Assembly (NCBI GenBank): GCA_014529675.2
Contig: CP076040.1
Coordinates: 930,001 to 994,000 of the forward strand
DNA from: Opitutia bacterium ISCC 52
GTDB lineage: Bacteria > Verrucomicrobiota > Verrucomicrobiia > Opitutales > UBA2995
Length of the DNA: 64,000 nt
Reading direction: 5' to 3'
Each line of letters begins with the position of its first letter. The stretch's first letter is position 1. The position numbers were made by a program, and so were the translations under genes. This document shows, one piece after another, positions 1 through 64,000 of the stretch. The notes beneath the pieces are model-generated. The model did not search any database. It saw only the letters and a list, made by a program, of their open reading frames with translations, and had not been told where the DNA came from.

Positions 1-1
1 T

Positions 2-703
2 GCCATGAACGCGGCCCGAAAAATGTGGACGATTATTCCACCGGAAGTACTCGAAGGAGTCGCTCCCTTTGTCGATCGCTGGATGAGCTAGGTCTACGAT
101 GTTCAAAAACGCTTTGGTCGTTGGGATGATATATTGGCTGAGCCGGCACCTCCTGCCTTTCTGAAAATTACCACCGCACAGTGGCGCGCTCACCGGGCGA
201 TTGCCTGTGCCGCCCAAAAAGATTTTGTGGGTGCCGAAAATGAACAAGCGGAGTTTTTAAAAGCCAAATCAGCTTTACCTGAAGACAGTCCCTTCGGTCG
301 CGATATGGCACGCAAAGTTCTAGATGTGAGCGAACACTTTATTGCTGGAGAAATCGCTTTGCAGAAAGAAGACTGGGAAGGCGCGAGCGAGTGGCTTGAG
401 AAGGCTGCTTCAGTAGAAGATACCTTATCTTATGGTGAGCCTCCACAGTACCTTCAGCCATCCCGTCATACCCTGGGAGCTGTTTACATGAAGGCGGGCC
501 AATTTGCCAAAGCCGAAGCCACTTACCGAAAAGATCTGAAGAAGTGGAAGGGCAATGGATGGTCGCTCTTCGGGTTGAGCCGAGCACTCGAAGCGCAAGG
601 TAAGACTGCCGAAGCCAAACAAGCCCTGCTCGACTATCAGAATTGTTGGTCAGATGCGGATGCGGCGACTACAACCAGTTGCGAGTGTATTCAGAATATT
701 TAG
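2..703 (+). pseudogene. TPR-repeat protein interrupted by an in-frame TAG
   Basis: The open frame enters from the left edge, hits TAG at 89-91 and continues in the same frame to TAG at 701-703. The part after the stop begins VYDVQKRFGRWDDILAEP and carries the features of a family of large TPR proteins: an FGRWD(E)IL segment, repeated helical TPR-like blocks with A/L/Y spacing, the NGWSLFGL block and a Cys-containing tail SCECIQNI. The family is usually over 500 residues, so most of the gene lies outside the window. The only start for the downstream part alone is a TTG at 134, inside the conserved DDILAEP stretch, so it is not a natural start. Family membership is from memory; role unknown, perhaps protein-protein scaffolding. 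The stop may be a real nonsense mutation or a consensus error. Confidence 0.7.
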
Positions 704-757
704 TTTTGTATTGAGAAGAGGAAGATTCGGTTGATATAAACGTCCTTTCTTCTTCCC

Positions 758-2074
758 ATGAATACCCAAACCTCAGTTACTTCCAATCGTCGTTCATTTC
801 TCAAAGGTATCTTAGCGGCCGGGGTGGCTCCGATAGTATTGCCGTCTGGACTTTTAGGGAGTGATGCACCTTCTAATAAAATTACTTTGGGTTTTATTGG
901 CGTGGGTTGGCAAGGGGTAGACCTTAACTTAAACTCGTTTCTCGCAGAAGACGATTGCGTATGCATGACCGTTTGCGATGCCTACATGAGTCGTGCCGAG
1001 TCCGCCAAAAAACTGGTGGATAAGCAGTATGGGAACGAAGACTGCAAGGCGGTCCAGGACTTTCGGGAAATCATTGACGATCCGAAGATTGATGCGGTTG
1101 TCATCTCTACGCCCGACCATTGGCACACCACTATGTCGCTCATGGCTCTTGAGGCTGGTAAGCATGTCTTTTGCGAAAAGCCTACCTACTCGATCGGGGA
1201 AGGTCGAGTGCTTGCCGATGCGGTGAAAAAGAGCGGGAAGATGTTTTCCACGGGCTTGGAAGACCGGTCCCTCATTCATTATCACCGAATGGTGGAGTGG
1301 GTTAGGAATGGTGCCATCGGAGATTTGCATCACATGGATGTGGGCGTTCCTGAGGGAGCCATTCATCCTTATGAGGAAGAGGAGGCTATTCCGGATGATC
1401 TCAACTGGAAGCTATGGCTCGGACCCGCACCTTATCATCCATATACGGCTACACGGACGGAGCCTATGCACTGGCGTTACATCCGCGACTACTCCACGGG
1501 TATCATAACGGATTGGGGCGCTCACCTGGTAGACACCGCACAGTTTGCAGCCAATGACCCGCACAAATGTGCTATAGAAGTAAAAGGATCCGCGGTGCCC
1601 TCCCCGGAAAAGGCGCAATCGAATATCCCTGCTAATTACGATCTTCATTATCGTTATTCGAATGGCATTACTATGCAGCTGCACAATGTTTCCAAAGAAG
1701 AAGGATTGGCCGCCAACGTCTACGTGAGATTTTATGGATCTAAAGGTTGGGTATCGGTAACCGGCTGGCGCGGCCAGTTTGGTGCCAGCGACGAGAACTT
1801 ACTTCGGAAGAGGTATCCCGAAAAATTAAACAAACACGTTCCGTTACCCGCTCGGGAACATCCGAATTTTCTGGCCTGTATTCGTTCGGGAGAAGACCCC
1901 ACCTACCCAGCAGAAACCTTGCACCAACTCAGCACGACCCTGCATATGGGAGTCATCGCCGCTGATTTGGGACGAGGCCTCACATGGGATCCCAAAAAAG
2001 AGCGCTTCAAGAATGACAAGGAGGCGAACTCGAAGCTGACTGTGAAGTTTCACGACGACTGGAAACGCGCCTAG
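758..2074 (+). CDS. Tat-exported Gfo/Idh/MocA family oxidoreductase
   Basis: A 438-residue NAD(P)-dependent oxidoreductase of the Gfo/Idh/MocA family. The N-terminus NRRSFLKGILAAGVAPIVLP is a twin-arginine signal, so it acts outside the cytoplasm with a pre-bound cofactor. The Rossmann nucleotide loop GFIGVGWQG lies near residues 43-52, the conserved EKP (E140-K141-P142) sits at the active-site edge, and WRYIRDYSTG belongs to the C-terminal alpha/beta domain. Such enzymes act on sugars and inositols, including hydrolysis through transient oxidation (as in GH109). The substrate cannot be read from sequence. The enolase-superfamily gene downstream points to sugar or sugar-acid catabolism. It ends in TAG. 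Function at family level is secure, specificity unknown. Confidence 0.92.
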   Translation: MNTQTSVTSNRRSFLKGILAAGVAPIVLPSGLLGSDAPSNKITLGFIGVGWQGVDLNLNSFLAEDDCVCMTVCDAYMSRAESAKKLVDKQYGNEDCKAVQDFREIIDDPKIDAVVISTPDHWHTTMSLMALEAGKHVFCEKPTYSIGEGRVLADAVKKSGKMFSTGLEDRSLIHYHRMVEWVRNGAIGDLHHMDVGVPEGAIHPYEEEEAIPDDLNWKLWLGPAPYHPYTATRTEPMHWRYIRDYSTGIITDWGAHLVDTAQFAANDPHKCAIEVKGSAVPSPEKAQSNIPANYDLHYRYSNGITMQLHNVSKEEGLAANVYVRFYGSKGWVSVTGWRGQFGASDENLLRKRYPEKLNKHVPLPAREHPNFLACIRSGEDPTYPAETLHQLSTTLHMGVIAADLGRGLTWDPKKERFKNDKEANSKLTVKFHDDWKRA

Positions 2075-2104
2075 GCGAAAGTCGGTTTTCCACCATTATA
2101 AAAT

Positions 2105-2204
2105 GTAGCCACGGTCGTAAGACTGTGGAAATTCTAAAACAACGGTCGACGCTGTCACCAGCGTCGCTACTAACTGGGTAGCCGCCACAGTGACAACACT
2201 GTGG
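2105..2204. repeat. Cluster of three short hairpins with GTAGC borders
   Basis: Three consecutive 8-bp stems with 4-nt loops occupy the gap between two genes: 2109-2128 (CCACGGTC, loop GTAA, one G-T wobble), 2147-2166 (CGACGCTG, loop TCAC) and 2185-2204 (CCACAGTG, loop ACAA). Each stem is bordered by GTAGC or its complement GCTAC (2105-2109, 2166-2170, 2179-2183). No T-run follows, so these are not ordinary terminators. They look like small dispersed palindromic units; a related one is at 3624-3646. Confidence 0.6.
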
Positions 2205-2292
2205 GCCTTGTCCCTGAGCTTAGGCTGTTGACGGATTTTCGCAAATGCGTTTAAACTGCTTACCTCCAAGAATTACCCCGAATATCAATCCC

Positions 2293-3560
2293 ATGAATAG
2301 ACGTACCTTTCTTCGCAATCTTGCCTACACTGTTCCGACGGCCGCCGTATTACCTCACTTTACATCACTGGCGGCCAAGGAGGCTAAATCGGTGAAAATC
2401 ACAGATGTGAAATGTGTCCTGACCATGCTGAACTTCCGGGTCAGTCCCTTGGTGAAAATTGAGACCGATGCAGGGATTGTGGGTTATGGTGAATGTCACC
2501 ACGACAAAAATGTCTTGGGCGCTAAGGATATCGTGCTGAATGTCTGTAAACCGATTCTCCTAGGGCAGGATCCATTCGATCTCGAGCGGCTTGTATTCAA
2601 AATGTCGACACGAACGTCCTACTACGGAGGAAACCACGGGGTGGCTACGCATGCGATTACTGGCGTCGAATTCGCCATGTGGGATATTATCGGAAAGGTC
2701 ACAGGGCAACCCGTTCATAAATTACTCGGTGGTGGTTCGCACGTAGATCAGGTTCGAGCCTATGTTTCCGGTGGCCCCAGGGATAAATTGAACAAGGATG
2801 ACTGCGCGGAATATGCTGATCGGATGCACTCCGGTGGGTGGACAGCCGGTAAGATAGGTATCACCCGCGATCAAAGATGGAACCAGTTAGATAATCGTCG
2901 CATCTCCAACAGGGAGCTGGACGAGAATGAGGAAGGCTACGCCAATGTGCGTGAGCGGTGGGTCGCGACTTTGATATCGCTGTTCATTGTCATTGGGAAT
3001 TTGATTTTGATTCCGCCCTGCGGCTGGCACGTGCCGTTGAGCCTATTCGGGCATGGTGGATGGAAGATCCGTTACCCATTGAATTCAATGAGCAATGGGT
3101 GCGGCTGACCGAGCAATCCCCAACACCCATTCTGTGTGGTGAAAATTTATATGGTCGAGCCGACTTCCGTCCCTTTATCGTGCACGGTGGAGTGCACATG
3201 ATCGAAATCGATGTGGCCATGTCGGGTGGATTGTTGGAAGCCAAGAAGATTGCCGACCTGGCCGAGACCTACTTTATCCCTGTCGCCACCCACAATGTGG
3301 CAGGACCGATCGCAACCATTTGCTCGGCTAACTTTGCTGCGTCGGTGCGGAAGTTTCTCGACCACGAAGTATTTCTCCGGTCAGAGAAGAATCAACGTGG
3401 TGAAGGGGTCAACGGTGATCCGGACGTACTGGGTTACGACAAACCCATGACCAAAAATGGACACATCCAGCTCAGCGATCGCCCCGGATTTGGTATCGAA
3501 CTCAACGAGGAACTTATCAAAGGTAAATACCTGGTCGATGGCGAGGATTGGTGGGATTGA
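2293..3560 (+). pseudogene. Enolase-superfamily (mandelate racemase/muconate lactonizing) gene, frameshifted
   Basis: The first frame starts at ATG 2293 with a Tat-like signal (NRRTFLRNLAYTVPTAAVLP) and covers the capping domain and half of the barrel. At about 2955 the reading must shift by one base: cgtgagcggtgggtcgc would restore VREAVGRDFDIAV if one G were present after gag. The second frame (to TGA 3558-3560) holds the metal-binding and acid/base residues: the DIAVHCHW strand, the Glu of MEDPLP and the Glu of CGENLY. Joined, the product is about 422 residues, slightly long for the family because of the export signal. Enzymes of this type dehydrate acid sugars or racemise/lactonise carboxylates through an enolate bound to Mg2+. 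An upstream in-frame start (2245) lacks signal-like sequence. It is either a pseudogene or contains a one-base deletion error. Confidence 0.85.
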
Positions 3561-3623
3561 GTTTGTTTCTTCCTCCTCCACTTAGCTAACAGTTTGCTCT
3601 GGTGGAATTGACAGACATGCCGA

Positions 3624-3646
3624 GTAGCGACCGTGGAAACGCGGTC
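3624..3646. repeat. GTAGC-bordered hairpin (GAAA tetraloop)
   Basis: GTAGC at 3624-3628 is followed by a 7-bp stem GACCGTG / CGCGGTC (3629-3646, one G-T wobble) with a GAAA tetraloop. It has the same plan as the units at 2105-2204. The remaining bases to 3831 contain another weak GC-rich inverted repeat (around 3676-3694) and no supported gene. Confidence 0.5.
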
Positions 3647-3831
3647 GAAGTTTGGATTTTTGTTTAATAGGGCAGGGACGGACCGCCGGGCCGTCTGCGT
3701 ACAGTTCTGAACGGCGCCCTCGGCGTGTACAGACCTGTGACAAAGGTAACAAGTGTTCGGAGACATGGGTAACAGTTTTGACGGCCTTGCGAAGGTGTTC
3801 TATCGCCTTGGCCCTACCTTTGAGAAGCCTA

Positions 3832-4746
3832 CTAACCTTCCCCCCGAAAATAACCCCGCTGGCGCATCATAACCCGGTGTAGGCCTGGGTGTTTTTCGAA
3901 CGGTGCGCGACCATGCAGCCAGAAGTGATTATTGAGAACGACTAACTGATCGGTGGGTAAGGGAAGTGACACTACTGACGAAGAGGTCTCCATTGAATCA
4001 CAAAGGTCTTTCAGAAAGCGACCTTGTTGAAGCGTGTCAGGGTAAACAAATTGGTCGATGAAGCACACGCAGGGCTTTCCCTCTCGTTCGTAGAAAATAG
4101 GTTTCTTGACGGTGATGGGGTAGTTCTTACTGGGAGGAGATTTGTAGGAGATAGGGACCGAAGCCACCGGGTCCTGTAGAAAGCGATCGAGCTCATTCCA
4201 GTCATCCAGGTGCAGCAATCGCGAATCACCGCCTTCGGCATACTGCTCATCCATCTTCATCATGAGTATCCAGTCGGTGGGTTCCTTTACGTAGGTGCCG
4301 TCGGTATGCAGGGTGAATGTTCGGTAAGCTTGCCGTAGATAAGAGTCACTTTCATCGGTGTCCTTAACGGTGAAGCAGGCGTAGAAATTATTTGTCATGT
4401 CATCGAAGTTCGGCAGTCCGATGAGATGGGAAATAGCAGTTCCAAGAGCGACCTGTTGGTGTATCGATTCAAGCGGCCGTGTCATCTTTAAGGTAAAGGC
4501 GCCCGTTTCACGATCATGGATGATGTCGTGGATCCGTTGAGCGAAAGCGGTGCCAACGGCATCCTGTAAACAATCGGCGGCAAACGATCTCAGATAGGGT
4601 ATGTAGGAGAGGCTTTCCTCGCTAAGGTCGCTTGTCGCGTCGAGAAATCGTTCCACTGCATTCTCATCCAAAGTTATTTGAAACATGCGATGATGCATCG
4701 GATGCGGAATGATCGTGCACTGCATGTTTGATTCACAGGTCTCCAT
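3832..4746 (-). CDS. glaH: Glutarate 2-hydroxylase (CsiD/GlaH), Fe(II)/2-oxoglutarate oxygenase
   Basis: A 304-residue protein that matches the CsiD family along its length. The family hydroxylates glutarate to L-2-hydroxyglutarate using O2 and 2-oxoglutarate, in lysine/cadaverine breakdown through glutarate. Visible hallmarks are H147-x-D149 in LHTDGTY, the following DWILMMKMDEQ and LLHLDDW blocks, the distal His in FWLHGR (H278) and the MRQRGYF end with the 2-oxoglutarate-binding Arg region (residues 294-300). Length is close to the 325 residues of the E. coli enzyme. In enterobacteria it sits next to lhgD/lhgO and gabDTP; none of these is here, so it is an orphan. No signal peptide; cytoplasmic. 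The start ATG at 4746 or the internal Met at residue 8 are both possible. Confidence 0.88.
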   Translation of the reverse strand: METCESNMQCTIIPHPMHHRMFQITLDENAVERFLDATSDLSEESLSYIPYLRSFAADCLQDAVGTAFAQRIHDIIHDRETGAFTLKMTRPLESIHQQVALGTAISHLIGLPNFDDMTNNFYACFTVKDTDESDSYLRQAYRTFTLHTDGTYVKEPTDWILMMKMDEQYAEGGDSRLLHLDDWNELDRFLQDPVASVPISYKSPPSKNYPITVKKPIFYEREGKPCVCFIDQFVYPDTLQQGRFLKDLCDSMETSSSVVSLPLPTDQLVVLNNHFWLHGRAPFEKHPGLHRVMMRQRGYFRGEG

Positions 4747-4814
4747 GATTGCAATGTTACTGAGGCTCGTTGAAATTGTTCAATAATTTCTTTGTTCGGT
4801 CTTCGCCCGGATGA

Positions 4815-5066
4815 GGCCCGAAAACTGGATTATTCTCGAGGGAGTGTCTGCTCGCTTCCACTCCGAAAGATGGTAAATCTCAATTCTTCCTGAATGAACT
4901 TCCCGATTTAAAAGCCAACGAGTGGACCAAGTTGCACTATATCGAAGTCATTGGTTCTTCTTACCCCGGAGTTAAAGCAACGAAGCACTTTATTTTTTCA
5001 AATGGTGCCCAGGTATTTACTCGGCAGGAGGCTCAGCAAGAGCGGCGTAAACAAAGAAGACGTTAA
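4815..5066 (+). pseudogene. Unidentified 3' gene remnant
   Basis: An open frame of 83 codons after TGA 4812-4814 lacks a plausible start, ends at TAA 5064-5066, and reads like coding sequence: SQFFLNELPDLKANEWTKLH, then YIEVIGSSYPGVKATKHF and a basic tail QQERRKQRRR. The family is not recognised. It looks like the C-terminal end of a lost gene lying between glaH and the palindrome at 5087. It could be a chance open frame, but the residue composition argues against that. Confidence 0.3.
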
Positions 5067-5086
5067 AACGGAGGATGTAAATTTGA

Positions 5087-5157
5087 TTGTAGGAGGTGGC
5101 TTGCTGCCGAATGCATGTCCCAGAGGGTTCGAATCGGCAGCAAGCCACCTCCTACAA
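5087..5157. repeat. Perfect 24-bp inverted repeat, REP/BIME-like
   Basis: Arms at 5087-5110 and 5134-5157 are perfect reverse complements (core TAGGAGGTGGCTTGCTGCCG) separated by 23 bases. The arm resembles the GTAGGAG-type REP units mobilised by REP-associated tyrosine transposases in other bacteria. No transposase is in the window. It lies between the remnant at 4815-5066 and the 3' end of the DUF1592 gene at 5178; no T-run follows on either strand, so a terminator role is less likely. Confidence 0.7.
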
Positions 5158-5177
5158 AGCTAATTCAAAACCGATCA

Positions 5178-7592
5178 CTAGTTCTGAGCCAAATCCTTGT
5201 TTCCTAGCTCTCCACGGAAAAGTGGGCTCGTGCAGATATCCACGATGAGTTCTTTGAAGCCGTCCTTACTTTTGAAGTTGGCTTCGGCAATATCGTCGGC
5301 AGCAAACCGTTCACGAAAAGTGAGCGGATAGCCAAGCGCGTAGGTGAATAGCTTCTCTGTTAGGGCTCTTGTAAATTGATCCGTGCGGTCCACGAGGATT
5401 TGTTTCATTTCCTCGGCCCCATCGAATTGATGGCCTGGGATCGCTCCACGTGCATCAATGAGCTGTTTGTTTCTATAGAGGTCTCGAAATTTTCCTACCG
5501 CATCGAAGTGCTCCAGGCTGAGACCCCAGGGATCGATCTTCTGGTGACAATCATTGCAGGTCTCTACTTCGCGGTGCTTCGCCAGCATTTCAGGAATGGT
5601 GGTGCTGCCGCGCACATCCGGGTCGATCGGTTCTACATCGGGTGGGGGCGGAGATGGCGGATTGCCTAATAACTTTTCCAGAATCCAAACTCCGCGAATC
5701 ACCGGTGAGGTGCGGGTGCCGTTCGATGTGATCTTCAGAATACTAGCCTGACCCAGCAAGCCACCGCGTGGTATGTTACGAGGTATTTTAACCGGACGGA
5801 ACTCGTCACCCTTCACGCCTTGAATTCCGTAGTGAGAGGCCAATCGTTCATTGATCATGACAAACTTGGAATCGAGAAAATTGGATACGGGCAGGTTCTT
5901 TGTTAGAACACGTTCAAAGAAAGCTTCGCTCTCCTTTTGCATCAGTTGCTCCAGTAAAGGATCATAGTCCGGATATAACTTGGGGTCGGGACGCATGAGC
6001 TCTATGTGTCTCAGTCCCAACCATTGTTCGGTAAAGTCCTGGACGAATCGCTCCGCCTTATCATCGGCCAGCATACGTAAGACTTGTTTACGCAGAACGC
6101 GTGGCTTTAGCAGCTCCCCTGATTTTGCCAGCTCAAGTAAGGTTTCGTCGGGTATGGAATTCCAGAGAAAGAACGAGAGTCGACTGGCCAGTGCCCAGAC
6201 ATCGCTGCCGTCACCTGAATCATAGCTGAATAGAAAACGGGGAGAAACTAGAACGCCCTCGACTACGTTGCGCATGGATTCCTCTGGTGTGAATCCGCGC
6301 TCAAGGCCCACTTGGTAAAGCTCGATAAAACTTGCCAGGGTGGATTCGGGGACGGGACGACGGAATGCTTTAAAAAGGAAATCCGATATCCTGCTCTCAA
6401 CGGAGTCATTTGAGGATAACAAGTCTTGGTGAGCCTTAGGTGGCCAGCTTGGGATGAGGGGCCCCTCTACTTCGATCTCCTTAACGTAGAGTAGGTCGGC
6501 AACGTTGCGTTCCTCGTCTCCAACCTTGGCTTTAGGAGAACGATTTAGTACTGCTGCCGATGCATAATGAATCATGATGTTCTCACCTTTTGTCAGTCGC
6601 ACGACCACTTCATCGGTTTGCATTTCAGCACCGGTGTAAAAGTGCCCTACACGTCGGCCGGGAACAGAGGCAGCGTCCATGTGGCGAGCTTCTGATGCCT
6701 GGATGCTGACTATGGAGACGAGTCGCGGCTCATCATTGGGGATGCGATCCCGAGTCTTCATGTTCTTTTGGTAGGACTCGCTCAGGTATTCATATTCGAC
6801 ACCTTCGTCCTCCAGAACGGTTCTAAAATCGTGAGCAAATGATTTTACTGTTACGCGGTAGGTGCCATCTTGGGGCACGACCCAGTCCTTAGGCCACATG
6901 ACGTATTTTCGGTCACGGCTTGAAGCGGTTACGATCAGGTCGCCACGTTCCTCGACGTTATATCCGTGTCCTATAGTATCCAAAGTATAACTACGCTTTG
7001 AACGAATATCATCGCTGGTTGCAATCGTATGTTTAGCTACCTTTTGAGCATTGTCCTGTAGGTTGAGTACCATCTCAGGATTAGCATCCAGTGTGACTGC
7101 CAAGCTATCAAAGCCATCAATTTCCGCATCGGGCGGGAGATTGGTCGAGAGCAACTGGTCAATCCCCAGTAAATCCTCAACGGCATTGTCCAAAGCGCTA
7201 TGGCTTAATCGTCGAATGGCGATTCGTCCTCCACCTTGCATCTTTTCCGCTGCTTTTCGGAGTTCACCATCGATCGAGTCAATCAATGCAGAAATATCTT
7301 CAATGGGTGGGCGGGGTTCCTCTTCGGGAGGCATGTCGCCCAGTTTGAGAATGTCGGTCACATCCTGCCACATTACTGCGACTTCGGCATCTTCGAAGTC
7401 GAAGCTCAGTGTATCCAGTCGAATGTCACCTTTCTGCTTTTTATCATCGTGGCATTTATAACAATGCTCTTGCAGAAAGTGAGTGGCTGAGGATTTAAAG
7501 TCTTCGTTGGCCGAGAGACCGTGGGTTATCCCGAGCGTAAGTGCTCCAATTCCCAAAGAAATCCAGGACTTAATAGTCGTCGGCATCGTCAA
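5178..7592 (-). CDS. DUF1592/DUF1588/DUF1585 haem-type planctomycetal cytochrome-like protein
   Basis: An 804-residue exported protein. After a hydrophobic signal (residues 8-28) comes a c-type haem motif C44-Y-K-C47-H48 in HCYKCHDDKKQKGDIRLD, then the DUF1587-like block (RIAIRRLSHSALDNAVEDLL), a carbohydrate-binding-like middle part, and the DUF1592-DUF1588-DUF1585 region with a second CxxCH (CNDCHQKIDPWG) about a hundred residues from the end. These modules are typical of Planctomycetes and Verrucomicrobia and pair with DUF1552 proteins. Biochemical function is not established; extracytoplasmic electron transfer linked to polymer degradation is a common guess. It follows the DUF1552 gene after 16 bp on the same strand, so they are co-transcribed. 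Confidence 0.92.
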   Translation of the reverse strand: MTMPTTIKSWISLGIGALTLGITHGLSANEDFKSSATHFLQEHCYKCHDDKKQKGDIRLDTLSFDFEDAEVAVMWQDVTDILKLGDMPPEEEPRPPIEDISALIDSIDGELRKAAEKMQGGGRIAIRRLSHSALDNAVEDLLGIDQLLSTNLPPDAEIDGFDSLAVTLDANPEMVLNLQDNAQKVAKHTIATSDDIRSKRSYTLDTIGHGYNVEERGDLIVTASSRDRKYVMWPKDWVVPQDGTYRVTVKSFAHDFRTVLEDEGVEYEYLSESYQKNMKTRDRIPNDEPRLVSIVSIQASEARHMDAASVPGRRVGHFYTGAEMQTDEVVVRLTKGENIMIHYASAAVLNRSPKAKVGDEERNVADLLYVKEIEVEGPLIPSWPPKAHQDLLSSNDSVESRISDFLFKAFRRPVPESTLASFIELYQVGLERGFTPEESMRNVVEGVLVSPRFLFSYDSGDGSDVWALASRLSFFLWNSIPDETLLELAKSGELLKPRVLRKQVLRMLADDKAERFVQDFTEQWLGLRHIELMRPDPKLYPDYDPLLEQLMQKESEAFFERVLTKNLPVSNFLDSKFVMINERLASHYGIQGVKGDEFRPVKIPRNIPRGGLLGQASILKITSNGTRTSPVIRGVWILEKLLGNPPSPPPPDVEPIDPDVRGSTTIPEMLAKHREVETCNDCHQKIDPWGLSLEHFDAVGKFRDLYRNKQLIDARGAIPGHQFDGAEEMKQILVDRTDQFTRALTEKLFTYALGYPLTFRERFAADDIAEANFKSKDGFKELIVDICTSPLFRGELGNKDLAQN

Positions 7593-7608
7593 AGTTTTCA
7601 GATGTTAA

Positions 7609-8877
7609 TTACGCCAACTCGTGATTGAGATTGCCGGTGCTGTTTGCGAATTGGTTGATGTCGATACCTGCTTGTTGTAGCATGGTGACATAAAGATTAC
7701 ACAATGGCACTGTGTCTTCTTTGTAGATGAGATCCTTGCCGTGGTTGAGTCCGCCACCGGCGACCATGATGGGCAGATTCTTGTTGGAGTGGGAGCTTCC
7801 GTTTCCGAGTCCGCTTCCAAATAGGATTTGTGTTCGGTCAAACAATGAGGCCCCGCCATCATCAATACCCTTTAGGCGGTCGATGAAATTGGACACACAA
7901 GTCATGTGCATCTGCTCGATCTTGATCAACTCTTCTAAGACGTTCGGATCTTTACCGTGGTGAGACTGACCGTGATAACCAGACAGCTGTTCGCCATTGA
8001 GAATGATGGGGAGTCCACCTGCGGGTAATTCAAAAGACACCACTCGAGTCGAGTCATGTTGAAGTGCCAATGCTGCCAGTTCGAACATGAGTTGCAGGTT
8101 CTCGTGGAAAGTCGTTGGGCGTTCGGTCAGTGGTGGAACACCAGGCTTCGGTGTATTCACCCATTGCTGTTGGCGCTTGATGCGTTTTTCAACATCGCGA
8201 ATCGATGTGAAATAGGAATCGACCTTTTCGCGGTCCTCGTAGCCGATTTCCTTTTGAAGCGACTTGGCGTCTTGAGCAACGATGTCGAGGACGCTGCGTT
8301 TTAGGTCCATCGCCTTGCTCGCTTCCTTCGGATTGAGGTCGCTCACAAAGAGTCTTTCGAAAACTTTGGTGGGATCCGCTTCTGGCAAAAGGGGAACGCC
8401 GTTTTGGTCCCAGGAAAGGGTTTGAGTGGGTTTACCTTCGGATGCTCCTAATTGCAGTGAATGAAAGCGGCTATCCTTACTTAGATGCTTCGCGGCCAAT
8501 TGATCGAGCGTGATCGTGTTGCGAACCATGACTGACTCGCCAATGTATTCCGGTTGATAGACCCCAGACAGGAAAGAAGGCGTTCCTTTGTGGCCACCCT
8601 GAATGCCATGGTCGACTCCCGAAACGACGCTGAAGTCGCTCCGGTGCTTCATCATGGGTTCGAGTAGCTTCGGAACACGGTTGCCGTCTTTGGTCGGATG
8701 CCACTCACCTGGATACATGCCCAGGAAAGTGCCCACAGTGACCAGGCGTTTTCTAGGTTCTGCAATCGACTTGGCCGCTGCCAAAGGCATGGGCAGTGAA
8801 TTCAGAAATGGAAGTGCCATCAAGCCTCCCGCATTGCGCAGGAACTGACGTCTATTGAAGTAGAGTAGATTTCTCAT
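7609..8877 (-). CDS. DUF1552 domain protein with Tat signal
   Basis: A 422-residue DUF1552 protein. The start NRRQFLRNAGGLMALPFL is a twin-arginine signal, and the body has family marks: the early KRLVTVGTFLGMYPGEWHP block, SVVSGVDHG, the SLQLGASEG strand, a central helix pair (YEDREKVDSYFTSIRDVEKR) and the C-terminal GSGLGNGSSHSNKNLP block with GGGLNHGKDL. DUF1552 is distantly related to the alkaline-phosphatase-like DUF1501 group; activity is unknown. It is upstream of the DUF1592 gene in one operon. A second copy of this module, with reversed gene order, is at 61730-64000. Confidence 0.92.
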   Translation of the reverse strand: MRNLLYFNRRQFLRNAGGLMALPFLNSLPMPLAAAKSIAEPRKRLVTVGTFLGMYPGEWHPTKDGNRVPKLLEPMMKHRSDFSVVSGVDHGIQGGHKGTPSFLSGVYQPEYIGESVMVRNTITLDQLAAKHLSKDSRFHSLQLGASEGKPTQTLSWDQNGVPLLPEADPTKVFERLFVSDLNPKEASKAMDLKRSVLDIVAQDAKSLQKEIGYEDREKVDSYFTSIRDVEKRIKRQQQWVNTPKPGVPPLTERPTTFHENLQLMFELAALALQHDSTRVVSFELPAGGLPIILNGEQLSGYHGQSHHGKDPNVLEELIKIEQMHMTCVSNFIDRLKGIDDGGASLFDRTQILFGSGLGNGSSHSNKNLPIMVAGGGLNHGKDLIYKEDTVPLCNLYVTMLQQAGIDINQFANSTGNLNHELA

Positions 8878-8996
8878 TAGAGATCCTTGAAAATATTCTA
8901 ACAGGCTTTACCTTACCATTACCTTATCGGATATGAAAACATATTCCAAACTAGGTAAAAAAGGGTCGTTTCACTCGGAATTTACCCGAATTTCTG

Positions 8997-9091
8997 CAAT
9001 TGCGGGCTAGACCTTATTCACACTTCGAGGGACGTTCTTGCCCTACCTATTGAGATTTGTGCTCGGATTCGTACAATTGCGGCTAGACCTT
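8997..9091. repeat. Short direct repeat in the 8878-9123 intergenic region
   Basis: CAATTGCGGGCTAGACCTT (8997-9015) recurs as CAATTGCGGCTAGACCTTT (9074-9092), one base shorter in the G-run. The copies lie between the divergent DUF1552 and agarase-like genes. They could be paired operator half-sites or an intergenic repeat; no other promoter element is certain. Confidence 0.4.
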
Positions 9092-9123
9092 TCGAACTTC
9101 AAACCGCTAGATTGAATGAGTCG

Positions 9124-10386
9124 ATGAACCCTAAGTCTATTTTCCTCATTCCCTTTTTGTTATTCTTCCTTACGGCTTCGGTCTGCGGAAACCAACTTCC
9201 TGAGCTGGACCGTTGCGGCGGTTTCAAAGATATCCAGCTCAAGGCGACCGGATTCTTCCGCGTCGATAAGGTGAAGGGTCGTCACTGCTTCGTAACCCCG
9301 GACGGTCATCCCTATATTGCGCTAGGTGCCAACCACATCGGAAAGTTTCTACAGGACGATTCGCAAAATAGCGAACTCCTGGCGCGCTTTAAAGGAGACG
9401 AGGAAAAGGCCGCCGAATTTCTCTTTCAGGCGGTACGAGACCTGGCTCTGAACGCGGGTGAAGCCTATGCGCCTATCGATCCTCGCTTAGCCAAGCGCAT
9501 GCCCTATGTTTTGAACGTGACTTTCCCGGCGAAGGGCAAGGTGCAGTTTGATATTTTCGATCCCAAGGTGAAGCGCGCGTTTTGGGACAGTGTGGTTGAG
9601 CAGGTTCGGCCGGTTAAGGATGATCCTTTTCTATTGGGAATCGCCTGCCCGGATTTGCCCCTGTGGGATGCAAAGCGAGCCGACTATTATGAGAACTTAC
9701 CCGAGGGATCTCCGGGACGATTGATTTTCGATCGGTATTTCCCAAACCGTCAAAAAGAGCTGGCCAAGAACCGGCCCAAATCCAGGAACCAAAAAACAGA
9801 AGAACAATTTCTGGGGCTCGTAGCCGACACCCTTTATCGAATCGTCAGTGGTGCAGTTGACCATGCAGCTCCCAATCACCTGTTTTTCGGCGAACGCTTT
9901 CAACTGCGTAGCAATTTGTCTGACCCGGTCGTTGCGGCCGTTGGAAAATATGTGGATGTGTTTTGCACGCAAGCCCTGATCCGATCACCCCAACGTCCTC
10001 CCGAATGGCAGCTCTTTCAAGCGGATGCCTGGAAACATGAATACAAGGTAACAGGTCGCCCCATTATGATCATCGATTGGGCTGCACCGTTCAGTCTCGA
10101 TCATCCTTACGAAGTGGACATAGCGATGATCAAATCCGAGGCGGAAGCAACCGAGGAAACGAATCAGTTCCTCATCGATTCGTTTGACCAGCCTTACATT
10201 ATAGGCAATTTCAAATGCCAGCTCATCGGCAGTCACGGAAACGACAGCAAGTTTCCTGAAGGACGCATGAAACGGACCTACTTGAAAGATGACGGATCAC
10301 CCTGGCCGGTCCGGACCGAGGAGACACGTAAAACGCATATTAAGGTTTTGAATACCGTACTGAAGCAGCTGCAAGGGGACTCATGA
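9124..10386 (+). CDS. Agarase-like TIM-barrel glycoside hydrolase
   Basis: About 420 residues from ATG 9124; a TTG at 9112 is an alternative, but ATG gives a clean signal peptide MNPKSIFLIPFLLFFLTASV. The mature protein starts with the block GFFRVDKVKGRHCFVTPDGH and YIALGANHI, typical of beta-agarase-like clan GH-A proteins of marine bacteria, and has GERFQL and MIIDWAAPF further on. The length is much shorter than GH50 or GH86 agarases, and I cannot point to both catalytic glutamates with certainty. A role in sulfated galactan or related glycan breakdown is inference. Its TGA overlaps the next ATG (ATGA at 10383-10386), showing translational coupling with the DUF1080 remnant. Confidence 0.75.
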   Translation: MNPKSIFLIPFLLFFLTASVCGNQLPELDRCGGFKDIQLKATGFFRVDKVKGRHCFVTPDGHPYIALGANHIGKFLQDDSQNSELLARFKGDEEKAAEFLFQAVRDLALNAGEAYAPIDPRLAKRMPYVLNVTFPAKGKVQFDIFDPKVKRAFWDSVVEQVRPVKDDPFLLGIACPDLPLWDAKRADYYENLPEGSPGRLIFDRYFPNRQKELAKNRPKSRNQKTEEQFLGLVADTLYRIVSGAVDHAAPNHLFFGERFQLRSNLSDPVVAAVGKYVDVFCTQALIRSPQRPPEWQLFQADAWKHEYKVTGRPIMIIDWAAPFSLDHPYEVDIAMIKSEAEATEETNQFLIDSFDQPYIIGNFKCQLIGSHGNDSKFPEGRMKRTYLKDDGSPWPVRTEETRKTHIKVLNTVLKQLQGDS

Positions 10387-10700
10387 AATTTCCTCTGAAA
10401 GCTCTTCTGCTTCCCCTTCTCTTTGCGGGAGTAGCTGTAGACCAAACGTCCCTAACTCCGTCAAGCCCCATCAACCTTCTCGGTGATCCTTCATTTAAGG
10501 ATTTTACGACGCAGTTGCATCCTGAACGTTCGCTTTCGACTAAGCGTGAAGAGCTTTGGTCGATTAATCAGGAGGGGATCTTGCATGGAACGGGTAAAGC
10601 ATGGGGGTTCATTAGAACCAAAACCAAATACCGCGACTACCATCTGGTACTAGAATATAAGTGGGGAGAACATACCTATGGATACGGCGCTGATCGTAGC
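10383..10700 (+). pseudogene. DUF1080 (3-keto-disaccharide hydrolase-like) gene, 3' end lost
   Basis: It starts at ATG 10383 overlapping the upstream stop, with a signal peptide (FPLKALLLPLLFAGVAV) and the opening of a DUF1080 jelly-roll domain (INLLGDPSFKDF, GKAWGFIRTKTKYRDYHLVL, then YKWGEHTYGYGADRSR). After ADRSR the family normally continues with a short Asp/Gly-rich strand and about 150 more residues. Instead the frame runs about 17 codons through sequence that codes for an esterase in another frame and stops near 10751. The 3' part has been deleted at about 10697-10706. Confidence 0.8.
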
Positions 10701-11070
10701 CGGGGGCACGCCCGTTTTGGCCACTTCTTTAATTGCCGAACGACTTTATGAGGCGTTGGATGAATACGACAAGGTAGGTTATCGGCCCGCCTTTGCGGCT
10801 CCTATCTATTCCGGACGCCCAGCGGATGACTACAATCTGTCGGAATCTGCTCCTCCTTTCTTCATGGTGATTGCGCACGACGATAAGGACCGGTCTATCT
10901 CCGTGGCCGAACTCTATATCGCTCTAAAGAAAGCCAACATTTCTGCCGAGATGCATATCTACAGCGAAGGCGGACACGGCTACGGCCTACGCCGCACGGA
11001 TCAGCCGGTGACCACTTGGACCGATCGTATGGAAGACTGGCTGCAGGTAAATGGCTTTTTAGAAAACTAG
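10699..11070 (+). pseudogene. Alpha/beta-hydrolase (carbohydrate esterase-like), 5' end lost
   Basis: The last 124 codons of an alpha/beta hydrolase: AGGTPVLATSLIAERLYEA directly follows where the nucleophile elbow (G-x-S-A-G-G) should be, then RPAFAAPIYSGRP, PFFMVIAHDDKD (catalytic Asp region), LYIALKKANISAEMHIY and the catalytic His in EGGHGYGL. Everything before the AGG, including the nucleophile Ser, is missing and replaced by the DUF1080 fragment in a different frame. Such esterases (acetylxylan esterase/BD-FAE-like) remove acyl groups from glycans. The available ATG at 10678 lies inside the DUF1080 part, so any product would lack the active site. Confidence 0.8.
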
Positions 11071-11083
11071 AAACTCCTATCGG

Positions 11084-12292
11084 TCATTTTTTTGGTGCCT
11101 TCCAGCTGAAGGGGAGTTCCGCGTTCGGGTAGGCCCAGTTATTGAATGGGTTAGGTGAGGGCTTTCCGTGAAACTGAAGATCTACAAAGTCGAACAGCGT
11201 GGACCAATCTTCGATGTTTTGAGCATGGCCACCTTCGCGCCAATGAAGGGCGATTTTGTCTTCGGCGTCCATCCATTCGTAGACGACTTCCGTCGCGTGA
11301 TGGGTGAGCTCAGTGCCATAAGGATTGGCATGATAATCTTGCCGGGCGTGACAGTTTAGAAAAGCTCTGGGAGCTACCAAGACGCGTGAGAAGTGAGAGT
11401 CAAAAGGCAGGCGCTCTTCTTTATCGGCGAAGGGAAAATATCCGGGAGCAAACCAACGTTCATTTTTTCCAATGTGACTCTTAATACTCTGAGGGCGTTG
11501 GCCTTCTTCAAAATAACGGTAGCTGCCTGTTCCACCTGTGCCTGATGAATTGGGTGCTGTGATGGTGACTCGTTCATCAAAAATACCAGCACACAAGGCA
11601 GCTTTGCCACCACGAGAATGTCCCGTGGCAACCACCTTATTCATATCGACCAAGTCAAATTGATCCAGTGCATCGAGTACCACACCGTGGGCCCAGCCCC
11701 ATACGGCCAGAGCTCGCCAAGTATATTCTGGGTAGAGTGGGTACACACCAGCACTTCGATCGATGCCTCGTGCATCCGTCGCGAGGGCTTCTCTTTCGAA
11801 TCGGCAAAGCAGGTAGCCTCGTCGGATGGCTTCTTCTCCTGCAAATTCAGTGTTCTCATCCAGCTCCTCATCAAAGGCGACCCGGTCGTTTTTGATGACG
11901 GTTGGATAGCGTTTGTTGGCTTTAGGTCTTACGACCACCAGTTTACAACTGGCAGTGAGACCGTTGCGCCGAATCGTGAGTGTGTAAGTCTCTCGCAGTC
12001 CTTTCCCATCAAACACCGATTTTGAATCATGCTTCTTTACTTCGATCTTTTGGGGCAGGGGAGGAACGGTTCCGTAAAGGTAGTGTTCAAGCATCGCCCG
12101 AATGTACTTCTTTTGTTCTTTCCAGTCTTCGAGTGTCTTCACGCGACTCCCGTCCTCCATGATGAACGGATCCGGCATCTCTGGTTGAACGGGTAAGCCA
12201 TCAACCTCCATGAAATTATAGGCGACTACCGAAAACGGCAGCACTGCAAGAAACAGTACCCCTGTTATGATGTTCTTACTTTTCGTTTTCAT
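11084..12292 (-). CDS. CE15-family 4-O-methyl-glucuronoyl methylesterase, secreted
   Basis: A 402-residue secreted esterase with N-terminal signal (IITGVLFLAVLPFSVVAYNF). The fold marks are those of CE15: PLYPEYTWRALAVWGW, the nucleophile elbow GHSRGGK with Ser226, TITAPNSSGTGGTGSYRY, and the catalytic His in WREGGHAQN. CE15 enzymes cleave ester links between glucuronic acid side chains and lignin or other alcohols; in marine Opitutae the substrate may be algal uronic-acid polymers. The ATG (12292) lies inside the 3' end of the NhaC gene (17-bp overlap), so the two are co-transcribed. Confidence 0.88.
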   Translation of the reverse strand: MKTKSKNIITGVLFLAVLPFSVVAYNFMEVDGLPVQPEMPDPFIMEDGSRVKTLEDWKEQKKYIRAMLEHYLYGTVPPLPQKIEVKKHDSKSVFDGKGLRETYTLTIRRNGLTASCKLVVVRPKANKRYPTVIKNDRVAFDEELDENTEFAGEEAIRRGYLLCRFEREALATDARGIDRSAGVYPLYPEYTWRALAVWGWAHGVVLDALDQFDLVDMNKVVATGHSRGGKAALCAGIFDERVTITAPNSSGTGGTGSYRYFEEGQRPQSIKSHIGKNERWFAPGYFPFADKEERLPFDSHFSRVLVAPRAFLNCHARQDYHANPYGTELTHHATEVVYEWMDAEDKIALHWREGGHAQNIEDWSTLFDFVDLQFHGKPSPNPFNNWAYPNAELPFSWKAPKK

Positions 12293-13772
12293 CTTTTCCT
12301 ACCTGCTTGCTCGACCCATAAAAACACCCAATCCCTGTAATCGCCAGGGTAATTGCCACCACTATATTGATCAGGGACAAAAACTGCCAATGCCAGTATT
12401 GCGCTACAGGAACACCGAGTGTGGCCCCCATGTAAATCGCTGTCGTATGCCAGGGCACAAGCGGCTCAATCATCGTGCCTGCATCTTCAAGTGAGCGTGA
12501 TAACACTTTCTTGGGGATGCCTTTTTCTTTGTAGGTCGATTGGAATGCCTCACCCACGACAAAACTTGCTGCCATTTGATTGGAGGTGATTGAGTTGATC
12601 AAAGTCGTGGACGCCAGTGATGAAAGAATGGTGGCTGCTCGAGACTTTGCGAAACTGAACACGCGTTTTACGATGATGGGCATCGCGTCGATTTTATCAA
12701 TCGAACCTACATAGATGAAAACAATGATGGAGATAACAATCGGTTCGTTGAGTTCGTAAAGTCCACCTCGGTTGAAGAGCGTATTCATATCCTCTGGCAC
12801 GTTTGTCATCCAAACTGCCATGGAGGTATCGAATCCTTTGTAGAGCGACTGAACCGCATCGGCCATGGTGGTCTGTTGGAGCAGTACCGCCAGGATGCAG
12901 GCGACAAAGGACGAGCCTGCTAAGGTCGGCAGAGTCGCTTTCCTTTTGATCGATCCATAGAGGACAATGAACACGGGTAACAGTAGAAGGATGTTAAAGT
13001 TAAACATCTCCTTAATGCCTCCCAGGATCACGGCAGTTTGAGCAATGGCTTCCGGGGACGATTCCACCGGGTATACAAACCCCAGCACAAAATAAAGACT
13101 GCCAGCCATCAACGCCGAGGGAATCGTCGTAAACATCATCGCGTGAATGTGTTCAAACAACGGCACTTCCACCGCTAGTGCGGCCACGTTCGTTGTATCG
13201 GAAAGGGGCGACATCTTATCCCCAAAAAATGCGCCTCCAATAACCGCGCCTGCCGTAATCGCCAAATTGGCATCCACCGTAATAGCTACGCCCATCAAAA
13301 CCAAACCGACCGTTCCGGCCGATCCCCAGGACGTCCCGGTCATGGTCGAAAAAATCGCAGCCACGACAAATGCGATCACATACAGAAAATCCGGATGGAT
13401 GATCTTGATGCCATAGTAGACCAACATCGGTATCGTCCCCGCCGCGATCCAACTCCCGATGATCATCCCGATCGAAAAGAGTATGAGGATGGTCGGAAAA
13501 GCCCGGGCGAGTTTTTTCACGATCGAATCCTGAATTTCCAACCAGGAGTAGCCGAGATAACCCAGTTGAGAAATGGCTAAGACGGCAGCCGAAAGAAATA
13601 CGATCTCTAAAGGAAAGGCCTGAAGCCATTGCACCATGGGGCGAATGATCAGACCGTAAACCAGTAAAATAATGAGCCCGGCCACTGGGAACAGAGCTTG
13701 TAGAAAAGTAACTGGTTTATGGGCTTCACGGGTCATAGAGTCGTTTGGAGAAGATCGAGTTTGGCGGTCCAC
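12276..13772 (-). CDS. nhaC: NhaC-family Na+/H+ antiporter
   Basis: A 498-residue membrane protein with about 11-12 hydrophobic segments. The signature GAFFGDKMSPLSDTTNVA is diagnostic for the NhaC family; TMTGTSWGSAGTVGL and SNQMAASFVVG are further conserved re-entrant or helix segments. The family exchanges Na+ for H+, and some members also exchange organic substrates. The first 12 residues are polar, and an internal Met at residue 13 (MTREAHKP, 13736) is an equally good start. It overlaps the CE15 gene downstream, an unusual pairing that may reflect need for sodium homeostasis during polymer growth, or only chance. Confidence 0.92.
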   Translation of the reverse strand: MDRQTRSSPNDSMTREAHKPVTFLQALFPVAGLIILLVYGLIIRPMVQWLQAFPLEIVFLSAAVLAISQLGYLGYSWLEIQDSIVKKLARAFPTILILFSIGMIIGSWIAAGTIPMLVYYGIKIIHPDFLYVIAFVVAAIFSTMTGTSWGSAGTVGLVLMGVAITVDANLAITAGAVIGGAFFGDKMSPLSDTTNVAALAVEVPLFEHIHAMMFTTIPSALMAGSLYFVLGFVYPVESSPEAIAQTAVILGGIKEMFNFNILLLLPVFIVLYGSIKRKATLPTLAGSSFVACILAVLLQQTTMADAVQSLYKGFDTSMAVWMTNVPEDMNTLFNRGGLYELNEPIVISIIVFIYVGSIDKIDAMPIIVKRVFSFAKSRAATILSSLASTTLINSITSNQMAASFVVGEAFQSTYKEKGIPKKVLSRSLEDAGTMIEPLVPWHTTAIYMGATLGVPVAQYWHWQFLSLINIVVAITLAITGIGCFYGSSKQVGKDENEK

Positions 13773-13856
13773 TCATCACAGACCTTATTCCATCAATGTG
13801 ACTGCCGCACCCTCAAATGTGAAGGGCTAAAACCTAAGGTCGCTTTTTGATCCATC

Positions 13857-15476
13857 TCAGCGTGTCAGGGTATCCCCAAACTCGCGGAAGAACATAAAAA
13901 GGATAATGGCACTACCCAGGAAACTACCGAGCCCCAGCTCCATGGCTTGTCCCAGATTAAATTGCGTCCCGAGGTAGACGAGAAGCACGGAGGTAAGCAG
14001 GCAAATGCCAAAGGACATCGTTGCCGACAAGCTGACCACGGGTTCCATTCGTTCCCGGAGTTCGCGAGCTTCTTTAAAGTAGTAACGGGAAAACAGGATG
14101 AACAAGATCATGGCTACGAAGCCTTGATCGTCGAGGGGTGGTCGGACGAGGAAAGCATCGTACAAACCATGCGCTACGATCGCTATGCCGAAAATGTAGA
14201 AAAAGTCATTCAGCGAATAAGCCCGGGTTCCCAAACCTCGGCAGAGGTAAAGACCGCTCATTCCAGTCAATGAAATGTGCAGAAAATTGGCCGTCAGAAA
14301 GCGAGGTGCAGCTGCCGTGCCCATAGAGCCACTCAGGTATCCAAAGTTTTCTGAGTAGGCGAAACCCAGTCCGACAAAACTGGCGACCAATAAAAATTCC
14401 AAATGATATCCCCGCTTTATCAGAATGAATACCAGCGGTAGAAACATCAGTAGTTTGCACACTTCTTCCCGCAAGCCAACCGTCGCAATGTAATAGACCA
14501 TCGCATGGACGACTTCTGTCCCTTCGTCGATGGGAAGATGAAGATCCTCCAGCATGACCCAGATCAAGGTGGGAGTGGTGCTCAAAACCCCCAGAACCAG
14601 CCCGATGATGCAGAGGACCGGAGTCCATTTATCAAAGCGTGTAACCTGGCATAGCTGCAAAAGAATGATTCCCCAAACCACCATTGCAATGGTTGCCAGG
14701 ACAAAGCTGCTCGTTTGGGTTCGGTCCACCTGTGCTAGGAACACCGACTTTACCAGTTGAGGCCAATCTTGTTGTCGGGCTGCCAGATCCGCACCTATCC
14801 AAGGACTGAATGCATCTGCGTAGAGTGGATTGTCAGCCAGCTCTTTCAGTGTATTCAGATCTCCTACATGATCGCGATTAATTACGGCTTGTTCTCTCGC
14901 CCAATGAGCGTCCGGGAATTCTCCCTCCTTGGTAAAATGGGGATAGGCTTTGTTGAATAGATTTTCTCCGCTGGCCATCTGCCCGAGGATCTGGTTGGCA
15001 AAGCGGGTAGGTGGTTCTTGGGCGGCCATCATTTCCAACTGTTCGGTTGCACCTTCCAGATCGGTTCCCAGCGATCTCATAAACAGCATCACCAGATCGA
15101 CTTCTATCTGGGGTAGATAGTCGGTCAGCAGTTTTTCATAGCGAGGCCAATCATTGGATGAAAGCCTTAGCTGAATGAACGGTGTATCAATCAATACATC
15201 CTCGGTCGTAGAGTGGCCTGACTTTAGAGCCTTCTCTACTTCCTCAAACACAATGTCTGTAACCTGACTGTTTTGAACGATGATCAAACCCAGGTCCGTG
15301 GGGTTCGCAGTCAATCGGCTGCTGATCCTTCCCTGAATGCTCAAGTCGCTACTAGCAGGCACGAATCGGGCGAAGTACGCCAGGACTAGCCCCGTAACAA
15401 TCGTAGCAGTACCCAGTCTCCAGAGAAACGACCGACTGCGTGACAAGGTGTAGAGTTGATTCCTGAGGTTTTTCAC
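13857..15476 (-). CDS. PrsW-like intramembrane metalloprotease
   Basis: A 539-residue protein with one N-terminal membrane segment (residues about 20-38), a soluble part of about 220 residues, and a C-terminal multi-pass domain. The latter has the PrsW motifs: EE in LREEVCKLL (about residue 335), GFAYSEN with a Glu, ANFLHISLTG and IVAHGLYDAFL with His residues expected to bind zinc. PrsW cleaves anti-sigma factors in Bacillus; related CAAX-type proteases have other targets. The N-terminal extracytoplasmic domain is extra compared with short PrsW proteins and may recognise substrate. No anti-sigma gene is adjacent. Confidence 0.85.
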   Translation of the reverse strand: MKNLRNQLYTLSRSRSFLWRLGTATIVTGLVLAYFARFVPASSDLSIQGRISSRLTANPTDLGLIIVQNSQVTDIVFEEVEKALKSGHSTTEDVLIDTPFIQLRLSSNDWPRYEKLLTDYLPQIEVDLVMLFMRSLGTDLEGATEQLEMMAAQEPPTRFANQILGQMASGENLFNKAYPHFTKEGEFPDAHWAREQAVINRDHVGDLNTLKELADNPLYADAFSPWIGADLAARQQDWPQLVKSVFLAQVDRTQTSSFVLATIAMVVWGIILLQLCQVTRFDKWTPVLCIIGLVLGVLSTTPTLIWVMLEDLHLPIDEGTEVVHAMVYYIATVGLREEVCKLLMFLPLVFILIKRGYHLEFLLVASFVGLGFAYSENFGYLSGSMGTAAAPRFLTANFLHISLTGMSGLYLCRGLGTRAYSLNDFFYIFGIAIVAHGLYDAFLVRPPLDDQGFVAMILFILFSRYYFKEARELRERMEPVVSLSATMSFGICLLTSVLLVYLGTQFNLGQAMELGLGSFLGSAIILFMFFREFGDTLTR

Positions 15477-15548
15477 TGTCAGCGAAATTCTGACAATTCT
15501 ACTTCAAGGTCAAGGAGTGGAATGGTAGTGAGGACTATAAAACTCTGG

Positions 15549-18533
15549 CTACCTTCGATTTGGTCTTCGTCCAGAGCCTCTGCGTGACGGGCTTCTTACC
15601 TGCGTTGCTTCGGTTTTCCCATCCTTAAGCAGAAACTCCACAAGATCGTATAGGTCATTTTCCGGAATGAGCGCACCGTAGGCGGCTGGCATCATGGAGA
15701 AATGGGAGGGGATTTGTTCGGAAATAGTGTCTTCGGGAATGCGATGTGTCTGTCCGCTTGGATCAGTCAGGATGACAAAGCCATCCTCAGAGCGGGCGCT
15801 GATGCCCGACACATTGTTGCCATCCTGGGTCCGAATGGTGGTGAGCATGAAGGCCGGGTCCACATTGCGGTTGGGATCAAGGATGTCTTCCAGGATTCGC
15901 TCCACCCCACGAACCTGAATGCCGTCCAGGTTTGGTCCGAGCTTCCCGTCCTCGCGGTTGATGCTGTGGCAGACGGCGCACTGGCTTTGAAACACCCCCT
16001 GGCCGCGGTCGGTGGATCGATCCGCTTGGTGGAAACCTTCCTGTCGCGCAGCGATTAATCCTGGGAGTTCCGTCGATGGATCGGGTAATCGATCCAGAAG
16101 TGCCGTAAGTCGTGGGTGGTCCTCTCCGATTTGTTGGCGTATGATGGAGTCGCGTAGGAGTAGGGCTGAGGCTTTACCGGATTCGATGGCCTCCAGCAGG
16201 CGTTCGGTTCCCTCTGAAGAGGAACATAGGATTTGGGCCAACGCTGTTTGACGTGAAGCAGGTGCCAGAGAGAGCTGCTCTAAAAGAATGTCGTAGGCCG
16301 ACTCTGGCTGTAGACTGATCAGTGCCTCGCTCGCTCCCAGATCTCCGTCCTTGGACAAATCGAGTATGAGCCCGGTCAGTTGCTTGAGCTCAAGATGAGT
16401 GGTCAGGCCGAGTGCTAGATCGAGGATCGGGCGTTCAACCTCAGAAGGGTTTTGAAGTATGGCTCGAATAGATTTGCGTGCCCAATCGAGTAGGGCGGTC
16501 GAAGGGTCGGTTTGGATGCCAAGCACGAGTGCGGCAAGCTGCTTAATGCCCCATTCCTGATCGAATCGTGTGTTGTTCAGCCGTTCAATGAGTTGTTCCA
16601 GTTCAGACGCTGACAACTGCCCTGCATTTACATCGAGTGAGGTGTTAAACACTTCATTTTGGGGATCCGTCTCCAGCAATACAAAGCGAGCGGCCTCCGC
16701 TGTCTGAGTGGCTGCAGCGATTTCCACTAAATGGAGATCTTCTGCTTTATTACTCGACCAGTTTTCTGAGTGGATGAGTTGTTCCCGTATAGCCATTCGG
16801 AGCACATGAATAAGATGGGTATCTTCCTCATCCGTGCGCTTCCATGTGGATAGTAAAGGATCTAAAAAACCTGGATGGGGATGACGCCGCATTCCGTCTG
16901 CCGCTGCGCGACGAACAAAGGCGTTCTTTGCCTTGAGTGCTTGTAGCGCAGAGTATTGTTCGATCTCTCCCCACTTCGCCCGTTCGGCCAATAGCTTCAT
17001 GGCGTGCACTTGGACGATGTGGCTGGTGCTGGTGATGATGGGTTCTGAATAAACAGTATCGAGGAGGCCCTTTTGTTCCAATATCCAAAGCATGTGTGCC
17101 TGAGCATTGGGAGAAGCACCGGGATAAGCTGAGATGATATGCGCCTCATGACCCTCTTGCCAGCGATCAATTATCTGGTGATTAGCCAGCACTCTTAACG
17201 TTTCGTTATTCTTATTCAGAGTTTGGATAAGCTCTTCAACATTCCTGGTGGTTAGATCTGGAGCCGGGCCGGGAGCTCCCTTGTAAACGACCCGCCAGAC
17301 TCGACCATGAGTTCTGTCACGTTTGGGGTGATCCAGCGGTACTTCATAATGCCCGATAATGGCGTTATAAAAATCGGCGATGTAGAGCGCTCCGTCTGGG
17401 CCCACCGTGATATCTACCGGGCGGAACCAAGGATCATCGCAGGTGATAAAATCGGGTTGGGTGTCCGCTATGAGTGTGGAGCCGTACTGAAGCAGTTTGT
17501 CTCGGTGTACTCGTCGGGTGACCGAGTTGCAAAGAAACAGATTATCCCGGTACTCTTCCGGGAAATGATCCGCGGCATAGTAGGCAGGTCCGCTGATAGA
17601 GGTAGAGCCATGATCGTGATCAATCATTTCAGGCCCTAGTCCCAGGGGTTCGTTGATGGGGTTTCCCCAGCTGGGGCGGAAGTAGGCCGCTCCTGGTAAG
17701 AGTTGGTAAAGGGGGAGCGAGTGGCAGTCGGCACTGAAGACATTGCCCAGGGGGTCGATCGCCAAGCCAAATGGATTTACTTGTCCACGGGTGTAGATCT
17801 CAAATTGTGAACCGTCCGGTCGGAATCGGTAGGTGTGACCTGAATACAAATCCGTTTCCCGACCCTGGCTATCGACTACAAAAGTCGTATTTCGAAATCC
17901 ATGACAGCCGTAGATCCATCCATCGATCCATCGACGAAAGCTACTGGCCATTCCATGGGTGTCGATATTTCCGAAATGGCTGTAGAGGACTGTGTCGGTG
18001 TCAGCCACACCATCGCCGTCTGAATCTGTGTGACGGGAAATATCAGGTATGCTGTAAACAATGGCGCTGCTTCCGTCCCCGATGGGGGTTTGTCCGATGG
18101 GGATATTTAGTCCTTCAGCGAAACGTTGCACCTGCCCGGGTTTTCCATCCGGACCAATGTTGGATGCAACCGTGACCCAATCGCTTGGAGAATCGTCTCC
18201 CAATTGCGGAAGTCTTTCTATCCGTGGATCCAGCCCTTCCGTTTGCGCAGGGAAAGGATACTCAACCGAACTCGTTACCCATAGGCGACCCTGAGCGTCG
18301 AAGTTCAGGTTCATGGGCTGACCGATGTGTGGTTCCGACAACACCAGCTGGATTTCAAATCCGGGAGGAAGATGAAATTGCAGTTGTTGGGCTTCCGGGC
18401 TTTGTGCCTCGGTAGGTGCAATATGCTGAGGCTGTGCATATAGCGAAACCGAGAGTCCGATGAACCCAAAAAGGATGAGAAGTCGAGTCACTCTGAAAAT
18501 CAATAATACGGACTGCGGATTGTCTACTCTCAT
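15549..18533 (-). CDS. PVC-type membrane-bound dehydrogenase / HEAT / cytochrome c fusion
   Basis: A 994-residue exported protein. Order of domains: signal (residues 10-33); a six-bladed propeller dehydrogenase-like region (about 45-440) with VSSVEYPFPAQTEG, DSDGDGVADTDTVLYSHFGN and DGALYIADFYNAIIGHYE; a helical HEAT-like region (about 470-840); and a c-type haem domain with CAVCH in FQSQCAVCHSINREDGKLG near residue 870, ending in VEFLLKDGK. The architecture corresponds to the TIGR02604/TIGR02603 pair expanded in Planctomycetes and Verrucomicrobia. It probably oxidises a sugar in the periplasm and passes electrons to its own haem; substrate unknown. It is a single gene, not in a tight operon. 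Confidence 0.92.
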   Translation of the reverse strand: MRVDNPQSVLLIFRVTRLLILFGFIGLSVSLYAQPQHIAPTEAQSPEAQQLQFHLPPGFEIQLVLSEPHIGQPMNLNFDAQGRLWVTSSVEYPFPAQTEGLDPRIERLPQLGDDSPSDWVTVASNIGPDGKPGQVQRFAEGLNIPIGQTPIGDGSSAIVYSIPDISRHTDSDGDGVADTDTVLYSHFGNIDTHGMASSFRRWIDGWIYGCHGFRNTTFVVDSQGRETDLYSGHTYRFRPDGSQFEIYTRGQVNPFGLAIDPLGNVFSADCHSLPLYQLLPGAAYFRPSWGNPINEPLGLGPEMIDHDHGSTSISGPAYYAADHFPEEYRDNLFLCNSVTRRVHRDKLLQYGSTLIADTQPDFITCDDPWFRPVDITVGPDGALYIADFYNAIIGHYEVPLDHPKRDRTHGRVWRVVYKGAPGPAPDLTTRNVEELIQTLNKNNETLRVLANHQIIDRWQEGHEAHIISAYPGASPNAQAHMLWILEQKGLLDTVYSEPIITSTSHIVQVHAMKLLAERAKWGEIEQYSALQALKAKNAFVRRAAADGMRRHPHPGFLDPLLSTWKRTDEEDTHLIHVLRMAIREQLIHSENWSSNKAEDLHLVEIAAATQTAEAARFVLLETDPQNEVFNTSLDVNAGQLSASELEQLIERLNNTRFDQEWGIKQLAALVLGIQTDPSTALLDWARKSIRAILQNPSEVERPILDLALGLTTHLELKQLTGLILDLSKDGDLGASEALISLQPESAYDILLEQLSLAPASRQTALAQILCSSSEGTERLLEAIESGKASALLLRDSIIRQQIGEDHPRLTALLDRLPDPSTELPGLIAARQEGFHQADRSTDRGQGVFQSQCAVCHSINREDGKLGPNLDGIQVRGVERILEDILDPNRNVDPAFMLTTIRTQDGNNVSGISARSEDGFVILTDPSGQTHRIPEDTISEQIPSHFSMMPAAYGALIPENDLYDLVEFLLKDGKTEATQVRSPSRRGSGRRPNRR

Positions 18534-18570
18534 TCCTGATTCAAGCTGCAGCTCACTGGCTTTTCACAAA

Positions 18571-18807
18571 TTATTTCAGATCTTGTGTTTGAATTGTTGA
18601 TGGCTCCTGGAGACCAATTATATCCGGCGAATGTGCCAGTATAAGTTTTAGAACCAAAGATTTCCTGTTTTCCCACGCGTATGTTCCCTTATCGAGACCA
18701 TCCCAGCGCACATTAAAGCTCATAGCTTTCAACTCCATTTCAGATGCATGGACACCTGGTTCTTGAGCGGCTGCCAGGGTCAGGACTAATAGGATTCTTA
18801 ACATCAC
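18571..18807 (-). pseudogene. Endonuclease/exonuclease/phosphatase family protein, 3'-truncated
   Basis: Only 78 residues remain: a signal peptide, then the family's opening LKAMSFNVRWDG, WENRKSLVLKLI and PDIIGLQEP. The family is normally 270-300 residues; the stop comes straight after the GLQE catalytic Glu, so the rest of the fold (the DH and HxN motifs) has gone. The next gene on the strand starts 38 bp further, so a deletion removed the 3' part. Cannot be functional as an enzyme. Confidence 0.75.
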
Positions 18808-19027
18808 ACTTGTTCAATATTGTGGGTGCAGGATAGACTCATGCACTCAATATACGCAATCGTGGTATTTTATTAAAAAGTCTTAGCATTGTTTCTTTTT
18901 ACCGGAATTTCTCCTGTGAGTAATTCTTAGACCATTTTATTGCTTTTTGGGGTATATGCTAGGCAAACCGCCTATTATCTGCCACTCACTTCAACTCCCC
19001 GGTTACCCTGAGGTCGTTCAAGGGTTT

Positions 19028-20017
19028 CTACATCTCCACCCAGCCATCCTGTTCGTGGCTTTCAAAAATCGCGTCGATCACCTTCATGTTACCTATGGCG
19101 TCACTCAAGGGCGTTGGGCTAGGGTCACCGTTGAGAATGGCCTGTGAGACCACGTCACCCTCCAGGGTGTATTGATTGCAGATGGGGAAGGTCGTTTCCT
19201 CAATACCGTCATCCGTTTCCAACCACATGCGCGTCTCCACGTCGGGTGGGGCATTAAAAGGGATTTCGATTTCTATCCGCCCGGTCGTACCCACGATATG
19301 GACACGCTGGTAAGGGGAGATCTGAGTGGAAGTGGTAAAGCTACCGGTTCCGTTCTCAAACTCCATGATCCCTGAGCATTTCCGATCTATCTTAGTGACC
19401 GGATCGCGTTCGACGATACCCATGACCCGTTTGGGTTCCGCATCGAAAATGAAGCGAGTCAACGAGGTGCAGTAACAGCCGATGTCGAGCATGGCTCCCC
19501 CGCCGATGTCGGCTTGGTTGCGGATATTGGTGGGATCCACGTTGTAGTAGGAAAAGAAGGATTGAATGGTCCGCAGGTCGCCAATCTTGCCCGCGTCGGT
19601 CCAGGCTTTGGCGGTGACCCATTGGGGGTGAAAGCGAAACATGAAGGCCTCCATCGCATTCAGCTTGGGATAGCGTGCTGCCACGTCGACCAGGCGCTGG
19701 GCATCCAGTGCATTCAGGCCCAGTGGTTTTTCACAGAGCACATGCTTCCCCGCCTCCAGGACTTTAATAGACCAGTCGACATGCAAGTGATTGGGCAGGG
19801 GGTTATAAATGGCATGGATGTCATCCGCGGCCAGTAACTCCTCATAGCTGCCATAGGCTTTGGGAATCCCCATTTCGGTTGCGAAGGCCTGAGCCCCCTC
19901 GAGGTTACGTGAAGCAACCGCCACCACGTCGACCCATTCCGATTGCATAAACCCCGGCAGAAACCGTGTCCGGGCAAAATTAGCTGTACTGAGGACTCCC
20001 CATCTGACTTTATTCAT
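19028..20017 (-). CDS. Gfo/Idh/MocA family oxidoreductase (cytoplasmic)
   Basis: A 329-residue NAD(P)-dependent oxidoreductase without export signal. VRWGVLSTANFAR forms the nucleotide-binding beta-alpha unit, E96-K97-P98 is the family motif, and GGGAMLDIGCYCTSLTRFIF lies in the substrate domain, a variant seen in xylose or trans-dihydrodiol dehydrogenase-like members. It probably oxidises a free sugar with NADP. It stands divergent from the gene remnant at 20061. Confidence 0.92.
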   Translation of the reverse strand: MNKVRWGVLSTANFARTRFLPGFMQSEWVDVVAVASRNLEGAQAFATEMGIPKAYGSYEELLAADDIHAIYNPLPNHLHVDWSIKVLEAGKHVLCEKPLGLNALDAQRLVDVAARYPKLNAMEAFMFRFHPQWVTAKAWTDAGKIGDLRTIQSFFSYYNVDPTNIRNQADIGGGAMLDIGCYCTSLTRFIFDAEPKRVMGIVERDPVTKIDRKCSGIMEFENGTGSFTTSTQISPYQRVHIVGTTGRIEIEIPFNAPPDVETRMWLETDDGIEETTFPICNQYTLEGDVVSQAILNGDPSPTPLSDAIGNMKVIDAIFESHEQDGWVEM

Positions 20018-20060
20018 GCTCCCGATTTAGCGGATCATCCTTTTCCAAACAAACTTTAAT

Positions 20061-20423
20061 GTGAACGAAGTTACCGAACCTTCATACAAAGCGTTGAGAC
20101 TCGGTCCTTCTGCGTTTAATCTTTCTTTGTCTTTTTCCTCCTCGAGGATTGTAGATGAGTGGGCGATTTACGATGGTTCATCACAGCCACCGGCCTTATT
20201 GGAAACCGGTGAAAACCATTCCCCGCAACAGCTCATGGAAGATTACAGCCAATACCAAGCGCCAGAAAAGAAGCCCCGTCGCGTGCAGCCACTCAACGAT
20301 CCTGATTTCATTGGAGCCGAGGTGGCCTTGAAGCGGGCCTCTGAAAAGGCCATCGCCCGAGCTTGTGCGGCTGGATTGGAACCCGTTATTGCTCCGGTCC
20401 ATAAAACGCAGAATAAGCGTTAG
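20061..20423 (+). pseudogene. C-terminal remnant resembling a zeta-toxin-like kinase
   Basis: The frame opens at GTG 20061 with 27 uncharacteristic residues, then reads VDEWAIYDGSSQPPALLETG and ends ALKRASEKAIARACAAGLEP. The (V/A)DEW..YDNS..PP block and the closing amphipathic helix resemble the C-terminus of zeta-toxin-type (UDP-GlcNAc kinase-like) P-loop proteins common in Verrucomicrobia and cyanobacteria. The ATPase core with the P-loop is absent. The 5' part appears deleted up to about 20130. The assignment is from memory of the family and moderately sure. Confidence 0.45.
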
Positions 20424-20510
20424 AGTCTTAGACCCAATCGGCTTTCATTTCATCCATTGCATCAGCTCGACGTTGACTCATTCGCCAAGCGTCCCCGATG
20501 ATCAGAGGCT

Positions 20511-21497
20511 ATGACGAATTCCCAACCAAAGCGCATCGCCTTTATCGGAGCGGGTGACATCTCGCTCCTTCATGCTGAAGCCATTGCCGCCTGTCCGAGT
20601 GCAGAACTGGCAGGCTTATGGTCGATCGATGTCGAGCTGAATCAGGAAAAAGCCGAGCGCTATAGATGTCCCATTTATGAATCGGCAGAAGACCTGGTGG
20701 CAGATCCGTCAGTCGATGCCGTCTTCATTCTGACTAATCTCGAGACACACACTCAGTACGCCACCCTCGCAATGAATGCCGGGAAAGCCGTGCTGATCGA
20801 AAAGCCTCTGGCACCGACCATTTCCGAGCTGGAGCAACTCAAAGCCTGCGCCGAGAAAAACGGGGTCGTCTTGTGCCCGGGACACAACTACATCCACGAG
20901 CCATCATTGCACCGTACCCGTGAGCTGCTCCACAGCGGTCGACTTGGCAAACTGGTCGCCGTTTATATTCACTACCACATTCATCATCCCGAGGAAGTGG
21001 CGCGCCGCTATCCGGGTGTCATTAGGCACATCCTTACTCATCATAGCTACCTGCTGAGTTACCTGGGCGAGCCCTACCATGCTCCGGTGGCCGTGTCCGC
21101 GATGAAGTCGGTTATCCACTACGACGACTTTGAGGGCGAAGACCTGGCCATACTCAACCTGCGATTGAATTCCGGAGCCATCGCCCACTTCTGTGCCGAC
21201 TTTGCCGCCGACGATCATTCCGCCGACCCCTGGACCTTTGTTGTGAAAGTCATCGGCACCGACGGTGCGACCCGCTTCAGCTACCGCGACTGGGTCGAAA
21301 ACAAACCAGGCGTCGTTCACTCACACACCTGGTCCGCCTACGGCTGGCACATCCGGGAAGAAGTCCGCCACTTCATTGAAGAATGCCTTAGCAAAGGCAC
21401 CGCGCCACTATCCACCATCGACGACGCCATCACCGCTCAGCGCATCATCGAAGCCAGCGAACAATCCATCGCTGAACGCCGCGAAATTGATCTGTGA
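20511..21497 (+). CDS. Gfo/Idh/MocA family oxidoreductase (cytoplasmic)
   Basis: A 328-residue oxidoreductase. RIAFIGAGDISLLHAEAI holds the G13-A-G15 nucleotide loop, E97-K98-P99 is the conserved motif, and HYHIHHPEEVARRYPG with IRHILTHHSYLL contributes His-rich substrate-site segments. No signal peptide. It differs in sequence from the neighbour at 19028, so they are not a recent duplication. The substrate is unknown. The start ATG 20511 has no strong Shine-Dalgarno upstream, as for most genes in this window. Confidence 0.92.
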   Translation: MTNSQPKRIAFIGAGDISLLHAEAIAACPSAELAGLWSIDVELNQEKAERYRCPIYESAEDLVADPSVDAVFILTNLETHTQYATLAMNAGKAVLIEKPLAPTISELEQLKACAEKNGVVLCPGHNYIHEPSLHRTRELLHSGRLGKLVAVYIHYHIHHPEEVARRYPGVIRHILTHHSYLLSYLGEPYHAPVAVSAMKSVIHYDDFEGEDLAILNLRLNSGAIAHFCADFAADDHSADPWTFVVKVIGTDGATRFSYRDWVENKPGVVHSHTWSAYGWHIREEVRHFIEECLSKGTAPLSTIDDAITAQRIIEASEQSIAERREIDL

Positions 21498-21789
21498 GTT
21501 GAAACCAGCCGTCGTAACCCAAATTATTCGCTGATAAATATCTTGAAAAATAAAACTGATATCTATTCGAGACTGAGATTATTATTCTACTATATTTAAA
21601 TGGAAACTACTTATTAGATTATTAACATGATCAAAACTCAATTTATCTGTTGTGTCGCCTGAATTATTCTTTATTACTTAGATTCTTACTATCCAAATAA
21701 ACTGAGTTTTAGGAGATCTAGCCTATATAGTTCCTTAGTTTAAACCCCACAATATCATAGGACAACGCCTCACGCAAACAACTGCAAAT
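21498..21789. promoter_or_regulatory. AT-rich upstream region of the TonB receptor
   Basis: About 290 bases that are markedly AT-rich, unlike flanking intergenic regions, lead into the TonB receptor start at 21790. Such a long AT-rich leader probably carries the receptor's promoter and regulatory sites. No specific operator or riboswitch could be identified by eye. Confidence 0.35.
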
Positions 21790-24700
21790 ATGAAAAAGAT
21801 CATAACCTTATGCATAGCTTCTGTACTTTTACCGACTGCCTTCATTAAAGCCCAGGTAAGCGAAGATGAAGAAAACAAAGATGAAAGTATATTTGAACTT
21901 TCGCCATTCACAATCCAAGAGGATGAATCGATAGGCTACCAAGCTTTATCCACATTAGCTGGTACCAGAATTAAAACTGCGCTTAGGGACACGGGTGCGG
22001 CTATCTCCATAATAACTCCTGAATTTTTAGAAGATGTAGGTGCTGTGGACGCTGCCTCTGTTTTGTCTTACAGCCTGAATACAGAGGTGTCAGGGGAACA
22101 GGGAAATTTCGCAGGTGGTGTGGAAACTGGTGATGACCGTAGTAACCCAGCAGTTAACGGACAACGTGTTCGTGGTATTTCACCCGCTTCCCTAACCAGA
22201 GGTTATTTTCTTACAGACATTCCTTTTGATTCCTATAATACGACCAGAATCACAATAAATCGGGGGCCAAATTCACTACTATTTGGCGTAGCGAACCCAG
22301 GAGGAGTCATAAATAATCAGGTAAAACTAGCCACCACAGGAGATGATTTCGCTACAATTAAATTTCGACTTGGAGAACGTGGAGGCAATCGGCAAGAAAT
22401 CGATCTAGACAAAGTTCTAATAAAGGATCGCTTGGCCATCAGAATCGTAGGGGTAAATGAAGATATAAGATTCAAACAAGAACCTGCGTATGAAACAGAT
22501 CAGCGCCTTCATTTCTCACTTGAAGCTGTTTTGTTTGAAAATGAAGGCTCAGACATATTTGGGAAAACTGTTTTCAAAGGAAATTGGGAAGATGGCACCA
22601 TTGATGGAACACCCGCTATGGTAGTTCCGCCTGCAGATAGTGTGACCGGCTGGTTTGAACAACAAAATAAAGGTCATCGAGAGGTTATCGAACGGATGTC
22701 AGGAATCACACTTCCTGGATACATAGATAATTCCTTTGAAGACTCATATGGGCCATTTGTTCCACATACCATAATAAACACTATCCCCGGAGTTCCCTCA
22801 GGTAGACAAGCTGGAATGAACGCCAGATTATCTGCGTGGGTAAATATACCCCTTACTTGGAATCACATTGGGCAAGTTGTTCCATCAACTGGCTTGCCTG
22901 GACAACCTGAAGTCGCAGGAGTATTGGGGCGGGTTATTTGGAATAAGGCCCCACAATACGGCCGCGGAAGATTTGAGACTCCAATGCACATTAATGATTT
23001 TTGGTATAATAGTGTTCCTGGCTTTTCGAGCCCACGCATACCGCAATCGATGTTGGATAATGAAACCTTATTATGGACTGGGACAACTTCTAATGTGCGA
23101 CACGACTTTGACGTTAAAAACATTTCCTTAGAACAAAGTTTATTTAACGGTAAAGGTGGAATTGAGATAGTGGTTGATGAACAAATGTATGAGAGAAATG
23201 TTTCCATACCTTTTGATGACTACAGCGGTAGCCAAAACGATTGGCGGATTGATGTTAGCTCTCATTTAACAAACGACCAACCTAACCCCAACGTCGGCAG
23301 AATACTTGGCTGGGGAGGAAATGATCCGCAATATTTCTCAACCGCCAGAGAAGCAGAAAGAGCTACTATTTTTTACGAATTCGATTTCACAGACTTGGAA
23401 GGCATTGGAGGTTATCTTGGGAAGCATGTATTTACCGGGCTGTATAATAAACAAACAATCGACCAGCTAAATAGAAGCTATAGAATGATATGGAATGATG
23501 GCAGCGCTTACAAAGTGGCATCTGATATCTTTACAGGTAATCAAACCGGTGGAAGGCGCAGAATGTGGCATTATCACTACCTGACTGATAACTTAGTTGG
23601 AAAACAATTAAGTGATGTTAAAATAACAGATTATATCACTCCTCGATTACCTCAAGAAGGCGACACGTATTTTCTTTCATGGAATGACCACCCCACACCA
23701 AGTGCGAACCCAAATGGGGTAAATGTACCAGCTGATCCTGAAGCATATGTGGCTGGCACCGGGGATCCTTCCTACTACGATACGTTCACAGCGCATAAAC
23801 AGCTTATGTCTGCATATAGAAACGAACAAGTTATCAATTCAGAAGCTCTTAGCTGGCAAAGCAAATTTCTAAATGATAACGTAGTAGGTCTATTAGGATG
23901 GAGAACTGATGAATCAATCAATACTGGACAAGCTTCCGTTGACAAGGATAGCGATGGTAATCCTCTTCCTGGACAACAAGAACTATCAGATATCTCTGAA
24001 GTGGTTGAAGGTAGCACTTTAACCCAAAGTCTCGTAGTTCACTCGCCCATAAAGCTTGGATCGACAAGCATAAGTGCTCATTACAATTCCTCCGAGAACT
24101 TTTCACCTGAAGCTACTCGACGGAATATCAAAGGGAATGTTATACCATCACCTTCAGGCGAAACAGAAGAAATTGGAATTGGAATGGAATTCCTAGATGG
24201 AGCAGTTTCTCTTAGGATTAGTAAGTATGAGATGACCATGGATTATGCAGATGCCTACATGACTGGTCCTATTAATGGCGTCCTAGCTCCACTTGGTAGA
24301 GTCAGGTGGGGAATGATGGAGGCAGATGGAGCACCATGGCAAGATGTCTATGACGTCATGTATGACGACCGTAATCGATTCCCAGATGCTAAACATTTTA
24401 ATAGCTACGACGAACTATTTACAGCATTGGGGAATTATCTCCCACGAGATATTGAATCTTTAATTAATGGGCGGTACAACGCAGACGGTGATTATGAGTA
24501 CGATCGAATTGTTGGTGCAGCTGCAACAAGATCATTTACTTCCGAAGGCACTGAAATTGAATTAGTCGGAAACTTAACCAATAATTGGCGTGTAGCCTTA
24601 AATGTTGGTCAGCAAGAAACTATTACAGCTAACTCGGTACCGGTTTTAGCCGAAGTAGCTAATGAGGTGTTAGAAGGCTATAAAAGAGAAGGTCTTTGGG

Positions 24701-25194
24701 GTCACCAAGATGCTCCGGACAACGATGCGGATTCTACATTCGGCAGTAGATTCAATGGAGCTACCTTGATACCAATAGCAGCAGCACAGGCTAGGGATGG
24801 AACTGTTTCTTTAGAACAGCGCAAATGGAGGATAAACTTTGCTACTAATTACAATTTCACTGAAGGAGCCCTGAAAGGTTTTGGAATTGGAGGATCATAC
24901 CGTTATCAATCTGAGGTAGCAATAGGATATGAAAATATGATAAGTCCAGATGGCTTGGTTGTACCAGTTATCGATAACCCGCATATGGGGCCCACTATGT
25001 GGAATGGAGACATGTGGATTAGCTATAAAAGACCTTTGACTGACAAGATTGATATGAAGCTTCAATTAAATATAAGAAACTTACTTGGAGATGATGACCT
25101 TATTCCCGTATCTGCAAATCCTGACGGTAGGATAATAGCATACAGAAATTCTAACCCACGAGATATATTCTTGACTAGCACCTTCAGCTTCTAA
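21790..25194 (+). CDS. TonB-dependent outer-membrane receptor, Opitutae type
   Basis: An 1134-residue outer-membrane receptor. Signal MKKIITLCIASVLLPTAFIK is followed by an acidic spacer and the motif IFELSPFTIQED seen at the start of many Opitutae receptors. The plug domain shows GTRIKTALRDTGAAISIITP and GPNSLLFGVANPGGVINNQ; the rest is a 22-strand-type barrel with many aromatic-alternating strands, ending DIFLTSTFSF with terminal Phe. It would import a ligand too large for porins (an oligosaccharide or metal complex). No SusD partner is present, as is usual in this phylum. Codons are AT-richer than in neighbours, hinting at a different history or expression class. A strong terminator follows. 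Confidence 0.93.
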   Translation: MKKIITLCIASVLLPTAFIKAQVSEDEENKDESIFELSPFTIQEDESIGYQALSTLAGTRIKTALRDTGAAISIITPEFLEDVGAVDAASVLSYSLNTEVSGEQGNFAGGVETGDDRSNPAVNGQRVRGISPASLTRGYFLTDIPFDSYNTTRITINRGPNSLLFGVANPGGVINNQVKLATTGDDFATIKFRLGERGGNRQEIDLDKVLIKDRLAIRIVGVNEDIRFKQEPAYETDQRLHFSLEAVLFENEGSDIFGKTVFKGNWEDGTIDGTPAMVVPPADSVTGWFEQQNKGHREVIERMSGITLPGYIDNSFEDSYGPFVPHTIINTIPGVPSGRQAGMNARLSAWVNIPLTWNHIGQVVPSTGLPGQPEVAGVLGRVIWNKAPQYGRGRFETPMHINDFWYNSVPGFSSPRIPQSMLDNETLLWTGTTSNVRHDFDVKNISLEQSLFNGKGGIEIVVDEQMYERNVSIPFDDYSGSQNDWRIDVSSHLTNDQPNPNVGRILGWGGNDPQYFSTAREAERATIFYEFDFTDLEGIGGYLGKHVFTGLYNKQTIDQLNRSYRMIWNDGSAYKVASDIFTGNQTGGRRRMWHYHYLTDNLVGKQLSDVKITDYITPRLPQEGDTYFLSWNDHPTPSANPNGVNVPADPEAYVAGTGDPSYYDTFTAHKQLMSAYRNEQVINSEALSWQSKFLNDNVVGLLGWRTDESINTGQASVDKDSDGNPLPGQQELSDISEVVEGSTLTQSLVVHSPIKLGSTSISAHYNSSENFSPEATRRNIKGNVIPSPSGETEEIGIGMEFLDGAVSLRISKYEMTMDYADAYMTGPINGVLAPLGRVRWGMMEADGAPWQDVYDVMYDDRNRFPDAKHFNSYDELFTALGNYLPRDIESLINGRYNADGDYEYDRIVGAAATRSFTSEGTEIELVGNLTNNWRVALNVGQQETITANSVPVLAEVANEVLEGYKREGLWGHQDAPDNDADSTFGSRFNGATLIPIAAAQARDGTVSLEQRKWRINFATNYNFTEGALKGFGIGGSYRYQSEVAIGYENMISPDGLVVPVIDNPHMGPTMWNGDMWISYKRPLTDKIDMKLQLNIRNLLGDDDLIPVSANPDGRIIAYRNSNPRDIFLTSTFSF

Positions 25195-25211
25195 TCTAGC
25201 TTTAGACCTTT

Positions 25212-25250
25212 AAAAAGAGAGTGCCTACATTCTGTAGGCACTCTCTTTTT
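25212..25250 (+). terminator. Rho-independent terminator after the TonB receptor
   Basis: A perfect 18-bp stem (25212-25229 and 25233-25250, core GAGAGTGCCTACA) closes on a TTC loop. The 3' arm ends in TTTTT with GTTT following. The A-run on the 5' side also makes it work from the opposite strand. It lies 18 bp after the receptor stop. Confidence 0.9.
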
Positions 25251-25256
25251 GTTTAA

Positions 25257-25427
25257 AACCATAAGACCTTGCTCCTAAATACGGGTAATGTGGATACGCG
25301 AAAAATATCCGGACATACCACAAGTCCGACCGTAGTGGATTGGGATAAAAATGGAATTCCGGATCTGTTGGTTGGGGCAGAGGATGGGCGGCTTTACTAT
25401 AAAAGGAACGCGATAGGGAATCGTTAA
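25257..25427 (+). pseudogene. C-terminal remnant of an FG-GAP/VCBS repeat protein
   Basis: 56 codons without a start follow the terminator and end at TAA 25425-25427. They read KTLLLNTGNVDTRKISGHTT, then SPTVVDWDKNGIPDLLVGAE and DGRLYYKRN. The VDWDxxGxPDLLVGxEDGRxYY pattern is the Ca-binding FG-GAP/VCBS beta-propeller repeat, here at its usual place near the C-terminus of secreted Verrucomicrobia proteins. The 5' part of the gene is gone. Confidence 0.65.
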
Positions 25428-25462
25428 AGTGACCTCGCTTCGTGGCGCTTGGGAATTGGAAT

Positions 25463-27041
25463 TTATTTGAGATTTGGATCTTCATGGGGCTTGGAGCTAC
25501 CTGTTCGCTTATCGGCAAAATGGCCTACCAGCGCGCCGAGCAGCACGATCGAACTGGTGCCCAAAATGATTGTCATGAAGGAGTGAAGCGGATTCGCCCA
25601 ACCGGATATTCTGTCCGGCCAAAGTCCGGTTTTAGAAAGCGACAGCCAGAGGATCAACAGCGCCCCAACGACGACGGAAATAATGGCATGCGGATTTCGG
25701 GCCTTTCGCGAGATCAGGCCGAGAAGAAACAGCCCGAGCATGCTGCCGGTGAAGATGCCCTGGAGGTTCCCACCAGGCGTCTAGCGCGCTCTTGACGCGC
25801 AACATCGCCAAGGCGGTCAGCGTGCCGGAAATGCCGACAATCAACGTCGCCCCATGCAGGACGCGCATCGATTCCCAGTCGCCGGCTTCGGGGCGGAAGT
25901 AGCGCTTGTGGATGTCGCAAAGATAAAGGGTCGCGGAGCTGTTCAAGCTGGTGTCCATGCTGCTCATCGCGGCTGCAAAAATCGCGGCGATCAGCAGGCC
26001 CGCGAGTCCGATGGGCAGTTTATTGACGATAAAGTGAGGCACGACTTTGTCACCGACGTCGGCGGCCGTAAGAGCGGCGGCTTTGGCGGCGATTAGGTCA
26101 TTGGTTGCCGTAAGCCCGTCCTGGGCCAATTGGGTAACCACAACCTGTGTCCTCACTTCATTCAGCATTTCAGGATTCGCTTCATAGAGACTAAACAATC
26201 CCGTTCCGATGAAGAAAAACAGGGCCGACATGACGGGGAACAGCAAAGCGGCGAGCCAGACGCTGGACTTCGCGGCGCGATCGGACTTCGCGGTGGCGTA
26301 ACGCTGCACGAAGCTTTGATCGATTCCGAAGTTCTGGATATTGATGAACACGCCGTAGAGTAGAACAATCCAGAAAGTGGGCTGCGGCAGGGTGAAAGAC
26401 TCGGGGCTGAGGCTGAAGCTTCCCAGGCTGAATTTGCCGTTTTCTTTAGCGATCTCGAACAATTGGCCAGAGCCCTCGGGCATTCCGGTGAGAATCAATC
26501 CCGCGCAGAGAAAGGCGCCCGCTATTAGGACAAAACTTTGCACGACATCCGTCCAGATTACGGCCTCGATTCCCCCGAGCAAAGTGCAAGCGGTCACGAG
26601 AACGCCGGTCACTAGGATGATAATCTTAACGTCCCAGCCTGTGAGCGGCGAGAGGGCCAAGGCAACGAGATAAAGAATCGTTCCGATGCGGGCAAGCTGG
26701 GACAGAAGGTAGCAGGCCAAGGCATAAGTTCGCGCCCAGGGTCCGAAGCGCTTTTCTAGATGATAGTAGGCGGAAACCTCGGAGCTGCCCCTGTAAAGCG
26801 GGATGAACCAACGGACGGCGATGACCGCCGCGATCGGTAGTGACAATCCAAGTACCCATGAATTCCACGTTCCACCATAGGCCTTGCCGGTGTTGCCTAG
26901 AAACCCGATGCTGCTGACATAGGTACCGAAAATCGAAAACCCGACCGCCCATCCCGGCAGCGATCGTCCCGCCGCCATGAATCCCTCGGGTTTGCCGCTT
27001 TTGCGCGCGAACCAACACCCCATGGCTAACACGCCCGCAAG
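25463..27041 (-). pseudogene. Solute:sodium symporter (SSS family), frameshifted and 5'-truncated
   Basis: The sequence codes for an SSS-family transporter: FMAAGRSLPGWAVGFSIFGT (the family's GGRSLP motif), YVSSIGFLGNTGKAYGG, a long series of membrane helices and IFAAAMSSMDTSLNSSATLY. The first frame (27032 down to about 25768) goes out of register after SALDAWW; the C-terminal helices (GLFLLGLISRKARNPHAI and on to stop at 25463) continue in another frame. One extra C in gaacctccagg (about 25768-25772) explains the shift. The N-terminus begins inside the first helix (AGVLAMGCWFARK), so the start is also missing. It is more GC-rich than neighbouring genes. Confidence 0.85.
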
Positions 27042-27762
27042 CCTGCCCTGCTACAATGAAGGAGCCCGTTTGGCTGATTTTCTGCCTTCCTTGTGTAAGG
27101 CTATTCTGAAATCCGGTTTATCGGTCGAGGTTCAGATTGTCGATGATGGCTCAGAATTTTACCATCAGGGGCACTACCGAAGCCTTTTGAAACTGCTTCG
27201 CCCTGCTTTTTCATTTTTAAGGGATACTTTGACCCTAGATTTTAACCAAGGGAAAGGCCGTACAGTCTACGCGGGCTGGGATCAGGCAAAATCTGCGGAT
27301 ATGTTGGTTTTCGCAGATGCGGATGGGGCTGTTGGACCTGAAGAAGTCGTCCGAGTTCTGAAAATGGTGAATGAAAATCCGGAGACAGCTAACACGCTTT
27401 ATGTAGCCAGCCGGATTAAAAACGAAACCTCGGAAGTAAACAGGCGAGCCATTCGCAACATCGGCGGTTTGACCTTTCGCTGGCTAAGGAAGCAGCTGTT
27501 TTCCTTACCAATTCAGGACACGCAATGCGGATTTAAAGTAGTGCCAAATGCATTCTTCACAGAAAACCGCGAAAAACTGATCGAACCAGGCTTCGCCTCC
27601 GACATCGAGCTCCTCTACCGCGCACAACAAGCTAATATTAACTTAAAGGAAGTCCCCGTAACCTGGAACGATATCAAAGGTGGCCATATGAGCTTTAGAA
27701 ATTCAATCAGTCTGTTCAAAGATCTGCTGCGTTTGAAGTATCGTCTGGACAAGGAAGAATAA
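27022..27762 (+). CDS. GT2-family glycosyltransferase with replaced N-terminus
   Basis: From CYNEGARLADFLPSLCKAIL onward this is a typical GT-A glycosyltransferase 2 of the dolichyl-phosphate glucose synthase type: IVDDGS, MLVFADADGAV (DxD metal motif), IQDTQCGFKVVP and FASDIELLYRA. Family members begin with a strand of type (V/I)SIIIP before CYNE. Here that strand is replaced by MANTPASLP, and bases before 27042 belong to the truncated symporter on the other strand. The conserved part starts at 27046. ATG 27022 could still start a protein lacking the first Rossmann strand, probably unstable. Normal role: transfer of sugar from a nucleotide donor to a lipid or glycan. Confidence 0.75.
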   Translation: MANTPASLPCYNEGARLADFLPSLCKAILKSGLSVEVQIVDDGSEFYHQGHYRSLLKLLRPAFSFLRDTLTLDFNQGKGRTVYAGWDQAKSADMLVFADADGAVGPEEVVRVLKMVNENPETANTLYVASRIKNETSEVNRRAIRNIGGLTFRWLRKQLFSLPIQDTQCGFKVVPNAFFTENREKLIEPGFASDIELLYRAQQANINLKEVPVTWNDIKGGHMSFRNSISLFKDLLRLKYRLDKEE

Positions 27763-27779
27763 TCCTAAAAATTGAAATC

Positions 27780-28193
27780 GTGAGGATTTCAAAAACAGTC
27801 TTCATCCCAGAAATCGAATTCAAATACCACGCAATTCGGTCACAGGGTCCAGGCGGGCAGAACGTCGATAAAGTTTCCTCGGCTGTCCAGCTGTTTTTCA
27901 ATATTCCTCTGTCGAGTCTGCGGGAGGAGCTCAAGGAGCGATTGTTAAAATTGAAGGACAACCGCATAACTGCTAAAGGAGTTATCGTAATCAAGGCCCA
28001 GTCTTTCCGTAGCCAAGGAAAGAATGAAGAGGAGGCCCGACAAAGATTGGCCGAAATAATTCGCTCAGTTTTGATTCAACCAAAAAAGAGGCGACCCTCC
28101 AAGCCTTCCAGAGGAACTATAGAAAAACGGCTGAATTCAAAAAAACGTCGAAGCAAGAGCAAGAACCTACGGCGCCGGGTAAATCCAATTTAA
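27780..28193 (+). CDS. arfB: ArfB-type peptidyl-tRNA hydrolase (ribosome rescue)
   Basis: A 137-residue release-factor-like protein. The catalytic GGQ (residues 25-27) sits in RSQGPGGQNVDKVSSAVQL, which hydrolyses peptidyl-tRNA on stalled ribosomes. The C-terminus is a Lys/Arg-rich tail (KKRRPSKPSR, KKRRSKSKNLRRR) that binds the empty mRNA channel. No codon-recognition domain is present, which separates it from RF1/RF2. Length matches ArfB/YaeJ (about 140). The start is GTG 27780. It lies 17 bp after the GT2 gene. Confidence 0.9.
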   Translation: MRISKTVFIPEIEFKYHAIRSQGPGGQNVDKVSSAVQLFFNIPLSSLREELKERLLKLKDNRITAKGVIVIKAQSFRSQGKNEEEARQRLAEIIRSVLIQPKKRRPSKPSRGTIEKRLNSKKRRSKSKNLRRRVNPI

Positions 28194-28505
28194 AAAACGC
28201 CCGTTAAACCTGAGCGCTTGGAAGTGATACTTCCCTGGCTACCGGCGGGCGCCAGCATTTGGGCAGTGTCATTCTCAAAAGTCTTTGCCCCAACTGCGCA
28301 GGGACCCGTATATTCCTCAGCAATAGCGTCAGGAAATATATCAACTTGCCCAGACTCGCCTCCATCAAAAATAGCCTCTGTAACGTAAAAGCAACCAACA
28401 GTTTTTTCAAGAATTTTGATTATTGGCCAGTTTTTCTCGACATTTTATTATATCGCCTAAATAAAGGATCTTTAAATGTCTCAATAACCCCAAAAAAAGC
28501 TCAAA
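28194..28505. other. Gene-free stretch, nothing recognised
   Basis: 312 bases between arfB and the small membrane protein. Short open frames exist on both strands (28259-28516 plus, 28204-28410 minus), but neither has recognisable sequence. A GC-rich portion near 28230-28260 precedes an AT-rich one that probably carries the promoter of the gene at 28506. Confidence 0.3.
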
Positions 28506-28727
28506 ATGATAGATAGTATTATTGGTTTTATTAAACGTGCAACTGATGTGGGTGTAGCACTCATAGCGTTAGCTGTAGTTCTGCAAGTTATCTTCGGCAC
28601 TCCAGTTGCTTTTATTGGCGTTGATGTAATTGGAAACCTCACTGGCATAATCCAAAATCTTGGAGAAGGTGGATTAGTAGGCCTAATTGCAGCAGCTGTC
28701 CTCTATTACATATTAGCTAAGAAATAA
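28506..28727 (+). CDS. Small two-helix membrane protein
   Basis: 73 residues. A short amphipathic start (MIDSIIGFIKRATDVG) leads to a hydrophobic helix (VALIALAVVLQVIFG), a Gly/Asn-containing loop, and a second hydrophobic helix (GLVGLIAAAVLYYIL) ending in AKK. It has coding-like composition and a clear start. Short proteins of this pattern are common in marine bacteria and carry no assigned function. It stands alone, flanked by repeats. Confidence 0.65.
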   Translation: MIDSIIGFIKRATDVGVALIALAVVLQVIFGTPVAFIGVDVIGNLTGIIQNLGEGGLVGLIAAAVLYYILAKK

Positions 28728-28765
28728 GTAATTCTTTTACTTATTAACGCGCCTAGGCTCTCAGT

Positions 28766-28855
28766 TGAGCTGTAACCGTAGCTAGTAGTCCGGCTAATGT
28801 CATCAGACACAGTAAACAGGCTACTACTTTTTCTAACAGTTGTGGTTACAGCTCA
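28766..28855. repeat. Palindromic element with 12-bp perfect ends
   Basis: TGAGCTGTAACC at 28766-28777 is the exact reverse complement of GGTTACAGCTCA at 28844-28855. Inside, TAGTAG (28785-28790) and CTACTA (28821-28826) extend the pairing partly. The 66-base interior has no open frame. It could be a small miniature element or a transcript hairpin. Confidence 0.55.
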
Positions 28856-28904
28856 GTTGGGGCCAACAAACGGGGTCATGTCTTGACTCTTGACAAGGGT
28901 GCAC

Positions 28905-29029
28905 CATACGGAGTCATGCCTTCCAACCTCGCCTAAAGGCTAGGATGGACACGGTGACACTTAACAAGGGTAAAACCCGAAATGGCCATTCCTTGATGTT
29001 GGTGTCACGTAGTTCGAAACTTGAATGGA
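28905..29029. repeat. Dispersed intergenic repeat, copy A
   Basis: It shares three blocks with the sequence at 30703-30856: CATACGG(A/G)GTCATG(C/T)CTTCCAAC, a middle CACGGTGAC block, and the end CCT(T/G)GATGTTGGTGTC followed by TTCGAAAC(T/G)(T/-)GAATGGA. Spacing between blocks differs. Placed directly before a sulfatase gene. Confidence 0.65.
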
Positions 29030-29292
29030 GCATATCGGTCCTGACCGGAACCGTTCAATCGTGACGCCTCAGTCGAAGAGTATTGCTCGGCGGGTATCCG
29101 GGGCGATCAATCATTTCTTAGCAGGATTTTTCGAATCCGCCTTTTCTCTTTCGGTCGCGGTAGTTTTTCGCGGTTTTCTCCTCCAAAGTACGTTTGTCAA
29201 ATGCCCCAGTAGCACAAGCGGTTTAAAATTTCTATTGGCTTTTATGCGGGCTTAGGATTCCATCGAGCACCGCTAATTTGGATTCATTTCAC

Positions 29293-30660
29293 ATGAAAAT
29301 ACTCTTTTTGCTTCTTGCGGTTTTCCTACCGCTTTCCTCTGCTCTGTCGAGAGTGGGTCTGCCCAACCTCGTCCTTATTATGGCGGATGATATGGGAATA
29401 GAATGCTTGGGGAGCTACGGGAGCGCGGCTTACGAGACGCCGAATCTGGACCGCTTGGCAGAGAACGGCGTTCGATTCGAGCACTGCTACTCCACACCGC
29501 TTTGCACCCCCTCCCGCGTGCAGATCATGACAGGCAAGTATGGATTTCGCAACTACGTCGACTTTGGAACCTTACCTTTGGATCAGGTGACATTCGCCAA
29601 TCATCTCAAGGATAGTGGTTACGCTACTTGTATTGCGGGTAAATGGCAATTGGGGGGCGATAATAAGACTCCTGGTCACTTCGGATTCGACCAGTATTGT
29701 GTGTCCCATTTAGGAGGCCTGGAAGAGATACCCGACAAGGAGGCAAAGGGCCGCTTTGCTCACCCTCTAATCCAACAGGATGGGCGATATCTTCCGGGGG
29801 AACGCATTCAAGATGCCTACGGTCCGGACCTATTTTGCGACTACCTTCTGGAATTTATTGATGCGAACCAGGATAGACCCTTTTTCGCTTATTACCCGAT
29901 GGTCCTCGTGCACACGCCTTTCGTGCCGACTCCCGATTCCCTTGAATGGAATGATCCCCTGCAGCGAGATAGTAAGGATAGCCGCCATTTTGCGGAAATG
30001 GTACGCTACGCCGACAAGCTAGTAGGCCGCATTGTCGAACGGCTAGAAAAGCGCGGCCTATTGGAAGAAACGCTAATCCTGTTTACGGGAGACAATGGTA
30101 CGCATGTGAGCGTTTCGAGCGAGCTGCAAAACGGTTCAACGATACATGGCGGTAAAGGAACCATGTCGGATACCGGCACGCGGGTTCCTTTGATCGCCTC
30201 CTGGAAAGGGGTAGGCGCCCGAGGGTTGGTTTTCGAGGACCTTGTCGATTTTACCGATTTCCTTCCCACCCTATTAGAGGCGGGTGGCAGGTTGGATGCG
30301 ATTGGTGAGGAGCTGGATGGGCGAAGCTTTTTGCCGCAAATCAGGGGCGAAAAGGGTGGCCCTCGTCAATGGGTGTTTTGCCACTACGATCCGAACGTCC
30401 CTTTTGGCGGGTTCCAGTTGCACGCGGGTCGTTGGGCACGGAATCAGCGCTTTAAACTGTATGAGGATGGCCGTTTTTACGACGTGGCGAACGATCCATG
30501 GGAGCAAAACGATCTTCAATCCTTCGTGAGAATCCCGGGCGCGTCATCAACGATGAAGGTGCTTCGGGAGGCCCTAGCGTCCATGCCTCCATGGGTGGAG
30601 AAAGGGGCGCCTCATCGGAGCTCGGAGCAGAATAGGAAGTACTTACAGAGTGTCCAGTAA
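29293..30660 (+). CDS. Secreted sulfatase (formylglycine type)
   Basis: 455 residues from ATG 29293 (TTG 29278 is less likely because ATG gives the signal KILFLLLAVFLPLSSALS). The active-site motif CTPSR (C71) is oxidised to formylglycine by an anaerobic or aerobic maturase not in the window. Metal ligands D32-D33 lie in VLIMADDMG, and GDNGTH holds the distal Asp-Asn pair. FANHLKDSGYATCIAGKWQL is the usual second signature. It hydrolyses sulfate esters, presumably of an algal or animal polysaccharide. Belongs to the S1 family; subfamily not assigned. Confidence 0.92.
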   Translation: MKILFLLLAVFLPLSSALSRVGLPNLVLIMADDMGIECLGSYGSAAYETPNLDRLAENGVRFEHCYSTPLCTPSRVQIMTGKYGFRNYVDFGTLPLDQVTFANHLKDSGYATCIAGKWQLGGDNKTPGHFGFDQYCVSHLGGLEEIPDKEAKGRFAHPLIQQDGRYLPGERIQDAYGPDLFCDYLLEFIDANQDRPFFAYYPMVLVHTPFVPTPDSLEWNDPLQRDSKDSRHFAEMVRYADKLVGRIVERLEKRGLLEETLILFTGDNGTHVSVSSELQNGSTIHGGKGTMSDTGTRVPLIASWKGVGARGLVFEDLVDFTDFLPTLLEAGGRLDAIGEELDGRSFLPQIRGEKGGPRQWVFCHYDPNVPFGGFQLHAGRWARNQRFKLYEDGRFYDVANDPWEQNDLQSFVRIPGASSTMKVLREALASMPPWVEKGAPHRSSEQNRKYLQSVQ

Positions 30661-30702
30661 ACTGGACTGGGCGTTGCGGCGTACTTGTTTATCGCAGGAG
30701 AA

Positions 30703-30856
30703 CATACGGGGTCATGTCTTCCAACGTCGCCTCAAGGCTTCCGCCTCCTGTTTAATGCGGCGAGATAAAATGAAGGCCACGGTGACGCTGGACAATGCGT
30801 GTGAAAAAACGGTCGGTCCTGGATGTTGGTGTCGCGGTAATCGAAACGTGAATGGA
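30703..30856. repeat. Dispersed intergenic repeat, copy B
   Basis: The longest copy: CATACGGGGTCATGTCTTCC at the left, CACGGTGACGCTGGACAA in the middle, and CCTGGATGTTGGTGTCGCGG plus TCGAAACGTGAATGGA at the right. It fills the gap between the sulfatase and the PhyH gene. The right block also occurs at 33260-33297. Confidence 0.65.
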
Positions 30857-30901
30857 TGGCTACGGCCTTGAGGTTTTGGGGAGATAGACTAGCGTGTGAT
30901 C

Positions 30902-31696
30902 ATGGTGCGATTAAGTGAGTGTGAAGTCGAAGCGTACAATAAGTTGGGTTTTGTGGTTCCGGAGTTTCGATTGTCTGCGGATCGTTTGGCCCAATTAAAG
31001 CAGGCGCTCGATCGGGTGATATCCGCGAATCCGGACACCAGGCCCGAAAAGCTCGTGAGTGTTCACTTGAAGCAGGATAGCGGAGAAGGCGTATCGGGTG
31101 ATGATGTCTTCTTGGAAATTGCTCGGGACGAGGGGATCTTGGATCTGGTCGAACAGTTGATCGGCCCGGACATTATTCTCTGGGGCTGCCAGGCATTTTG
31201 TAAACCACCTGGCGATGGCATGGAAGTTCCCTGGCATCAGGATGGTCAATACTGGCCGATACGACCGTTGGCAACTTGCACGGTTTGGATCGCCATCGAT
31301 GATAGTGTTGCCGAGAACGGTTGTCTGCGGGTGATCCCGGAATCACACACTGAACATACACTCTATAGTCACCTGAAAGAGGACCGGACTGATATTGTTT
31401 TAAACCAGCGGGTGGAGGATGCCTTGTTTGATGAATCCACGGCCGTCGACGTGGAACTCGAAGCCGGGCAATTGTCCTTGCACGATGTCTATTTGATTCA
31501 CGGCTCGAACCCCAATCGCTCCACGCGTCGGAGAGCTGGGCTTGCTATCCGATACATGCCCGCTACGTCGTTGTTTGACCGTAGCCAGGTCTTTGAGAAT
31601 TCCGGTTTTCGGGTGGACTTCGCAACGAGACCTTTGTGGTTGTTGCGCGGAAAAGATGTCACCGGCGCAAATGATTTCACTATCGGTCATTCGTGA
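30902..31696 (+). CDS. Phytanoyl-CoA dioxygenase (PhyH) family protein
   Basis: 264 residues from ATG 30902 (a GTG two codons earlier is possible). This is an Fe(II)/2-oxoglutarate oxygenase: H112-Q-D114 in PWHQDGQYWPI binds iron with the His of VYLIHGSNPN, and the Arg in the STRRRAGLAIRYMP block binds 2-oxoglutarate. TVWIAIDDSVAENGCLRVIP is a typical family block. Members hydroxylate lipids, natural products or small metabolites, so the substrate is open. PhyH genes are often numerous in sponge-associated bacteria, a hint only. It sits alone. Confidence 0.9.
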   Translation: MVRLSECEVEAYNKLGFVVPEFRLSADRLAQLKQALDRVISANPDTRPEKLVSVHLKQDSGEGVSGDDVFLEIARDEGILDLVEQLIGPDIILWGCQAFCKPPGDGMEVPWHQDGQYWPIRPLATCTVWIAIDDSVAENGCLRVIPESHTEHTLYSHLKEDRTDIVLNQRVEDALFDESTAVDVELEAGQLSLHDVYLIHGSNPNRSTRRRAGLAIRYMPATSLFDRSQVFENSGFRVDFATRPLWLLRGKDVTGANDFTIGHS

Positions 31697-31747
31697 TACT
31701 TTATATGTATCCGATTGCTAAATACGTATATTACTTTTTCAGATAGG

Positions 31748-33082
<1,335 letters not shown>

Positions 33083-33240
33083 AGGTGTAGGGTTCAAGAT
33101 GCCTTTTTGTATAATGGACCGATGTGGATGGCGCAACAGGAATTGGTAGGAGCAAGGAGTTTGTTATTGGGGGAGGATATCGGTGATAAGGATGGAGCCC
33201 ATGCTACCACTGTTTCTGCGAAATATCTACCGCATCGAGG

Positions 33241-33298
33241 GGGCGTAAAAAGGAGTCGCTCCTGGATGTGGGTGTCGCCTTGCTCGAAACTTGAATTT
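33241..33298. repeat. Dispersed intergenic repeat, partial copy C
   Basis: Only the right block is clear: CTCCTGGATGTGGGTGTCGC followed by TCGAAACTTGAATTTA, matching copies A and B. It runs into the stop codon of the small gene at 33297-33461, so the repeat end abuts a coding region. The part from 33083 to 33240 shows no gene. Confidence 0.5.
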
Positions 33299-33461
33299 AA
33301 CTCAGGTAATCGCGGTTGACGCGCAAGCCGAAGTAAATGCCGACAAAATTGCCGAGTGCACTGAGTGGGAAGGCGCTATAGAGGTTATCAAAACCACCAC
33401 CGAGCCACCAGCCCAGGTAGCCTCCGATTGTCATTCCTACCAGGACGCACAATTTGTTCAT
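33297..33461 (-). CDS. 54-residue membrane protein
   Basis: A short gene: MNKLCVLVGMTIGGYLGWWL, then GGGFDNLYSAFPLSALGNFV and GIYFGLRVNRDYLS. Two glycine-rich hydrophobic segments with a basic C-terminus (RVNRDYL) are the pattern of a widespread small inner-membrane protein with a glycine-zipper-like first helix. ATG at 33461, TAA at 33297-33299. No function assigned. It lies on the minus strand between the PEP-CTERM gene and the oxidoreductase. Confidence 0.7.
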   Translation of the reverse strand: MNKLCVLVGMTIGGYLGWWLGGGFDNLYSAFPLSALGNFVGIYFGLRVNRDYLS

Positions 33462-33783
33462 GAGAGAAGAGATCGTTACTTTACTTGCGGAATCAATCCA
33501 CCTTGGGATCGGAGGCTTTCTTTCAGAGGATTGTTACATATGGGTTGGTAGCGTTCTCAGCTAATTTTGATGGATATCTACGATATTCCAGAACTTGCAT
33601 TCGATCTCGCCGAGATCCTGCAAGTCGCTCTTAAATCTCGAAACTGGGTCATTTGGGGCACGGTTTTCAGCTGAGCTTCTACAAGGGGTTACCCTAGTTA
33701 ATTCTAGATAGGAGACAGGCCTGCCTACGTTGACAGTGACAGCATGCGGGGATAAGGTCCCTAGCCAGGTATCCTTGGTATAA
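33462..33783. other. Gene-free stretch, nothing recognised
   Basis: 322 bases between the divergent small membrane gene and the PEP-CTERM gene. It must hold promoters for both directions, but no convincing -35/-10 pair, hairpin or repeat was found. The minus-strand open frame 33561-33857 overlaps the start of the PEP-CTERM gene and looks non-coding. Confidence 0.3.
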
Positions 33784-34620
33784 ATGAACCCGGTTCGAAC
33801 CATGAAGCCCCTATATATTTTTTCCCTTCTCCTGAGTGCCTGCACTATATTTGCCACTGTTTCTTCTGCTCAATTACTGCTCTCCAGCAACATGGAGAAC
33901 ATGGATTGGCCCCTGAATGATTCCATACGTGTCGGAAACCGACTGTATGCCGACGATGGTGTGAGCCTGGCGGTTTCCGGTCAAAAGGGCGCAACTTTAT
34001 TCGTGGCAGATACGACTGCCTATTTGGACAAAGTTCAACTACCCCTGACGCAGGTCCTTTTCACCAACAAATCGAATCCGGACTTTCCGGATTCGTTATG
34101 GCCATTTGGGGATGCTTACCAATACGAAAACAGTAGTAGCTACGAAGTCGGCGTTTTTGAAAACGCTGGAGGTCAAGTCGGGAAATTGTTGGAGAAGACC
34201 CAAGTGGAAAGCGTAACCACTTTCCCATGGGAGCAATTGCTTGGATATCCCAGTGTTCCTGATTTTGATTATCTGCCATTTTCGGAAGCAGAGTTTTCTA
34301 ATACAACGCTTTTGCAAGCAGGCCAAAGCTATTTCCTGGGGTTTGCTGCCGCCTCTGAGGATTGGGGCTACATGTATTGGTGGAATGGAGAAGGACCGGG
34401 GGACACTATCATCGCCCAGACTCTGCTAAGCGACCTTACACCACTGGAATCAGATTGGGGCTGGCTGGCATCGAATTCGGATGCGGGGACTTCGCGGGCC
34501 TACCGGATTTTTGGAAGCTCCCAAGGGAGCATTGCTCCTGAACCTTCCACCTACGGTGTCTTCAGTGTATTGCTTCTGGTAATCCTGATTGTGATCCGAA
34601 GGCGGACCTACAAGCTCTGA
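33784..34620 (+). CDS. PEP-CTERM sorted secreted protein
   Basis: 278 residues. A signal peptide (PLYIFSLLLSACTIFATVSS; start ATG 33784 or 33802) is followed by a beta-rich domain with SNMENMDWPLNDSIRVGNRL and YFLGFAAASEDWGYMYWWNG, resembling the choice-of-anchor R type beta-sandwich of exported PEP-CTERM proteins. The C-terminus has PEPSTYG, a hydrophobic helix (VFSVLLLVILIVI) and RRRTYKL, the three-part PEP-CTERM signal read by an EpsH-type exosortase. The exosortase gene is not in the window. Probably part of an exopolysaccharide-associated surface layer. Confidence 0.88.
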   Translation: MNPVRTMKPLYIFSLLLSACTIFATVSSAQLLLSSNMENMDWPLNDSIRVGNRLYADDGVSLAVSGQKGATLFVADTTAYLDKVQLPLTQVLFTNKSNPDFPDSLWPFGDAYQYENSSSYEVGVFENAGGQVGKLLEKTQVESVTTFPWEQLLGYPSVPDFDYLPFSEAEFSNTTLLQAGQSYFLGFAAASEDWGYMYWWNGEGPGDTIIAQTLLSDLTPLESDWGWLASNSDAGTSRAYRIFGSSQGSIAPEPSTYGVFSVLLLVILIVIRRRTYKL

Positions 34621-34774
34621 ACACACAAAAGCCTATGTTGCTGCTTCCTGTTTTGGCGGTCATTTCGTCTCAAGGCTACCGCATTGCCGGCCTAGTGTTA
34701 TAAACTTCTAAAAACTAAATTTGGTTGGCATCGGGTGGGGTGGTGAGCTTGATTGGAGGCTTGGTGTAAACACT

Positions 34775-36283
34775 ATGACCCGACTTATTCTTTTCTTACT
34801 TCTAGGCTGTAGCCTTTCGTTGGTGGCTGAGACCAGACCGAACATCGTTTTCATCTTGGCAGACGATCTCGGGTACGGGGACCTCAGTTCTTATGGAGCG
34901 ACTCTGGTTGAAACCCCGAATATCGATCGCTTGGCGATCGAGGGGCGTAAATTTACGGATGCCCATTCGCCACATCCGGTTTGCACACCTACCCGCTACA
35001 GTCTGATGACCGGGCGTTACAGTTGGCGAACCTGGGCCAAGACGGCCAACGTCTGGTCGACGGATCCTATGCTGATTGATGACGATCAGTATACCTTGCC
35101 CAAGTTGCTCGGGGATGCTGGTTACCAAACGGCGCTGGTGGGGAAATGGCATTTGAGTTATGGGCGTCCCGGAGCTCCGGGCTGGGACGATGTGAAGGGG
35201 ATCGACTACAATGGGAAAATTGCCCCCGGGCCGTTGGAGGCAGGGTTTGATTATTACTTTGGTGTTCCCCACGTCGGGCAGCAGCCGCATGTCTTTATCG
35301 AGAATCATCACGTGGTCGGGCTGACTCCCGAGTCGCCGCTTGAGCTGGTTATGGATGATCGCTGGTTGCATCGATCGTCCTACCTGGAGCGGCACATGTA
35401 TCCACCCCGTCATCATTTCGAGGGTGGGGAAGGTGCCAAATACCGGCAGGAGGATTTGGCTCTCAAGCTGACTGAAAAAGCGGTGGACTGGCTCAAAGAA
35501 ACTGCCCGGAACAAAGAGGAACCCTTCTTCCTCTACTTTGCTCACCGCAATGTGCATGGGCCCTATGCGCCTCATGAACGTTTTGTCGGCAAAAGTGAGA
35601 TCGGTGTCTATGGCGACTTCCTGCTCGAACTGGATTGGTCGGTGGGGCAGATTCTCGACACACTGGATTCGCTAGGCACAGTCGATGATACTTTGGTGTT
35701 TTTCGCGAGCGATAATGGGGGCGTGCAAATGGGGCACAGGCCGACCGACTATGTGAACCACAATGGACACATGACCAACGGCCCTCTGCGCGGACAAAAA
35801 ACTGAATCGCTCGAAGGTGGTCATCGCGTTCCTTTGCTCGCCCGCTGGCCTGGTCAAATCCCAGCTGGATCGACCTCGGATGATCTGGTGGCCCTAACCG
35901 ATACGATGGCCACGTTGGCAGAGCTGATGGAAAGTGAATTGCCGGACGCAGCTGCTCCGGACAGCTGCAGCTTCCTGGGAGCGCTCCTCGATCAGGAACC
36001 ATCCCAAGCTACCAGACGGGTGCTGGTGCATGAAAATTACCGTGGAGGTTATGGCATCCGTGTGGACGACTGGAAGCTCTTGATGATTCAGGGAGGAGGG
36101 GGCATCGGCTGGGATCCTTTCGACAATGATCGCGATCTGCCCAACGGACAACTCTATCACTTAAAGGAAGACCTGCAGGAATTGAACAATCTCTACGAAT
36201 CTGAGCCTGAACGTGTCAGCGAGATGGTCACGCTGCTCAGAACCATTCGGAATACACCCGATTCCCGGGAGCTGAGTCGGTAG
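34775..36283 (+). CDS. Secreted arylsulfatase-type sulfatase
   Basis: 502 residues from ATG 34775, which gives the signal TRLILFLLLGCSLSLVAE (the upstream start at 34721 does not). The formylglycine site is C70-TPTR; D30-D31 of FILADDLGYGD and the DNG of FASDNGGV are metal ligands. Further marks are ALVGKWHLSYG and the catalytic His segment AHRNVHGPYAPHERF. It hydrolyses sulfate esters of polysaccharide or aryl type. It resembles the protein at 57729 in overall plan (both have FGxxxxVxxQPxxFIENH) and is distinct from the shorter sulfatase at 29293. Confidence 0.93.
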   Translation: MTRLILFLLLGCSLSLVAETRPNIVFILADDLGYGDLSSYGATLVETPNIDRLAIEGRKFTDAHSPHPVCTPTRYSLMTGRYSWRTWAKTANVWSTDPMLIDDDQYTLPKLLGDAGYQTALVGKWHLSYGRPGAPGWDDVKGIDYNGKIAPGPLEAGFDYYFGVPHVGQQPHVFIENHHVVGLTPESPLELVMDDRWLHRSSYLERHMYPPRHHFEGGEGAKYRQEDLALKLTEKAVDWLKETARNKEEPFFLYFAHRNVHGPYAPHERFVGKSEIGVYGDFLLELDWSVGQILDTLDSLGTVDDTLVFFASDNGGVQMGHRPTDYVNHNGHMTNGPLRGQKTESLEGGHRVPLLARWPGQIPAGSTSDDLVALTDTMATLAELMESELPDAAAPDSCSFLGALLDQEPSQATRRVLVHENYRGGYGIRVDDWKLLMIQGGGGIGWDPFDNDRDLPNGQLYHLKEDLQELNNLYESEPERVSEMVTLLRTIRNTPDSRELSR

Positions 36284-36433
36284 GGGAGGAGGCTTAAGTC
36301 GATTTTCACGAGGTAGATGTTTAGGGATTCGAATCGTAGTAGTAAACCCTCTCTTTATCTTCGCGGTTAGAATGGCCTTGTTTTGACATGCGGCTGATAA
36401 GAATACATACCGATTCTTTTAAAAATTTAAGAC

Positions 36434-36628
36434 ATGCGATCTAAGAAAAGATCTTCCAGTAAGCGGACGGAACGAAAGCCTTTAAAAAAGAAGACTGCCA
36501 AAAAACGTGCAAAGTGGCCACCGGAGCGGAAGCCCAAGCAGACGCAGCTTAATAAGCGTGCGAAGAAGGCGGCCAAGAAAAAAGTTAAGAGACCTGCCAA
36601 GAAGATGCCCAAGAAACGAGGGATCTGA
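36434..36628 (+). CDS. Small lysine/arginine-rich basic protein
   Basis: 64 residues, over half Lys or Arg, with repeated KKxAKK/KKR blocks (KPLKKKTAKKRAKW, KRAKKAAKKKVKRPAKKMPK). The composition resembles histone H1-like nucleoid proteins or the free tail of a DNA-binding protein. ATG 36434 begins MRSKKRSSSKR. It is followed 21 bp later by a clear terminator, which supports a real transcribed gene. DNA or RNA binding is inference. Confidence 0.65.
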   Translation: MRSKKRSSSKRTERKPLKKKTAKKRAKWPPERKPKQTQLNKRAKKAAKKKVKRPAKKMPKKRGI

Positions 36629-36649
36629 CTGTAACTTTCATCCAATAAA

Positions 36650-36678
36650 AAAAGACCCGCCAGAACGACGGGTCTTTT
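36650..36678 (+). terminator. Rho-independent terminator
   Basis: A 10-bp stem AAAAGACCCG / CGGGTCTTTT (36650-36659, 36669-36678) with a 9-nt loop and T-run inside the 3' arm. The A-run on the other side allows bidirectional use for the convergent remnant ending at 36713. Confidence 0.85.
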
Positions 36679-36712
36679 CCTTGCTTGAGGCTAAAATTTC
36701 TGGGCCGACAGA

Positions 36713-37207
36713 TTAATCTAATTCTACAATCTGGAAGAGGGTTGTAGTATCACTGACTTCATTGGCTACAACAAGCAGAGGCTCTCCATTGGGGCTATCT
36801 TTTGCTGAGATAAACTTCAATCCTTCCCGACCGAGGTCGCCGGCAGCGGAGCTTGTTATATCTTCATTGAAGTCGCGGTTATTGGTGTAGCTTTCAAAGT
36901 TCACGGCTTTGGGGTTGGTGACGTCGTAAATCATGATGCCTCCGATACGTTCCAATCCGATAAACGCATAGACCTTGCCGCCAAGTTTACCGACGGTCAC
37001 TGCTTCGGGTTCTGGGCCTTTATTGTCGCTACGCCCTTCAGGATCGTTTTCGTCATTGTTGGCGTTGAAGTTGTCGGGGTAAGTCAGCGCTGTGATTTGT
37101 TCGAAGTCGTCGCCACTATCGAAAATCAGATTACCTTCCTCGTCCCAGATGGTGAAAGACCTGGTTCCGTATGAAAAGAGTGCTTCGTAATCGGAGTCCG
37201 CGTCGGT
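36713..37207 (-). pseudogene. C-terminal remnant of a choice-of-anchor I family protein
   Basis: 164 open codons on the minus strand, without an ATG at the natural place. The sequence starts DADSDYEALFSYGTRSFTIW, continues LIFDSGDDFEQITALTYPDN and GPEPEAVTVGKLGGKVYAFI, and ends with VVANEVSDTTTLFQI. This is the conserved C-terminal third of choice-of-anchor I proteins (propeller-like, with GPEPE and RIGGIMIYDVTNP marks), which are usually over 500 residues and secreted. The 5' two thirds are missing; an in-frame TAA (37208-37210) stands directly upstream, where amidohydrolase sequence begins on the other strand. Confidence 0.8.
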
Positions 37208-38135
37208 TTATCCCAAGGGATTTGAACAAGCGGCCCGCAGAGATGCCTGGCCTCCGAGAGGTGGCAATTCGGGAAGCGATCCCGAATTTGCAGCGAAGCA
37301 ACTGCTCGATGCCTGGAAAATTGACTGCGCTATACTCAACCCTCTTTACGGCACCTCCTATTTGCATAACCAGGATTTTGGGAACGCTTTGACCCGTGCA
37401 GTTAATGACTGGCAGGTCGCGGAGTGGTTGGAACGTGACCCTCGCTGGCGAGCTTCGATGCTGGTGAATATTAAGGACCCGGAATGGTCGGCGAAGGAGA
37501 TCAGGCGAGCGGCCCTCGATCCTCGCTATGTGCAGATTCTTTTGCTCTGTCGATCTCCACAGCCTTATGGCTGTCGTCAATACGATCCGATTTTCAAGGC
37601 GGCGGCTGAAGTTGGGCTACCGATTGGCATCCACTTTGGGGGCTATAGCGGACTCCCCATCACGCCCTGTGGCTGGCCTTCCTTCTACCTCGAAGATCAC
37701 ACACATATGACTCAGGCCTTTCAAACGCAGATTGTGAGCCTGATTTGTGAAGGTGTGTTTGATCGCTACCCTGATTTGCGAGTCGTGCTCATGGAGGGTG
37801 GATTTGCCTGGATACCGGCCCTGATGTGGCGTCTGGATAAGGACTATGTGGGACTTCGGAGTGAGGTTCCCTGGCTCAATAAATTACCCAGTGAATATCT
37901 GCTCGATCACTTTCGATCTACGACGCAGCCGATGGAGGAGCCACCCAAGCCTGAGTATCTCATGCAGATCTTCGACATGATCGGACGGGATGATTTTTTC
38001 ATGTTTGCTTCGGACTATCCACATTGGGAATTTGACGCGCCGGACCGGGCCTTTCCATCTACGGTGCCAGAAGCGTTGAAGCAAAAACTGTTTTCAGAGA
38101 ATGCGGAGGCGATCTATGACTTCGACCGTGCATGA
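37206..38135 (+). pseudogene. Amidohydrolase-2 family protein, 5'-truncated
   Basis: From VYPKGFEQAARRDAWPPRGG onward (frame beginning 37206) the sequence is a typical amidohydrolase_2 TIM barrel: QLLDAWKIDCAILNPLYGTS, ALTRAVNDWQVAEWLERDPR, IGIHFGGYSGLP, the Glu of LMEGGFAWIP and the Asp of FASDYPHWEFD. Missing is the N-terminal strand with the metal-binding HxH-like motif (about 60-70 residues). No good start exists; TTG 37362 is internal. Relatives are hydrolases or decarboxylases of the ACMSD group, often next to a Rieske gene, as here (20-bp overlap). Confidence 0.82.
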
Positions 38136-38478
38136 TATAGGTTCTATTGACGACTTTGAGTCAGGTGTGCCCAAGGCTATTGAGGTAGAAAAAAAGCCTC
38201 TGGTGGTGGTGAGAAATGGGAATTAGTTTTACGCAATGCGTGATGTGTGTCCCCATGCCGGTGCTCGGTTTTCGGAAGGACGGGTGAGCGGGTTGGTGCA
38301 AGGAACCCATCCCGATGAGCCGGTCGGATTTTGCCGGAAAGGAGAGATTATTACTTGTCCGTGGCATGGGTGGGAATTTGATCTCACCACGGGGTAGTCC
38401 GTTGTTCACCCTGATCGCGTTCGAGTAAAGGTCTACAAAGCAAGTGTAGTCGAAGTACGGGTACGGTTTGAGCTTTGA
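38116..38478 (+). pseudogene. Rieske [2Fe-2S] protein with two in-frame TAG codons
   Basis: ATG 38116 lies inside the amidohydrolase 3' end. The frame reads VPKAIEVEKKPLVVVRNGN, TAG (38224-38226, codon 37), FYAMRDVCPHAGARFSEGRV, then IITCPWHGWEFDLTTG, TAG (38395-38397, codon 94), SVVHPDRVRVKVYKASVVEV and stop TGA 38476-38478. CPHAGA and CPWHGW are the two cluster-binding motifs (C-x-H and C-x2-H). Both TAG positions are where relatives often have Gln or another polar residue, so CAG to TAG changes are likely. The family of small Rieske ferredoxins (about 110 residues) delivers electrons to oxygenases. Confidence 0.8.
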
Positions 38479-38490
38479 CGCTCGGGTTGA

Positions 38491-39351
38491 TTAGTCTTGT
38501 CCTGCGAGTTCCTTGAGGAAGGCCAGCGTAAATAAGGCGGCCTGCCTGGCTGCGATGGGTCCGTATACTTTATAATCCTCCGAAGCGTCGCCGGCCTGAA
38601 TCAGATCGCTGCCACCACGAAAAGCGATCCAGGGCATATCCATGAACGTGCAAACCTGGCCCAGTGCGGCGGTCTCCATAGCGAAGAGATCAGTGCCGAA
38701 CTTGTTTACGATTTCTTCGTACTTCCACTGATTAATACTAAATAGATCGCCGGTGACGATGGATCCCGGTGACACCACGGTATTGTAGCTGAGGCCATCC
38801 ACTTTGATCGGTTCGGGAGACGAGTAGTTTCGGGCAACTTGCCTGGCCAGGGAAAATAAATCGGGGTCCGGATGGAACAGGGGCTCCCTTCGCAGGTTGG
38901 GTGTGGGTCCAATAACGGGGCGGACCTCCATACCTTCTTCCGTTAGGTTTCCTGCATCATGAAAGGTAGTTTCTTCAATGATGAAAACGTAGCCAGCCTT
39001 TATCTCCGTTTTGACCCTTGCCCCAGTTCCACTGAATATGACTCGGCTTGGTTTGAAGGTGGTAATGAGGGCTCCGCTTGTCATTCCGGTGTTGGTTTTG
39101 CTCACCCCGGTTAAGGCAACCACTACTGGCATCCCATAGAGTTTCCCCGTGGTATAGGGGATGTTGTAGAGATCACCGGACTCTGCTTCGGTCAACTCCT
39201 CTAGAATCGGGGTCATTTCCCACGGAACTGCCCCAAGAATTAGGGTGGTTGGCGGCTCTGTATGAGAGTCGGCCACGAGACCGGTGATAGTTAAGAAGAA
39301 AGCAAAGGCGGTGCAGAGTGGGCAGTGCAGGCAGGATTTCATAGTAGCCAA
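38491..39351 (-). CDS. Exported MTA/SAH-nucleosidase-like phosphorylase family protein
   Basis: 286 residues. The protein has a signal peptide (CTAFAFFLTITGLVADSH) followed by a nucleoside phosphorylase domain: TLILGAVPWEMTPILEEL (the MTAN opening with Glu), VIFSGTGARVKTEIKAGYVF, LFAMETAALGQVC (the MExAAxxxVC substrate Glu) and WIAFRGGSDLIQ (R-x-x-SD with the catalytic Asp). The cytoplasmic relatives cleave methylthioadenosine or S-adenosylhomocysteine. An exported version suggests salvage of nucleosides outside the cell. It faces the Rieske remnant tail to tail. Confidence 0.85.
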   Translation of the reverse strand: MATMKSCLHCPLCTAFAFFLTITGLVADSHTEPPTTLILGAVPWEMTPILEELTEAESGDLYNIPYTTGKLYGMPVVVALTGVSKTNTGMTSGALITTFKPSRVIFSGTGARVKTEIKAGYVFIIEETTFHDAGNLTEEGMEVRPVIGPTPNLRREPLFHPDPDLFSLARQVARNYSSPEPIKVDGLSYNTVVSPGSIVTGDLFSINQWKYEEIVNKFGTDLFAMETAALGQVCTFMDMPWIAFRGGSDLIQAGDASEDYKVYGPIAARQAALFTLAFLKELAGQD

Positions 39352-39395
39352 GCTGCAAGCCTCATGCCAGCTGCTGGGGAGCCGATGATTCGGCT

Positions 39396-39665
39396 CTATG
39401 AAACTTCTTTACCTACCTGATCGTCGCCGAAAGGTTTGTGGCTCCCATCACAAAATGGTGCATTTTGTGTAGCCTTGCACTGACAGAGCCAGGCTTTGCC
39501 GTCTTTGTCGGCTTTGAAGATTTTTGGAGCCATGCCCGAACCCGCGTGCTTACCATCACAGAACGGCTGATTATCAGAATGACCACAGGTGCAGAAGGCG
39601 TAGGATTTACCGGCCTCGAGTTCGACGGGTGTTGGTGTGTTGGCGGCGATGATAGGTTTGCTCAT
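39396..39665 (-). CDS. CDGSH iron-sulfur domain protein (two domains)
   Basis: 89 residues with two CDGSH motifs: C25-x-C27 with FC36DGKH40, and C61-x-C63 with FC72DGSH76. Each binds a [2Fe-2S] cluster by three Cys and one His. Tandem-motif bacterial CDGSH proteins of this size are small electron carriers or iron/redox sensors. It is unlinked to the Rieske remnant except by neighbourhood. Confidence 0.92.
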   Translation of the reverse strand: MSKPIIAANTPTPVELEAGKSYAFCTCGHSDNQPFCDGKHAGSGMAPKIFKADKDGKAWLCQCKATQNAPFCDGSHKPFGDDQVGKEVS

Positions 39666-39996
39666 GGAATAGGATAATTCACTAATTGCGGCCTTGGGTC
39701 AAAGCCTTAGAATGATGACCGTTCGTGAGAAATGATTCAAAAGGTAGCGCCAAGGTAGTTGGAGCCAGTGTCAGTGCACTCAGATTGATGAAATCGTTGC
39801 CTGAACATCACTGTTCATGGTGGACGTTTTGCTGTGTCATCCAGTCGAGGAAGCGCTCGTGCCAGTTGTAAAGAGGGAGACCCCTTTGGCGTATGCCATA
39901 GCTCAGGGCCATATCTCCGGTGCTTTTCATAATCTCTACTAATTATTGTTTCGTGGGCTTGCGCTGTGGTAGCCCCAAAGCCAGTTTGGGTCCCTA
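39666..39996. other. Gene-free stretch with one doubtful 40-residue open frame
   Basis: 331 bases between the CDGSH and CvfB genes. On the minus strand 39808-39930 encodes MKSTGDMALSYGIRQRGLPL then YNWHERFLDWMTQQNVHHEQ, a protein-like string that may be a remnant or a small gene; no family is recognised. No repeat or terminator found. Confidence 0.25.
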
Positions 39997-40842
39997 ATGG
40001 TTGAGCTAGGAAAACAAAATTCACTGAAACCCGTGCGAGACTCCGCTAGCGGATGCTACCTGGACGGTGGTGAGCTGGGGGAGATTTTGCTGCCGAAAAA
40101 GTTTATGACGGAGGAGCTGCGGCAGGCGGAGAGCATTTCGGTGTTTGTTTATAAGGATTCAGAAGATCGTTTGGTTGCGACTACTGAAACGCCGAAAGCG
40201 ATGGTCGGACAATTCGCCACGCTGGAAGTATTGAGTGCGAATCCGAAAGTGGGTGCATTCCTGGATTGGGGATTGAGCAAGGATCTGCTCCTGCCATTCC
40301 GGGAACATAAAAGCGATCCCATGGAGGGTGACTATTGTGTGGTTTATATTCTGGTCGATGAGCTGAGTGGACGAATCATTGCCAGTGAGCGGCTGACTGA
40401 ATTTGTAGATCAGGAACCGTCTGCCTATGAAAGTGAAGAAGAGGTCGATCTTCTCGTGATCGATGAAACGCCTCTGGGCTACAAGGCGATCATCAATGAT
40501 AAACATTTAGGTTTACTCTACCACAGTGATCTCTCGGAGCCACTTGAGTATGGGCAATGGATCGTCGGTTATGTTTCACAGGTAAGGGAGGATGGAAAGA
40601 TTGACCTTCGTCGTGACCGTTCCGGTTACAAGCGTTTGGAGCCGATCGCAGAACAGATCCTGGAGGCGCTCAACGCGAATGAGGGCGTGCTCCCATTCAA
40701 TGATAAGTCGTCGCCAGAATCCATTCGGGCTGAATTTGATGTAAGTAAGCAGGCTTTCAAGCGAGCTATAGGTACGCTTTATAAGCAGAAGAGGATACGT
40801 ATTAAAGAGGACGGAATTGTGCTCAGCGATACGACGGGTTGA
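39997..40842 (+). CDS. cvfB: CvfB-family S1 RNA-binding protein
   Basis: 281 residues. Several S1-like OB folds in series: GELGEILLPKKFM, then LEVLSANPKVGAFLDWGLSK with LLLPF, and IINDKHLGLLYHSDL with the third S1 repeat (GYVSQVREDGKIDLRRDR), followed by a C-terminal winged helix (FDVSKQAFKRAIGTLYKQKR). This is the CvfB/YitL architecture; S. aureus CvfB binds RNA and affects virulence gene expression. Length matches (about 280-300). ATG 39997. Confidence 0.9.
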   Translation: MVELGKQNSLKPVRDSASGCYLDGGELGEILLPKKFMTEELRQAESISVFVYKDSEDRLVATTETPKAMVGQFATLEVLSANPKVGAFLDWGLSKDLLLPFREHKSDPMEGDYCVVYILVDELSGRIIASERLTEFVDQEPSAYESEEEVDLLVIDETPLGYKAIINDKHLGLLYHSDLSEPLEYGQWIVGYVSQVREDGKIDLRRDRSGYKRLEPIAEQILEALNANEGVLPFNDKSSPESIRAEFDVSKQAFKRAIGTLYKQKRIRIKEDGIVLSDTTG

Positions 40843-40882
40843 GCGTTATAGAAGAGCAAGTTTGAATGGACTGGAGAAAACT

Positions 40883-41632
40883 ATGAGTCATAGAAGAAAT
40901 CGATTGAGACTCACTTTATTCGTCGCGTGGTTCCTGCTCGTTGGAGTTGTTAGTAGTGTATTGGGCAACTATCGGATTCTGGCATTCGGAGATTCCAATA
41001 CCTGGGGATGGGTTCCTAATGGAAGCGGGACGCGATACCCGGATGCAGAGCGATGGACAGGTGTTCTTCAAAACGAGTTAGGGAGTGAATACACGGTCAT
41101 CAGTGATGGCCTGGTCGCTCGACGAACGAATCTGGATGGCATGACGGCTGGGTTGGTCGACGGAGTATTTCTTAACGGAGCGAAGACGCTGCCAGCAGCC
41201 ATTGCCCGGAATGCTCCTGTTGATCTGGTCATTCTTTTTCTTGGAACGAATGACTTACAGGCAGGAGCGGAACGCAGCGCTCAAGAGATTAGCGATGCAG
41301 TAGGGGAACTGGCCCAGCTTGTTACTCAATCGGAGAATCTATTGTATGCCAATTACCCTGCTCCTGATGTCATGGTCGTCGTGCCTCCCGCGTTAGGAGA
41401 TCTATCTAATAGTCCTCTCAAAGGATTGTTTCAGGTTGGGCAAGCGGAGTCGCAACAATTGTCAGCGGCCTTCCTGTCGTTAGGCGAGCAAGACCAGCTT
41501 GAATTGATTGATGGCAAGCTGCTTTTTCCCGATGGCATTGGGCCAGATGGGATACACTTAAATAACAAAGGGCACCGCGCCTTGGGCTTGGCAATCAGTC
41601 AAAAGATTAAGAAGAAAAGAAATAAGCTCTGA
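40883..41632 (+). CDS. SGNH/GDSL-family hydrolase
   Basis: 249 residues from ATG 40883 (an upstream start at 40817 overlaps cvfB and lacks signal character). A membrane segment near the start (FVAWFLLVGVVSSVL) exports or anchors it. Block I is FGDSNTWGW (nucleophile Ser), block III LGTNDLQ, and block V GPDGIHLNNKGH (catalytic Asp-His), a full set for an arylesterase/acyl-esterase-like enzyme. It probably deacylates glycans or small esters in the periplasm. Confidence 0.88.
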   Translation: MSHRRNRLRLTLFVAWFLLVGVVSSVLGNYRILAFGDSNTWGWVPNGSGTRYPDAERWTGVLQNELGSEYTVISDGLVARRTNLDGMTAGLVDGVFLNGAKTLPAAIARNAPVDLVILFLGTNDLQAGAERSAQEISDAVGELAQLVTQSENLLYANYPAPDVMVVVPPALGDLSNSPLKGLFQVGQAESQQLSAAFLSLGEQDQLELIDGKLLFPDGIGPDGIHLNNKGHRALGLAISQKIKKKRNKL

Positions 41633-41716
41633 CTCGGATTTGGAAGATGGATGGCCCCCAGGAGGCGGTGGTCAGAAGTAACGCGAACGATTCATCGATG
41701 GGTTCCGCACATCTGG

Positions 41717-42514
41717 CTAGGAATGCCCAATAGGCCAGTTGCTTGGTGTTATGAAATAGGGGATCGGCTCGTGAATGATACGAACCATGACGCATCGATC
41801 AACAGCGCATTGTGGAGTCCATGGTTCGAGGTCTTCATCGGCCAGCTCTGACGGAGACGCTGGCCAGAGAGATTTGGGGATTCTCTGAAACTGCGTTTGT
41901 GGCGAAAAATGAGCTTCGCATTCGTCGATGCCTAACCACCGTCCTCGTCGGCACAATGGATTAATAAACGACGCACTGGCAGCTTGTTGGCTTGTGACGT
42001 GATCAAACAGGCACCCATACATGAGTTGTTGAGATTGGATGGGCTCTTTTCGATAGACTTCGGGTAGTGCGCTCCGAAACTTGGTAGAGAGAACAAGTTG
42101 GTGACTGCGGAGGTGTTCAAGCTTTTTGAAAAAGTTGTCACGTGGGTCGGGTCCCGGGAGTTTTAAGTCGTCCTCAGTTTCAACGGATAAGTAGAACTTG
42201 GTGGCGAGTTCCAGATGAATGAGTTGGCCGCTTGATTTTTCCCTAAGGAGAAAATCGAGTTCGCCGACCGTAGTGTGGACATCTTTCTGAAGTTGGAGGT
42301 TTTGTTCCAGCAATTCATACTTAGTGGATGCGGCAATGAGTAATGCAAATGCATCTTCACAGAGGTGTCCCAGCTTTTGTTTGGTGTTGAGCTCTGGGGA
42401 ATTAATTGGAAGAGCAAGTTGCTGATAGGGGAAAGTCGGGGCTTCGGGCAGGTCTCCAATGAGGAGGGGTCCATCAATAAAACTCTGCAGTAGGGCTTGT
42501 GAAATGGTGTTCAT
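41717..42514 (-). CDS. DUF1853 family protein
   Basis: 265 residues. The mid-part KQKLGHLCEDAFALLIAAST, VGELDFLLREKSSGQLIHLE and LATKFYL is the DUF1853 core (GxxxExLLxxxL, GELDFL, HxExAxKFYL), which has the layout of a PD-(D/E)xK nuclease-like active site: E, D in GELDF and E-x-A-x-K. Nuclease activity is inference. Cytoplasmic, no partner gene. Start ATG 42514. Confidence 0.8.
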   Translation of the reverse strand: MNTISQALLQSFIDGPLLIGDLPEAPTFPYQQLALPINSPELNTKQKLGHLCEDAFALLIAASTKYELLEQNLQLQKDVHTTVGELDFLLREKSSGQLIHLELATKFYLSVETEDDLKLPGPDPRDNFFKKLEHLRSHQLVLSTKFRSALPEVYRKEPIQSQQLMYGCLFDHVTSQQAASASFINPLCRRGRWLGIDECEAHFSPQTQFQRIPKSLWPASPSELADEDLEPWTPQCAVDRCVMVRIIHEPIPYFITPSNWPIGHS

Positions 42515-42665
42515 CTATTTGATGGAAACATACCTTCTATAGATCGAGGAGCGAAACAAAACTCAGTGAAACTCTTACAGCTTAAGTTGTGAATTCTCTT
42601 TTCTGATGTTTGCTTCTATGGGAGGATTACTGCTTATGGATTCTCGATTATGTGTAGGCCGGCTT

Positions 42666-43718
42666 ATGACGTTTCGCCGATCATTGATGAAAATATCAAC
42701 GAGCATATGCTTCGGATGTGTGGCATTACTCTTGGTTTCCTGCAGTCCAAAGAAGGAACCGGATGTATTGCAGATCAAGATAGGCGGACGAAGTATGAGC
42801 AAGCTGCCATTCGTCATAGCCTATGATCAGGGGCTCTATGAAAAGTATGGACTAGATGTTGAGCTCTTGATGGGGACTCCAGAGTTTGAAGGAGCTCGCG
42901 ATCCGCATGCAAAGTTCTGGCGAAGAGTCGTTAGGAAACTCGGATTCGAATCTTATCCGGAAACCGAGATCACGGTGAGTGGACATACCCCGGCCATGTA
43001 TGGACAAACAAGGAATGCACAGCGCTCAAAACGTATCGCCATTGCCACGACGGATTGTTCGGTACGCTATTACGTAGTAGCGCGATCGGATATCCAAAGC
43101 CTGGAGGATATTAAAGGTAAACGGATTGGTATCAATAGCCCGGGTACGACATCCGCCTTTGCCGCCTTTCGTCTGATCGAACGGATGGGTTGGGATCCCA
43201 GGTTTGACGTATCCATCCTCGAGGATGGTAGACAGGTAGCCGACATAGAAAAGGGATTAGTGGATGTCGTTATAGGGGGTGACGAAACCTATGAAGAAGC
43301 CCTGCGACTGGGATACCCTATACTCGAAGATACTCGTGATTGGGGCGATGAATTGTCAGGCAATAGTGCTATGGTTGATGTCGGCTGGTTAGAGGAAGGC
43401 GATAATCGTGAACAAGCCCTCCAGTTCCTTAAGGCGGCTTTGGAAGGATTAGCCATCTTTCATCAAGATCCGGATTTGGCAGTAGATGTGGCCCTTCGCT
43501 GGTATGGCATTCCGGATCGAGCTACGGCTGAAGGTCGCATTCAACGTGCGGATTATGTGCCGCGTAAGCCTTACCCTTGCAGAGAAGGTATCATCAATAC
43601 CATGCGGATCCACGATTCACACGAGATGCGCCAATACCAGTCGTCCGATTTTTACGATGATAGCCTGATTCGCGAATTAGATGAAAGCGGATTTATCGAT
43701 GCCCTCTATGGAGACTAA
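42666..43718 (+). CDS. NMT1/ThiY-type ABC substrate-binding lipoprotein
   Basis: 350 residues from ATG 42666 (42687 and 42606 also open). The lipobox LLVSC (Cys26) marks a lipoprotein. The periplasmic binding fold shows KLPFVIAYDQGLYEKYGLDV, then YYVVARSDIQSLEDIKGKRI and GINSPGTTSAFAAF, as in SsuA/NMT1 proteins. It would bind a small organic ligand (sulfonate, pyrimidine or similar). No permease or ATPase gene is adjacent, so it is an orphan. Confidence 0.85.
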   Translation: MTFRRSLMKISTSICFGCVALLLVSCSPKKEPDVLQIKIGGRSMSKLPFVIAYDQGLYEKYGLDVELLMGTPEFEGARDPHAKFWRRVVRKLGFESYPETEITVSGHTPAMYGQTRNAQRSKRIAIATTDCSVRYYVVARSDIQSLEDIKGKRIGINSPGTTSAFAAFRLIERMGWDPRFDVSILEDGRQVADIEKGLVDVVIGGDETYEEALRLGYPILEDTRDWGDELSGNSAMVDVGWLEEGDNREQALQFLKAALEGLAIFHQDPDLAVDVALRWYGIPDRATAEGRIQRADYVPRKPYPCREGIINTMRIHDSHEMRQYQSSDFYDDSLIRELDESGFIDALYGD

Positions 43719-43849
43719 AATCAGGGGATGATAGAGAGCTTTGGGCAAAAGTCGCTTGTAACTCAGAAGGAGCGATGGTTGGATTGTGAGGCTTGCTTGT
43801 ATTCTCATTGTTTTTTATACTCCTCGCTCAATCGGATCTTTTTAAGCTT

Positions 43850-45322
43850 ATGAAACATTCTTCGCCCCATTCTGTTCGCTTCCTTTGTTGCCTTCTCGTT
43901 TTGATTTTCGCCGTTCCCGGTCTGTCCTATGGTGCCAGTCATGCTCAGGGTGGATCAAAGGAGCTTCCGGTGGGGCTTATGGATCCCATTCCGGAGAAGA
44001 TTCAGAAAGGGGATATTGTAGCAGCAGTTGTGAAACAGTTTCGCCTTCCAAAGACGGAGGATGGAAGCCAGAAGGGAAGAGCCACCACAGCCTATGCGCG
44101 TGTTCAGTATATGATGCCCATCGGTGATGGGTCTGGTCGTCTGGCGGTTGGCGATTTGCGAGGCCCTCTTTACCTGGTAGACCAGGGGAGTGATTCTCTT
44201 CAGCTCTACCTGGATCTCCGCTCATACGATTTGTCTTTCGATGCCACCATGATGCCGAATGAAACGGGATTGGGTGGCTGGGCCTTTCATCCGGAGTTTT
44301 CTCAAAAAGGAAAACCAGGGTATGGCAAATTTTACACCGGCATCAGTACTACCACCGGATCGGGTGAAGCTGATTACCTGAAGGACGATGCAGAGAGTCA
44401 TGAAAGTGTACTGGTCGAATGGACGGCGGATGATCCCAGTGCCATTCCCTTTAAAGGAAGCTATCGTGAGTTGTTTCGTATCGGGCAATTTGCACCCAAT
44501 CATAATATCGGAACGGTAGCCTTCAACCCGACGGCAAAACCAGGCAGCCCGGATTATGGGAATTTGTATTTCTGCCTAGGCGATGGAGGAGCTGCCTTTG
44601 ATCCGATGGATTATGGTCAATCACTAGCCAGTCCCCATGGTTCGATTCTCAGGATCAATCCGCACCCATCGGGCGACGCTGCGTATCAGATTCCCCATGA
44701 CAATCCTTTTGTATCTCAGCCGGAGGTTGCGCCTGAGATCTGGGCTTATGGTTTGCGGCATCCGCAGCACTTTTCGTGGGATAAGCAAGGTCGCATGTTC
44801 ATCGGAGATATCGGTCAGAACCAAATGGAAGAAGTGAACCTGGGAGTTGCTGGAGCGAATTATGGCTGGCGACTCCGTGAAGGAACGTTTTCGAGTGGTT
44901 CCGGAGTGGAAGGAATTTTTGTGGGACCTCTCTACGATATACCGGCTGAGCCTTCTCAGGGATTCGTAGATCCGGTTGCCCAATATGACCACGACGAGGG
45001 TAGGGCGATCGGTAGCGGCTATGCCTATGAGGGAAGCGAAATACCTGAACTGAAGGGAAAGTATGTTTTTGCTGATCTGGTTCGCGGACGCATCTTTTAT
45101 ATTGATATGCAAAACCTGGAACCTGGAAACCCTGCCGAGATCAAGGAGCTGCGTCTCTTTGTCGATGGGAGTGAGCAGGAATTGATCGATGTGGTAGGTT
45201 ATCCAAATACGTTCCGCGATGGTCCGCGTGCTGATTTACGTCTGGGAACGGATGAAGACGGCGAGATTTACTTGCTAACCAAAGGAGATGGCTGGGTGCG
45301 CAAGCTTGTACCGGCTGAGTAA
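43850..45322 (+). CDS. Secreted PQQ-dependent sugar dehydrogenase-like propeller
   Basis: 490 residues from ATG 43850 (signal FLCCLLVLIFAVPGLSYG). The six-bladed propeller of the soluble glucose/sorbosone dehydrogenase family is visible: GGWAFHPEF, NHNIGTVAFNP, WAYGLRHPQHFSWD, MFIGDIGQNQMEEVN and NYGWRLREG. The His of GLRHP and the DIGQN segment are the catalytic and PQQ-contact area. It oxidises an aldose or alditol outside the cell, or acts as an aldose-binding propeller without PQQ. Confidence 0.9.
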   Translation: MKHSSPHSVRFLCCLLVLIFAVPGLSYGASHAQGGSKELPVGLMDPIPEKIQKGDIVAAVVKQFRLPKTEDGSQKGRATTAYARVQYMMPIGDGSGRLAVGDLRGPLYLVDQGSDSLQLYLDLRSYDLSFDATMMPNETGLGGWAFHPEFSQKGKPGYGKFYTGISTTTGSGEADYLKDDAESHESVLVEWTADDPSAIPFKGSYRELFRIGQFAPNHNIGTVAFNPTAKPGSPDYGNLYFCLGDGGAAFDPMDYGQSLASPHGSILRINPHPSGDAAYQIPHDNPFVSQPEVAPEIWAYGLRHPQHFSWDKQGRMFIGDIGQNQMEEVNLGVAGANYGWRLREGTFSSGSGVEGIFVGPLYDIPAEPSQGFVDPVAQYDHDEGRAIGSGYAYEGSEIPELKGKYVFADLVRGRIFYIDMQNLEPGNPAEIKELRLFVDGSEQELIDVVGYPNTFRDGPRADLRLGTDEDGEIYLLTKGDGWVRKLVPAE

Positions 45323-45360
45323 GAGTTGTTAGTAGATAAGGAGAGTGCTGACCGGATTTG

Positions 45361-45483
45361 ATGAGTAAGCTATGGGCTATCACTTGTTACTTTAATCCTG
45401 CCGGATTCCATAATCGCTTAGCCAATTACCGGACCTTTTATAAGCATCTTTCGGTTCCACTGATTACGGTGGAGTTGAGCTAA
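45361..45483 (+). pseudogene. 5' remnant of a glycosyltransferase-like gene
   Basis: ATG 45361 opens 40 codons, SKLWAITCYFNPAGFHNRLA then NYRTFYKHLSVPLITVELS, and stops at TAA 45481-45483. This resembles the N-terminus of a family of proteins of about 300 residues with a (W)xxTCYFNPxxxxxRLxNYxxF start that I associate with glycosyltransferase-like enzymes. The rest is gone; the next gene begins 37 bp downstream. Confidence 0.5.
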
Positions 45484-45520
45484 CTAAAAGAAAGAGATTG
45501 AAACTAAGGCTTAAGGATAG

Positions 45521-46846
45521 GTGTATAACTGGGAATCACGCCTATTCTTACTCTTGAATCATTCTTTCAACATTTCTCAGACCTTTGGTCTTAGGGTTTT
45601 TGCATCTCTGTTTGGGCTCTTTCTGACGGCTGCTTCGGCCTTAGCCACTGACCAACGAGACATCCAGTCCGACTTTCAAGAGCTCGTAGAGTTGGCGCCC
45701 TATGAGGTGGCAGATGAGCAACTATCGATCTCGGTCTTTGCCCGGTCGCGAGGGGACCGCAAGTATGCAGTGCGTTTTGCCGAGGAAGTGGTGGACCATG
45801 TTTTTGGAACCTTGGAGAAGTCAACCGGCTATGGACTGGTGATTGTAGGAGACAAACGAGAGCCGCATCCGATGTTTGTGTTTCAAATGTTTTTGGAAAT
45901 GGCCCAGGAGAAACGAATTCATCCAGCGCTTCAGCCGGCAGCAGACGAACTGGATGCCATGATAAAAGAGTGGGAAGAAAAAATTGAGATTGATGAAGAC
46001 GACGGTGCTGGTGACGATGATTTCGATTTCGAATTTGAGACACTGATTCCTGCGATTCCTTTACCTCTCGAGGGGGTAGCTTCCAAACTCTATCAGATTG
46101 CTTGGGTGGAGTCATTCGATGAGGCTCAAGTAAAACAGCGGCTGGAAGCCCTGACTGTCGCAGAGTTGGAGAGCGATGAATTGTCTGCATACGACTGGGT
46201 GTTTTTTCTCCCCCACAAAGGGGCATTGAGTGAGGTCATCGGTGAGGTGCTTCCCCAATACATGGAGCAAACGAAAGTGAACATCTTTCAAGCGGCCGCC
46301 ATGCGAGCTGCGGTATTTGCTTTCAAGCCGTTGATAAAGGGGGCTTTTGAGCGCATACGAAAAGGAATGCTTTTCATGACGGTGCTCCGGTCACAAAGCG
46401 ACTTCTCCGAAAGCGATATTGATGCGCTTATGGAAACTTACATTCAGGCCCTCAAATTTGATGGAAGAAAGCGTGGGCAAACAGAACGGGCATTTGTTTT
46501 GCAAAAAATCGAAACGCAAAAAGCTGAGAATGCTTATCTGGCTGCCCATCCGTTTGTCGCACCCAAGCCGTTGGACCAGTTTGATTTAGATTTCTACGAA
46601 ACGTTTGAAGGCAAGTATGCGAAGCGGAAGAAGGCGACTCACAGATTTTTCCTCAAAGGTGGATTGACCTACTGGCAGTATCTGGAGCGGGATCCCCGGC
46701 TGTTTTATCCTGCAGGAGATGCATTACTTGTGAATGAGGAAGGCGATATGACGATCGAGTTCCTATTGGACGAGGAAGGAAAGGTATCGGGTGTGATGGA
46801 GCGGTGGAAGGATAGGCGTAACAAGATACCGCATCGCTTGAATTAG
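45521..46846 (+). CDS. Secreted hypothetical protein with N-terminal VELAPYEV motif
   Basis: 441 residues (start GTG 45521; no upstream alternative seen). A signal-like stretch (VFASLFGLFLTAASALATDQ) is followed by FQELVELAPYEVADEQLSIS, similar to the ELSPF motif at the N-terminus of the TonB receptor at 21790. The middle has an acidic run (EIDEDDGAGDDDFDFEFE); the rest is mixed alpha/beta, ending with a charged tail. No family or active site recognised. It may belong to the cell envelope. Confidence 0.7.
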   Translation: MYNWESRLFLLLNHSFNISQTFGLRVFASLFGLFLTAASALATDQRDIQSDFQELVELAPYEVADEQLSISVFARSRGDRKYAVRFAEEVVDHVFGTLEKSTGYGLVIVGDKREPHPMFVFQMFLEMAQEKRIHPALQPAADELDAMIKEWEEKIEIDEDDGAGDDDFDFEFETLIPAIPLPLEGVASKLYQIAWVESFDEAQVKQRLEALTVAELESDELSAYDWVFFLPHKGALSEVIGEVLPQYMEQTKVNIFQAAAMRAAVFAFKPLIKGAFERIRKGMLFMTVLRSQSDFSESDIDALMETYIQALKFDGRKRGQTERAFVLQKIETQKAENAYLAAHPFVAPKPLDQFDLDFYETFEGKYAKRKKATHRFFLKGGLTYWQYLERDPRLFYPAGDALLVNEEGDMTIEFLLDEEGKVSGVMERWKDRRNKIPHRLN

Positions 46847-46866
46847 ACTACAGCGAAGAATTGGAA

Positions 46867-47247
46867 TTACTCTGCAGGAGCTTCTTCTTCTTCGAGTAAC
46901 CAGCTTCTTGCGATCTCTCTGTCTGTGTAGTCGAAATACTTGACCGTAGCGGGGATGAACGGTTTCGCGAGGATGGTCATGGTTTTTTCCCATTTGTTTT
47001 CCCCAACCATAGCAATACGATCAAAATGATTGAAATCCTTGATGCCAAACTTCAGGTCTTCCCAGAAGGCACCGGCATCCCATCCATGAAAATTGTGCAG
47101 CTGGATGAGGAGTCGAATTTTTCCATGGTGAATGATGCCTGTTCGAAGTACGGGCAAAAATACGTTGTAATCGACCTTGTGCAGTTTGTTGGTTACCACG
47201 ACCTCGTAAACCGGTCCATTGTGGATGGGTGTTACTGTTAGCGACAT
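46867..47247 (-). CDS. SpoIIAA-like (STAS/SEC14-type) protein
   Basis: 126 residues. The sequence IRLLIQLHNFHGWDAGAFWE, DRIAMVGENKWEKTMT and AKPFIPATVKYFDYTDREIA is typical of SpoIIAA-like/DUF3478 proteins, a STAS-related fold found near many environmental genes and likely to bind a lipid or nucleotide. Cytoplasmic and single-domain. The acidic C-terminus LLEEEEAPAE is unusual. Function unknown. Confidence 0.85.
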   Translation of the reverse strand: MSLTVTPIHNGPVYEVVVTNKLHKVDYNVFLPVLRTGIIHHGKIRLLIQLHNFHGWDAGAFWEDLKFGIKDFNHFDRIAMVGENKWEKTMTILAKPFIPATVKYFDYTDREIARSWLLEEEEAPAE

Positions 47248-47449
47248 GAAGATTGGGGTTTGTGCTATGAAGCAGTTTTACTTTTCTAGGGTCCTTTCCT
47301 TTTGCAGAAACCTGTTGAGTAATTGGGTATATATTAAAGCTTAGTACAGTGTATGCGAATCGACGGCAATTGCAAATCGGTGACCCTAGAAAAAATGGGA
47401 GGCGTGCTCCACGTATTGACTCTTCCTTGTTGAGTCGACTTGCTGTGGT

Positions 47450-48376
47450 ATGACTTTGTTTTTACGTAGTATTAAATACCTTGTTTCAATTCTACTTCTC
47501 GGGTGCTTAGTGAACACCGCCGCTGTCGGGAAGGATAAAAAGTTGGTCCTCATTGCAGGCAAACCAAGTCACCCTCCCATGATGCATGAATTTAGAGCAG
47601 GTGCTCTTCTATTGGAGAAATGTCTCCAGGATGTGAAAGGTCTGAAGGTTGAAGTTCACGATAATGGCTGGGTCAAGGATGAGGCTACTTTTGACGATGC
47701 AGATGCGGTGGTCATCTTTGCCGATGGCGGAAAGAAACATCCTGCTCTGCAAGGTAACAACCTAAAGACGCTACAAAAACTGATAGATCGGGGTGTGGGA
47801 TTTGGAGCGATGCACTATGGCGTTGAAGTGCCACCCGGTGAAGCGAATGAAGAATTTCAGGCATGGATCGGCGGTCACTATGAGAACAGCTTTTCCTGTA
47901 ATCCAATCTGGGCCCCGCGCTTTGATACTTTACCCGAGCATCCAGTTACTCAAGGGGTGTTGCCTTTTTCGATCAGCGATGAGTGGTACTTCAATATTAG
48001 GTTTTTTGGGGGTATCTCCGGAAATCAGGCTCACCAGGAACAGGGGATCAAATTTACTCCCATCCTGGTCGCCAAGCCTTCGAATGATGTGCGAGACGGT
48101 CCCTATGTACATCCGAAAGGCCCCTATGATCACATCATCGCAAACAGTGGTCGGGATGAAGCCATGCTCTGGGTGGTCGAGCGTCCGGATGGAGGGCGAG
48201 GCTTCGGTTTTACAGGTGGTCACTATCACCTTAACTGGGCCGATGAAAATTTCCGTAAGGTAGTTTTGAATACGCTGAATTGGGTATCGAAGAATAAGAT
48301 CCCAAAGAATGGGATTCGTTCGAAGGTGACTAAGGAGGAGTTGTATTTGAACTTGGATAAGAAAGACCCCAGATAA
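47450..48376 (+). CDS. Secreted ThuA-domain protein
   Basis: 308 residues with a signal peptide (YLVSILLLGCLVNTAAVG). The ThuA fold is shown by KLVLIAGKPSHPPMMHEFRA, VVIFADGGKKHP, FGAMHYGVEVP and FGFTGGHYHLNWADENFRKV. ThuA-like proteins are glutamine-amidotransferase-like and found in trehalose or sugar catabolism and with DUF1080/Gfo enzymes in this phylum. Its catalytic role is not established. It stands alone between the SpoIIAA-like gene and the aldo/keto reductase. Confidence 0.9.
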   Translation: MTLFLRSIKYLVSILLLGCLVNTAAVGKDKKLVLIAGKPSHPPMMHEFRAGALLLEKCLQDVKGLKVEVHDNGWVKDEATFDDADAVVIFADGGKKHPALQGNNLKTLQKLIDRGVGFGAMHYGVEVPPGEANEEFQAWIGGHYENSFSCNPIWAPRFDTLPEHPVTQGVLPFSISDEWYFNIRFFGGISGNQAHQEQGIKFTPILVAKPSNDVRDGPYVHPKGPYDHIIANSGRDEAMLWVVERPDGGRGFGFTGGHYHLNWADENFRKVVLNTLNWVSKNKIPKNGIRSKVTKEELYLNLDKKDPR

Positions 48377-48467
48377 GGATACTGTTCAGTCTCATTAGCT
48401 TAACTCGCCAAGCTAGTCTTGCTAAGAGACCTGTTCGGTGATTTCACTACCGGTTTTGTATACAACT

Positions 48468-49376
48468 ATGATGAATCGAATTCAATTGTCCTCTAATGCC
48501 CCTGAATTTTCGCAACTGGCCTATGGCACTTGGCGGATACTTAGTGGTGACCTGTCGATACAGGATATCAATGCACGTTTGAACCGGTGCGTTGAACTAG
48601 GTATTACGACGATCGATACCGCGGAGATTTATGGGGCATATGAGGTTGAGGAAGCTGTTGGGAAGGCCCTGGCTTTGTCACCGCAATTACGTGACCAGCT
48701 TGAGATTGTAACGAAGGCGGGCATTTATGTGCCTTGTGGTTTTCATCCTGATCGAAAGGTTGCCTTCTATAACGCCACCCGTGAGCGGTTGGGAAAGAGT
48801 TTGGAGAAATCGTTGCGATTCTTGAATACGGATCGTCTGGAACTCTTTCTGATACATCGTCCCGATTGGTTGACCTCGATCGACGAGACGGCCTCAGGAT
48901 TGAATGAGTTGGTCGCTGCTGGTAAGATTCGATCTGCTGGAGTTTCTAATTACACGCCTTCACAGTTTCAGGCCCTGAATAGTCGTATGGAACAGCCCTT
49001 GGTAACCAACCAGGTTGAGTTCCATTTGCTAGGCATGGATCCCATCTACGACGGCACGTTTGACCAATGTCAGGAGTTGCGAGTTAAGCCGATGGCATGG
49101 AGCCCCATGGCTGGAGGACGATTATTTGACTCTAGTAATGAGGCTGCCCAACGCCTGGCTGAAGCAGCAAGCGGTCTTTCCGAAAAATACAATGGAGCCA
49201 CCTTGGAGCAATTGGCTTATGCTTGGATCATAGCTCACCCGAGCAAGCCGTTGCCAGTGATTGGAACGAATCGCCTTGAGCGAATCGACAGCGCTGCCGA
49301 GTCGGTGAAGATTCAACTGGATCGAGAAGACTGGTATGTCTTGTGGGCGGCGGCTAAAGGGAATGGAGTTCCTTAA
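48468..49376 (+). CDS. Aldo/keto reductase, YdhF-like
   Basis: 302 residues from ATG 48468 (a GTG at 48438 is less likely). TIDTAEIYGAYEVEEAVGKA carries catalytic Asp and Tyr, EIVTKAG the Lys and LFLIHRPDWL the His of the AKR tetrad; PVIGTNRLERI binds NADPH 2'-phosphate. It resembles E. coli YdhF along the whole chain, for example QLRDQLEIVTK and VRPMAWS-like VKPMAWSPMAGGRLF. It reduces an aldehyde or ketone; substrate unknown. Confidence 0.92.
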   Translation: MMNRIQLSSNAPEFSQLAYGTWRILSGDLSIQDINARLNRCVELGITTIDTAEIYGAYEVEEAVGKALALSPQLRDQLEIVTKAGIYVPCGFHPDRKVAFYNATRERLGKSLEKSLRFLNTDRLELFLIHRPDWLTSIDETASGLNELVAAGKIRSAGVSNYTPSQFQALNSRMEQPLVTNQVEFHLLGMDPIYDGTFDQCQELRVKPMAWSPMAGGRLFDSSNEAAQRLAEAASGLSEKYNGATLEQLAYAWIIAHPSKPLPVIGTNRLERIDSAAESVKIQLDREDWYVLWAAAKGNGVP

Positions 49377-49413
49377 GAAACGTTCTGCTGCTGGTCCGTC
49401 GGCTGGACAATAA

Positions 49414-50004
49414 TTATTTCACTCTTACGTTTCGAACCGAGCACGAGCCAAAGGCGAAGCTGAAAGTAAATTCCCCTTTCTTGCGGTCGATGGAAGCATG
49501 AGTTAATGCTTCCTCATAATCTCCTATCTGGATCGTAGCCTGATTGCCCTTAAACCTCATTTTGACCTGGGTCCATTTACCATCTAATTGATTGAGTGAT
49601 GGGACGCCCTCTTTGACGATTTGCTTGGATTTGTTTTCTTTGGAGGAGCGGCCTATCCAGCCAAAGATACTGGTTCTTTCCGGTTCCCTAAGAGACATGC
49701 GAAACACGTGACCCTCTTCGTTGAGAGTGATCACCACACGTTGGCAATCTTTAGGTTTGAACTCAAATTCAACCGTGCCGTTCGTAAATTTCGCTGGCCA
49801 GCGGAGAATAGGGCCATGGTTCTTAAACTCCTTGTAGAGTTCGGGATCGGAAAGGCAGCTGGCGACTCCATCTTGGTAGATCCACTCACCACGAAGGGCC
49901 TGGCGGCTCTCATGCTTGGAGCCAGAAAACTCGTCAATTAAAACAGCGGCGTGTGTGATGGCTGTTGGAATGAGCAGTAGGAAAAGAAAGGGGATTCGGA
50001 TCAT
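49414..50004 (-). CDS. Secreted jelly-roll (DUF1080/LamG-like) protein
   Basis: 196 residues with a signal peptide (MIRIPFLFLLLIPTAITHAA). A single beta-sandwich domain is suggested by alternating strands: GPILRWPAKFTNGTVEFEFK, VVITLNEEGHVFRMSL and GEFTFSFAFGSCSVRNVRVK. This pattern is found in DUF1080/3-keto-disaccharide hydrolase-like or concanavalin-like domains that bind or cleave sugars. No catalytic residue can be assigned. It faces the aldo/keto reductase. Confidence 0.65.
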   Translation of the reverse strand: MIRIPFLFLLLIPTAITHAAVLIDEFSGSKHESRQALRGEWIYQDGVASCLSDPELYKEFKNHGPILRWPAKFTNGTVEFEFKPKDCQRVVITLNEEGHVFRMSLREPERTSIFGWIGRSSKENKSKQIVKEGVPSLNQLDGKWTQVKMRFKGNQATIQIGDYEEALTHASIDRKKGEFTFSFAFGSCSVRNVRVK

Positions 50005-50075
50005 CGCTTTAATGCTGTCTAATTCTTATAGGTTAGACAAGCGTAGATGCCGTATTAGGAGTCCGTACATGAAAC

Positions 50076-50109
50076 AGCCTCAAGAGGCTACCCCTAACCT
50101 CTTGAGGCT
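50076..50109. repeat. 12-bp hairpin in the 50005-50195 intergenic region
   Basis: AGCCTCAAGAGG (50076-50087) and CCTCTTGAGGCT (50098-50109) form a perfect 12-bp stem with a 10-nt loop. There is no T-run on the plus side and only a weak one on the minus side. It could be a weak terminator for the minus-strand remnant ending at 50196 or a small palindromic element. Confidence 0.5.
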
Positions 50110-50195
50110 ATAAACTAGAACAAACTACAAACTATTAAGGGCCATCTTTTAAACCGTCCTGATCAGCAAATCGTGAGTCGTTTTTGGCCCTGCTT

Positions 50196-50516
50196 TTACC
50201 AAATTCTAAAAGTTGTTTTGTAAGTGATTGATACTGGGTGGAATTGCTTTGGCTCATGCAGAGGCCAGCGATCCAGGAACTGGGGTTTTTCACTTAGGTA
50301 GAGAGATGCCGGCAGCTTTTTCGCGTTTGAAATGTAACCTGAAATGAGTGTGCCACCTCCCCAATTTCTTCCAGACAAGATCGATTTTCCAGCGAGGTAC
50401 AGTTCAGCAGGGTTCTCTACTTCATTTGCAACAACAGCAAAGTTTTCACAGAGCTCCTGTTGAGGTCCGAGCATGGACCTGCCATCTTTGCGAAAATAGG
50501 CGACGTACTCGGACAT
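50196..50516 (-). pseudogene. Possible C-terminal remnant of a secreted beta-helix protein
   Basis: 106 codons from ATG 50516. The reading contains ELYLAGKSILSGRNWGGGTL and LPASLYLSEKPQFLDRWP. The SLYLSxKPxF..xWP pattern is typical for the end of right-handed parallel beta-helix/pectate-lyase-like proteins, followed here by unrelated tail residues. Most of the gene is absent. It lies divergent from the FAD oxidase at 50550. The assignment rests on a short motif only. Confidence 0.35.
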
Positions 50517-50549
50517 TGAATTGGTGACGGGGAATGCTAGGTTCCAAAA

Positions 50550-51791
50550 ATGAATTATGAAGCCGATGTATGTATTGTTGGTGCGGGCATAGCCGGATTG
50601 CGCTGTGCGATGGAGCTGCAAGACTGTGGTTTCAAGGTAATGGTATTGGAGGCTGGTGATGAGGTGGGCGGACGCATTCGCACGGATACCATCGATGGTT
50701 TTCAACTAGATCGAGGATTCCAAGTTATCCTAACGGCCTACCCGGAATGCGCTCGTGTGTTGGACTATGAGCGCTTGAATTTAGGTATATTCGAGCCCGG
50801 TGCCTGGATTTGGACGGGTTCCAAACTTGCCAAGGTGATTGATCCCTGGCGACGCCCTGCACAGGCTTTGCAGGCAGCTTTGAGCCCTGTTGGAACGTTC
50901 AAGGATAAGTGGAAGGTGGCGTGCTTGAGGAATCGTTTGTCCAGAACGTCCATTGAAGAGCTTTACCGAGGTGATGAATCCACTACGATGGCTTATCTCG
51001 AGTCCTTAGGATTCACCAACTCCTTTATTGAGACCTTTTTTAGACCATTTTATTCAGGCATCTTTCTGGAGAAGGATCTTAATACGGCGAATTCGATGTT
51101 TGAATTTGTTTTTAAAATGTTTGGCAAGGGCTATGCTGCCTTACCAACTGGAGGCATGCAGGCGATTCCTAATCAGCTTCTCAAGCGTTTACATCCAAAC
51201 ACCGTGCGTTTTGATGCACCGGTTGTGCGTATCACATCAGATGTCGCGCACATGGAAAGTGGATCGTCTGTAAATGCTCGTGCGGTCGTGCTGGCAACTG
51301 ATATCAGCGCGGCTTCTCAACTTACGGGAGGGTTGGTGGTGGACCGCGGTTGGAATGCTAGCCAGTGTTATTACTTTTCAGCTGATGAGAGTCCTTTATC
51401 GTCTCCAATGATTGCTCTGAACGGCATGGGAAAAGGGTGTATCAACAACATCGCCGTTCCAAGTGATGTCAGTCCAGGTTATGCGCCAGAAGGTAAGTCG
51501 CTTATCTGTGTTTCGACCTATTCGACCGTTGAACCAAGGGTGGTGCAGATTGAGCTGAAGAGCTGGTTTGGTTCCGTCGTCGATGATTGGTCTGAGATCA
51601 GGAGCTACATGATTCCGCAATCCCTTCCCAGACAGTCGCCGGGGGACAATACCTATGGAGGTGCTATGCCTTATCTTGAAAATGGAGTCTGGCTTTGCGG
51701 AGACTACTGTTTCTCCAGTTCAACGGAAGGTGCCATGCAATCCGGTCGAAGGGTTGGCGCATTGGTGGCTGAACAATTGTCCCAAAATTAA
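50550..51791 (+). CDS. FAD-dependent amine oxidase / desaturase-like oxidoreductase
   Basis: 413 residues. The N-terminus has the dinucleotide loop GAGIAGL (G11-A-G13...G16), VLEAGDEVGGRIRTD with the ribose-binding Glu34 and the GGRxRT motif, as in monoamine oxidases, protoporphyrinogen oxidase and phytoene desaturases. The C-terminus WLCGDYCFSSSTEGAMQSGR is the second FAD-binding block (GDxxxxxSxxGAxxSG). Cytoplasmic. It is separated by 6 bp from the ferritin-like/ATP-grasp fusion, so the two are very probably one operon and one pathway. The substrate cannot be deduced. Confidence 0.88.
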   Translation: MNYEADVCIVGAGIAGLRCAMELQDCGFKVMVLEAGDEVGGRIRTDTIDGFQLDRGFQVILTAYPECARVLDYERLNLGIFEPGAWIWTGSKLAKVIDPWRRPAQALQAALSPVGTFKDKWKVACLRNRLSRTSIEELYRGDESTTMAYLESLGFTNSFIETFFRPFYSGIFLEKDLNTANSMFEFVFKMFGKGYAALPTGGMQAIPNQLLKRLHPNTVRFDAPVVRITSDVAHMESGSSVNARAVVLATDISAASQLTGGLVVDRGWNASQCYYFSADESPLSSPMIALNGMGKGCINNIAVPSDVSPGYAPEGKSLICVSTYSTVEPRVVQIELKSWFGSVVDDWSEIRSYMIPQSLPRQSPGDNTYGGAMPYLENGVWLCGDYCFSSSTEGAMQSGRRVGALVAEQLSQN

Positions 51792-51797
51792 GAAGGC

Positions 51798-53915
51798 ATG
51801 GCACTTCAACTACGCGCGTTTGCTGAGCAAGTATTGTTCGCTACCACCTTGGAGGATAAATTAAATTTTCCGCGGGAAGAAATGATCGATACCCAGCCAG
51901 GATCTGCCATCAAGACGCCAGGACAATTGTCACGACCTAAAGAATTGATACTGCGTGCTGAAGATCAGCGCGTGGCCGCTCCTCGGGGATCCAAGTTAAT
52001 CGATGAAAAGGAGCGGGGACGATTACTCCATTTTTTCTGCAATCACGAGCTCCTGGCGACCGAGTTGATGGCGTTGGTCCTTTTAAAGTTTCCGGATGCA
52101 CCGGCTAGTTTTCGCCAAGGTATTCTAGAGACACTTAAAGAGGAGCAGATACATACCAAACTCTACATCCATCGCATGAAGCAGTGTGGCGTGGAATTCG
52201 GAGAGCTTCCATTGAGTGACTATTTTTGGAAGAGTGTATCATCAATGGAAGATCCCTTGGACTATGTGACACGGCTATCACTGACCTTTGAACAAGCCAA
52301 CCTCGATTACTCTCGTGATTATGCGTATCAGTTCCAAGCGGCTGGAGATGCATCCACCGCTGCCATCCTGGACAAAATCTATCGCGATGAGATTGGTCAT
52401 GTTGGATTTGGGCTCAAATGGTTTCGCAGATGGAAAACATCAGGTAAATCGGACTGGGAAGCCTTTCGAGAACGCTTGGCATTTCCACTTTCACCGTCGC
52501 GGGCGAAAGGAAATCAGTTCAATCGGGAAGGGCGCCTTGAGGCTGGCTTGGAAAGTGCATTTATTGATCAATTGCAGCTCTTTCAGCAATCGCGAGGACG
52601 CACTCCTTCTGTATTCTGGTTCAATCCAGATGCGGAGCACTTTGCCGCACGAAACTCAGCGGCTGATTACCCAAGTGAATCATCCCTGGTTCAAAAAGAC
52701 CTCGAGTTTCTTCCTGCCTATCTTTCGCGGAAGGATGATATGCTGGTACTGCAGAAACGACTGGGTGCTGAGTTTCTGAGTCAACTTCAACAAGCCGGCA
52801 TTCAGCTGCCCGAAATTCTTGTGGCGAGCGGGAAGGCCTCGCTAAAGCTCGACCGGAAAATCGGTGCCTTGCGTCCATGGGCATGGACGCCAGACAGTGT
52901 GCGTTTCTTTGAGGATGCTTTTGGCTCATTAACGCGTCCTTATAAATTGGATACGATATGGAATAAAAATCGAAGGCATCTTTTTTCTAAACGTTGGAGC
53001 ATAGAGTGGGGTCGTGTATTTGACGTGTCGGCCTTCGCCGACGACTGGAATGCTTCGGAGGAGGTTTATGGAAAGTTGGCGACATCGATCGACGAAGTGG
53101 AACGGCTTCGAAGCGAATGGCAGGGTAACGGATATGAGAACGTTGTCTGCAAAGCACCCTTTGGGACGGCTGCCGGAGGAAATCGCTGCCTGATGAAAGA
53201 TGACGTTTTGGATAGCCGGATGAGCGAATGGTTAGAGTCGATAATTCGGGAGCAAGGTGAGGTGATCGTGGAGCCGTGGCTGGAGCGCGTCTACGATTTT
53301 TCGGTACAATTTGAAATGCATGAGGATGAGTTGAAGGTGTTGGCCTTCACTCGTTTGGTGAATAATGCGAGGGGGCAATTCAAGGGTATCATTTGCAATG
53401 GATTTGGCAAGGATGCGAGTGATAAGGCGGTTCGTTTCTTGATGCAGCGTTCCTCGGGTCGACCAAGGATCTATGACTGGTATCAACGCAAACTGGCACC
53501 AAGATTGGAGCTGGCGTTTAAAGAGATCGGATTCACAGGACCACTTGGGGTGGATGCCTTCGCTTACCGTACTCGATCAGGTAGCTTGAGGTTGAAGAGT
53601 GTCGTGGAAATCAATCCAAGATACACCATGGGGCGGGTAGCCCATGAACTGAGTCAGCGCGTGGTGCCTGGAGCCTTTGGTCTTTTTCAAATTGTTTCAC
53701 GGAAGCAGATAAAAAAATCCTTGGGGTTGAGCTTGGAAGACTATGCAAAGACCTTAGGCGTTAGGGATGGGATCAGTCCTCAGGATATGCGTTCTGGAAG
53801 ATTGTCGGATGTTTCGATTGTGTTGACTGATCCAAAACAGGCTCAGCGATTTCTGGCGTTGTTTCACATACGATCCTCCATGGAGGAGATTCAGAAATTA
53901 TTGTCTCAGTTTTAA
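51798..53915 (+). CDS. DUF455 ferritin-like diiron domain fused to ATP-grasp domain
   Basis: 705 residues. The first part (about 1-290) is a DUF455 ferritin-like four-helix bundle: E84/E89 in NHELLATEL, E116-x-x-H119 in KEEQIH, E165 in FEQAN and E198-x-x-H201 in RDEIGHV, the complete ligand set for a carboxylate-bridged diiron centre (relative of the MiaE hydroxylase group). The second part (about 330-705) is ATP-grasp-like: KAPFGTAAGG (452-461) in the nucleotide-binding lid, GEVIVEPWLERVYDFSVQFE, LGVDAFAY and VVEINPRYTMG with E604-x-N606 for Mg2+. So one chain could both oxidise a substrate with O2 and form an amide or ester with ATP. It follows the FAD oxidase by 6 bp with AAGAAGG upstream of ATG. 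Confidence 0.8.
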   Translation: MALQLRAFAEQVLFATTLEDKLNFPREEMIDTQPGSAIKTPGQLSRPKELILRAEDQRVAAPRGSKLIDEKERGRLLHFFCNHELLATELMALVLLKFPDAPASFRQGILETLKEEQIHTKLYIHRMKQCGVEFGELPLSDYFWKSVSSMEDPLDYVTRLSLTFEQANLDYSRDYAYQFQAAGDASTAAILDKIYRDEIGHVGFGLKWFRRWKTSGKSDWEAFRERLAFPLSPSRAKGNQFNREGRLEAGLESAFIDQLQLFQQSRGRTPSVFWFNPDAEHFAARNSAADYPSESSLVQKDLEFLPAYLSRKDDMLVLQKRLGAEFLSQLQQAGIQLPEILVASGKASLKLDRKIGALRPWAWTPDSVRFFEDAFGSLTRPYKLDTIWNKNRRHLFSKRWSIEWGRVFDVSAFADDWNASEEVYGKLATSIDEVERLRSEWQGNGYENVVCKAPFGTAAGGNRCLMKDDVLDSRMSEWLESIIREQGEVIVEPWLERVYDFSVQFEMHEDELKVLAFTRLVNNARGQFKGIICNGFGKDASDKAVRFLMQRSSGRPRIYDWYQRKLAPRLELAFKEIGFTGPLGVDAFAYRTRSGSLRLKSVVEINPRYTMGRVAHELSQRVVPGAFGLFQIVSRKQIKKSLGLSLEDYAKTLGVRDGISPQDMRSGRLSDVSIVLTDPKQAQRFLALFHIRSSMEEIQKLLSQF

Positions 53916-54863
53916 GATGCGGTTGTTGTAGCTATCACATATATAAAGTGTGCGATCCGGAGTTACCCAAACTCCGTGAGGACGTGCAAGGGGAGAGCCG
54001 TCGTGGCCATGGTCGAGTAACGTTGAAACGATTTGCGTGGCAGGATCATACCTTCGGATTAAGTGATTCTCTGCGTCGGCGATGATTACAGTATCATCCG
54101 TATCAATACAAAGGTGCTTCGGACCTTTAAATCCAGCCTGCATGGCGGGGCCGTTTTGGGCGTGCGCTTCACCCGTTGCGGCAATCGTGTAAATTCGGCC
54201 GTTTGGGCGTACGACCCTAAGCGCATGACCTCTTCGCGAAAGAATATAGAGATTGCCTTGGGAATCTTCGGCCATACCACGAGGGTCTATGAGTGGACTT
54301 TCTGCTGCGAGTGATCCTTCTTCCGGAACGGCTGTCGTTCCGTTCCCTGCTATGGTATGAATCATACCCGTATCCAGGTCGACAAAACGCACACGGCGAT
54401 TTCTAATATCGGCTATCAATAGACGCTTCTCATCGGGACTTAAGCTGATGGAAATGGGGTCATTCAATTGGGCTTCTGTTGCGGGAATACCATCGCCATT
54501 GTATCCTCCTTCTCCTGTGCCAGCGACTATCGTGTCCTCTCCCGTCTTCTCGTCGATCATCCGAACATAATTGGCGCGCGTGTCTGAGATATAAATGCGA
54601 CCATCCTGGGTTCTGACAAGATTGTGCATTCCATTGAATGGAATATCTGCTCCAAATTGCTCCAATGGTTTACCCACTTCATGCTTCCAGAGACGACCGC
54701 CTTCATATTCCGCGATGAGCATGGCGCCATTGTCATCGAACGCCACGCCAAAGGGGTTGATCAGACCGGTGTCTGGCCCTACCACGAGGGTCAATGCAGG
54801 CTCTTTCGTAGGTTGAGTGCAGGCTGTGAGAGCCAAGGCTGTCAGGATAAATATGAATCGCAT
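53898..54863 (-). CDS. NHL-repeat lipoprotein
   Basis: 321 residues. MRFIFILTALALTAC with Cys15 is a lipoprotein signal. The rest consists of five to six NHL beta-propeller repeats (NPFGVAFDDNGAMLIAEYEG, MHNLVRTQDGRIYISDTRAN, LSPDEKRLLIADIRNRRVRF, TDDTVIIADAENHLIRRYDP, VTPDRTLYICDSYNNRILKL). Such propellers bind proteins or ligands on the outer membrane surface or periplasm. Its 3' end overlaps the convergent fusion gene by 18 bp. Confidence 0.9.
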   Translation of the reverse strand: MRFIFILTALALTACTQPTKEPALTLVVGPDTGLINPFGVAFDDNGAMLIAEYEGGRLWKHEVGKPLEQFGADIPFNGMHNLVRTQDGRIYISDTRANYVRMIDEKTGEDTIVAGTGEGGYNGDGIPATEAQLNDPISISLSPDEKRLLIADIRNRRVRFVDLDTGMIHTIAGNGTTAVPEEGSLAAESPLIDPRGMAEDSQGNLYILSRRGHALRVVRPNGRIYTIAATGEAHAQNGPAMQAGFKGPKHLCIDTDDTVIIADAENHLIRRYDPATQIVSTLLDHGHDGSPLARPHGVWVTPDRTLYICDSYNNRILKLRQ

Positions 54864-54913
54864 GGGTAAGAAAATGGAAGGTGCCAGTTTAAGGATTTAT
54901 TCAATGATTGCTT

Positions 54914-55294
54914 CTAGAATAACTTTCGTCGTTTGACGTGGAGCGTTTTTCCACTTTTTATCCAATGGTCCACTGCTGCAACTTCACGCTCCGTGAAATG
55001 ACTATCGGTATCGCGAATAATGACGTACTGGTACTGCGAATCGCTGATGGGTGAAAATCTCCAAAACATACCTTCTAGATTTTCCCCTGAATGATTAACG
55101 GTGATTACTTCTGCGCCATTTTCTTTTAGTTTCTCAAGAATTGAATTGTCGATGCTTGAGGAAACATAGAATCGTGCCGTCCAGCCGGGATAGAAATCAG
55201 CCATTGATTCTGCGCAATGGATAGCTCCGTCAGAATACATTGGATCTGTGCCATAAAGAGAAAAACTGATTAGAGATTTTTGTTCAGGAATCAT
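54914..55294 (-). pseudogene. Glycosyltransferase-like hypothetical gene, 3'-truncated
   Basis: 126 codons from ATG 55294 (the frame is open to 55381). ISFSLYGTDPMYSDGAIHCA, then FYPGWTARFYVSSSI and MFWRFSPISD and VIIRDTDSHFTEREVAAVDH form the start of a family of about 250-residue glycosyltransferase-like proteins with an RDTDS (DxD-like) metal motif. After the motif the family continues with LHxMRDHPxH; here the frame ends in KRRKLF, so the 3' half has been lost near 54930. Confidence 0.55.
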
Positions 55295-55377
55295 TGAGTG
55301 GGGCGGAAATGATTTTATGAAGCTGGGAAAGGCAAAGATGAAGTTAATTGAAAAGTGCTTTTGAAATCCCAATGGAT

Positions 55378-56208
55378 TCATTCAAACGCCTGAATGGATT
55401 CAAGCAAGTGTTTGCTCTGGCGTAGTGCATGAAATGGGTTGGGTAGCATCGGGTGTAATTCCAGGCTTACAGGACCAGAATAGTTCATGGTGTTTAGAAC
55501 AGAGAATAGATCCTCCAGCTCAGCTCGCGTTTGAATGCCTTTGGTGAGTGGCAAGTGTAAGTCTCCTATGCCATCATTGTCATCCAGGTGAACATAAAGC
55601 AAGCGGTCTCCTGCTTCGGGCAACCATTGGGTGGGATCCTCCTTACTGATTTGGGCATGACCCAAATCGAAAAGTAGGTATAAGTTGGGATGGTCAACTT
55701 CTCGGATGAAGTCCAAAGTTGCCTCGATACTTGGGAAGTCCGTATCGGGAAAGTGTTCAATACCAATCTTGACATTTTTCTCCGCTCCATAGGTTGCCAA
55801 CTCTGCGTAGTGCAAAGCGATTTCTTTGATGGGCATCTTGATTTTTGCTTTGCCGGGAACGACGTAGGCACGATCAATTCCAACTTGTGCGCTATGGTCG
55901 ATGCCTTTCTTAAAGTAGCTCAATAACGCTTCCACAGCCTTGGGTTCGTTCGAGTGCAGAGTGCAATCTTTGGGGCCAAAGAATGACAAGGACATGCAGG
56001 CTAATTTTAACTGATGGTGTTTGAGGATAGATTGCGCTTCCTCCGAATGCTGCATGTTTGGCTGAATGTCGATATGACGGAAGCCTAGCTCCGCCATAGA
56101 CCTGATCATACTTGTTTCGGAGATGACCCGATTCCGATGCTTTCGAATGAAGCGCATAAGGCCTCGTTTCCCTAAGTTCATGGTCCATATACAGCAAGAG
56201 AGATTCAT
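55378..56208 (-). CDS. Xylose-isomerase-like TIM-barrel sugar epimerase/isomerase
   Basis: 276 residues of the AP-endonuclease-2 / sugar phosphate isomerase fold. IRSMAELGFRHIDIQPNMQH, VKIGIEHFPDTDFPSIEATL (Glu metal ligand), LYLLFDLGHAQISKEDP (Asp-x-x-His), LYVHLDDNDG (His-x-Asp) and GPVSLELHPM (final Glu) give a full divalent-metal site. Such enzymes epimerise or isomerise keto-sugars and 3-keto-glucosides, and commonly sit with Gfo/Idh/MocA, ThuA and DUF1080 genes. Its TGA overlaps an ATG (55381) of the following frame. Confidence 0.9.
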   Translation of the reverse strand: MNLSCCIWTMNLGKRGLMRFIRKHRNRVISETSMIRSMAELGFRHIDIQPNMQHSEEAQSILKHHQLKLACMSLSFFGPKDCTLHSNEPKAVEALLSYFKKGIDHSAQVGIDRAYVVPGKAKIKMPIKEIALHYAELATYGAEKNVKIGIEHFPDTDFPSIEATLDFIREVDHPNLYLLFDLGHAQISKEDPTQWLPEAGDRLLYVHLDDNDGIGDLHLPLTKGIQTRAELEDLFSVLNTMNYSGPVSLELHPMLPNPFHALRQSKHLLESIQAFE

Positions 56209-56226
56209 GATAATCGTCTTAGAAAA

Positions 56227-57696
56227 TTACTCTTGGGCAATCCAAGTGACTTCGCCAGCTTTGGCATCGATCTCCGAGCCTCCGATGGCATGGTCCGGGC
56301 AACTGATACGATAGGTCCCGGGAGGAAGTCCTGAGAAAGCTACAAAACCAGCTCCGTCGGTGTATGCCGAATAGCCCGTGTTCTCCAAAGAAACTTCTAT
56401 GTGGTCCATTGGAGCCCCGGTGTCATCCAACAGGTAACCAGCAATCATAGAAAGGTGTTCACGCCATTCCGGAGTCGGTGCTGGAATAGGTTCCGGGTAA
56501 ATCTCTGTTCTCAGCTGATCCCAGATTTTTGACTCGGGACCCTGTTTGTCACCTTTGCCCTCAGCGGCTTCTTTAGTGGGACGATCATAAGCAAACAGAC
56601 TTGTGCCCAGGTTTCGATCTTGAGCTTCGCGGTATTGGTTAAGCGCATCTTCTAGAGGATTGAAATAACCGCCGATGCCCATGGTGACTATTCTGCCCTC
56701 GGTCCGAGATACGAGTTTTTCCGTAAAGTCCGCCCAATTGCGATACTGTTGTTTTTGATCGGGCTCCCATTCCCGCTTGTAGCTCATTTGTAATACCGAA
56801 TCCACCCAGCCTGCTTTAACCCATGTGTTCCAGTCTTGCATGGCTTCAAAATAAGGTTGCGTATCGGAAAAATCCTTACGGGGTGCGGCTCCCCATCCAA
56901 CAGCATTTACGCTGAATGTGGCTTGGGGGCGAACCGTCCAGACAGTGATCGCACAACGTCTGACAAAGTTGCTGACCTGGTCGCGCTTAAATTGGCTCCA
57001 TGCTGGATCCTTGATTTCCGGGCGACCTTCGATGCTGGTTTGTTGATAGAATCGTTTCATCGCCCATGGATTGTACCCACGGTTCTCCCCGAAGTAGCGA
57101 ATGTAGTCCAGGTTGATGCCATCTACATCGTAATTTTGAATGCATTCCTCAATGACATCAATGAGGTGATCTTGGACGGCCGGAACACCGGGATCGAGCT
57201 CGTGCTGGACTTTTCCAGCATGGTCTCGTGTGTACCACTCTGGATGTGTTTTTGCGATCGGTGGAGGGGAGGATTCTAGATAAGCTTTTTGTTCTCCCAA
57301 TCTAAATACGTTGAACCATGCGTGGACCTTTAATGCTTTACCGCCTCCACTCGTGTCGCGAGCGACCTCCAATAGGGTAGCGAGAGGATCAAAGCCTGAT
57401 TGCTTGGCGATGGAAGCATGACGAGGTTGGAAGGTTGATGGAAACATCGTGGCTCCTTCCTGTTGAACCTGAGCCACTATCGTATTGAGATTCGCTTGTC
57501 TTACCGCTGCTACGAGGTCCTCAATCTCAGTTCTCAACTTCAATCCTTCTCCTAGAACTGAGACCCAGACTGCGCGAATCTCGGTCTCCGCTTCAACGAT
57601 CAGGAGCTCGGGTTCGACGTGGACCTGAATGGCTTCTTTTTTAGAGCAGGAACAAAGGAGGGTGCCGAGGAAGAGTAAGGTGGCAGCTTGTTTCAA
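56227..57696 (-). CDS. GHL10-type (DUF187) glycoside hydrolase-like lipoprotein
   Basis: 489 residues with lipobox LLCSC (Cys17). The domain EIRAVWVSVLGEGLKLRTEI, QANLNTIVAQVQQEGATMFP and YDVDGINLDYIRYF is the family GHL10/DUF187 TIM barrel, whose members include bacterial lipoprotein glycosidases (for example on alpha-glucosaminides). DGINLDYIRY contains the catalytic Asp/Glu strand. The last 80 residues (IAGYLLDDTGAPMDHIEVSL and ending GLPPGTYRISCPD) form a carboxypeptidase-regulatory-like beta domain. It follows the epimerase by 18 bp on the same strand. Confidence 0.88.
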   Translation of the reverse strand: MKQAATLLFLGTLLCSCSKKEAIQVHVEPELLIVEAETEIRAVWVSVLGEGLKLRTEIEDLVAAVRQANLNTIVAQVQQEGATMFPSTFQPRHASIAKQSGFDPLATLLEVARDTSGGGKALKVHAWFNVFRLGEQKAYLESSPPPIAKTHPEWYTRDHAGKVQHELDPGVPAVQDHLIDVIEECIQNYDVDGINLDYIRYFGENRGYNPWAMKRFYQQTSIEGRPEIKDPAWSQFKRDQVSNFVRRCAITVWTVRPQATFSVNAVGWGAAPRKDFSDTQPYFEAMQDWNTWVKAGWVDSVLQMSYKREWEPDQKQQYRNWADFTEKLVSRTEGRIVTMGIGGYFNPLEDALNQYREAQDRNLGTSLFAYDRPTKEAAEGKGDKQGPESKIWDQLRTEIYPEPIPAPTPEWREHLSMIAGYLLDDTGAPMDHIEVSLENTGYSAYTDGAGFVAFSGLPPGTYRISCPDHAIGGSEIDAKAGEVTWIAQE

Positions 57697-57728
57697 TGTA
57701 GCAACGTGGGTAAAGAAATGGGGATTGC

Positions 57729-59267
57729 TTAAGGAGTCGTTCGACCAGATTTCTCCGCCCGGACTAGCTCTTCTCGAAGTTGTATTGCGATGCTCGGATA
57801 ATCATCCAATAGGTTGATAGATTCGTCGAAGTCTCGGTCAAGATGGTAGAGTTGTTTGTGGCTTTGTGGATTGGCGATTTCTCTAGCGAGAAAGTCTAGC
57901 TTGTCTTCAGGTATGGAGTCGGGTGCTGTCCAGGGTCGAATATACTTCCAGCCATCTCTGACGATGGCACGTACGCCCAGGGGAGATTGGACAATGACGT
58001 GATCTCTAGCTGCAGGTGCGGTGGGATCTTCAATTACTTGGGGCCAGAAGCTAAAACTATCTTCGCCCTGATTGTGTCCGTAATCCACGTCCAGCAAATC
58101 GCTCATACTGGCAAAAATATCGAGGAGAGAAATGAGCTTATCGCTACTTTGGCCACTTTGTATCTGACCAGGCCAATGAACAATAAAGGGAACGCGAAAG
58201 CCCCCTTCGTAGATGCTCCACTTTCCTCCACGCATGTGACCACACTGAAGATGTCCCATGTCTCGGGCATCTCCGGCAGGTCCTAATGCAGGCTCGTCCG
58301 ACTCTGACTGAACGGCGACTCCTCCATTGTCACTGGTGAAGATCACCAGCGTATCGCGGTGTTTACGCGCTTTGTCCACTGCTGCAAGGACTTCACCCAC
58401 TTGTGCATCCAATTCCTGGACAAAATCCCCGTAGAGGCCGCAGTCGCTTGTGCCTTGATATTTCTTTGCCGGGGTAACCGGTCCGTGGGGAATGTTGTGA
58501 GCGTAATAAAGGAAGAAGGGCTCTTTGTCGGCTCCTGTGTTTCGATGGATGAATTCTACGGCTTTGTCTGTGATCGTCTGGGCAACGCTTTCATTGCTCC
58601 AATAGACTGCGGGATCCCAGGCACTGATGGTTTGTTTGGTCACCATGAATTGGGCACCGGGAGGAATCACTGCTTTTTCTGAGGTCACCTTGTCTCCTGG
58701 CTTACGATCATAGAAGTCGTGATTCTCAATGAAGAACTTTGGCTGGTTGGCCACGTTAGCTGCCATACCAAAGTAGTAATCGAATCCAACTTCGAGGGGG
58801 CCAGGACCAATTTTTTTATCGGCTGTCCAATCGTAGTATTGGTCAAAATTCTTAAACTCACCGAATCCGAGGTGCCACTTACCAATTACGCCAGTCTTGT
58901 AGCCTTTTTTCTTAAAGAGTGTGCCCAGCGTTTCGCGATCCAACTCAATGGCCAACCCCTGGCCATCCTGGATCACCTTGGTCGGAGGATGCTGCTCACT
59001 TCGCCAGTAATAGCGACCCGTCAGCATACTGTAGCGAGTGGGTGAACAAACGGAGGAGGGCGTGTAGGCCCTGGTAAACTTCATGCCTTCCTTGGCGAGG
59101 CGATCAATATGAGGCGTAGCTATCAGTTCTGCGCCGAACGCTCCCACATCGTTGTATCCCAGATCATCGGCGAGTATCAGAACCACATTGGGCGATTCTT
59201 TTTCCGCTGAGAATAGGGAGGAGGCAACCAGAAGGTAGAGAAAGAGTAGGCTATGTCTTAGGATCAT
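57729..59267 (-). CDS. Secreted arylsulfatase
   Basis: 512 residues from ATG 59267 (signal LRHSLLFLYLLVASSLFSAE; an upstream frame to 59408 is not signal-like). Formylglycine site C74-SPTR, metal ligands D34-D35 in LILADDLGYND, SDNGGVA distal site and YAHNIPHGPVTPAKKY catalytic His. It resembles the sulfatase at 34775 in the FENHD and DYYFGxxxxxxxQPxFFIEN stretch. Likely a sulfated polysaccharide or glycosaminoglycan sulfatase. It shares direction with the GHL10 lipoprotein, 32 bp upstream of it. Confidence 0.93.
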   Translation of the reverse strand: MILRHSLLFLYLLVASSLFSAEKESPNVVLILADDLGYNDVGAFGAELIATPHIDRLAKEGMKFTRAYTPSSVCSPTRYSMLTGRYYWRSEQHPPTKVIQDGQGLAIELDRETLGTLFKKKGYKTGVIGKWHLGFGEFKNFDQYYDWTADKKIGPGPLEVGFDYYFGMAANVANQPKFFIENHDFYDRKPGDKVTSEKAVIPPGAQFMVTKQTISAWDPAVYWSNESVAQTITDKAVEFIHRNTGADKEPFFLYYAHNIPHGPVTPAKKYQGTSDCGLYGDFVQELDAQVGEVLAAVDKARKHRDTLVIFTSDNGGVAVQSESDEPALGPAGDARDMGHLQCGHMRGGKWSIYEGGFRVPFIVHWPGQIQSGQSSDKLISLLDIFASMSDLLDVDYGHNQGEDSFSFWPQVIEDPTAPAARDHVIVQSPLGVRAIVRDGWKYIRPWTAPDSIPEDKLDFLAREIANPQSHKQLYHLDRDFDESINLLDDYPSIAIQLREELVRAEKSGRTTP

Positions 59268-59343
59268 GGCCTCATTGTCGATGAGGTTGGCCCCGGGTGC
59301 AAGCGTATCAATCCAGGCATTAAATAATGAAGCACAGAAGTTT

Positions 59344-60408
59344 TTAGCGTTTCTCAAATGGTTCCAGCTCCACGCCGTGACAATCTGAGCAGCTAGAGAA
59401 ATTTTCACGGTACTGCGCGTGGCAGCAGGGGCAATAACTCGCTGTCGATTGGTCTGCTTGCTTTGGGGGAGCGATCAGATCTTTCTTAGAGAATCCTTGT
59501 TGTGCAATGAAGTGATCAAGAGCGCTTTGAAATGTTTCGGGCGGTGGAGCATTCATTGAGAATGTTAGATGCCTGAGGTAAATGGATAGTTGCAGCTTGA
59601 GGGACTTCCGATTATCCAATGCAGCCGAGACAGCGAGTGGATGTTGAAGGGGCAGCGATTGGCTCATCAGTTGTTGTCCGGCATGCATGGCCTGCCACGG
59701 AAACAATGAGCTCAGGGCTACGACCCAACGTTGTTTTTTACTCTTTGGGTCCAAGCGTTTGGTGGTGAAGAATGCTATGAATAATTGATATATGACAAAG
59801 ACAAAAGCGCTGAACAACACGTATGGGAAGACGGTTTCTTTTCTCAAAATATAGCTGAGTGGAATCGCCCCTAAAAATATCAATGTGAGAATGAATCCGT
59901 TAAAGCGCAGCCATTGGGTAATCGCTTTGGCGCGGTGGACCAAACGAGCAGCGCGCGTTGGGCTAAGATGAGTTTTATAAAACAACTCAATGCTCCTTTC
60001 CCGTTGGGTAAGGGTGGCATCCTTTAGCTCTTGGAGGAGTTCTAATAAATGTGCTGCATACTTGCCGTTTGGTAGCTTGAGCTTGTAGTCATTTCTCAAA
60101 TACAGGGCAGAAGCTTCCTGTCGTAGCTCTGCATCTTGCCAATCCAAGTAGCGCCCCTCCGGTAGGATCAACCGATCTTTGGTGAGATGAAAGGGGAGTT
60201 CCGCTGCGAGGCATTGGGGAAACCATATGCTTGGCCAAGGATTAAAGAGAATAGCCTTCTGGCGGCCATATAGAAGATCGTGAGCTTTAGACTGTTTCCA
60301 GTATTTGAGGCAACGAATCCATCCTGCACTCTGCGGGAGTACCCAATAGATGCTTTCCCATAAGTAAAAGGCGGCGAGAACGAGTATGAATGTCTGGCCG
60401 TCACTCAT
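59344..60408 (-). CDS. Membrane protein with C-terminal zinc ribbon
   Basis: 354 residues. N-terminal hydrophobic segment (TFILVLAAFYLWESIYWVLP), two helices in the middle (FILTLIFLGAIPLSYIL, FPYVLFSAFVFVIYQLF), and near the end YCPCCHAQYRENFSSCSDCH with four Cys in CxxC...CxxC spacing, a zinc ribbon. The cytoplasmic loops are rich in aromatic and basic residues. No assigned family. The zinc ribbon suggests protein or nucleic acid contact. It is 26 bp from the DUF2167 pseudogene. Confidence 0.7.
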   Translation of the reverse strand: MSDGQTFILVLAAFYLWESIYWVLPQSAGWIRCLKYWKQSKAHDLLYGRQKAILFNPWPSIWFPQCLAAELPFHLTKDRLILPEGRYLDWQDAELRQEASALYLRNDYKLKLPNGKYAAHLLELLQELKDATLTQRERSIELFYKTHLSPTRAARLVHRAKAITQWLRFNGFILTLIFLGAIPLSYILRKETVFPYVLFSAFVFVIYQLFIAFFTTKRLDPKSKKQRWVVALSSLFPWQAMHAGQQLMSQSLPLQHPLAVSAALDNRKSLKLQLSIYLRHLTFSMNAPPPETFQSALDHFIAQQGFSKKDLIAPPKQADQSTASYCPCCHAQYRENFSSCSDCHGVELEPFEKR

Positions 60409-60434
60409 TAGGGTAAGTCGTCGCTCTGACTAAC

Positions 60435-61289
60435 TCAGGCTTTTCCTGTTACTTTCTTGAAGAATTTTGCAATCCCAGCTCCCACGACTGCCAACCCAAT
60501 TAGGATGGGTTTCAGGAATTTTCCGAGTAGGCCCGTTTTGGCCGCTGCAAATAAAGCGCCGCCAGCGATGAGCCCTGTCAGACCGTATTTTGCGATTTTG
60601 TCACCTTCTTTGAATTCGGAGTAACGGTTACCTGAATTGTATTCGTAGGTGGTCAAAAGGTTCTGGTAATCTGGAAGGATCGCATCCAGGGCATCCGGAT
60701 TACAGACCAGGGTCGCATTCATGATGCCGTAACGGCCCAGTAACTTAGTGAAAAAGTTAATGGTGACTCCACCGTCTTCTCCTTGCAATTTCGTCGCCCA
60801 TTCCAAGTTGTTGGTTTGTGGATTGTAGTTGGGTGGTACGGCCCATCCTAGAAGGGTGAGTGTCTCCAGTCCCATTTCTTTACGTCGTTCATTACCGGCG
60901 GCGTTCCCGGCTTTGAGATCCTTCAGGATAGCATCCGCATCGAGGGAATCCTTTTCATCGTCGTTTACATAGCCATCGTCTGTGAATTCAAAGACGACAA
61001 ACCAGCTGAGGTCGGATGGGCAAATAAGACCGTTTTCAATGTTGGTGGGTATGTTGCCAAACATATCCATCAAGCGGCGCGTATCCTTGGCTTGAATAAA
61101 ACTGTATCCTGCGGGGACTTCGATGGTGGCAATGTCGTCTAGCTGGCCCGTGCCTTCGGTTTGTCAGTCCATGTTTTGCAGCTCAATTTCGAAGGGTGAG
61201 AGCTCTTGTTCGGCTTCTGCCTCTTGGGCGTGAAGGGCAGTCGTGGTAAACAGGCTTACGATGATGAGATATGAGTGGAGGGATTTCAT
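60435..61289 (-). pseudogene. DUF2167 membrane-anchored protein with an in-frame TGA
   Basis: The full frame starts at ATG 61289 (signal SYLIIVSLFTTTALHAQEAE), runs FEIELQNMD to TGA at 61166-61164 (codon 42), and continues QTEGTGQLDDIATIEVPAGY, the DUF2167 opening. Then come DTRRLMDMFGNIPT, CPSDLSWFVVFEFTDDGYVN, TLLGWAVPPNY and a C-terminal membrane anchor (GLTGLIAGGALFAAAKTGLL) before KFFKKVTGKA. Relatives have Trp before the Q-x-G-x-G stretch, so TGG to TGA fits. An ATG at 61073 would start a protein lacking the first 72 residues. The family is about 300 residues, of unknown role. Confidence 0.8.
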
Positions 61290-61729
61290 AGCTTATATTA
61301 GGATGAGGTTATTACCTATGTAATCGAAACTGATTACAGAGTGGAAATGAGTTTGAGGGTCGTAGGAATAGGATAAGATGGCCTTGAATGGTTTGAAGGG
61401 AACCTGGAAGTATTTGCTGTTTGGGGCAACCTTGGAACATCGCAGTCTTATGGAGATTTACGAAAAAATCACTCCAGCGCCTCCATGATAATCGGATAGA
61501 GCCTGATCTCAATGGCACTAACTTAAGCCATGTTATCGATGAATTATCGTATCAAGACCGTCGACGGGGTCATTCCTTGCAATCTTGACGAAGCTTGCGA
61601 AGTCAACCGATTCAAGGATTGACCCCCCTCAAATGGAAGCCGACTTTAGATTTGCCAAATATTGCTTAAGTTAGCGCCTTACCTTATCCACCCTTCAAAT
61701 AGGAGACTGCTCTGGGCAAAGTCCTAAAC
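61290..61729. other. 440-base gene-free stretch
   Basis: The gap between the DUF1552 gene (3' end) and DUF2167 (5' end). Contains an inverted repeat (61566-61626). No gene, terminator T-run or RNA gene was recognised. The open frame 61312-61518 looks non-coding. Confidence 0.35.
61566..61626. repeat. Inverted repeat with GGGGTCA ends
   Basis: GGGGTCATTCCTTG (61566-61579) and CAAGGATTGACCCC (61613-61626) are inverted copies with one mismatch, 33 bases apart. The arm is close to the ACGGGGTCATGTCTT sequence at 28870-28884 and 30706-30720, so these may be ends of one element family. Confidence 0.5.
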
Positions 61730-63034
61730 CTAGCCCAATTGGGAGATCGTTCCTGTGCTGGCGTTGTTAAAATGGTCTTTTTCAACACCGAACTTTTGGA
61801 GTATTGTCAGGTGCAGGTTCGCCAGCGGGGTATGCTCGTCGCAGATGACGTGTCCTTTAGGCTGTAATGCTCCTCCTCCACGACCTACCACAACAATCGG
61901 CAGGTTCTCTTTCTTGTGTCCGTTCCCGTCCTTCATGCTCGATCCGTATAGAATGGTCGAGTTGTCCAGCAGGCTGCCATTGCCTTCGTCGATATTGCTC
62001 ATGCGTTCAAGCATGTAAGCCAAATTTTGCACATACCAGCGACTGACCCGAGTGTATTCGTCAACGGCCTGGTCTTGGAACTTGTGGTGGGACATGCCAT
62101 GGTGATCGGAGGTCACTCCATCGAGGAACGAGAAGTTCTGGCGACTAAACCCGTGGGCGGTCATCAAGGTTCCGACCCGTGTGGTGTCCGTCCAGAATGA
62201 GAGAACCATCAGGTCCATCATCAATCTTAAATGCCTGGCGCGATCCTGAGGGATTCCAGCCTCTGGGCGCAAATACTCCGGTTTCGTAATGGGATTCCAG
62301 GTACGCTCTTGTGGGTTTAAAGTATTTTCAATTTGCACTTCGACCGAGCGCACGCTGTCCAGGTATTCACCGATCTTGTGCTTGTCCTGGTAACTGGCTT
62401 TGCGCTGCAGGCTCTTGGCGTCATCGAGGACGAGGTCTACCACACTTTTGCGGTAGGCCGCCTTGCGCTGAGCTTCCGGTCCAGAGTTGTCACGGAACAT
62501 TCGATCGAATGCCACGCGTGGATTTATTTCGGGAGAGACCCGGGTGGTTTCAGAGCTCCAGGAAACGGTATTGGCAAAAGAAATGGGATTGCGGCCTGCA
62601 TTACCTTGGCGAGGGGGTTCGGTTCCTAATATGACCGATGGGAAGGGGGTTTCCTTGCCGATCGCTTGGGCGACCATCTGGTCGAGAGAGACGGCGTTCT
62701 TGTCACCTTCGATGGTTTTTCCGGTTAGGAATGCCCCGGTCATCTGCACGTGACCTTTTCCGGTATTGTCCAGGTTTGAAAGAACCGTCAGCTCGCGCTT
62801 AAGATTTTGCAGGGGCTTTAGGATGGGGGAGAGCTCGAATTGTTTGCCTACCCCTGTGACGTCCCAGGCTTCTGGAAAAACACCATTGGGTTGAAAGATA
62901 CAGGCCAGTCGAGTCGGTGGAGTTGCGACCGCTTTGGCCGAAGTGCTCCCCATGATGTCGAGGTAGGGAAGGGCCAGGCTTGCGCCTACGCCTTTGAGAA
63001 AACTTCTGCGGGATATGTGCCAACTTTTACTCAT
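61730..63034 (-). CDS. DUF1552 domain protein with Tat signal (second copy)
   Basis: 434 residues. SRRSFLKGVGASLALPYLDI is the twin-arginine signal. Family marks are ACIFQPNGVFPEAWDVTG, DNTGKGHVQMTGAFLTGKTI, KHKIGEYLDSVRSVEVQIEN, HGFSRQNFSFLD and YGSSMKDGNGHKKENLPIVV with GRGGGALQPKG. It shares the plan of the protein at 7609 but clearly differs in sequence. The ATG overlaps the 3' end of the upstream DUF1592-type gene by 8 bp. Confidence 0.93.
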   Translation of the reverse strand: MSKSWHISRRSFLKGVGASLALPYLDIMGSTSAKAVATPPTRLACIFQPNGVFPEAWDVTGVGKQFELSPILKPLQNLKRELTVLSNLDNTGKGHVQMTGAFLTGKTIEGDKNAVSLDQMVAQAIGKETPFPSVILGTEPPRQGNAGRNPISFANTVSWSSETTRVSPEINPRVAFDRMFRDNSGPEAQRKAAYRKSVVDLVLDDAKSLQRKASYQDKHKIGEYLDSVRSVEVQIENTLNPQERTWNPITKPEYLRPEAGIPQDRARHLRLMMDLMVLSFWTDTTRVGTLMTAHGFSRQNFSFLDGVTSDHHGMSHHKFQDQAVDEYTRVSRWYVQNLAYMLERMSNIDEGNGSLLDNSTILYGSSMKDGNGHKKENLPIVVVGRGGGALQPKGHVICDEHTPLANLHLTILQKFGVEKDHFNNASTGTISQLG

Positions 63035-64000
63035 CTTCGGGATTGGGGTGTTGAAATTGGAAGGGGTAGCTCAATGCGACTTCTGATATTAAAGTGCGTG
63101 CACTGTAGTTGTCTTTTTCCAGGGCGGCAATAATTTTTAAAATGGCAGCTTCGTCGTAGTGTTTCAGGTCTCTACCGAGGCCGTAAGCTAGCATGCGCTC
63201 GACAACGTTGCGAATGAATGGAGCTTGTTCTTTCGCGAGTAGGTAGTCCTTTAACTCCACTGCACCGCTGAATTCATGGCCGTCCGGCATGATTCCGGAG
63301 CTGTCGATCGACACTCCGTTTTCCATGGTACGGAAACGACCGATAGCGTCAAAGTTCTCTAATCCAAACCCAATGGGATCGATCTTCTCATGGCAATCGA
63401 CACAGCTGGGATTGCGGCGATGTTCTTCAAATTCTTCTCGCAAGGTCTGGCCTTTTTTCTGTCCCGCGTTCTCTGGAAGGATACCTGCGTCCGCTGGCGG
63501 CTCCGGAATTCGATTGCCCAAGAGCGTTTCGAGTACCCACTTTCCGCGGCTGACCGGATTCGTGCGGACTGGGTTGGAAGTAGCAGTCAGAATGCTTCCC
63601 ATCCCGAGCAGTCCGCCGCGGTTGCGGTCTTCGAGTTTTACCAGTCGCATGTCACTGCCCTCTACGCCTTTGATGCCGTAGTGCATAGCGAGTGCATCGT
63701 TGAGGTAAGTCTCCTCCGAATCGAGTAGCTGGAGTAAGCTCCCTCCATCGTGAACCAGGGATTGAAACATCATCGAGGTTTCCGCCTTCATGGCTTCCAT
63801 GAGAGGGGGAGTGAAGTCTTTGAAGGAACGAGGATCCGGAACCACGTTGATACCAAGTGATTCATAGCCCAGCCATTGACCAAGGAAGGTTTCCATGGAA
63901 CGGGCTGCCCGTGGATCCTTCAACATGCGGTCGACCTGTTGTTTTAGAATCCTGGGTTGATGAAGCCGTTTCTTCTTGGCTAGCTCGAAGAGTTCTTCAT
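63027..64000 (-). CDS. DUF1592/DUF1588/DUF1585 cytochrome-like protein (3' part, runs off the edge)
   Basis: The frame is open to the window end (LFELAKKKRLHQPRILKQQV is still in family sequence), so the gene continues beyond 64000. The visible 324 residues cover DUF1592 (FLGQWLGYESLGINVVPDPR), DUF1588 (NDALAMHYGIKGVEG, RGGLLGMGSILTATSNPVRT) and DUF1585 with the haem-like CVDCHEKIDPIGFGLENFDA. An ATG at 63926 is internal. It precedes the DUF1552 gene here, opposite to the order at 5178-8877. Confidence 0.93.
   Translation of the reverse strand, partial: EELFELAKKKRLHQPRILKQQVDRMLKDPRAARSMETFLGQWLGYESLGINVVPDPRSFKDFTPPLMEAMKAETSMMFQSLVHDGGSLLQLLDSEETYLNDALAMHYGIKGVEGSDMRLVKLEDRNRGGLLGMGSILTATSNPVRTNPVSRGKWVLETLLGNRIPEPPADAGILPENAGQKKGQTLREEFEEHRRNPSCVDCHEKIDPIGFGLENFDAIGRFRTMENGVSIDSSGIMPDGHEFSGAVELKDYLLAKEQAPFIRNVVERMLAYGLGRDLKHYDEAAILKIIAALEKDNYSARTLISEVALSYPFQFQHPNPEDE

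Follow-up and report, generated by a model that had tools for sequence, protein, structure and literature searches.

Diiron enzymes that use O2 and ATP-grasp ligases that act on amino acids are known to occur together in small-peptide pathways. In the mangotoxin system MboA is found with MboC/MboD, and in the Bes pathway BesC is paired with BesA. A further point of comparison is provided by PDB entries 3wvq and 3wvr, which we take to be PGM1, the peptide ligase of pheganomycin biosynthesis. PGM1 couples a non-protein amino acid to a core peptide (PMC8939145). The locus reported here lies in a 64,000-nucleotide stretch of the Opitutia bacterium ISCC 52 genome, hereafter the window. Whereas the oxidase of the Mbo and Bes systems has the haem-oxygenase-like (HDO) fold and is encoded in a gene cluster, the putative oxidase in the window is a ferritin-like DUF455 domain; in many loci DUF455 and ATP-grasp are fused or overlap by 4 bases, and the search for further conserved genes gave none. 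The window protein differs from PGM1, which has no diiron domain and shares only 14% identity over the alignment; PGM1 also takes a core peptide, and the small ORFs near the fusion included no conserved one. Judged by titles and the starts of abstracts, none of the papers listed from open-licence PMC (PMC13185094, PMC2922099, PMC8939145 and PMC4520260 among them) describes a DUF455/ATP-grasp pair, and the passage available from one DUF455 paper gives no function for the family. The earlier note on this DNA knew of no described pathway with its set of three chemistries; the general pairing of diiron oxidase and ATP-grasp ligase is known, and the DUF455 form did not turn up in the literature searched.

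The two open reading frames of the locus both start with ATG and are separated by 6 bases, as had been noted before, and in the window they are probably co-transcribed. The features are listed in Table 1. The second chain combines a ferritin-like diiron domain and an ATP-grasp domain in one polypeptide, and the site residues of both are intact, which agrees with the first description of the locus.

Table 1. Features of the DUF455/ATP-grasp locus in the window.
Feature	Position	Strand	Details
FAD-dependent amine-oxidase-superfamily oxidoreductase	50550..51791	+	413 aa; PF01593
DUF455 / ATP-grasp fusion protein	51798..53915	+	705 aa
DUF455 ferritin-like domain	51921..52565	+	fusion residues 42-256; PF04305; E84, E116, H119, E165, E198, H201
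pre-ATP-grasp + ATP-grasp ligase domain	52599..53912	+	~residues 268-705; fold search; K398, K452, E492, D586, E604, N606, R608

The N-terminal part of the fusion protein belongs to the DUF455 family, scoring 161.9 bits against a curated gathering cut-off of 34.3, and all 30 aligned fusions match the same family, which Pfam gives as of unknown function. Ferritin-like diiron carboxylate proteins carry E, ExxH, E and ExxH ligands on successive helices of a four-helix bundle. The AlphaFold2 model has this arrangement (mean pLDDT 89.2 over the full chain; 92.4 when residues 1-264 are taken by themselves): predicted helices 70-97, 103-129, 153-181 and 185-212 bear E84, E116/H119, E165 and E198/H201, respectively. 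The six ligands are identical in 30/30 aligned fusions, far beyond chance, and in 66/66 sequences once the Planctomycetota rows, two-gene forms among them, are included. The earlier note had placed E116xxH119, E165 and E198xxH201 correctly; its set was not complete, as the helix-1 ligand E84 was missing. In the VIA comparison, aldehyde-deformylating oxygenase (ADO; Z 14.6, rmsd 3.3, 185 residues) shared the top rows with ferritin-type chains of equal score, and the matches listed also included toluene/o-xylene monooxygenase 1t0q_B (Z 13.4, rmsd 4.5, 198 residues), all in a range of Z where helical bundles may match through arrangement alone. Foldseek returned no match for the N domain at E ≤0.001, and the N-domain profile found ribonucleotide reductase R2 among PDB sequences (E 0.0024). 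Both R2 and ADO have the same bundle type as the DUF455 domain, but R2 is a weak profile match and ADO was found by fold alone, and neither hints at a common substrate. The fold matches listed were ferritin-type bundles; haem-oxygenase-like oxidases were not among them, an absence that is no evidence of difference. The search turned up no DUF455 protein whose function had been tested, so oxidase activity is argued here from ligands and fold, which suggest that the domain binds metal and uses O2.

The C-terminal half is predicted to be an ATP-grasp enzyme on the basis of its modelled fold (Foldseek E 3.2e-13; VIA Z 26.7 to solved ATP-grasps), and in nearly all matches listed the alignment to solved ATP-grasps begins at residues 265-270 of the fusion and extends to 705. 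The best structural match to residues 270-705 is PGM1 (3wvr, 376 residues aligned at the above Z), followed by 8ynd (Z 25.5, 361 residues), 7r8p (Z 23.9, 329 residues) and BesA (8yi6; Z 22.8, 371 residues); purine-pathway ATP-grasps come after BesA in that list, from Z 20.1 downward. K398, K452, E492, D586, E604, N606 and R608 are identical in 30/30 aligned fusions, the E604xN606 pair being at the positions first reported for an ATP-grasp Mg site. In a wider ATP-grasp set D586, N606 and R608 are kept in 68/68 and K452 in 67/68, and E604 is kept in 64/68 with D in the other four. K452 is presumably the nucleotide-binding lysine, and D586, E604 and N606 are taken to be the Mg ligands, so that the sequence would supply the lysine and the D, E and N ligands expected of an ATP-grasp site. 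The window protein scored 13.7 bits against PF18604 (PreAtp-grasp), below the cut-off of 27.5, and 9/30 fusion members matched that model at E ≤1 (best 1.6e-6). None of the ATP-grasp Pfam models was reached by the window protein at E 1. Against PDB sequences the single sequence had one match at E 0.75, the whole profile reached 0.24 at best and the C domain 0.077. No viral relative of the ATP-grasp was seen among 39 pattern matches, and the phage and defence libraries held no family for the fusion. ATP-grasp enzymes act also on proteins, cofactors and purine intermediates. The modelled resemblance to the PGM1/BesA-type peptide and amino-acid ligases suggests amide-bond formation, and this half probably links amino acids.

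The distribution of the two domains was followed across the window's phylum and a sister phylum. Scoring the best two candidates per genome, so that absences are soft, the fusion was present in 22/387 Verrucomicrobiota genomes; the ATP-grasp profile alone, with the best four candidates scored and absences likewise soft, found the same 22. In the 294 genomes of Planctomycetota, scored in the latter way, DUF455 was present in 63/65 genomes with the ATP-grasp: fused in 14, adjacent genes in 30 and unlinked in 19. One of the adjacent pairs, in G402, consists of two abutting genes though one match spans both halves (15 spanning matches including G402). In the other 29, DUF455 lies directly upstream of the ATP-grasp on the same strand. 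An exact 4-base overlap was seen in 16/21 two-gene loci checked, the check covering 21 of the 30 genomes. Unpaired Planctomycetota comprised 2 genomes with the ATP-grasp only, 13 with a strong DUF455 match (100 bits or more) only and 15 with a weak one only. Three Bacteroidota records had the ATP-grasp with no DUF455 detected. These Bacteroidota records and the 13 strong DUF455-only genomes show that neither half strictly requires the other. The conserved unit is DUF455 with ATP-grasp, without the FAD oxidase, and its occurrence in two related phyla points to a short, undescribed pathway.

A branch with support 100/99 separates fused from unfused forms in the N-domain tree, where L163 sits on a very long branch. 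The C-domain tree, whose set leaves out L166 (cut by a contig end), has a matching 100/99 branch, and there three Bacteroidota rows group with the fused forms. Matches of the two-gene ATP-grasps to the profile of the fused ones lie chiefly in the core, most unfused forms have R in place of K398, and Q replaces E492 in 4/68 of the wider set; substrates may therefore differ between fused and unfused forms. The fusion alignment represents 30 of 35 loci: G223 and G289 were left out as near or exact duplicates of L010 and L011, G194 as close to G211/G317, and G251 and G178 because the ORF caller chose another frame. The last two are also the unscored loci of the neighbourhood analysis (33 of 35 scored), in which the scored loci are non-independent: L011 and the G289 locus are apparently one contig, and the flanks of L005, L009 and L034 are short.

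ORF clustering over the 35 loci, and over 75 after addition of 40 Planctomycetota loci, found no conserved third gene. Beyond the pair, the most widespread cluster was seen in 10 loci, and no other cluster exceeded 6. The 10-locus cluster includes the window's sulfatase (57729-59408, PF00884) and was not counted as a partner because it lies at varying distances from the fusion and not always on the same strand with respect to it. The upstream genes scanned were mostly unrelated (lactonase, EPSP synthase, VIT1, M90 peptidase, DUF1643, PQQ propeller, matrixin, glycosyltransferase and redoxin), and those of L136 and L138 have in common only the Ig-type domain Big_9. To look for a precursor gene, 1989 small ORFs lying within 2 kb of 38 loci were grouped; none of the groups covered more than two loci, and all eight groups listed were pairs of the window and L012. 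An unlinked precursor peptide is possible.

Taken together, we see about an even chance that the fusion is a self-contained, bifunctional enzyme making a small oxidised amide or dipeptide-like metabolite in two steps. The DUF455 domain, with a diiron (or Fe/Mn) site in its four-helix bundle, would oxidise its substrate, an amino acid or peptide, with O2; the PGM1/BesA-type ATP-grasp would activate a carboxylate with Mg-ATP as an acyl phosphate and join it to an amine. The two steps would form one unit, fused in Verrucomicrobiota and some Planctomycetota and in other Planctomycetota divided between translationally coupled or unlinked genes, and the two halves would share a substrate. An oxidised amide or peptide-like product, as first suggested for the locus, fits the apparently intact sites. 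Somewhat below even we place the broader proposal that DUF455 is a new O2-using diiron class which, fused to or overlapping with its PGM1/BesA-type ligase partner, makes an undescribed oxidised peptide-like metabolite in many Planctomycetota and some Verrucomicrobiota, a complete two-step pathway for which a single gene can suffice. None of the sources consulted assigns DUF455 a function; a stable ligase partner narrows the search for its substrate to those of amino-acid and peptide ligases, and where one gene encodes both halves the question can be tested through expression of a single protein. If the proposal is right, ferritin-like DUF455 enzymes would join the diiron-oxidase/ATP-grasp-ligase routes now mined with haem-oxygenase-like oxidases.

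The absence of a conserved accompanying gene or small precursor is also what a stand-alone modification would predict, in which an amino acid, attached by the ATP-grasp to a macromolecule such as tRNA or the side chain of a protein, is then hydroxylated by the diiron domain. Enzymes of both kinds with macromolecular targets exist: RimK is an ATP-grasp that adds an amino acid, and MiaE is a hydroxylase acting on tRNA. We consider this unlikely, as the patchy presence (22/387 and 63/294 genomes) is unlike that of a translation-related modification and the nearest solved ATP-grasps include BesA and entries titled peptide ligase.

The DUF455 site could instead scavenge peroxide or hold iron, as a rubrerythrin- or ferritin-like protective module, with the ligase making a compound that is itself protective or has no link to that role. 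For the N domain, the scores of ferritins and rubrerythrins are about as high as those of oxygenases. Stand-alone DUF455 genes are found elsewhere (12/15 plasmid-collection records); in the two surroundings inspected, Azospirillum and Sinorhizobium, no ATP-grasp gene was listed nearby, and the Sinorhizobium gene adjoins a peroxiredoxin gene. However, the oxygenases align over longer stretches (ADO 185-189, 1t0q_B 198 residues) than the bacterioferritins (142-146), and stable pairing with a ligase would be unusual for a stress protein. We regard this reading as a little less likely again than modification of a macromolecule.

The remaining candidate was the FAD oxidase, which the earlier note had coupled to the fusion in a scheme of three chemistries. 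Its 413-residue protein scores 131.1 bits against PF01593 Amino_oxidase (cut-off 19.8), and no NCBIfam model was above cut-off among 25 listed of 93 matched. A three-enzyme pathway general to the family is very improbable: the 6-base gap, the same gene order in L012 and a 55% identical FAD relative ~12.6 kb from the fusion on the same contig in G223 speak for it, but the oxidase adjoins the fusion in only 2/33 scored loci (the window and L012, one genus), and among 387 Verrucomicrobiota genomes, with the best four candidates scored in each and absences soft, a FAD relative (E ≤1e-40) occurs in 31 and in just 4 of the 22 with the fusion, the window's included (Fisher p 0.09, descriptive because related genomes are non-independent samples). 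The oxidase does not always accompany the domain pair, a point the earlier note had proposed to check, and on distribution and neighbours it was rejected as a required partner. With adjacency in so few loci, the evidence is for two chemistries, diiron and ATP-grasp, not three. The FAD oxidase is probably no more than a local neighbour in the window's genus, where it may contribute an additional step. Of the 8 genomes in the window's family, G000, G390 and G393 carry the fusion, and the FAD gene occurs in G000 and G393; G390 cannot decide the matter because the end of its contig cuts off the fusion. Downstream of the FAD relative in both G223 and G310, a 245-aa ORF follows at a distance of no more than 10 bases; in G223 it is a DUF2071 gene, a direct neighbour of the FAD gene that also argues against the three-enzyme scheme.

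The two genes in the window lie on the same strand with a 6-base gap between them, as the earlier note had it. Among the best 25 of the 93 NCBIfam models matched by the FAD oxidase, none reached its cut-off, and its PDB matches, to several oxidases, mostly covered the FAD-binding N-terminus. The region of the fusion after DUF455 is claimed by no Pfam model at cut-off; PreAtp-grasp (Pfam) scored 13.7 bits in the window's fusion and E 1.6e-6 in one relative. A convergent NHL-repeat gene overlaps the 3' end of the fusion by 18 bases at its own 3' end, an arrangement also seen in L012, a locus from the same genus.

Features of the window and of related loci (unprefixed positions, window; G000, the window's own genome; L, loci from relatives and from that genome)
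Feature	Position	Strand	Source	Remarks
FAD-dependent amine-oxidase-superfamily protein	50550-51791	+	window	413 aa; PF01593, 131.1 bits
DUF455/ATP-grasp fusion	51798-53915	+	window	705 aa; PF04305 (DUF455) 161.9 bits, residues 42-256
NHL-repeat gene	53898-54863	-	window
Sulfatase	57729-59408	-	window	PF00884; only neighbour cluster near as many as 10/75 loci
DUF455-family ORF	G000:C1:1423604-1424062 (L003:736-2055)		window's genome	439 aa, 51.7 bits
DUF455-family ORF	G000:C1:3558076-3558699 (L004:886-2121)		window's genome	411 aa, 48.2 bits
FAD relative/245-aa ORF pair	L079:4923-6923		G223	DUF2071
FAD relative/245-aa ORF pair	L080:7013-9011		G310
Stand-alone ATP-grasp relative	L065:7992-9200		Parabacteroides distasonis	annotated 'hypothetical protein'; no DUF455 found in record
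Stand-alone ATP-grasp relative	L067:7986-9101		Prevotella nigrescens	annotated 'hypothetical protein'; no DUF455 found in record

Both halves of the fusion are real, with their site residues intact. In an alignment of 30 fusions (29 from Verrucomicrobiota and one from a Pirellulaceae bin), the diiron ligands E84, E116, H119, E165, E198 and H201 and the ATP-grasp residues K398, K452, E492, D586, E604, N606 and R608 are identical throughout. This bears out the diiron set (E116xxH119, E165, E198xxH201) and the ATP-grasp site (E604xN606) noted earlier. AlphaFold2, run on this alignment, gave a mean pLDDT of 89.2 and a pTM of 0.85. From about residue 268 onwards, the C half matched the fold of solved ATP-grasp enzymes by VIA and Foldseek: 3wvr (Z 26.7, 376 residues), the Streptomyces ATP-grasp peptide ligase 8ynd (Z 25.5), 7r8p (Z 23.9) and BesA 8yi6 (Z 22.8), followed by purine-pathway enzymes from Z 20.1 downwards. 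The N half modelled alone (pLDDT 92.4) forms a ferritin-like bundle. Among the VIA matches listed for it, the top ones were aldehyde-deformylating oxygenases (Z 14.6, 185 residues), with ferritin-type chains tied on Z; a toluene/o-xylene monooxygenase chain aligned over 198 residues (Z 13.4, rmsd 4.5). Foldseek found no match for this half at E 0.001 or below, and a profile search gave ribonucleotide reductase R2 at E 0.0024.

DUF455 and ATP-grasp together are the conserved unit. Among the 387 Verrucomicrobiota genomes, the ATP-grasp profile and the whole fusion picked out an identical set of 22, and every ATP-grasp hit lay in a frame of at least 648 residues. A further 294 genomes come from the phylum of G394, source of the Pirellulaceae locus L016, and are taken as Planctomycetota; 93 of them matched, with 145 rows tallied. 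One row spans both halves in 15 genomes; G402 among them has two abutting genes, leaving 14 fused, including G546, which is cut by a contig end. DUF455 lies directly upstream of ATP-grasp on the same strand in 29 genomes, and the two are unlinked in 19. DUF455 stands alone in 13 genomes at 100 bits or more and in 15 with weaker matches, and ATP-grasp without DUF455 in 2; thus 63 of the 65 ATP-grasp genomes of this phylum have DUF455. An exact four-base overlap (NTGA) in 16 of 21 two-gene loci examined is a sign of translational coupling. Three Planctomycetota fusions sit in long stop-to-stop frames, of 1223 (L161, G575), 1572 (L168, G515) and 935 residues (L166, G546), with the DUF455 match starting at residues 521, 897 and 520; these may hold extra domains or be overlong frames.

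With Planctomycetota rows included, the six diiron ligands are kept in 66/66 and D586, N606 and R608 in 68/68. Asp replaces E604 in the four unlinked rows, Gln replaces E492 in four rows, and Arg replaces K398 in 24 of 28 non-fused rows. One branch (100/99) divides fused from unfused forms in the N-domain tree, where row L163 is on a very long branch, and a matching branch (100/99) occurs in the C-domain tree. The matching branches fit one old split dividing two-gene from fused lineages, the two halves having probably been inherited together. Three Bacteroidota ATP-grasps, from a plasmid collection (Parabacteroides and two Prevotella), fall on the fused side of the C-domain tree. No DUF455 was seen in these three records, which may be incomplete genomes; 14 control genomes had no match in either DUF455 search and four others matched in one. 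A true absence would be in keeping with a ligase able to work without an oxygen-dependent step in anaerobes.

No conserved third gene was found in 75 loci, where neighbours differ by lineage. Apart from the pair itself, the cluster present in most loci is that of the window's sulfatase, which varies in distance and strand. Among small ORFs within 2 kb of 38 loci, no group occurs in more than two loci, the eight groups listed pairing only the window and L012. Since no third part was found, the pathway would either take two steps, starting with a common metabolite, or have further genes elsewhere. The nearest structures, entries titled peptide ligase and BesA, suggest an amide-forming ligase: most likely the ATP-grasp half uses ATP to activate a carboxylate, which it then couples to an amine as an amide. 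Activation of O2, presumably at a bound metal, would fall to the DUF455 half, which most likely oxidizes the ligase's substrate or product; the two halves would share a substrate. To this two-part reading we give an even chance. DUF455 precedes ATP-grasp both within the fusions and in the two-gene form, an arrangement that is not informative on chemical order. Modification of a macromolecule by the pair is unlikely, and a protective ferritin-like role for the DUF455 half is rather improbable. In contrast with known pathways joining a haem-oxygenase-like diiron oxidase to an ATP-grasp ligase (MboA with MboC/MboD; BesC with BesA), the oxidase family here is DUF455, the genes are fused or overlapping, and no other conserved gene was found. 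No publication pairing DUF455 with ATP-grasp was found in searches of open-licence PMC papers.

The FAD oxidase, previously thought to be coupled to the fusion, was rejected as a member of the conserved unit. Its relative adjoins the fusion in 2 of 33 scored loci (a few with short flanks; two further loci unscored), the window and L012, of one genus. FAD relatives (E up to 1e-40) occur in 31 of the 387 genomes and together with the fusion in 4, the window's own included. A family-wide three-enzyme pathway with this oxidase is therefore very improbable, although in G223 a FAD relative (55% identical) lies about 12.6 kb from the fusion on a shared contig, perhaps by chance or through old linkage. 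In two of six FAD-relative loci laid out (G223 and G310), a 245-aa ORF, DUF2071 in G223, lies at most 10 bases downstream and is a possible partner.

Elsewhere in the window's genome, the DUF455-family ORFs of L003 and L004 have no ATP-grasp part and carry the DUF455 match in their C-terminal half. In the L003 ORF the N-terminal half weakly matches ferritin; judged from these matches, this ORF may encode a double ferritin-like protein.
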